Below are positions 1 through 22,546 of a stretch of DNA of 22,546 nucleotides, in pieces (positions within the stretch are counted from its first letter, which is position 1; each line of letters begins with the position of its first letter). Under the pieces are notes generated by a model. It saw only the letters and a list, made by a program, of their open reading frames with translations. It was not told the origin of the DNA and ran no database searches. Location of the stretch: the IMG/VR virus record IMGVR_UViG_3300037336_000010, positions 1 through 22,546 of that record. One strand, 5' to 3'. The stretch is from a virus. A program made the position numbers and the translations under genes.

Positions 1-212
1 TCGGTTACGTTAAAAGCACTGCAATAGACACTGCTAGAAACGAACTGGTTGAGTTGATTGAAGAATCATTGGACGCAGACAGGACGCGAGGAGGCCATGC
101 GCTGGATTCTCAAATCGTTACCGTTGAGACTGATGAAGGCTCGATTGCCCCAATAGGTGGGGTTTTCGTAACGGTTCGTGTTCTTTATAATTTTACCCGT
201 GGGGCAACGTAA
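1..212 (+). CDS. Tail terminator/completion-like protein (C-terminal part)
   Basis: This is the end of a gene that begins before the window; the frame is open from base 3 to a TAA at 210-212 and gives 69 residues. The visible part is mixed alpha/beta with no membrane segment and contains the stretch ESLDADRTRGG and a strand-rich end (GGVFVTVRVLYNF). It lies 24 bases before the tail tube gene. In lambdoid siphophages that slot is held by the tail terminator or minor tail completion protein (gpU/gpZ region), which caps the growing tail tube. The function is inferred mainly from position; a head-tail joining protein is the alternative. Confidence 0.5.
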   Translation, partial: GYVKSTAIDTARNELVELIEESLDADRTRGGHALDSQIVTVETDEGSIAPIGGVFVTVRVLYNFTRGAT

Positions 213-236
213 GCTCCACACACTGAAAGGCAAATC

Positions 237-629
237 ATGGCTACACATAAAGGCTCAGAAGGTTCGGTCGCAGTTGGTGCTAACGCCATTGCTGAGGTTC
301 GTTCTTTTTCAATCACCGAATCAGCAGACACTATTGAAGATACGGCAATGGGCGACACAGCACGCACCTACAAGCCCAGCCTAACATCGTTCAGCGGCTC
401 TGTAGAAGTGTTTTGGGACGAGACAGATACCAACGGCCAGGTTGCACTAGTAGTTGGCTCTGAGATTACATTTAACGTCTACCCAGAGGGTGCAACAAGC
501 GGCGACGCTTACTTGACCGGCTCTGCAATCGTTACCGGCAAGACAATCAATTCGTCTGCTGATGGCATGGTTGAGGCGTCTATTTCCCTACAGGGTAATG
601 GTGCGTTGACAACTGGCACAGTATCTTAA
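237..629 (+). CDS. Major tail tube protein
   Basis: This 130-residue protein starts at ATG 237 after an AAAGG ribosome site. It has no membrane segment and is rich in Thr, Ser, Gly and Val, typical of the beta-sandwich tail tube fold. It opens with MATHKGSEGSVAVG, has a central FSGSVEVFWDETDTNGQ strand region, and ends in strands around VEASISLQGNGAL, as in tail tube subunits of many proteobacterial siphophages. Such subunits stack as hexameric rings to form the DNA channel. The next gene is the tail assembly chaperone, in TAATG overlap, which is the standard order. The family call rests on recognition of the pattern and on gene order. Confidence 0.8.
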   Translation: MATHKGSEGSVAVGANAIAEVRSFSITESADTIEDTAMGDTARTYKPSLTSFSGSVEVFWDETDTNGQVALVVGSEITFNVYPEGATSGDAYLTGSAIVTGKTINSSADGMVEASISLQGNGALTTGTVS

Positions 630-970
630 TGTCGCTAGGCCAAAGGTTAGCCGCAAAACGGCAAAACAACCGCAAGCAAATCGAGGTGGTCGAATGGGGC
701 GAGGATGCTCCATTGGTTGTCTACACTAGCGCCTTGACCTGTGCTGACGTTGACAAGCTGCAACGCAAGCATAAGGACTTTATGGGCAACCCAACTATTG
801 CAGCGATGGTTGATTTGCTTATCATGAAGGCCGAGGACAAGGACGGCGAAAAGCTGTTTACTCTGGAAGACAAGCCGTTTTTGATGCGCGAGCCTGTAAT
901 TCTCATTTCGACCATTGCTGGTCAAATGTTTAGCACCATTGAGACGGTTGAAGAACTGGGAAACGACTAA
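629..970 (+). CDS. Tail assembly chaperone, short form (gpG-like)
   Basis: This 113-residue protein starts at 629, sharing a base with the tail tube stop (TAATG). It is the zero-frame product of a two-frame chaperone gene, equivalent to lambda gpG, which coats the tape measure during tail assembly and is absent from the finished virion. The protein is soluble and mainly helical, with the segment VDLLIMKAEDKDGEKLF and an end at EELGND. The last sense codons before the TAA at 968-970 lie inside a slippery heptamer (958-964), so a fraction of ribosomes should continue in the -1 frame. Size, position and the slip site together make the assignment strong. Confidence 0.8.
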   Translation: MSLGQRLAAKRQNNRKQIEVVEWGEDAPLVVYTSALTCADVDKLQRKHKDFMGNPTIAAMVDLLIMKAEDKDGEKLFTLEDKPFLMREPVILISTIAGQMFSTIETVEELGND

Positions 971-1116
971 AGGCAGACAGTTTGCGGTTCAACATGATTG
1001 GACTTGCAGACCGTTTGCACAAGACGATTCAAGAGATTGAGGAAATCCCAGTTACAGAGTTGAACGAGTGGCTTGCGTATTTCCAGCTAAAGGAAGAAAA
1101 AAATGGCGGCAAATGA
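629..1116 (+). CDS. Tail assembly chaperone, frameshifted long form (gpGT-like)
   Basis: This joined product has 112 zero-frame codons (629-964) followed by 50 codons read in the -1 frame (964-1113), 162 residues in all. The shifted part reads RLKADSLRFN then MIGLADRLHKTIQEI and ends EWLAYFQLKEEKNGGK. That LAxRL...ELNEWLAY pattern is typical of the T domain of lambda-like G/GT proteins, which recruits the tube protein to the chaperone-coated tape measure. The join fills what would otherwise be a 132-base gap, and its end overlaps the tape measure start at 1103 by 14 bases. An internal ATG at 994 could express T alone, but no clear ribosome site precedes it. Confidence 0.78.
958..964 (+). promoter_or_regulatory. 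-1 ribosomal frameshift slippery site G GGA AAC
   Basis: The heptamer GGGAAAC is set in the zero frame as G GGA AAC, a canonical X XXY YYZ slip site (lambda G/GT uses GGGAAAG). It lies four bases before the zero-frame stop TAA (968-970). Slipping back one base reads CGA CTA AAG and continues 50 codons to a TGA at 1114-1116. I did not identify a convincing downstream stem-loop or pseudoknot by eye. Confidence 0.8.
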
Positions 1117-3097
1117 CGTAAACATTCGAATAAGAGCGGTAGATGATACCGACAAGGCGTTTAGGTCTGTAAAAAGTTCTTTGGGTGGGCTTAAAAACGC
1201 CGTCTTTAGCGTCCAGGGCGCTATTGCTGGGATAATTAGTGGCGCAACGATTGGCACAATTGTTCAAGCCAACCGTTCGTTTCAAAGCCTACAAGCAAGC
1301 CTGATTACTTTTACAGGCTCTGCTGAAGCTGCCAGCAAGCAGTTTGAAATACTTCAAGAATTTGCCTCAAAAACGCCATTTTCACTTGAAGAAGTAGTTG
1401 GTGGCTTTAATAAGCTAGTTGCTCGTGGCATAAGCCCAACCATTGATTCATTTGCTGCATTTGGAGACATTGCTTCTGGCACTGGCAAAAGCCTAGACCA
1501 ATTTATCGAGGCGGTTGCTGACGCTGCTACCGGTGAGTTTGAGCGACTTAAAGAGTTTGGTATTACATCTAAGTCTGAAGGCAATAAAGTTGCTATAACA
1601 TTTGGAGGCATTACCAAAACTATTGGAAAAAACTCTACAGAGATACTTGCCTACCTTGAAAACTTGGCAAAAGTTAATTTTGCGGGGGCTACTGTTAGAC
1701 AGGCAAACACTTTAAACGGTGCCTTTTCTAATTTTGGCGACTCGGTTTCAAAGTTAAGTGTAGCGATTGGCGAAGCTGGTTTAAACGACTTTCTTGTCAC
1801 AGCCACAAGAGAAATGAGCCGGTTAATAAACGTTACAGCACAGGCGACAAAGGCCAATTTAGGTCTAATTGACGTTATTGGAATAACTTTGCGAGAGGCT
1901 TTCAGTGGCGCAACAGAGTCATTAAAAATATACAGAGAGGAGTTAGAGACGCTAAGAAAAGGGCGAAGCATTTTAGATTTTTTAGGTTTTGATTTAACTA
2001 ACTCAAACAAAGAAATTGATGATGTCCAAAAGAAGATAAACATCTTATTGATGTCAGAGAGAACGTCTAGCAGGGGTATGGGATTTGCAGACCCAAGGAT
2101 AATCAAAAGCCCAGTAAAAGCCTCGCCATCCACGCAAGACAGCGGGGCAGTTAAGAATGTTAAAACATATATAGATGAGATAAATGACGCCATTGCAGGC
2201 GCAATAAGAGGCTCTGATGTTGTTCGTGCTAAAGAGTTGGCAGACCAAATTAAGGCTCTTGATAATCTATATTTTGAAGCTGGCCTTAGTGCTGAAATTT
2301 ACGACTCGGCAATGAGGAAATTAACTGGCTCAACTGGTTCATTTAGCGAAAAAATTGACAAAGTTAAAAATGCTGTTGATTCATTTATAAGTGATAACGC
2401 TTTGACTCGCGGCGACAAAATGATAAAACAAATTGAAGAACTAGATAAAAGATTCTTTGATGGGGATATAACAATAAAGCAATACGATGCAGCAATGACT
2501 CAAATGACAGGGACAACAAAAAGTTTTGGAGAGCAAATTAAAAAAAGCCCACTTAAAGAGTTTGCAGATGGCATCAAGACCGTTGAGGACTCGATGCAGG
2601 ACATAGCCCTTGGTGGACTTATGAAGTTAGAGGACGGCTTGGTCGGCCTTATAAATGGCACAAAGAGCGCGTCTGATGCTTTCCGAGACATGGCAAACAA
2701 CATCATCAACGATATGATTCGCATGGTGATTCAGCAAAGCATTACAGCACCTTTGGCGGGTGCTTTAAGCGGTGCAATAAGTGGTATGTTTGGTGGCGCA
2801 TCGGCTCCGGCAATTCCTAGTGCAATTGGTGGCTCGGTTCAGTCAGGTAGGACGCACCTTGTCGGCGAGCGTGGGCCAGAGTTGTTCATACCATCAGCCA
2901 GTGGCTCAATTGTTCCAAACAACGCAATGGGTGGCGGTGGCATAACTGTGGTGCAAAACATAAATGTAAGCACCGGCGTACAACAAACCGTTCGCGCTGA
3001 GATAATGACCCTAATGCCTCAAATCTCAAACGCTGCTAAATCAGCAGTTGCAGAGGCAAGATTACGCGGTGGCTCATTTAGCGCTGCGATGAGGTAA
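1103..3097 (+). CDS. Tape measure protein
   Basis: This 664-residue protein starts at ATG 1103 after AAGGAAG. The N-terminal third carries the classic tape-measure domain: a hydrophobic segment near residues 32-55, then TPFSLEEVVGGFNKL, and FGDIASGTGKSLDQF. The middle is helical, with two related copies of a unit of about 60 residues (near residues 379-417 and 440-478). The C-terminus has alanine/glycine-rich hydrophobic segments and the conserved SGRTHLVGERGPELFIP motif shared with lambdoid tape measures, then a short strand and a basic tail. It sets tail length and is ejected with DNA. At roughly 1.5 angstroms per residue it would specify a tail near 100 nm (inference). Confidence 0.92.
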   Translation: MAANDVNIRIRAVDDTDKAFRSVKSSLGGLKNAVFSVQGAIAGIISGATIGTIVQANRSFQSLQASLITFTGSAEAASKQFEILQEFASKTPFSLEEVVGGFNKLVARGISPTIDSFAAFGDIASGTGKSLDQFIEAVADAATGEFERLKEFGITSKSEGNKVAITFGGITKTIGKNSTEILAYLENLAKVNFAGATVRQANTLNGAFSNFGDSVSKLSVAIGEAGLNDFLVTATREMSRLINVTAQATKANLGLIDVIGITLREAFSGATESLKIYREELETLRKGRSILDFLGFDLTNSNKEIDDVQKKINILLMSERTSSRGMGFADPRIIKSPVKASPSTQDSGAVKNVKTYIDEINDAIAGAIRGSDVVRAKELADQIKALDNLYFEAGLSAEIYDSAMRKLTGSTGSFSEKIDKVKNAVDSFISDNALTRGDKMIKQIEELDKRFFDGDITIKQYDAAMTQMTGTTKSFGEQIKKSPLKEFADGIKTVEDSMQDIALGGLMKLEDGLVGLINGTKSASDAFRDMANNIINDMIRMVIQQSITAPLAGALSGAISGMFGGASAPAIPSAIGGSVQSGRTHLVGERGPELFIPSASGSIVPNNAMGGGGITVVQNINVSTGVQQTVRAEIMTLMPQISNAAKSAVAEARLRGGSFSAAMR

Positions 3098-3099
3098 AT

Positions 3100-3720
3100 A
3101 TGGCAATTTCTTATCCAGTCACTTTCCCAGCCTCAATTGGCGTTAGCTCAATAAACATTCGAGCTAAAACCGTGGTTGGCGTTAGCTCGTCACCATTTAC
3201 TGGGCAGCAGCAAGTCTATAAACACCAGGGTCAATGGTGGGAGGCGGAGGTGAGCCTGCCACCAATGAAGCGAGACGAGGCCGAGCAGGTAGTTTCGTTT
3301 CTTATCAAGATGAATGGTCAATATGGCACTTTCTTGATGGGCGACTTTCTAAGCACGGCGCCTAGGGGCGTTGGTACTGGCACGCCACTTGTAAACGGTG
3401 CAAGCCAAGCTGGTGATGAATTGGTCACTGATGGCTGGACTGTAAGCACAACGGGCATACTGAAAGCCGGTGATTGGATACAGCTAGGCTCCGCTTCTAC
3501 CTCTACATTGCACAAGGTTTTGGACGATGTAACCAGCGATGGGTCGGGAAATGCCACTCTAAACATATTCCCTAACTTACGTTCATCGCCCGATAACAAT
3601 GCGGCAATCACAATCAGCAGCCCCAAAGGGCGGTGGCGCTTGGCCAGCAATGAGACGGACTACGCAATTGACAACGCCAGCATATACGGCATGACCTTTG
3701 CCTGTGTTGAGGCATTATGA
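3100..3720 (+). CDS. Distal/minor tail protein (gpM-position)
   Basis: This 206-residue protein starts at ATG 3100, two bases after the tape measure stop, with a GAGG ribosome site. It is strand-rich and has no membrane segment. An N-terminal part (FPASIGVSSINIRAK, then HQGQWWEAEVSLPP) and a C-terminal part (KGRWRLASNETDYAID) flank an inserted domain with GDWIQLG. This pattern recurs in siphophage proteins that sit just after the tape measure and join the tube end to the tip complex, such as the distal tail protein or lambda gpM position. The following gene overlaps by an ATGA. Role in the tail tip is well supported by order; exact family is not certain. Confidence 0.7.
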   Translation: MAISYPVTFPASIGVSSINIRAKTVVGVSSSPFTGQQQVYKHQGQWWEAEVSLPPMKRDEAEQVVSFLIKMNGQYGTFLMGDFLSTAPRGVGTGTPLVNGASQAGDELVTDGWTVSTTGILKAGDWIQLGSASTSTLHKVLDDVTSDGSGNATLNIFPNLRSSPDNNAAITISSPKGRWRLASNETDYAIDNASIYGMTFACVEAL

Positions 3721-4274
3721 GAGACATTACAGCAGGCGTACAGACAGCCATTGAACAAACAGAAGTTGCTCCAATACTTCTATTCGAAGGATTGTTTTCT
3801 TCTGGCTACGTAAGGATTTGGTCAGGTTATGGTGATTTGTCTTATGGCGGCAACGTTTGGACTGGAGTTGGCTCACTAGGTAGCGTCTCAGCAGTTCAGG
3901 AGACAGCAGAGGTTCAGGCCAACGGCATAACGGTTTCATTGACCGGCATTCCTTCTGAATTTATATCATTGGTGCTGTACGAATCAGAGCAAGGCAAGTC
4001 TGGCAAAGTCTTTATCGGCTTTATGGACGTAAACAACGCGCTGATTGCAGACCCTTACATGATGTTTGAGGGCAAGCTGGACATTCCAGCCATTGCCGAG
4101 GAAGGTGAAACATCTGTTGTAAGTATTACTTACGAATCACGCTTAATAAACCTGCAACGCCCGCGCGAAAGTCGTTACACAAACGAAGAACAGCAGCACG
4201 AATACCCAAACGACCTTGGTTGTGAATATGTGCCGGCCATGAAAGAAGTCACCCTAACCTGGGGTAGGGCATGA
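3717..4274 (+). CDS. Minor tail protein, DUF2163-like (gpL position)
   Basis: This 185-residue protein has its start overlapping the previous stop (ATGA, 3717). It opens with MRDITAGVQTAIEQ, then an aromatic, strand-rich part (VRIWSGYGDLSYGG) and a C-terminal part containing ESRYTNEEQQHEYPNDLGCE followed by TLTWG. That arrangement resembles the DUF2163/phage BR0599 group that forms part of the tail hub in gene transfer agents and siphophages. It sits between the distal tail protein and the NlpC-like protein, matching the L-K-I-J order of lambda. A single Cys in GCEYV would fit the iron-sulphur cluster site of lambda gpL only weakly, so I do not claim a cluster. Confidence 0.68.
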   Translation: MRDITAGVQTAIEQTEVAPILLFEGLFSSGYVRIWSGYGDLSYGGNVWTGVGSLGSVSAVQETAEVQANGITVSLTGIPSEFISLVLYESEQGKSGKVFIGFMDVNNALIADPYMMFEGKLDIPAIAEEGETSVVSITYESRLINLQRPRESRYTNEEQQHEYPNDLGCEYVPAMKEVTLTWGRA

Positions 4275-4660
4275 GGATAGAAGGGTGGGAGCGCATCCTG
4301 CAAAACAGGATTGACAACGCACAACCTTTTGATTGGGGCACTAACGACTGTTGTATGTTCGCTGTGAGCGTCGTAGAGGCGATTACAGGCGTTGACTATG
4401 GCATAGCCTACCGAGGCTACAAAACCAAGCGAGGAGCCGCCTCAAGGCTTTTAAAGGCAGGTGGCGTTGAGGCCATAGCAACTAATGCGCTTGGAGAGCC
4501 AAAACAAAGAAAAATGGCAAGGCGTGGCGATGTAGTTTCGTTTATGTCCGAGCAAGAAGTGTCGCTTGGTATCTGCAATGGCGATAAAATAGCGGCAGTG
4601 TCTGACGATGGTTTGGTGTTGTTGCCGATGAGTCATGCATTAAAGGCTTGGAGCGTATAA
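4271..4660 (+). CDS. NlpC/P60-like tail tip peptidase (DUF6950-like)
   Basis: This 129-residue protein starts in ATGA overlap with the previous gene. Its key feature is FDWGTNDCCMFAV near residues 20-32. The W-G-x-x-D-C motif at the start of a helix is the signature of NlpC/P60-like cysteine peptidases and of the related DUF6950 group. A second conserved part, RRGDVVSF (near residues 85-92), matches the strand that follows in this fold. Position equals lambda gpK, whose peptidase acts at the tip to open the peptidoglycan during entry. The canonical catalytic His is not obvious, so activity is uncertain. Confidence 0.7.
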   Translation: MRIEGWERILQNRIDNAQPFDWGTNDCCMFAVSVVEAITGVDYGIAYRGYKTKRGAASRLLKAGGVEAIATNALGEPKQRKMARRGDVVSFMSEQEVSLGICNGDKIAAVSDDGLVLLPMSHALKAWSV

Positions 4661-7543
4661 ATGGCAAAGGCAGTAAAAGCAGCGGTAATTGTTGCGGCAG
4701 TCGCCACCGGCGTTGGTATGTTGGTCGCGCCAGGACTTATTGCGGGAGCAGGCGCTATCGCCGGTTTCGCTGCTGGTACGGCTGGTGCTTACTTTGCAAC
4801 TACCTTTGTATCAACCCTGGTGCTAGGCGCTGTTTCTAAGGCAATGGCCAAAACGCCAACAGGCGCATCCATTACCCAGCAAGACAAAACTGTAACATCG
4901 CGCCAGCCAATAGCGCCACACAACGTTATTTATGGTAGAACCCGCATAGGCGGCACGATTCTTTACATGGAATCAACCAATGCAAATAAATACTTACACG
5001 TTGTTGTTGCTATAGCAGGTCACGAAATAGATGCCATTGAAAAATTCTACTTTAATGACGCAGAGGTCACGATTGACGGCTCTGGCAACGTAAATGCAGG
5101 ACAATACAAAGACAAGGCAAGGATTAAGTACAAGCTCGGCACTGATGACCAAACAGCCTTTGCTGACTTGGTTGCAGAGTCTGGCAGCAAATGGACTAAC
5201 AACCACCGAGTGCGTGGTCGGGCTTTAGTTTATATGCGCCTTGAGTACGACCAAAACGTATTTATTAACGGAGTGCCAAACCTGTCTGTTGTTGTTCGCG
5301 GTAAAAAGGTTTATGACCCACGCACAGAGACAACTGTTTGGTCTGCAAACCCAGCTTTATGTGTAACCGACTACTTGACCAACAACAAGTACGGCATGGC
5401 GGCTGTTTACGCAAACGAAATAGACGAGGAAGCCTTAATTGCGGCGGCTAACATTTGTGACGAAGATGTAACCAAAGTAGGTGGTGGAACAGAAAACCGC
5501 TACGAGATGCATGGCTCTTTTGCCACATCAAGCCAGCCAGAGGACATTATTAACCAAATGGTTTTTGCAATGGCAGGTCGATGTATTTGGTCTGGCGGCG
5601 TTTGGCGCATTTTGGCAGGTGCGTACTACACGCCAACATTGACATTTGATGAAGGCGACTTGCGTGGCGGCATCAAGGTGCAGTCCCTAGTATCGCGCAG
5701 AGAGTCATTTAATGGGGTGAAGGGCGTCTTTGCCTCTGTAGACGATAACTACATACTCAGCGACTTTCCACCTATAAACTCTGCTGCTTTTGTCGCCAAA
5801 GACAACGGCGAAGAAAACCTAAAGTCAATTGAGTTGCCGTTTACCACCTCTGCAAGCATGGCGCAGCGTTTGGCCAAGATAGAGCTATTAAGGGCAAGAC
5901 AGCAAATCACGGTTGCAATGCCAATGAAGCTGGTTGGCATGAAGGCTAACGTCGGTGATATTGTTCAAATCAACAACACACGGATGGGTTGGTCAAGCAA
6001 ACCTTTTGAGGTTGTAAGTGCAAACATTGCTTTTGGCGAGACTGTTGGCGTTGATATTGATTTGCGCGAAGTCTCTACTGACGTCTACGATTGGTCTACC
6101 AGCGAAGAACAGACATACGACCCAGCACCAAACACAAACCTGCCAAGTGGCTTTGTGTCTGAACCAGTTGGTATAAGCATTACAGACACTTTAGCTATTA
6201 GCGCCGAAACTATCATTACACAGCTAGTTGTTACAGTAACAGGTAGCGACGTGTTTGAAGATAGATTCGAGGTTCAAGCTAAACCGTCTACTTCTGACGA
6301 TTTTTTAAACTTAGGCCAAGCCTCTGGAAATATATTTCAGCTTGCAAACGTTATTGATGGGGCTATTTACAACGTAAGAGCCAGGGCAATAAACGTTTTT
6401 GGCGTTCGCTCTGATTGGACTACGGACGACCACGAGGTTATCGGCAAGACTGCGCCTCCTGAAAACGTTACAGGGTTAACCGGCAACCTGATTGGCAATC
6501 AATACTTACTGACTTGGAACGCTGTTCCAGACCTTGATTTGTCTTACTACCGTGTTCGCTACGCATCACCCGACAGTGGTGGTAGCTACGAAAACTCGGT
6601 TTCTCTTGTTCCAAAAGTATCTCGCCCAGCAACTTCTGTATTTGTGCCCGCACGAAACGGAACTTACTTTGTTAAAGCTGTGGATAAGCTAAGCCTGGCA
6701 TCCATCACTCCAGCAAGTATTGCTTTAGATACAAACATTGCAGCGGTTGAGTCTCTTAACGTCATTCAAACAATCAATGAAGCTCCAGATTTTAACGGCA
6801 CGTTTGATGACACAGTAGAACTGGATGAAGACGATGCTTTAGTGCTAAACACCAGCGTGTTGTTTGACGCTGTATCGGGTGATTTTGATGACGCAAGCGG
6901 TTTATTTGATGGCGGCTCCGGTAACGTAGATGCATTTGGCTACTACTACTTTGCAACTGACGTTGACTTGGGCGCAATTTACATATCACGTTGCACAGCC
7001 TATGTTAAACACATACGCTTAGATTACGTTGTATTGTTTGATTCGGCTGAAGGTTTGTTTGATGACCGACAAGGCGACTTTGAAGGCGATGTAAACGCTT
7101 TTGACGATACAGACGTACAAATAGAAGCAAGGCATACTCAGGACAACCCAAGCGGCACGCCTACATGGTCGGCATGGCAATCGTTCGCAGTTACTGACAT
7201 AAGGGCACGCGCCATTCAGTTTAGAGCCAAGTTAAGCACAACGGATGAGCAGGCCACACCCAAAGTTACTCAGCTGAGCGTTAACGTCGACATGCCTGAC
7301 CGCACTGTATCGGGGAATGATATTGTTTCTGGTGCTGGCGCAAAGGTTGTAACGTTTGCACAAGGCTTTAGGGAAACACCGGCAATAGGCATTGGGGCGC
7401 AGGATATGCAGACAGGCGACTACTACGAAATCACCTCAAAGTCTCGTACAGGGTTTACAATAACCTTTAAAAATTCATCTGGTACGGCAATCAGCCGCAG
7501 TTTTGATTATGTAGCCAAAGGCTACGGAGTGGAGTTAAGCTAA
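4661..7543 (+). CDS. Tail tip attachment / host specificity protein (J-like)
   Basis: This 960-residue protein starts one base after the previous stop, with a GGAG site. The first 65 residues are hydrophobic and Ala/Gly-rich, as in the gpI/gpJ region. Residues about 80-200 show the tip motif APHNVIYGRTRIGGTILY followed by VAIAGHEIDAIEKFYFND. The middle has hub-like strands and the C-terminal third has a fibronectin type III-like domain near residues 597-690 (PPENVTGLTGN, then YYRVRYASPDSGG). Residues about 725-810 carry an Asp/Phe-rich repeat (LFDAVSGDFDDASGLFDGG and a second copy). This protein forms the central tip. The true variable receptor-binding role probably lies with the next gene, which carries the DGR variable repeat. 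Confidence 0.87.
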   Translation: MAKAVKAAVIVAAVATGVGMLVAPGLIAGAGAIAGFAAGTAGAYFATTFVSTLVLGAVSKAMAKTPTGASITQQDKTVTSRQPIAPHNVIYGRTRIGGTILYMESTNANKYLHVVVAIAGHEIDAIEKFYFNDAEVTIDGSGNVNAGQYKDKARIKYKLGTDDQTAFADLVAESGSKWTNNHRVRGRALVYMRLEYDQNVFINGVPNLSVVVRGKKVYDPRTETTVWSANPALCVTDYLTNNKYGMAAVYANEIDEEALIAAANICDEDVTKVGGGTENRYEMHGSFATSSQPEDIINQMVFAMAGRCIWSGGVWRILAGAYYTPTLTFDEGDLRGGIKVQSLVSRRESFNGVKGVFASVDDNYILSDFPPINSAAFVAKDNGEENLKSIELPFTTSASMAQRLAKIELLRARQQITVAMPMKLVGMKANVGDIVQINNTRMGWSSKPFEVVSANIAFGETVGVDIDLREVSTDVYDWSTSEEQTYDPAPNTNLPSGFVSEPVGISITDTLAISAETIITQLVVTVTGSDVFEDRFEVQAKPSTSDDFLNLGQASGNIFQLANVIDGAIYNVRARAINVFGVRSDWTTDDHEVIGKTAPPENVTGLTGNLIGNQYLLTWNAVPDLDLSYYRVRYASPDSGGSYENSVSLVPKVSRPATSVFVPARNGTYFVKAVDKLSLASITPASIALDTNIAAVESLNVIQTINEAPDFNGTFDDTVELDEDDALVLNTSVLFDAVSGDFDDASGLFDGGSGNVDAFGYYYFATDVDLGAIYISRCTAYVKHIRLDYVVLFDSAEGLFDDRQGDFEGDVNAFDDTDVQIEARHTQDNPSGTPTWSAWQSFAVTDIRARAIQFRAKLSTTDEQATPKVTQLSVNVDMPDRTVSGNDIVSGAGAKVVTFAQGFRETPAIGIGAQDMQTGDYYEITSKSRTGFTITFKNSSGTAISRSFDYVAKGYGVELS

Positions 7544-8835
7544 TGTCACAGCACGATATGAACATTGCGAACCAGGGTTTTCCTGCATTTCGCGCCGACT
7601 TAAACGACGCTCTGCCAGCATTGGCAAGCAACAACTCAGGCGCAACAGAGCCTAGCACTACCTTTGCAAATCAATTTTGGTATGACACTGCAAACAACAC
7701 GCTAAAACAGAGAAATGAATTAAATACTGATTGGCTTGATATTTTTGAAATAAATCAGTCAACAGGAGTTTTAAATTTTTTATCCCCAGAAATTGGCGGG
7801 GCAACTGCAACAACTCAATCGTCTGACAATGATTCAACAAAGGTTGCGACAACTGCTTTTGTTAAATCTGTTGGCGCAGTCTCTTATGGATTGTTCCGCA
7901 AGGCCAACCCAGACACTGTAGCTTGGACAAAGACCGGCGCTGGCACAGCAACAACAGCGACAATTCTTTATGTAGAGGTCAATGGCGTGCTTCGCACAAT
8001 TTCCAGCGGCACAAGCATTACTATGCCAACTTTTGCCGGTGGCACTGATTATGCAATTTGGTGTAAGCCTGACGGCACACTGGAGGCCACGAGCAACCAC
8101 ACCAGCCCACCTGTTTCCGATTCTCGCAAGGTCGGCGGCTTTCATTACGCCCCAGGCGGCAACGCCACAGGCACAAGCGGGGGAGATACAACACCTGCAA
8201 TCAATGAATATTCCCTTTGGGATTTAAAGTGGCGTCCTGCCTGCCCAGACCCACGCGGCATGACGTTAGTGGGTGGCGGCTTTTGGTCTGACATCTACCT
8301 AACAGGCGTAGACGCTATCACCAACGGCTCAAGCAAATACAACGTCACTATGGCTGACGGCTCAAGCCCACCCAAAGTGCCCACGATGTTCGGCGGCAAC
8401 GGCTCCACTACATACGGCTCTTACACATGGTTTGAGGCGCAAGAATTTTCTACGGCATTTGGTAAGCGGACAGTTACACAGCAAGAATACATGTCGCTGG
8501 CCTATGGCACCACGGAGGCATCGTCTGTTGGCAGCGACCAAGGTAGCACCATCCTTAATGCTGCCTACACATCCAAGTGGGGCGTCATGCAGTCGGCTGG
8601 CGTGCTGTGGGTGTGGGGGCGCGACCGTGGTGGGCCATTCGCTAGTGCGGCGTGGAACGCCAACACGGAAGGCCGTGGCTCGGAATACAACGCGCCCAAC
8701 TCTGCGCTCTTTGGCGGCCCCTGGGGCAACGGCTCGAACTCCGGTTCGCGCTGCTCGCTCTGGGGCAACGCTGCCTCGCTCTCGAACGTCAGCGTCGGGT
8801 CGCGCTTTCTCTGTGACCACCTGCAACTTGACTAA
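7543..8835 (+). CDS. DGR-diversified tail fibre / receptor-binding protein
   Basis: This 430-residue protein overlaps the J-like stop (TAATG). N-terminal residues 1-125 are fibre-like and end in DSTKVATTAFVKS, a motif seen in side-tail-fibre proteins; a strand-rich domain follows (YGLFRKANPDTVAWTKTGAG). The C-terminal part, from about residue 225, looks like the C-type-lectin fold of DGR targets: LVGGGFWSDIYLTGVDAITN, FEAQEFSTAFGKRTVTQQEY, then WVWGRDRGG and the final GSRFLCDH. Residues 385-425 are encoded by the variable repeat. Residues N in the template have become P385, P393, G395, L406, G408, L413, V416 and S417 here. It should form the cell-binding tip and is the target of DGR mutagenesis. 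The stop is followed at once by the DGR hairpin. Confidence 0.9.
   Translation: MSQHDMNIANQGFPAFRADLNDALPALASNNSGATEPSTTFANQFWYDTANNTLKQRNELNTDWLDIFEINQSTGVLNFLSPEIGGATATTQSSDNDSTKVATTAFVKSVGAVSYGLFRKANPDTVAWTKTGAGTATTATILYVEVNGVLRTISSGTSITMPTFAGGTDYAIWCKPDGTLEATSNHTSPPVSDSRKVGGFHYAPGGNATGTSGGDTTPAINEYSLWDLKWRPACPDPRGMTLVGGGFWSDIYLTGVDAITNGSSKYNVTMADGSSPPKVPTMFGGNGSTTYGSYTWFEAQEFSTAFGKRTVTQQEYMSLAYGTTEASSVGSDQGSTILNAAYTSKWGVMQSAGVLWVWGRDRGGPFASAAWNANTEGRGSEYNAPNSALFGGPWGNGSNSGSRCSLWGNAASLSNVSVGSRFLCDHLQLD
8695..8817 (+). repeat. DGR variable repeat (VR)
   Basis: This 123-bp segment at the 3' end of the fibre gene aligns without gaps to the template repeat at 9230-9352 (constant offset 535). 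From 8695 to 8808 there are 17 mismatches, and at every one the template base is A: 8695, 8696, 8709, 8719, 8720, 8725, 8726, 8758, 8759, 8764, 8765, 8779, 8780, 8788, 8789, 8792 and 8794. Eight are C, six are G and three are T. No non-adenine template base differs before 8809. The change at 8709 (CTA to CTC) is silent, which marks mutation rather than selection. The left edge is placed where alignment fails (8694 against 9229). Confidence 0.95.
8795..8827 (+). promoter_or_regulatory. Initiation of mutagenic homing (IMH)-like segment
   Basis: Just after the last adenine change, 8795-8808 is a 14-base GC-rich stretch (TCGGGTCGCGCTTT) identical in VR and TR. It is followed by a segment where the two copies differ at non-adenine positions: C at 8809 against G at 9344, and C at 8818 against G at 9353, then scattered mismatches. 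In the Bordetella phage BPP-1 system the IMH has this same layout, and VR/TR differences there fix the direction of information flow. The right edge is approximate. Confidence 0.75.
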
Positions 8836-8853
8836 GCAGGGCGAAAGCCCTGC
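8836..8853 (+). promoter_or_regulatory. DGR target-site hairpin/cruciform, GAAA tetraloop
   Basis: Directly after the fibre gene stop, GCAGGGC (8836-8842), GAAA (8843-8846) and GCCCTGC (8847-8853) form a perfect 7-bp stem with a GNRA tetraloop. A short-stem GRNA-loop hairpin or cruciform just 3' of VR is a known cis element for efficient retrohoming in BPP-1-type DGRs. There is no T tract, so it is not a standard terminator. It lies 18 bases past the VR end and 7 bases before the first possible avd start. Confidence 0.85.
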
Positions 8854-8859
8854 GTTTAG

Positions 8860-9231
8860 ATGCAACCAATAAAGGATTCAGCTTGTTTCGATCAAATGGC
8901 AATAGTGGAAAAATACGAGAGGGTTATCTCGTATCTGTACCCTATTGCCCAGTCAATACCGAGAAAACATGGAGTGGCGAGGGATATGTTTTTGCAATGC
9001 CTGATGGGTGTGCCCGACACACTTGTGCAAGCTGGCAAAAGCAATCAAGTCTCAAAACTCTACGCCGCAGACGCACAGCTTGCTCATCTGCGGTTTTGGG
9101 TGCGCTTTCTGGTTTCGATCAAGTGTTTAACAAAGCACCAGCAAGAGACATCACAAGTGTTAATTGCAGAAGTTGGGGCGATGTTGGGGGCTTGGCTCAA
9201 GCACAGAAAAGCACAAGGGCAGTCTGGATAA
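8860..9231 (+). CDS. avd: DGR accessory variability determinant (Avd)
   Basis: This 123-residue, helix-rich protein lies between VR and TR, the BPP-1 order. It contains EKYERVISYLYPIAQSIPRK (near residue 16), then ARDMFLQ, LAHLRFWVRFLVS and a basic C-terminus, matching the four-helix Avd family (about 110-130 residues). Avd forms a barrel-shaped pentamer that binds the reverse transcriptase and template RNA and is needed for mutagenic cDNA synthesis. The start is uncertain: ATG 8860 has no clear ribosome site because the hairpin is directly upstream, and ATG 8896 would give 111 residues beginning MAIVEKYERV, close to family starts. The stop TAA (9229-9231) overlaps the first bases of TR. Confidence 0.88.
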   Translation: MQPIKDSACFDQMAIVEKYERVISYLYPIAQSIPRKHGVARDMFLQCLMGVPDTLVQAGKSNQVSKLYAADAQLAHLRFWVRFLVSIKCLTKHQQETSQVLIAEVGAMLGAWLKHRKAQGQSG

Positions 9232-9352
9232 CAACTCTGCGCTATTTGGCGGCAACTGGAACAACGGCTCGAACTCCGGTTCGCGCTGCTCGAACTGGAA
9301 CAACGCTGCCTCGAACTCGAACAACAACATCGGGTCGCGCTTTGTCTGTGAC
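9230..9352 (+). repeat. DGR template repeat (TR)
   Basis: This is the 123-bp invariant donor copy of the VR. Read in the VR register it has 13 AAC codons in 41, the hallmark of DGR templates. Changing the two adenines of AAC gives 15 amino acids and never a stop. It has 29 adenines, of which 17 differ in the present VR. It starts inside the avd stop codon and ends near the IMH* equivalent (9330-9362). It is probably transcribed with avd and the spacer as the template RNA. The same register is open from 9164 to 9469, but I see no reason to think it is translated. Confidence 0.95.
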
Positions 9353-9500
9353 GACGTACATCCAACGCTCTGCCAACGCTCCGGCTTGGCAGGCAGACCA
9401 ATCCACATGTGGTCAGCCAGCGCTGTCCTGCTTCGGCAAATACATTTCGGGGTTCGGCATAACGCCTAGTAGGAAATCCAAAAGCGCAGCCGACTTTTTT
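9353..9500 (+). ncRNA. TR-RT spacer, probable part of DGR template RNA
   Basis: The 148 bases between TR and the reverse transcriptase start hold no gene of their own. BPP-1 has a structured spacer of similar length (about 140 nt) here, which takes part in priming and in binding RT-Avd. A perfect 7-bp hairpin is visible: CTGCCAA (9370-9376) pairs with TTGGCAG (9386-9392) around a 9-base loop, with no T tract. The RT frame is open through this spacer, so an upstream start for RT cannot be fully excluded. Confidence 0.6.
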
Positions 9501-10484
9501 ATGCCAAAAAAACACCGCAATCTGATTGACCAAATCGTGTCTTTGGACAACCTCCAAGAGGCGTACCGCAAAACATCCAAAGGTAAAAAAATGACCTTTG
9601 GTTATTTGGAGTTTAAAGAGTACGACCAAGCCAATCTGCGATTGATTCAGCAAGAGCTTGCTGATGGGGCTTACAACATTGGTGGTTATCGTCAGTTTAC
9701 TATTTACGAACCAAAGCCAAGATTAATATCTGCGTTAGATTTTAAAGACCGTTTGGTGCAGCATGCTTTGTGCAATGTTATCAGCCCTATTTTTGAGAAA
9801 ACTCTAATGCCGCAGACATTTGCTTGCCGCGTAGGCATGGGCACCCATGCTGGAGTGGCTTTTGTTCAAGCCCGCATGAGGAACTTAGATTCCAAGTATT
9901 TTTTAAAAACAGATTACTCCAAGTTTTTTCCAAGCATAAACCGTGCCGTGTTGCACAAAATGATTGACCGCAAAATTGATTGTGATAAAACGCTGCGTAT
10001 CTTGCGCGAGACCATCCCAACTGAAGGCAAGGGCATACCTATTGGCAGCCTGACAAGCCAACTTTTTGCCAACGTGTATGGCAATGCCGCCGACCGATTT
10101 ATTCACTTTGACCTCAAGCAGCGCCATTGGGCGCGTTACATGGACGACATTGTGATTCTTGGCGACGACAAGGACGAGCTAATGGACTCGTTTTTAAGGT
10201 TAAATGATTTTTCAATGGAACACTTAAGTCTGCGCATCGGCAAATGGCAGGTCTCACAGACCAGCCGTGGCGTAAACTTTTTGGGCTACCGGATTTGGAA
10301 AAACCACAAACTGCTTCGCAAAGACTCAGTGCTTCGCGCAAAGCGTAAAATTGCAAGATACATTGGCAATCAAGACGAAGAATCTTTGACTAAGTTTTTG
10401 GCATCGTGGTCAGGCCATGCAAAGTGGGCTGACACTCATCATCTTTTTAATTGGCTGGAGCAAAAGCATGGCATCACTGCATAA
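9501..10484 (+). CDS. DGR reverse transcriptase
   Basis: This 327-residue protein has RT motifs in order. FLKTDYSKFFPSI carries catalytic D138. IPIGSLTSQLFANVY (near residues 180-194) is the DGR-clade motif 4, with the SQ pair in place of the QG found in most retroviral and group II enzymes. ARYMDDIVIL has Y213-M-D-D216, followed by GVNFLGYRIW. With Avd it makes adenine-mutagenised cDNA from TR. ATG 9501 (MPKKHRNLIDQIVSLDN) matches normal DGR-RT starts and length, but the nearest AGGAA (9471-9475) is 25 bases upstream. The frame stays open back to a TTG at 8883 with AAAGGA six bases before it, giving a 533-residue alternative; that extension looks low-complexity over TR. Confidence 0.93.
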   Translation: MPKKHRNLIDQIVSLDNLQEAYRKTSKGKKMTFGYLEFKEYDQANLRLIQQELADGAYNIGGYRQFTIYEPKPRLISALDFKDRLVQHALCNVISPIFEKTLMPQTFACRVGMGTHAGVAFVQARMRNLDSKYFLKTDYSKFFPSINRAVLHKMIDRKIDCDKTLRILRETIPTEGKGIPIGSLTSQLFANVYGNAADRFIHFDLKQRHWARYMDDIVILGDDKDELMDSFLRLNDFSMEHLSLRIGKWQVSQTSRGVNFLGYRIWKNHKLLRKDSVLRAKRKIARYIGNQDEESLTKFLASWSGHAKWADTHHLFNWLEQKHGITA

Positions 10485-10716
10485 AACTATCATAAACACC
10501 CGCGCTGACTTGGACGCCATTGATGGCACGCCTGAGCACGCTGAATTTATGACCTTTCTTAAAGGCTCTATAACGCGCAAGCAAGACGTAGCTGTGCGAC
10601 CTGATAGCTACGGACAACCAGACTACGAAGGCGACATCATTCTTCCTGTTTGGGAGGATGTTGAGGACTTATCAACAATTACAGCTTTTGAATTTGCAAA
10701 GTCTGATTTATTGTGA
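10468..10716 (+). CDS. Small conserved phage protein downstream of the RT
   Basis: This 82-residue acidic protein starts at ATG 10468 with a GGAG site seven bases upstream, inside the last 17 bases of the RT gene. It begins MASLHKTIINTRADLDAI and contains GTPEHAEFMTFLKGSI and a C-terminal LPVWEDVEDLSTITAF. No membrane or signal segment is present. I recognise similar short proteins next to tail-fibre genes in siphophages but cannot give them a function. A role as a fibre chaperone or virion accessory protein is possible from position only. The overlap suggests it is translated from the same message as the DGR genes. Confidence 0.6.
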   Translation: MASLHKTIINTRADLDAIDGTPEHAEFMTFLKGSITRKQDVAVRPDSYGQPDYEGDIILPVWEDVEDLSTITAFEFAKSDLL

Positions 10717-10759
10717 GTAAAATTAAAGCGACACCATATATTAAAAGCTCGGAGCAAAA

Positions 10760-10951
10760 ATGGAACGCACCGTAGAGACAGCGCACAGCCGCATTGATGC
10801 CCTCGAAAAAGAGGTCATTGCAATTAAGACCGAGGTGCGTATTCAGTTCAAGGATTTGTTTGGTCGGGTGAAGCGGCTGGAGACAATTCTGTTAGCGGCC
10901 ACTGGGACAATCATGGTTCTATTGCTGACAGTATTGTCAAAGATGAACTAG
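10760..10951 (+). CDS. XhlA-like small membrane protein (lysis accessory)
   Basis: This 63-residue protein has an N-terminal amphipathic or coiled-coil part (VETAHSRIDALEKEVIAIKT) and a single C-terminal membrane span (LAATGTIMVLLLTVLSKMN). That layout matches the haemolysin XhlA family found in phage lysis cassettes, where it acts with holin and endolysin. ATG 10760 follows a GGAG site by seven bases. The next gene begins one base past the stop. A spanin-like or holin-regulating role is also possible. Identification rests on topology and cassette position. Confidence 0.6.
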   Translation: MERTVETAHSRIDALEKEVIAIKTEVRIQFKDLFGRVKRLETILLAATGTIMVLLLTVLSKMN

Positions 10952-10952
10952 C

Positions 10953-11399
10953 GTGTTACTTGAGCTTGCTGCCGCCAATGCAGCCTATGCGGTTATTAAA
11001 CAGACCGTTGCCAATGGTGGAGACATCATGGCGGCGGGACAGCATCTTTTCAGCTTCTTTGACAACAAAGCCGCAATATCTAAAAAGGCAGGTCAATCAG
11101 GTTCAGACTCAGAAGCGTTTTTTGCGCTTGAACAAATTAAGCAACACGAAATACAACTTAAAGAGTTGATGATTTACCAAGGGCGCGGCGGCCTTTGGGA
11201 TGAATGGTTGGCATTCCAAGTTGAGGCTCGGAAAAACCGCGAGGCCGTGGCTCGCGCAATATTGCTGAAGAAGCGTAAGCGCATACAAGCCATTAAAGGC
11301 GTGCTGACGGGCGTGGCGGTGTTTCTGCTAGGGGTAACAGGCATCGGCGTTGTTTTGCTGCTTGTATGGTTTGTGGTAACTAAAGGCGGGCAACAATGA
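10953..11399 (+). CDS. Unknown lysis-cassette membrane protein
   Basis: This protein of 148 residues (from GTG 10953) has a mainly helical, polar body (EQIKQHEIQLKELMIYQGRG, then WLAFQVEARKNREAV) and a single strong membrane segment near the C-terminus (GVLTGVAVFLLGVTGIGVVL). It ends four bases into the holin gene (ATGA overlap). The same layout recurs next to holins in environmental siphophages. I cannot name a family with certainty; a tail-anchored antiholin or spanin-type helper is a guess from place. The GTG start has a weak ribosome site. ATG 11028, after GGTGGAG, would give a 123-residue form and could be used instead or as well. Confidence 0.55.
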   Translation: MLLELAAANAAYAVIKQTVANGGDIMAAGQHLFSFFDNKAAISKKAGQSGSDSEAFFALEQIKQHEIQLKELMIYQGRGGLWDEWLAFQVEARKNREAVARAILLKKRKRIQAIKGVLTGVAVFLLGVTGIGVVLLLVWFVVTKGGQQ

Positions 11400-11902
11400 A
11401 CGAACTATTGGGATTACTTAAAAATGCAGCACCTGCAATTGCTACTGCGCTTGGCGGGCCTTTGGGTGGCCTGGCAGTGTCTGCGTTGGCTACCAAGTTT
11501 GGGGTGGCTGACGAGTTGGAAGCGGTCACGGCGGCGATTAAAGCAGACCCAGAGGCGACAATAAAGTTGCAGGAACTGGAGCAAGCGCGATTCCAAGCTG
11601 TGTTAGCTGACAAAGCCTCTGCGCGAGCGCGTGAGGTGGCAATAACAAATAGCGCTAACGCACCGCTGCTTAATAAAATTGTCACACCGGCTTTGGCGCT
11701 TGGGGTTGTTGGTCTGTCGTTTGCTCTGTTTGCAGTGCTTATCTTTGTCGAAGTAAAGACAGAAGCCAAGGATATCTTGATATACATTCTTGGCGTGCTA
11801 TCTGCCGCTGTAACACAAATTCTGTCGTACTATTTTGGCTCAAGCCAAGGCAGTAAAGACAAAGAGGAAAAGTTATCAGGTTTTATGTCAAACAGGGAGT
11901 AA
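11396..11902 (+). CDS. Holin, 3-TM GTA-type
   Basis: This 168-residue protein has a Gly/Ala-rich N-terminal segment (APAIATALGGPLGGLAV), a helical charged middle (DPEATIKLQELEQARFQ), two clear C-terminal membrane helices (near residues 98-120 and 126-145), and the ending SYYFGSSQGSKDKEEKL. This is the layout of the 3-TM holin family first seen in gene transfer agents. The Gly-Ser-x-x-G-S-x-D-K tail is characteristic. Holins form inner-membrane lesions that release or trigger the endolysin. The endolysin gene lies 200 bases downstream on the same strand, supporting the role. Confidence 0.8.
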   Translation: MNELLGLLKNAAPAIATALGGPLGGLAVSALATKFGVADELEAVTAAIKADPEATIKLQELEQARFQAVLADKASARAREVAITNSANAPLLNKIVTPALALGVVGLSFALFAVLIFVEVKTEAKDILIYILGVLSAAVTQILSYYFGSSQGSKDKEEKLSGFMSNRE

Positions 11903-11905
11903 ATC

Positions 11906-12103
11906 ATGGTGTGGTTGCCCGTTTCGTTTATTTGTTTGTTCGGCGGCGCTTGCGGATTTAAAAGCGGGAGATTGTCTGTTTCTATTGAACAGTGCGAAGC
12001 CCAGAATTTTCAAGTTAGACGTAAGCTAGCAACGAACACTGAAGTTGCTGCGTTTGATATGACTTGCATTGAAATAAAACCAAAGGCGACTGACTCACTA
12101 TGA
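11906..12103 (+). CDS. Small probable exported or membrane protein of unknown function
   Basis: This 65-residue protein starts at ATG 11906 after GGGAG. The first 18 residues (MVWLPVSFICLFGGACGF) are hydrophobic and could be a short signal or membrane anchor. Three further features follow: a Cys at residue 30, a central charged part and the motif MTCIEIKP with a second Cys. Two cysteines in an exported stretch would allow a disulphide. It lies between holin and endolysin and overlaps the endolysin start (ATGA at 12100). Placement in a lysis cassette suggests a spanin-like or signal role, but no family is recognised. Confidence 0.55.
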   Translation: MVWLPVSFICLFGGACGFKSGRLSVSIEQCEAQNFQVRRKLATNTEVAAFDMTCIEIKPKATDSL

Positions 12104-12609
12104 ATTACAAAGAATCCCTAGCGCACATACTTAAACATGAGGGTGGTTGGGTAAATGACCCAAGAGACACAGGCGGCGAGACGAATTTAGGTGTTACAAA
12201 AGCTGTCTGGGAGGAATGGCTGGGCCACGCAGTAAAAGACGGCAGTATGAAGTCGATGACGCAACTGGACGTTGAGCCGCTTTACAAGCGCAAATACTGG
12301 GACAGAGTAAAAGCCGATGAGTTACCAGACGGATTGAACTATTGTGTCTTTGATGCAGCCATAAATAGTGGCACAGGACGCGCGGCAAAGTGGCTACAAG
12401 AGTCTGCTGGCGCAATCCCTGATGGAGCTATTGGCCCAAACACTTTAAGGGCTGTAGCGGCTCATACGCCAGCCGAGCTAATCAACATATACTGCGACAA
12501 AAGACAAGAATTTCTTGAGTCCCTAAGTAATTTTGACAGATTTGGCAAGGGTTGGACGCGCAGGGTTGCCGAGGTTAGAAAATTATCTTTAGATTCCGTT
12601 AAGCGATGA
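12100..12609 (+). CDS. Endolysin, GH108 N-acetylmuramidase-type
   Basis: This 169-residue protein starts in ATGA overlap with the preceding gene. N-terminal HILKHEGGWVNDPRDTGGET contains catalytic Glu14 in the E-G-G-x-x-N-D-P-x-D-x-G-G-x-T motif of glycoside hydrolase family 108. Further domain signs are YWDRVKADELPDGLNYCVFD (near residues 66-85) and a C-terminal PG_binding_3-like part with DGAIGPNTLRAV. It should cut the glycan strands of peptidoglycan at the end of infection. There is no signal peptide, so it depends on the holin for export. A metallophosphoesterase gene follows after 35 bases. Confidence 0.88.
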   Translation: MNYKESLAHILKHEGGWVNDPRDTGGETNLGVTKAVWEEWLGHAVKDGSMKSMTQLDVEPLYKRKYWDRVKADELPDGLNYCVFDAAINSGTGRAAKWLQESAGAIPDGAIGPNTLRAVAAHTPAELINIYCDKRQEFLESLSNFDRFGKGWTRRVAEVRKLSLDSVKR

Positions 12610-12644
12610 CGTATTCGCCTTAGCGTAAACAAACGGGATTTTAA

Positions 12645-13631
12645 ATGGCTTTATCAAAAGTAACTGACGAAGAATTTATTGAGCTGATGACTTCGCATAA
12701 AAGCGTTACAAAAGTTGCTTTGATTGTCGGTATGAGTGTCGCGCAAGCAAATAAACGTAGGCGAAACATTGAACGCAAGCACAGCATACAACTTGTGGCC
12801 ACGCCGTATCACAACACGCATTATGGCCAAGCAAACTCAGTCTATACGTCACCAACAGTAATAAATTTAGGGATGTTGAATGGGACTGTAATAGTCTTTA
12901 GTGATGCGCATTTTTGGCCTAGCCGTCGAACAACAGCTTTCAAGGCTTTGTTGTGGCTTATTGAAGAGCTAAAACCCTCCGTAGTCGTCAATAATGGTGA
13001 CGCTTTTGATGGAGCCAGTATCAGCAGGCATCCTGCAAATGGGTGGGAAAAAACGCCGTCTGTTTTAGAAGAGCTTAAAGCATGCGAAATGTTTCTAGGC
13101 GAAATTGATGACGCGGCTAAACTTGCAAATCCCAAGTGCAAACTAATCTGGACGCTTGGCAACCATGATGCTCGCATGAATATGCGCCTGGCGGCAATGG
13201 CTCCAGAGTTTATCGGTATCAAAGGGTTTAATCTAATTGACCATTTTGAGGATTGGCAACATACGACAAGTTGTTTTTTAAATGACAAAGTGATGGTCAA
13301 GCATCGATGGAAGGGCGGCATACACGCGACTCACAACAACACAATGGGAAGCGGTGTAAGCATTGTTACAGGCCACCTTCATAGCCTAAAAGCCTCCGCT
13401 TGGACTGATTACAACGGGACGAGGTGGGGGGTTGACACTGGAACATTATCGCAACCGTTTGGCCCTCAATTTGCCTATGCGGAAGACAACCCAAGGAATT
13501 GGCGAGCTGGGTTTGCTGTTTTAAATTTGCGTGACGGCAGTCTAATTTCTCCAGAAATTTGCATGGTTAACGACAAAAACCCTGATTGTGTTGAGTGGCG
13601 GGGCGAGTTGTGGAACGTATCAGCTTTTTAA
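12645..13631 (+). CDS. Metallophosphoesterase with N-terminal helix-turn-helix
   Basis: This 328-residue protein starts at ATG 12645 with a GGGA site. Residues 1-50 look like a helix-turn-helix (SVTKVALIVGMSVAQANKRR). Residues 80-250 carry the calcineurin-like metallophosphoesterase motifs: FSDAHF (86-90), NNGDAFDG (116-123), LGNHDAR (171-177) and TGHLHS (242-247). Together these bind two metal ions and act on phosphate esters. Substrate is unknown; phage members may act on nucleic acid or nucleotides. It is the last rightward gene before the leftward early block, and its 3' end overlaps a leftward gene (13567-13752) by 65 bases, so the two transcripts collide. Confidence 0.85.
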   Translation: MALSKVTDEEFIELMTSHKSVTKVALIVGMSVAQANKRRRNIERKHSIQLVATPYHNTHYGQANSVYTSPTVINLGMLNGTVIVFSDAHFWPSRRTTAFKALLWLIEELKPSVVVNNGDAFDGASISRHPANGWEKTPSVLEELKACEMFLGEIDDAAKLANPKCKLIWTLGNHDARMNMRLAAMAPEFIGIKGFNLIDHFEDWQHTTSCFLNDKVMVKHRWKGGIHATHNNTMGSGVSIVTGHLHSLKASAWTDYNGTRWGVDTGTLSQPFGPQFAYAEDNPRNWRAGFAVLNLRDGSLISPEICMVNDKNPDCVEWRGELWNVSAF

Positions 13632-13752
13632 ATGCCTCTAGCGTTGTGAATCTGTGCAAGTTCGCGCACTCATAGCGTCTGTATGTTTCGTTGTTCGGGC
13701 GCTGTCTCGTCTCTTTAACAGCCGCCCAAGCCCCGCATTCTGGGCATTTCAT
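13567..13752 (-). CDS. Zinc-ribbon protein (NrdR N-terminus-like)
   Basis: This 61-residue protein starts at the ATG at 13752, which overlaps the upstream stop as ATGA; an earlier ATG at 13764 is in frame but less likely. MKCPECGAW and YRRYECANLHRFTTLE give a C-x2-C...C-x3-H zinc ribbon very like the N-terminal domain of NrdR and small phage zinc-finger proteins. It probably binds nucleic acid and may regulate genes. It is the terminal gene of the leftward small-gene chain and overlaps the end of the metallophosphoesterase gene on the other strand. The basic C-terminus (KKLIRSTTRPATQHNQGF) may extend past the domain. Confidence 0.68.
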   Translation of the reverse strand: MKCPECGAWAAVKETRQRPNNETYRRYECANLHRFTTLEAFKKLIRSTTRPATQHNQGFCR

Positions 13753-14126
13753 CTTGCGCCACAATCTATAAGCCTTGCGGCCAAGTTGAACACGGTTGTG
13801 CCTTGCATCCGCCTTTTTTTGCTGTCTCGGTATTTCTTCGCAATAGCTTTAACGTTGGACTTCGGCTTGGCTCTACACGTGTCATCACCAAGCCGGTAGA
13901 CGGGTCTAGGATAGCGTCTATCACCTTCATTGTCATATACATATCTAACAATATGCGCTCTCTTTAACCCGTCATTTGTTCGTGTTTTTAGCTTACTCAA
14001 AGCGGCATGAGCATCAAACCTCGTCACGTCTAATATTTCTGCGACTTCAGCGCCTGACAACTCACCGAATTTTTCAAGCGTGGCAATTACACGCTTAATC
14101 ACCACGCCGTGTCCCAACGGGGTCAT
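13749..14126 (-). CDS. Helix-turn-helix DNA-binding protein
   Basis: Starting from the ATG at 14126, which overlaps the stop of the previous gene as ATGA, this protein has 125 residues; an ATG at 14138 is the alternative. A winged-helix-like region spans about residues 10-60: VIATLEKFGELSGAEVAEI then LDVTRFDAHAALSKLK, with the strand part IVRYVYDNEGDRRYPRPVY. The C-terminal third is basic (KPKSNVKAIAKKYRDSKKRR), suiting DNA contact. It probably regulates transcription of the phage early or late genes, though no specific regulator family is recognised. It is followed by the zinc-ribbon gene in a tight overlap. Confidence 0.65.
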   Translation of the reverse strand: MTPLGHGVVIKRVIATLEKFGELSGAEVAEILDVTRFDAHAALSKLKTRTNDGLKRAHIVRYVYDNEGDRRYPRPVYRLGDDTCRAKPKSNVKAIAKKYRDSKKRRMQGTTVFNLAARLIDCGAR

Positions 14127-14275
14127 ACTTCCAACCATTCAGTCAAACGTTGCCACGCGGTCTTGGGCTTGGCTAATAACGCTGTTTGCAAGAGCATCAT
14201 GTCACGGCCAATATGCTGACGTACTGGTGGCTTGTAGTGCAGGCCAATCCGCACTTTTCCTGTGTTGTAAATCAT
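14123..14275 (-). CDS. Small basic protein of unknown function
   Basis: This 50-residue protein starts at 14275, overlapping the previous stop (ATGA), and its own TGA overlaps the next start. The sequence opens MIYNTGKVRIGLHYKPPVR, has RDMMLLQTALLAKPKTAW and ends RLTEWLEV. It is basic, and one amphipathic helix is likely. No family is recognised. Evidence that it is real comes from start/stop overlaps on both sides and membership in an unbroken leftward chain of six small genes. Confidence 0.5.
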   Translation of the reverse strand: MIYNTGKVRIGLHYKPPVRQHIGRDMMLLQTALLAKPKTAWQRLTEWLEV

Positions 14276-14451
14276 TTCACAAGCACCTTGCGTCCATCAC
14301 GGTAAAACAACCACCTGCCAACGCGAGATGGGAACGCTAAGTTTTCTTCGCTACCTGCGCGAACAGGAGTTGAGCTAAAGTCCCGTGGCTCAAGCGTGGA
14401 TTTGAAGTCACCAGTGTACCTGGTCGGGTTTACGTTTCCTGTTGCGCTCAT
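14272..14451 (-). CDS. Small basic protein of unknown function
   Basis: This 59-residue protein has ATGA overlaps with both neighbours. It begins MSATGNVNPTRYTGDFKSTL, has a central EPRDFSSTPVRAGSEENLAF and ends RWLFYRDGRKVLVK. No membrane segment is visible. The C-terminal VGRWLFYRDGRK looks like two short beta strands. No family is recognised. Translational coupling within the leftward chain is the main support. Confidence 0.5.
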   Translation of the reverse strand: MSATGNVNPTRYTGDFKSTLEPRDFSSTPVRAGSEENLAFPSRVGRWLFYRDGRKVLVK

Positions 14452-14561
14452 TTTGACAACTCCAAAAGCAGGCCGTATGCAACGGCAATTGATACAGCGA
14501 CAATTATAAAAAGTTCGGTGTAAGAAGATAAGCCAATGCTGGCTAAAAATTTATTGCTCAT
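14448..14561 (-). CDS. Single-span membrane miniprotein
   Basis: This 37-residue protein reads MSNKFLASIGLSSYTELF followed by the hydrophobic span IIVAVSIAVAYGLLLEL and a short polar end. One transmembrane helix is clear. Its start lies 11 bases inside the previous gene and its stop overlaps the next start (ATGA). The ribosome site (GAGAAAG) is weak, suggesting coupled translation. Candidate roles such as small inhibitor or exclusion factor are speculative. Confidence 0.5.
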   Translation of the reverse strand: MSNKFLASIGLSSYTELFIIVAVSIAVAYGLLLELSK

Positions 14562-14664
14562 TTTTGCGGTCTTTCTCAACGTCATGTTGTTCGTGTTCCC
14601 AGTCGTCACGCTCTTGACGAGCCTCTAGGTATTCCTCGTATTCGTCTTTACTATCAAAGTCCAT
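14551..14664 (-). CDS. Highly charged miniprotein
   Basis: This 37-residue protein starts at 14664 after a strong AGGAGA site. Its composition is extreme: MDFDSKDEYEEYLEARQERD, then DWEHEQHDVEKDRKNEQ, nearly all charged and predicted to form one helix. It is the first gene after a non-coding stretch (14665-14753) that holds an 11-bp inverted repeat and one copy of the 15-bp repeat, so it probably heads its own transcript. No family is recognised. Acidic miniproteins in phages sometimes act as DNA mimics or inhibitors, but nothing here proves that. Confidence 0.55.
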   Translation of the reverse strand: MDFDSKDEYEEYLEARQERDDWEHEQHDVEKDRKNEQ

Positions 14665-14680
14665 TTTGCTTTCTCCTTTT

Positions 14681-14723
14681 TGTTTGTCCTGTATTTATTT
14701 TACACACAAATGCAGGACAAACA
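14681..14723. repeat. 11-bp perfect inverted repeat, operator-like
   Basis: TGTTTGTCCTG (14681-14691) and CAGGACAAACA (14713-14723) are perfect inverted arms 21 bases apart, in the 89-base gap before the miniprotein gene at 14664. The spacer contains a leftward -10-like TAAAAT (14702-14697), but I find no good -35. The right arm lies 30 bases from one copy of the 15-bp repeat. It may be an operator for a dimeric regulator or a 5' UTR hairpin. No T tract supports a terminator. Confidence 0.6.
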
Positions 14724-14744
14724 GGAGGTTTATTAAGTTATTTT

Positions 14745-14759
14745 TCTAGGTGTTTACCC
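14745..14759. repeat. 15-bp repeat, copy 1 (TCTAGGTGTTTACCC)
   Basis: This copy is identical to 17007-17021. With its flank it forms TAGG-N7-CCTA, an imperfect palindrome of operator size. It overlaps the last codon and stop of the ribbon-helix-helix gene and lies 81 bases upstream of the next leftward start. No other copy was found by eye. Confidence 0.65.
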
Positions 14760-14891
14760 TATTGCTTTTTTGAGCAAAAACACGATTTGAGCAGTCAACG
14801 AGCGCTCATTTTGCTTTGCCAGGGAAACCAGCTTGGTGTGCAGTGGTTTTGGTACGCGCAAGCTGACGTACTCTTTAAGTTCTTTTTCCAT
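14754..14891 (-). CDS. Ribbon-helix-helix (Arc-like) DNA-binding protein
   Basis: This 45-residue protein starts at 14891 after AGGAG. KEYVSLRVPKPLHTKLVSLA gives the beta strand and helix A, and NERSLTAQIVFLLKKAI gives helix B of the ribbon-helix-helix fold, the size of P22 Arc or Mnt. Arc-type proteins bind palindromic operators as paired dimers through the strand. Two candidate operators lie just downstream: the 15-bp repeat that covers its own stop codon, and the 11-bp inverted repeat. It could regulate the leftward operons and the divergent control region at 16946-17058, which has the second repeat copy; that link is inference. Confidence 0.75.
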   Translation of the reverse strand: MEKELKEYVSLRVPKPLHTKLVSLAKQNERSLTAQIVFLLKKAIG

Positions 14892-14900
14892 TATTTACTC

Positions 14901-15053
14901 CTATTGAAACCAGATTAAAGTGCCATGAACCCAGGCGATTGGGAACAACAGCGCGCCTGCTATTAAAAAGCCCCATGAGCCGGTTAGCAGGCAGGTGATG
15001 ATATGTGTAAGCCACGCGGATATTATCCAAGCGGCAAATATGTACGGCCACAT
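14901..15053 (-). CDS. Two-span small membrane protein
   Basis: This 50-residue protein starts at 15053 after AAAGGG. It reads MWPYIFAAWIISAWLTHIIT, then GSWGFLIAGALLFPIAWVHG, with two hydrophobic spans and many tryptophans. No soluble domain is present. Similar Trp-rich two-span proteins occur in environmental phage early regions, but no function is known to me. It lies 9 bases after the stop of the SSB-tailed protein and 9 bases before the start of the Arc-like gene, in the same leftward operon. Confidence 0.6.
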   Translation of the reverse strand: MWPYIFAAWIISAWLTHIITCLLTGSWGFLIAGALLFPIAWVHGTLIWFQ

Positions 15054-15062
15054 ATTGACCCT

Positions 15063-15329
15063 TTAAAACGGCAAATCATCATCAAGCATTGGTTCTGCTT
15101 GTGGTGTTTGACGTGGTAGTGTTTGACGTGCTGGCGCTTGCTGTTGTTCTTTGGGCTGGAAGCTGAACGACATAAACTTCGTGCCGTTTGCGCCTGTTTT
15201 GAGCCATGCGCTCATCCACATTTCTACGCCACCCACCATGCATGAGCCCTTGTAGTCTGGGTGGGTCTCTTTTTCCTTTTTGTCATTTTTGAAAAGTGAG
15301 CCTGAGTTGTCGCGTTGTTCATATGCCAT
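15063..15329 (-). CDS. DUF736-like protein with SSB-type acidic tail
   Basis: This 88-residue protein starts at 15329 with a GAGGAA site. SGSLFKNDKKEKETHPDYKG then GVEMWMSAWLKTGANGTKFM and MSFSFQPK resemble the DUF736 beta-barrel pattern. A Gln/Pro-rich linker (near residues 60-80) leads to a C-terminal DDDLPF. Bacterial single-strand DNA-binding proteins end in this same tip, which recruits recombination and repair enzymes. Here the operon encodes exonuclease and ERF annealing protein, so a single-strand binding or recruiting role is likely. It lacks a full-length classical SSB OB domain. Confidence 0.65.
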   Translation of the reverse strand: MAYEQRDNSGSLFKNDKKEKETHPDYKGSCMVGGVEMWMSAWLKTGANGTKFMSFSFQPKEQQQAPARQTLPRQTPQAEPMLDDDLPF

Positions 15330-15333
15330 TTGA

Positions 15334-15534
15334 TTATTCCTCGGTGGTTAAAAAATATTTTGCAAACGTTTTGCCGTTTTGTGTGACGTATTCTGTCTCT
15401 ATTGCCATACCTTCTTTGCGTAACTTATGGATTGCAGCCGCCAGTCTAAAACAGCCGTATTTATTTAAAGCCTGCAACGGTGTTATCGACTTGCCAGCCA
15501 TTAAGTCAGTTTGGATTTTATAAATTGCGGTCAT
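15334..15534 (-). CDS. Small helix-turn-helix protein (HTH_39-like)
   Basis: This 66-residue protein starts at 15534, overlapping the exonuclease stop (ATGA), with GGAGG upstream. KSITPLQALNKYGCFRLAAA then IHKLRKEGMAIETEYVTQNG is the pattern of a common small phage winged-helix domain, with a recognition helix in CFRLAAAIHKLRKEG and a wing of two strands. Such proteins are frequent beside recombination genes. DNA binding is inferred from fold. It is followed 4 bases later by the SSB-tailed gene's start region. Confidence 0.7.
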   Translation of the reverse strand: MTAIYKIQTDLMAGKSITPLQALNKYGCFRLAAAIHKLRKEGMAIETEYVTQNGKTFAKYFLTTEE

Positions 15535-16166
15535 AACGCCTCCATTGCAGCTTTTAGCTTGACTACTTTTTTGTTTAACTCCTCAATAAACCGTGTTATT
15601 TCCAACTCCATCTCTGAAATAAAAGCATCGTCGCGGTCTACGCGCACCACCAACAACTGAGCTTTTTCAGGCATTCGCGGGTCGTAAATAACGTAGTCGC
15701 ACCACTTGCGCTGTGTACACGCCATCTGCATCTGCATTTGAACGTTGTACTTGCTAGCTACTGGATTCTTGTCGTCCGCCCACTTCAACCAAGCCTCTAG
15801 TGCGGTGTTGGTGTTTGGGCATTTAATCTCAACCAAGCCACTGTCACCCACTAGGCCATCAGGTGAAGCTCCACAGCCTGCAATTGTCGGATGGAGTATG
15901 AACCCTACTTCGTCAACCAAAACGTCTGTCTTAGCCTCGTATGCTGCGCGTGCAAAAGGTTCTTGCTCATTACCCCATGCCATCGATGCGTTGCTGTAAG
16001 ACTCCTCGCGCTGGCCGGTAACTAACTCACACACTAATTGCGCCATGTAGTTGTCACGGCTGGCTGAGTAACCCGACTTGGTTTTGGCCATAAGGTCTGA
16101 TACACGGCTTGCCGTCACTTGGCCAATTCGAGTAGCAAACCATTCTGGCGTGCCTTGTTCGCTCAT
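15531..16166 (-). CDS. Lambda-exonuclease/YqaJ-type recombination nuclease
   Basis: The chosen start at 16166 (MSEQGTPEWFATRIG) gives 211 residues. It overlaps the ERF stop by ATGA and has GGAG upstream; a longer frame to 16238 is unlikely. The nuclease core is visible: RIGQVTAS (13-20), WGNEQEP (64-70), GASPDGLV (99-106) with D103, and LVEIKCPN (111-118) with E113 and K115. This is the D...E-x-K metal site of the lambda exonuclease/YqaJ family. It resects double-strand ends 5' to 3' so the ERF protein can anneal the exposed strand, a two-gene recombination system like lambda Red. Confidence 0.9.
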   Translation of the reverse strand: MSEQGTPEWFATRIGQVTASRVSDLMAKTKSGYSASRDNYMAQLVCELVTGQREESYSNASMAWGNEQEPFARAAYEAKTDVLVDEVGFILHPTIAGCGASPDGLVGDSGLVEIKCPNTNTALEAWLKWADDKNPVASKYNVQMQMQMACTQRKWCDYVIYDPRMPEKAQLLVVRVDRDDAFISEMELEITRFIEELNKKVVKLKAAMEAL

Positions 16167-16735
16167 GCTGACAACTCCTCTTTGCGTTGGTTCTTTGACG
16201 CAATAACGTGAGCCTTGGCCGCATCGTCTGAGCCACAAAACTTAATTGCCTCTGTGTAAACGCTCTTTAGGTCGTCTAGCGTCTGAGCGTGCGCAACGCT
16301 ATTAAGCGCTAGGTTTAAGTCTTGCTCGCTGATTTGCTTTACCGCTGGCTTGGTTGGCTTTGCCTTGGTTGCCGCATTACCATCATCATCCTCTGCCGCT
16401 ATGCCGCAAGCCGCCATAACTGAGTAGCGTCGAGCATATGTAAGTGCCGAGCCGTATCCCTGGGGGTCTTGTTTGCTAGCAGGCACGTGGAGCTTGCCGC
16501 CTCGCAGTGTCTCGCCTGATTCATGCAAGAACACGGTTTCAACTGTCACGCCGGTGCTGTCTTCTGAGGTCTCTTGGTACAGCGCAATGCCATTAGCCAG
16601 CAAAGCATCATTGACTGCCTCCATGCAGCCAGCTAAGTCAGCGTAGCGGCTCTTAAAGTGTGGGTTTGTTGAAGTTTTGAGCGCTGGTGCAAACTGGCGT
16701 TTGGCGGCGACAAAGGCCTTGGCAATATTTTTCAT
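16163..16735 (-). CDS. erf: ERF-family single-strand annealing protein
   Basis: This 190-residue protein starts at 16735 after AGGAG. The ERF domain covers residues 1-115: FKSRYADLAGCMEAVNDALL, GVTVETVFLHESGETL and the conserved YGSALTYARRYSVMAACGIA. The last segment is the most diagnostic ERF motif. The C-terminal part is a linker plus a small helical domain, ending in a basic stretch. Members anneal complementary single strands during phage recombination and genome circularisation. The downstream exonuclease overlaps by four bases, so the two are translationally coupled. Confidence 0.9.
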   Translation of the reverse strand: MKNIAKAFVAAKRQFAPALKTSTNPHFKSRYADLAGCMEAVNDALLANGIALYQETSEDSTGVTVETVFLHESGETLRGGKLHVPASKQDPQGYGSALTYARRYSVMAACGIAAEDDDGNAATKAKPTKPAVKQISEQDLNLALNSVAHAQTLDDLKSVYTEAIKFCGSDDAAKAHVIASKNQRKEELSA

Positions 16736-16744
16736 TATTTACTC

Positions 16745-16945
16745 CTAGTATGCGATTTTGATTTCGTCAAAATCTTCTGCGCCAAGTGTTAACTCTTGGC
16801 CGTTGATTAAGATGGTGGTCTGATTTCCAGACTCCATTGCCTCCTCAAGTTCAAGCATCGCGTCGATGTACGCGTCGCTTAACTTGCTGACCAAGGCGGC
16901 TATCTTTTCAGCGCCTTGGTTGTTTACTGAGTAAATTTGTTTCAT
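16745..16945 (-). CDS. Small acidic protein, first gene of the leftward operon
   Basis: This 66-residue protein starts at 16945 after a strong AGGAGA site. It is helical and acidic: GAEKIAALVSKLSDAYIDAM then LELEEAMESGNQTTI, ending with the strand part GQELTLGAEDFDEIKIAY. No family is recognised. Being first in the leftward operon and nearest the divergent control region, it should be made early. Small acidic proteins in this slot sometimes act as recombination modulators or host nuclease inhibitors (the lambda Gam role), but there is no sequence evidence for that here. Confidence 0.55.
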   Translation of the reverse strand: MKQIYSVNNQGAEKIAALVSKLSDAYIDAMLELEEAMESGNQTTILINGQELTLGAEDFDEIKIAY

Positions 16946-17058
16946 TTTGGTTCTCCTGTTTGTGTTGTTGGCGAGTTTATTTTAACGCAGAAAAAACACG
17001 TTTTATCTAGGTGTTTACCCCTATTTACGAAAATAATTTCCTGTACTCACAATTGAGC
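16946..17058. promoter_or_regulatory. Divergent early control region
   Basis: This 113-bp, A/T-rich gap separates the leftward recombination operon from the rightward replication operon, so it should carry back-to-back promoters. It contains the second copy of the 15-bp repeat (17007-17021) and A/T-rich -10-like sequences on both strands, such as minus-strand TTAAAAAT near 16986-16979. I could not fix a confident -35/-10 pair in either direction, which fits control by a phage regulator. No rRNA, tRNA or other coding feature lies in it. Confidence 0.6.
17007..17021. repeat. 15-bp repeat, copy 2 (TCTAGGTGTTTACCC)
   Basis: This copy is identical to 14745-14759 and in the same orientation. Its flank makes TAGG-N8-CCTA (17009-17024). 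It lies 62 bases upstream of the first leftward start and 38 bases before the first rightward start, a suitable place for a repressor or activator site. Confidence 0.65.
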
Positions 17059-17223
17059 ATGAATACATTAGAAAACTACATTGAAGACCTTGAGGCGCTA
17101 CTGAGCCGCAAGCCCACAACGGACGAAGCGGCTATACACTGGCTACACGCTGTCATTGCTGATGCGACAACTGCGAGGTACAAACTTATCTCAGAGCTTT
17201 ACCCAGTCGGTTGCAGTGACTAA
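17059..17223 (+). CDS. Small protein, first gene of the rightward operon
   Basis: This 54-residue, mainly helical protein starts at ATG 17059 (MNTLENYIEDLEALLSRKPT), the first ATG after the divergent control region; a GTG-initiated form from 17011 would run into the 15-bp repeat and is less likely. The rest reads AAIHWLHAVIADATTARYKL and ends LYPVGCSD. The ribosome site is weak (TTGAG). No family is recognised. It is followed by a 106-base structured leader and the replication protein. A short regulatory role is possible but unproven. Confidence 0.5.
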   Translation: MNTLENYIEDLEALLSRKPTTDEAAIHWLHAVIADATTARYKLISELYPVGCSD

Positions 17224-17225
17224 CG

Positions 17226-17329
17226 TATAATATTTTGAAACCCAGCTAGGTCTGAAGTCATGAGCAGACCGAAAAGCGAATTCCCCGCCTGCTGTCGTTT
17301 CTTTTCTGGGAATTACGCGGAAATGCTTT
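17226..17329 (+). promoter_or_regulatory. Structured leader before the replication initiator
   Basis: The 106-base gap holds no gene. A TATAAT (17226-17231) opens it, without a clear -35. Hairpin 1 is GGTCTG (17249-17254) with CAGACC (17265-17270). Hairpin 2 is GCGAATTCCC (17276-17285) pairing with GGGAATT-A-CGC (17308-17318), 10 bp with one bulged A and a 22-base loop. Hairpin 2 ends directly against the GGAA ribosome site (17319-17322). CCCAG (17241-17245) could instead pair with CTGGG (17306-17310), giving an alternative fold. This may be a translational control element, a small RNA or part of a replication origin. Confidence 0.55.
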
Positions 17330-18106
17330 ATGCACTATTACAAGTTCAACATCGCCGACTATCGCAAGGATACCGGCCACCTCACAACGATTGAGCATGG
17401 CATCTATCGCCAGCTAATTGATTGGTATTACTTAGATGAAAAGCCGATACCAATACAAACCCAAGTGGTTATGCGTCGGTTACGTCTCGGTTCTGATCAA
17501 GAGGATTCTTTGCAAAACGTGCTTAATGATTTCTTCACTAAAGGCAAAGACGGCTACAGGCAATGCCGCATCGATTTTGAAATCAAAGAGTATCACAGCC
17601 AAGCTGATAAAAATCGTACCAATGGGAAGCTAGGCGGTAGGCCAAAGAAAACCCAGCCGGTTATTTTTGGGAACCCAGACGAAAGCCAAAATAACCCTAA
17701 CCACAAACCACTAACTAATAAACCATTAACCAAAGATAAGAGCGCAACTATCGTTGCTTTTGTTTTGCCAGAATGGATTGACAAAAACTTATGGGACGGA
17801 TGGCACTCAACACCAAAGCGCAAAAATGCCACAGATGAACAAAAAACTTTGGCTGTAAAGAAAATTACTAAGTGGCGAGACGAAGGCCTTGATTGGCGAG
17901 ATGCTTTAGAAAAATCAGCAATTGGTGGTTATCAAGGTTTGTTTGCACCAAGCGTAAGCAACGGCGACAAAGGCCAGGCACTTACCTTTGCCGAGCGTGA
18001 CCAGCTTGCAAAACAGAAACGTTGGGAAGAAATGACTGGCAGGAAGTGGCCAACAGAATCACAATATTTTATTGACGTTGACAGTAGCGTATTGGAGTTG
18101 AAATGA
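17330..18106 (+). CDS. Replication initiation protein, DUF1376 / lambda O-like
   Basis: This 258-residue protein starts at ATG 17330 after GGAA. The N-terminal DUF1376 domain is clear: MHYYKFNIADYRKDTGHL, then LTTIEHGIYRQLIDWYYLDE. A basic linker follows (NGKLGGRPKKTQP). The C-terminal domain (near residues 150-215) has FVLPEWIDKNLWDGW and WRDALEKSAIGGYQGLFAP, a pattern shared by O-like phage replication proteins. It should bind the phage origin and bring in the helicase through the next gene product, which overlaps by ATGA (18103). The structured leader just before it may regulate it. Confidence 0.8.
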   Translation: MHYYKFNIADYRKDTGHLTTIEHGIYRQLIDWYYLDEKPIPIQTQVVMRRLRLGSDQEDSLQNVLNDFFTKGKDGYRQCRIDFEIKEYHSQADKNRTNGKLGGRPKKTQPVIFGNPDESQNNPNHKPLTNKPLTKDKSATIVAFVLPEWIDKNLWDGWHSTPKRKNATDEQKTLAVKKITKWRDEGLDWRDALEKSAIGGYQGLFAPSVSNGDKGQALTFAERDQLAKQKRWEEMTGRKWPTESQYFIDVDSSVLELK

Positions 18107-18546
18107 GTATATCAATCAAAGCAATTGACAGGCTTTTTGAACGCCTGGCTGCAACTTATGGCTCGGCATGGTCACGCCAGTGGTCTGACGTTCCGCTTGC
18201 TGATGTAAAGACAGCATGGGCACACGAGTTAAGCGGTTACGGTGGGCGGCTAGAGGTGCTTGCATGGGCTTTGGAAAATTTACCAGAGCGAGCGCCCAAC
18301 ATCATTGAGTTTAGAAACCTGTGCCGACGTTCACCTGCACCTGAAGCACCAAGGTTGCCAGAGCCAAAAGCAGACCCAGAGCGTTTGGCTCGTGAGCTGT
18401 CAAAGTTGCAAGACCTCAAGCAATTAGTCACTAAAGCCTTGCCGGTTGACCACAAGGCTTGGGCAAAGCGAATATTGCAAGGCTATGCAAATGGGAAAAA
18501 GACAAACCCAACAAGCATACGCTTTGCTAAAGAGGCTTTGCAATGA
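18103..18546 (+). CDS. Lambda P-like replication protein (helicase loader)
   Basis: This 147-residue protein starts in ATGA overlap with the O-like gene. The N-terminal domain reads LFERLAATYGSAWSRQW then DVKTAWAHELSGY, followed by LPERAPNIIEFRNLCRR and a Pro-rich linker (PAPEAPRLPEPKADP). The C-terminal part is helical and basic. The W-x-x-x-L...PPN(I)xEFRxLC pattern is shared with gpP-like proteins that load the host DnaB helicase. It is shorter than lambda P (233 residues) and I see no Walker motif, so it is not DnaC-like. Gene order O-P supports the call. Confidence 0.68.
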   Translation: MSISIKAIDRLFERLAATYGSAWSRQWSDVPLADVKTAWAHELSGYGGRLEVLAWALENLPERAPNIIEFRNLCRRSPAPEAPRLPEPKADPERLARELSKLQDLKQLVTKALPVDHKAWAKRILQGYANGKKTNPTSIRFAKEALQ

Positions 18547-18722
18547 ACTACCGCACAGCAAGAAAAATACTTGATTTGGTGCGTGAAGGTAGGGATTACC
18601 CTGTATTCATAATCAACCAAGCGTTGTACATTGTTAGTGAGATTACAGAAGAACAGTATGAAAAAACAAACCAAATACAAACCCAAGCCCGTCTTAATCA
18701 ATCCACTGGCTTTTGTGATTGA
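18543..18722 (+). CDS. Small unknown protein, coupled to the P-like gene
   Basis: This 59-residue protein starts at ATG 18543, which overlaps the P-like stop (ATGA). It reads MNYRTARKILDLVREGRDYP, then VFIINQALYIVSEITEEQYE, ending in a polar tail that overlaps the next gene by 65 bases in another frame. The first 45 residues look like a compact alpha/beta unit. No family is recognised. The overlap at the start supports translation; the long overlap at the end is unusual. Confidence 0.5.
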   Translation: MNYRTARKILDLVREGRDYPVFIINQALYIVSEITEEQYEKTNQIQTQARLNQSTGFCD

Positions 18723-19137
18723 AAGCATTACACCGGTTGCAAAGCACGAAGGCTCTCTGTTGACCCTGAAGTTGAAGAACCACAATGCCCTGGCAATGCT
18801 TGTCAAAGGCGAGGCAAAACGAAAGGAGCTGGATGTACTGATAAGCGCTTTAAACACGTGCGAGGCGCTCGTTCTTATGGGGTTTGGTACTGAGTATGCT
18901 TTTGTTGCAAAAAACGGCTTAGACGCCCTTCTGGAGGTCTGCAAACGCGGTATGAGGACAGACCACTACATTCTAAAAGCTGTTGAGATGCAAACCCTGG
19001 ACGAGGCAATGCAACTACACGACGAGCAATTAGAAATCGTGACTGTGGGTGAGTTAGACAGGTCGCAGCGTATTGTTCGCGATGTGCTGAGGTCGAAGAA
19101 GGCAAAAGTTATAAACGATAAGGAGAAAAACACATGA
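18658..19137 (+). CDS. Conserved-type phage early protein, unknown function
   Basis: From ATG 18658 this protein has 159 residues; an earlier TTG at 18631 is less likely. The N-terminus is basic (MKKQTKYKPKPVLINP), followed by strands (LAFVIESITPVAKHEG, LLTLKLKNHNAL) and a helical C-terminal half (LDEAMQLHDEQLEIVTVGEL). It has no membrane segment. The layout, with one central helical pair and a basic end, suggests nucleic acid contact, but I recognise no family. Its stop overlaps the next start by four bases, and a weak AGAAG ribosome site precedes the ATG. Confidence 0.6.
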   Translation: MKKQTKYKPKPVLINPLAFVIESITPVAKHEGSLLTLKLKNHNALAMLVKGEAKRKELDVLISALNTCEALVLMGFGTEYAFVAKNGLDALLEVCKRGMRTDHYILKAVEMQTLDEAMQLHDEQLEIVTVGELDRSQRIVRDVLRSKKAKVINDKEKNT

Positions 19138-19442
19138 CACGAGAAGAACTAATGGCTGATGACACACAGTACTGTTGCTACTGTGGTGGTGAGAAAGTGC
19201 GGTTTCAATGCTGTGGTGAGAACCACTTCCATACCTTTGCTCAAATGTCTGCCGAAGAGCAGGACGAGTTCTTGGACAACGAGGAGTGCGCCCCGCTTTA
19301 CACGTCACCACAACGACACAAGCCTTGGGTTGGGCTAACGGATGAGGAAATCTGGAGTGTTTATACGCAAGTGGACTCAATGCAATATATGGAATTTTCT
19401 CACGCCATTGAAGCAAAACTACAGGAGAAGAACAATGGCTAA
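19134..19442 (+). CDS. Small Cys-rich phage protein, probable zinc binder
   Basis: This 102-residue protein starts at ATG 19134 after AAGGAG. DDTQYCCYCGGEKVRFQCCG followed by ENHFHTFAQM gives two pairs of cysteines and nearby histidines, a likely zinc knuckle. The C-terminal part is acidic and has PWVGLTDEEIWSVYTQVDSM, a motif (P-W-V/x-G-L-T-x-E-E-I) seen in many short phage proteins of unknown role. No catalytic motif is seen. It overlaps the previous and next genes slightly, indicating coupled translation. Confidence 0.6.
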   Translation: MTREELMADDTQYCCYCGGEKVRFQCCGENHFHTFAQMSAEEQDEFLDNEECAPLYTSPQRHKPWVGLTDEEIWSVYTQVDSMQYMEFSHAIEAKLQEKNNG

Positions 19443-19674
19443 GTTAATCGACTTCCCCATTGGCCTCGATGCAGGCGAGACGCGCCTAGACCTTGACCCA
19501 GACGCGGTGCTGACTGGTGCAGTAGGACTGTTAAAAGAGGTGGTGATTGTTGGCTATGAAGCTGATGGTAGTTTTTATTTTGCGTCTACTCGCGCCAATG
19601 GGCCTGATGTGCTTTGGCTACTTAAACAAGCCGAGCAGCGTCTGCTGGCTATTGAAAGGGAGATGAGAACATGA
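19435..19674 (+). CDS. Small early protein of unknown function
   Basis: From ATG 19435 after a GGAG site this protein has 79 residues; it reads MAKLIDFPIGLDAGETRLDL, then DAVLTGAVGLLKEVVIVGYE and ANGPDVLWLLKQAEQRLL. The middle strand pair VVIVGYEADGSFYFAST with a following helix is a typical alpha/beta unit. A similar layout (VLVIGYDxxGxxYFASS...) appears in many short phage early proteins, with no function known to me. It overlaps both neighbours. Confidence 0.6.
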   Translation: MAKLIDFPIGLDAGETRLDLDPDAVLTGAVGLLKEVVIVGYEADGSFYFASTRANGPDVLWLLKQAEQRLLAIEREMRT

Positions 19675-19904
19675 CTACAACGATTGAGTTTAAGGCTTGG
19701 CTAGACAGCCCTCTGACAAAGGCAATGAAGCAAAACCACAAGGAGGCGATGATGCGCTTTGAAAACGCGCGGATTGACGAGGCGGTGCTGGCAGAGCGTG
19801 AGGCGTGTGCAAAGGTGTGTGACGACATTGACGCTGAATACGGGGGCGAGGATGTGCTGGCGACTTGGTGCGCCAAGGCCATACGTGCAAGGGGCAGTGT
19901 TTAA
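19671..19904 (+). CDS. Small helical protein of unknown function
   Basis: This 77-residue protein starts at ATG 19671 in ATGA overlap with the previous gene and has GGGAG upstream. It is helical: TTTIEFKAWLDSPLTKAM, then ENARIDEAVLAEREACAKV and CDDIDAEYGGEDVLATWCAK. AEREACAKVCDDI followed by AxxWCAxAIRARG is a recurring C-terminal unit in phage proteins of unknown function. Three Cys residues lie in the second half. The following hydrolase gene starts inside its last 20 bases. Confidence 0.55.
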   Translation: MTTTIEFKAWLDSPLTKAMKQNHKEAMMRFENARIDEAVLAEREACAKVCDDIDAEYGGEDVLATWCAKAIRARGSV

Positions 19905-20340
19905 GCTACTACTGGCCGTGTTGATGCTACCGGCATCGGCATTGGCTGTGCCGTACTCGCCACAGGCCAAGTGTCTGGCTGATAATTTGCACTATGAGGC
20001 AAGGGGAGAGAGCCTGGCTGGCATCAGAGCTGTGGCCTCGGTGGTCTTAAACAGGGTCGCAAGTAAGCGCTGGCCAAACTCAATCTGCAAAGTGGTTTAT
20101 CAAAGCAAGCAGTTTAGCTGGGCTAACGATTACAGAGCGCGGAACCCAAGGTTGGTGGCGTACACGCAGAAGGTGCAACGGGTCGTGGCCAGGGCAATCG
20201 CAGGCAAATTAAAGGACAACACGCGAAGGTCAACGCACTACCACACACTAGCCGTCTACCCTCGCTGGGCGGGCAGTTTGGAAATGACTGGAGTAATTGG
20301 TTTTCACGTGTTTTATAAATATCACAGGAGAGAGCAATGA
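19885..20340 (+). CDS. SleB-like cell wall hydrolase with signal peptide
   Basis: This protein has 151 residues from GTG 19885 (AAGG six bases upstream) or 147 from GTG 19897. VFKLLLAVLMLPASALA is a clear signal peptide with an A-x-A cleavage site. The mature part, CLADNLHYEARGESLAGIRA then VASVVLNRVASKRWPNSICK, KQFSWANDY and YHTLAVYPRWA, matches the SleB/CwlJ hydrolase family (Hydrolase_2), with Glu in YEARGE as the likely catalytic residue. It should cut peptidoglycan in the periplasm. Finding it in the early replication operon, 7 kb from the lysis cassette, is unusual, and it overlaps the next gene by ATGA. Confidence 0.8.
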   Translation: MQGAVFKLLLAVLMLPASALAVPYSPQAKCLADNLHYEARGESLAGIRAVASVVLNRVASKRWPNSICKVVYQSKQFSWANDYRARNPRLVAYTQKVQRVVARAIAGKLKDNTRRSTHYHTLAVYPRWAGSLEMTGVIGFHVFYKYHRREQ

Positions 20341-20561
20341 GCGCAGAAAAAGAAGTTAGAAGAACAAATGCTTGGCTGCAACGCCGAGTTAGGGCAAGTC
20401 AAATACCAATTGACGCAGAGCCATACATCAATTACCAGCATCAAAACCCGCAACGCTGGCGCAATGTTTTAGTAAAACTATCGGTTGTGGCGGTAATTCT
20501 GTTTGCAGTAGGGCTTGTCACTTGCGGATTAATTACACTCAACTTATGGCTTGCTATATGA
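20337..20561 (+). CDS. Small single-span membrane protein
   Basis: This 74-residue protein starts at ATG 20337 (ATGA overlap) after AGGAGAG. It has a basic N-terminal part (VRRTNAWLQRRVRASQIP) and one C-terminal membrane span (VVAVILFAVGLVTCGLITLN). The basic part should face the cytoplasm. No family is recognised. Being coupled to an exported cell-wall hydrolase, it may act with it in the envelope, for example as anchor or regulator, but this is inferred from place only. Confidence 0.55.
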   Translation: MSAEKEVRRTNAWLQRRVRASQIPIDAEPYINYQHQNPQRWRNVLVKLSVVAVILFAVGLVTCGLITLNLWLAI

Positions 20562-20761
20562 AAAAAGAATCAATACCAAATGCTTTCACAATGTTTATTG
20601 GAAAAAGTATTATTAGCGATGACACCAGTTTTAGACGTTCGAGAGCTGGAACGGTCGGTGGCAAGGCAAGGTCAAAGAATTTAAATGGCGATGGGATACA
20701 AAATGTGCATCAACTAAAAGTGAATTCAAAACTTACAGAAAAGCAAAAGCGTTGTCTTTAA
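20558..20761 (+). CDS. Small basic protein of unknown function
   Basis: This 67-residue protein starts at ATG 20558, overlapping the previous stop (ATGA). It reads MKKESIPNAFTMFIGKSIIS and then a basic part, RAGTVGGKARSKNLNGDG, ending KLTEKQKRCL. No hydrophobic segment is present, so it is probably cytoplasmic and may bind nucleic acid. No family is recognised. Its last 10 bases overlap the next gene. Confidence 0.45.
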   Translation: MKKESIPNAFTMFIGKSIISDDTSFRRSRAGTVGGKARSKNLNGDGIQNVHQLKVNSKLTEKQKRCL

Positions 20762-21003
20762 TCCCCTGGGGCACAAAGAAAGAGCAAGCCGAGCGCCGAG
20801 TGCAACAAAGCATCGAGTCTAAAAGGTTGCAACAGGCCGCTGACGAGGGTTTAGCTCGCGAGTTGGTGTACAGCTACAAGTGGCAGGCTGAAAAAGCGCC
20901 AGAGTGGTTTAGGGGTGTGATGGATAAATTGGCTAAAAAATACGGCCAAAAGTACGCGGATAATATTAGGGCGCTAATGACATTGGAGAAAAACAGAAAA
21001 TGA
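20752..21003 (+). CDS. Small helical basic protein of unknown function
   Basis: The frame gives 83 residues from a TTG at 20752, overlapping the previous stop by 10 bases; no better start or strong ribosome site is visible, so translation is probably coupled. It is helical and charged (KKEQAERRVQQSIESKRLQQ, then WQAEKAPEWFRGVMDKLAKK) and ends RALMTLEKNRK. No family is recognised. Its stop overlaps the ninB start by four bases, so it belongs to the nin-like segment of the operon. Confidence 0.5.
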   Translation: MSLIPWGTKKEQAERRVQQSIESKRLQQAADEGLARELVYSYKWQAEKAPEWFRGVMDKLAKKYGQKYADNIRALMTLEKNRK

Positions 21004-21407
21004 AAATAACGCTACACAATGCACAACAGGCGCACCAAGTGGTAACGGACATTTATCAAAAGATGAAGCCTCATCTGATAGGAGGTAAGAAATTTACTTT
21101 GGAAGTCACAAGCGAGACTCGCAGCCAGCATCAAAATGAGATGTACCACGCAATTATTGGCCAGATTGCAAAACAGGCAAACCATGCGGGCGCTAAGTGG
21201 GATGGCGAAAGCTGGAAGCGTTTCTTGATTGACCAGTGGGCAAGCGAGACTGGCAGGTCAGCAGGGAAGGTGGCGCCGAGCTTAGACGGTCAAAGGGTGG
21301 TTCAATTGGGTCTACAGTCGCGCAAATTCAATAAGGCAGACGCAAGCGAGTTCACAGAGTGGCTCATTTGCTGGGCAACAGACAAAGGTTTTGAGGTGGG
21401 CGAATGA
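21000..21407 (+). CDS. ninB: NinB-like recombination protein
   Basis: This 135-residue protein starts at ATG 21000 (ATGA overlap). The match to the NinB/Orf family is clear: FTLEVTSETRSQHQNEMYHA, then IIGQIAKQANHAGAKWDGE, SWKRFLIDQWASETG and a C-terminal LQSRKFNKADASEFTEWL. Lambda NinB (Orf) is a dimer that binds single-stranded DNA and stands in for the host RecFOR proteins, helping ERF- or Red-type recombination. It is followed by NinG in a four-base overlap, the same pair as in the lambda nin region. Size (lambda 146) fits. Confidence 0.85.
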   Translation: MKITLHNAQQAHQVVTDIYQKMKPHLIGGKKFTLEVTSETRSQHQNEMYHAIIGQIAKQANHAGAKWDGESWKRFLIDQWASETGRSAGKVAPSLDGQRVVQLGLQSRKFNKADASEFTEWLICWATDKGFEVGE

Positions 21408-21949
21408 AAACAAAGAAGTGCAAGGTATGCAAAGATACGTTTCAACCAGCCAGACCGCTACAAACTTGCTGTAGCCCAGCGTGTGCAATGCAGTTGGTCA
21501 AAGCGGTTACATTCAAAAAAGACAAGCAAGAAACAAAATTAAAGTTAGATGCACTGCAAACAAAGCCGCAACTTGTCAAGAAGGCGCAGGTGGCGTTTAA
21601 TGCGTACATCCGAGCCAAAGATACAGGCAAGCCGTGCATATCGTGTGACAAGCCCCTGGGAGACGCGCCAAACACATTTGACGCGGGACACTATCGCTCA
21701 GTTGGTTCAGCTCCGCACATGAGGTTTGTCGAGGACAACGTACACGGTCAATGCAAGCACTGCAACAACTGGCTTGTCGGGAACGTTGTTGAGTATCGCA
21801 AGCGACTCATAGAGCGCATTGGTGAGCATCAACTTAACTTACTCGAATCTGACAGTACGCTGAGGAAGTACACAAAAGAAGGACTGATTGAGATTGCCAG
21901 GCACTACAACGCAGAGGCTAGGCGGCTGAACAAAGACAGAGTACAATGA
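21404..21949 (+). CDS. ninG: NinG (Rap)-like recombination nuclease
   Basis: This 181-residue protein starts at ATG 21404. A zinc-binding N-terminus (KKCKVCKDTFQPARPLQTCC, then SPAC) leads to basic helices, then the catalytic part: PCISCDKPLGDAP, FDAGHYRSVGSAPHMRF and NVHGQCKHCNNWLVGN. This is the lambda Rap/NinG layout, a structure-specific endonuclease that cuts D-loops and recombination branches. The GHYRSxGS and CKHCN residues hold the active HNH-like site. It is the last gene before the strong terminator at 21983-22010. Confidence 0.88.
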   Translation: MKTKKCKVCKDTFQPARPLQTCCSPACAMQLVKAVTFKKDKQETKLKLDALQTKPQLVKKAQVAFNAYIRAKDTGKPCISCDKPLGDAPNTFDAGHYRSVGSAPHMRFVEDNVHGQCKHCNNWLVGNVVEYRKRLIERIGEHQLNLLESDSTLRKYTKEGLIEIARHYNAEARRLNKDRVQ

Positions 21950-21982
21950 AGGCTCTTTCTCCTAGTCGTTTGTAGCGACTTT

Positions 21983-22010
21983 AGACCACTAACGCAGTGG
22001 TCTTTTTTTT
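21983..22010 (+). terminator. Rho-independent terminator after ninG
   Basis: AGACCACT (21983-21990) and AGTGGTCT (21996-22003) form a perfect 8-bp stem with the loop AACGC, followed by a run of eight T (22003-22010). A weaker 5-bp hairpin (AGTCG at 21964-21968 with CGACT at 21976-21980) precedes it. It should end the rightward early transcript 33 bases after the ninG stop. Confidence 0.9.
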
Positions 22011-22050
22011 GGTATGATGGTTTCACTTTGGATTTACCAATGGAGAACCC

Positions 22051-22546
22051 ATGACGACAATGGATAAAGTCGGGAACAATTTAGAATATATTGCTCTTGA
22101 AACGCTAATTCCTTATGCTAGGAACAGCAGAACGCACTCAGACGCGCAAGTCGCGCAAATAGCCGCAAGCATACGCGAGTTCGGATTTACAAACCCTATA
22201 TTGATAGACGCAGAGGGCGGCATCATTGCTGGCCACGGCCGTACTATGGCGGCACGTAAGCTGGGGCTGGACGAAGTGCCATGCATACGGCTAACAAACC
22301 TCTCGGACGCTCAAAAGAAAGCCTACATCATTGCAGACAACAAGCTGGCTTTGAACGCTGGCTGGGACGATGAGATGCTTAAAGTCGAATTGACAGAGTT
22401 AAAAGACCTGGACTTTGATTTATCCTTAATCGGCTTTGATGCTGACGAGTTGGCGAACCTATTGGAGCCTGAACAAGTAGATGGGTTAACCGATGAGGAT
22501 GATGTTCCAGAAGCTCCAGAAACGCCCGTAACCGTTGAGGGCGATG
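22051..22546 (+). CDS. ParB-domain protein, probable ParB/DNA-methyltransferase fusion (partial)
   Basis: This gene starts at ATG 22051 after a GGAG site five bases upstream and runs off the window (165 residues visible). The ParB-like N-terminal nuclease/CTPase-type fold is clear: LIPYARNSRTHSDAQVAQIA, IREFGFTNPILID, GGIIAGHGRTMAARKLGLDE and AYIIADNKLALNAGWDDE. In phages this unit, ending in an acidic linker such as EPEQVDGLTDEDDVPEAP, usually leads into an adenine-N6 or cytosine-N4 methyltransferase domain, which may begin just past the edge. It would modify phage DNA against host restriction. The methyltransferase part is expected, not seen. Confidence 0.75.
   Translation, partial: MTTMDKVGNNLEYIALETLIPYARNSRTHSDAQVAQIAASIREFGFTNPILIDAEGGIIAGHGRTMAARKLGLDEVPCIRLTNLSDAQKKAYIIADNKLALNAGWDDEMLKVELTELKDLDFDLSLIGFDADELANLLEPEQVDGLTDEDDVPEAPETPVTVEGD

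Follow-up and report, generated by a model that had tools for sequence, protein, structure and literature searches.

Which product is encoded between the tail assembly chaperone gene and the tape measure gene of this virus, and how would a ribosome reach it? The window, by which we mean the whole analysed stretch of 22,546 nucleotides (IMG/VR record IMGVR_UViG_3300037336_000010), carries a tail module in which, according to the list of open reading frames and their profile matches, a tube gene (237-629), a G gene (629-970) and a tape measure gene (1103-3097) follow one another. All junctions of this module are at most 24 nt long except one, a gap of 132 nt at 971-1102. Long-tailed phages are well known for obtaining a longer form of the chaperone by a -1 slip, and the original prediction placed such a slip here, closing the only sizeable gap of the module. 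The features on which the argument turns are the following:

237..629, plus strand: tail tube (major tail) protein; phrog_1407 major tail protein, E 3.2e-14
629..970, plus strand: G ORF, tail assembly chaperone, 113 aa; phrog_344, fold match, position between tube and tape measure
958..964, plus strand: slippery heptamer G_GGA_AAC; frame of ATG 629, kept in relatives
964..1116, plus strand: T domain, 50 aa plus TGA, read after the putative slip; -1-frame ORF, pN/pS, phrog_337
968..970, plus strand: zero-frame TAA, end of the short product G; from the sequence
973..1018, plus strand: predicted RNA stem-loop, candidate 3' stimulator; from folding, starts 8 nt after the heptamer
1103..3097, plus strand: tape measure protein; Pfam TMP_3 E 7.5e-12 and Tape_meas_lam_C E 2.5e-7, phrog_1716 E 1.9e-61

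The tape measure gene begins within T, with which it shares 14 nt. The tape measure protein would be the expected client of G and of the fusion GT; for the T domain, the partner to be expected would be the tail tube protein.

A search of viral contigs returned 75 loci. Once the window and cultured phages had been included, 76 loci were readable across the stop, 40 of which (69-100% identity to the window) form lineage A and 36 lineage B. The G protein matched the profile of the tail assembly chaperone phrog_344 with an E-value of 3.5e-4, and in its own frame its pN/pS is 0.19 in lineage A and 0.33 in lineage B. Its AlphaFold model, built from 25 sequences (pLDDT 86), gave as top PDB match by Foldseek the HK97 tail assembly chaperone 2OB9 (prob 1.00, E 2.4e-3, TM 0.56-0.60), which is the closest solved structure to the predicted fold, although sequence identity is only 18% and a sequence-profile search of the PDB with G returned no match. 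On this model, G has the fold of a tail assembly chaperone.

As originally predicted, GGGAAAC lies just before the zero-frame stop: read in the frame of ATG 629, the heptamer at 958-964 is separated from TAA 968-970 by the three bases GAC. The -1 frame is open from TGA 949-951 through to TGA 1114-1116, and because stops bound both frames, only 19 nt of the overlap 949-970 can be used by a -1 slip, with the heptamer inside. The resulting fusion (629-964 joined to 964-1113) has 112 + 50 = 162 aa, precisely the length that had been forecast, and reads EELGNRLK across the G-T junction. In a random codon stretch of the length of this overlap, any X_XXY_YYZ motif is expected with a chance of about 1.5%, and one of the four top-ranking heptamers, GGGAAAC/G or AAAAAAC/G, with one of about 0.23%. 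One mark of the lambda-type G/GT arrangement is a slippery heptamer where the zero frame and the shifted frame overlap, close to the 3' end of G; in this arrangement G and GT are both made, G far outnumbers GT, and tail assembly depends on their ratio.

Furthermore, the 50 codons that follow in the -1 frame behave as a protein domain. In lineage A, T has a pN/pS of 0.18 in the -1 frame versus 0.99 and 2.69 in the other two frames, and in lineage B it has 0.31, the other frames of both lineages giving about 1 to 2.7; judged by these substitution patterns, T evolves as a protein only in the -1 frame and is under purifying selection there. The domain, originally described as T-like, matched phrog_337, a tail protein, in 21 of 21 members tested (best E 1.1e-6). 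The Pfam family Phage_tail_T (PF06223) was matched by T with only 12.7 bits, below its curated cutoff of 25.9, and weak sub-threshold matches occurred in 8 members (best E 0.048 among 21); the domain would work like T but falls outside PF06223 by score. Its predicted model consists of three helices. The models of both G and T also matched the annotated tail assembly chaperone of Rhodobacter phage RcRhea (A0A0K1LL64, 160 aa). Start codons for T are not conserved across the lineages, T thus being a conserved domain lacking a conserved start of its own.

Clear evidence comes from the relatives. Loci with a non-slippery sequence at this place, or with stops in the -1 frame, were looked for among the 76, and none was found: GGGAAAC is present in 40/40 loci of lineage A and AAAAAAC in 36/36 of lineage B, and the same T domain is reached by an open -1 frame in every one of them. 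The AAAAAAC of lineage B is placed 3 nt further downstream than GGGAAAC, abutting the stop. Because the heptamer has switched in type and moved by 3 nt while reaching the same -1 frame, the change from G_GGA_AAC to A_AAA_AAC shows that selection acts on slipperiness and not on the amino acids. Codon usage adds to this. Among 34 columns with an invariant amino acid in lineage A, only two never change codon, and these are the slip codons GGA and AAC; GGA serves for 5 of 89 glycine codons elsewhere in the lineage-A G genes versus 16 of 16 at the slip site. In lineage B, all four columns with an invariant amino acid are codon-fixed, namely AAC, AAA, GAA and a GAG that belongs to a GAGGA motif. In lineage B this Shine-Dalgarno-like GAGGA never varies (GAG in 19/19); it stands 6 nt upstream of AAAAAAC, covering roughly the stretch from 11 to 7 nt ahead of the heptamer, and is a possible 5' stimulator there. 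In the window's lineage it is not invariant. Among wider relatives, A_AAA_AAC occurs in phi3LM21, DSL-LC06 and a Kaistia soli prophage, A_AAA_AAG in HTVC111P and HTVC112P, and GGGAAAC directly against the stop in four further contigs (L172-L175). A scan of bacterial genomes gave only three loci and no host.

Downstream of the heptamer, folding predicts a strong hairpin at 973-1018 (dG -22.2 kcal/mol), with z-scores of -4.0 against dinucleotide shuffles and -2.5 against synonymous-codon resampling, in which 1 of 200 resamplings was as stable; among 700 stretches of 54 nt scanned around it, its region ranks first in stability. Hairpins were likewise predicted in all representatives of lineage A and all non-roseophage representatives of lineage B (z -1.5 to -4.6 against synonymous resampling), and folding of the roseophage representatives revealed no such hairpin. 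A consensus fold of the combined lineage-A alignment of the 3' flank yielded no shared structure, since the sublineages pair in different registers: folded singly, the sequences form strong hairpins whose pairing registers differ between sublineages, and within sublineages 91-94% of cells pair in register versus 20-47% when it is slid. Covariation is modest and is not claimed as proof; in lineage B the number of cells changed on both sides exceeds all shuffles, but the count of pairs so changed does not. The spacer between heptamer and structure is usually 5-9 nt, according to PMC5009743; in lineage A it is 8 nt, inside this range, and in lineage B about 4 nt. The window accordingly holds a predicted stable RNA structure at the distance of about 5-9 nt that defines programmed -1 frameshifting with a 3' stimulator. 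Because the register differs among sublineages and the hairpin is absent in the roseophages, we regard it as no more than a candidate stimulator of the slip.

Could T be made as a separate short protein instead, either from an internal start or by termination at TAA 968 and a restart nearby? The original prediction had held that T has no good start; this is worded too strongly, since it overlooked the only plausible internal candidate, TTG 982, which has TAAAGG 8 nt upstream and could in principle give a separate T of 44 aa. As a start, this codon is not preserved throughout the relatives. ATG or TTG occupies it in 15 of 16 representatives of lineage A, and in two prophage relatives an ATG overlaps the stop. 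However, the matching codon is usually no start in lineage B and in one further relative (L039), and in the window TTG 982 is paired within the predicted hairpin with a probability of 1.0. A separately made T would have no use for a slippery heptamer, yet in lineage A it is the slip codons, and no others, that are fixed. We therefore consider separate synthesis of T in the window very improbable. The two prophages, in an Akkermansiaceae MAG (L196, 10336-10348) and in Kaistia soli (L198, 10282-10293), combine A_AAA_AAC with the overlapping starts TAATG and TGATG, respectively, and may make T both fused and alone.

A change of frame by slippage of the polymerase at a homopolymer would be suggested by those relatives in which a run of exactly nine A's takes the place of the slip site, which is long enough to make polymerase slippage plausible. 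The window, in contrast, has only GGG and AAA, with no run longer than three bases, too short for such slippage, and lineage B has seven A's; for the window this explanation is negligible. Equally negligible, and refuted by comparison across the relatives, is the idea of decay or chance, that is, adjacent ORFs with an accidental heptamer of the frequency given above and no product, or of a sequencing error splitting one gene, as the frame relation is the same in 76/76 loci, purifying selection acts on T in the -1 frame and cultured phages have the same gap.

In the relatives with long A runs, the route to T may be a different one. In ten contigs (L162-L171; 5 distinct sequences, in L162 at about 3302-3318), T lies in the +1 frame behind an exact A9 run. 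Because of this +1 frame, GT cannot come from a -1 slip at the usual heptamer there, and would need a different event, perhaps the loss of one A by polymerase slippage, or else a +1 or -2 slip of the ribosome. Overall, the routes to T found in the family comprise G_GGA_AAC with a hairpin (the window), A_AAA_AAC with or without a hairpin, A_AAA_AAG, and the exact nine-A run of pelagiphage-like members. It is conceivable, though we hold it at somewhat less than even, that the route changes within one family, ribosome slippage having been replaced by polymerase slippage in L162-L171; if true, this would be such a replacement for one and the same assembly protein. A literature search combining transcriptional slippage with tail assembly chaperones found only general works. 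All 80 HTVC026P-like contigs have GTAAAAAAAAAC. The pelagiphage-like relatives L079, L082-L161 and L199 have it before the stop in 65/65 distinct sequences, with T in the -1 frame; in these, slippage of ribosome and of polymerase are both possible. Finally, in the single-cell record of marine virus AG-345-A17 (L205, about 1230-1330) a T-like domain again occupies the +1 frame, but no long run of A's accompanies it.

For the window itself, the invariance of the heptamer, the fixation of the slip codons and the pN/pS of T in the -1 frame argue that little room is left for anything but a selected frameshift, and a lambda-type arrangement, in which a -1 slip at GGGAAAC makes GT beside G, is almost certainly the correct reading. 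The programmed frameshift originally proposed thereby gains support from features kept across the relatives; the hairpin, the synonymous-codon fixation and the earlier proposals of the same types of site had been absent from that proposal. Sequence supports the site, the open -1 frame, the selection on T, the slip-codon fixation and the gene order, together with the hairpin and the G fold as predictions, and from these we infer the slip itself, its rate, the pausing at the hairpin and the role of GT in assembly as follows. The majority of ribosomes starting at 629 would terminate at TAA 968 and release the 113-aa G. A minority, with tRNAs on GGA in the P site and AAC in the A site, would be held up by the hairpin at 973-1018, shift backwards by a single base onto GGG AAA, and continue in the -1 frame as far as 1113, giving the 162-aa GT. 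If lambda is a guide, the tape measure protein would be coated by many copies of G and few of GT, and the T part of GT would recruit tail tube subunits so that the tube attains the right length. Among the points against the slip here is that, according to PMC5009743, AAC as a second slip codon was much less shifty than AAG in an A-rich heptamer in E. coli, although E. coli may not match the host of this virus.

The lambda G/GT case defines this kind of frameshift, as outlined in PMC5009743. The window resembles lambda gpG/gpGT (G_GGA_AAG) in the order tube, G, T, tape measure, in the position of the proposed -1 slip just before the G stop, in the re-pairing on GGG AAA that this slip would involve, and in having T as a short domain that the -1 frame adds at the C-terminus. 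It differs in its second slip codon, which is AAC (Asn) and in lambda AAG (Lys), and in its strong predicted 3' hairpin; no detectable sequence similarity of its G and T to gpG and gpT was established. Sites of the same types have already been proposed for tail chaperones in other phages, namely GGGAAAC in Caulobacter phage Colossus and AAAAAAC in phiCbK (PMC3556154), GGGAAAC in Burkholderia phage KL1 (PMC3483164), and G_GGA_AAC and A_AAA_AAC in the haloarchaeal tailed viruses HCTV-1/-2 (PMC5009743). These have heptamers and a gene pair as here, and the passages reporting them describe no hairpin or codon-fixation test. The window is thus a further, well-supported case of a known type. Also among its nearest known counterparts are the Roseobacter phages CRP-811, -821, -822, -823, -831 and -406 and Pelagibacter phage HTVC026P, whose G proteins are 40-54% identical to that of the window; all five checked (CRP-823, -406, -811, -831 and HTVC026P) have A_AAA_AAC with T in the -1 frame. 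T is unannotated in the records of these phages, and the roseophages lack the window's hairpin.

Elsewhere, the window (7543-10484) holds a complete diversity-generating retroelement with these parts:

within 7543-10484: Mtd-like target protein; Pfam mtd_2nd E 8e-16, variable repeat 8697-8825
8860-9231: bAvd-like accessory gene; E 5.5e-29
9232-9360: template repeat; 85% identical to the variable repeat, 16 of 19 differences at template A's
about 9480-10484: reverse transcriptase; RVT_1 E 2.7e-16

Following from our analysis, the gene map has to be corrected, as the gap before the tape measure gene encodes T in the window and in the checked Roseobacter and Pelagibacter phages, from all of which simple gene calling had omitted it, as anticipated. 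A well-supported G_GGA_AAC site with a predicted 3' hairpin is added to those already proposed. Moreover, this family varies the shift site, the register of the hairpin and even the direction of the shift while the protein outcome is kept, and such variation is useful for testing what sets the ratio of G to GT outside E. coli.
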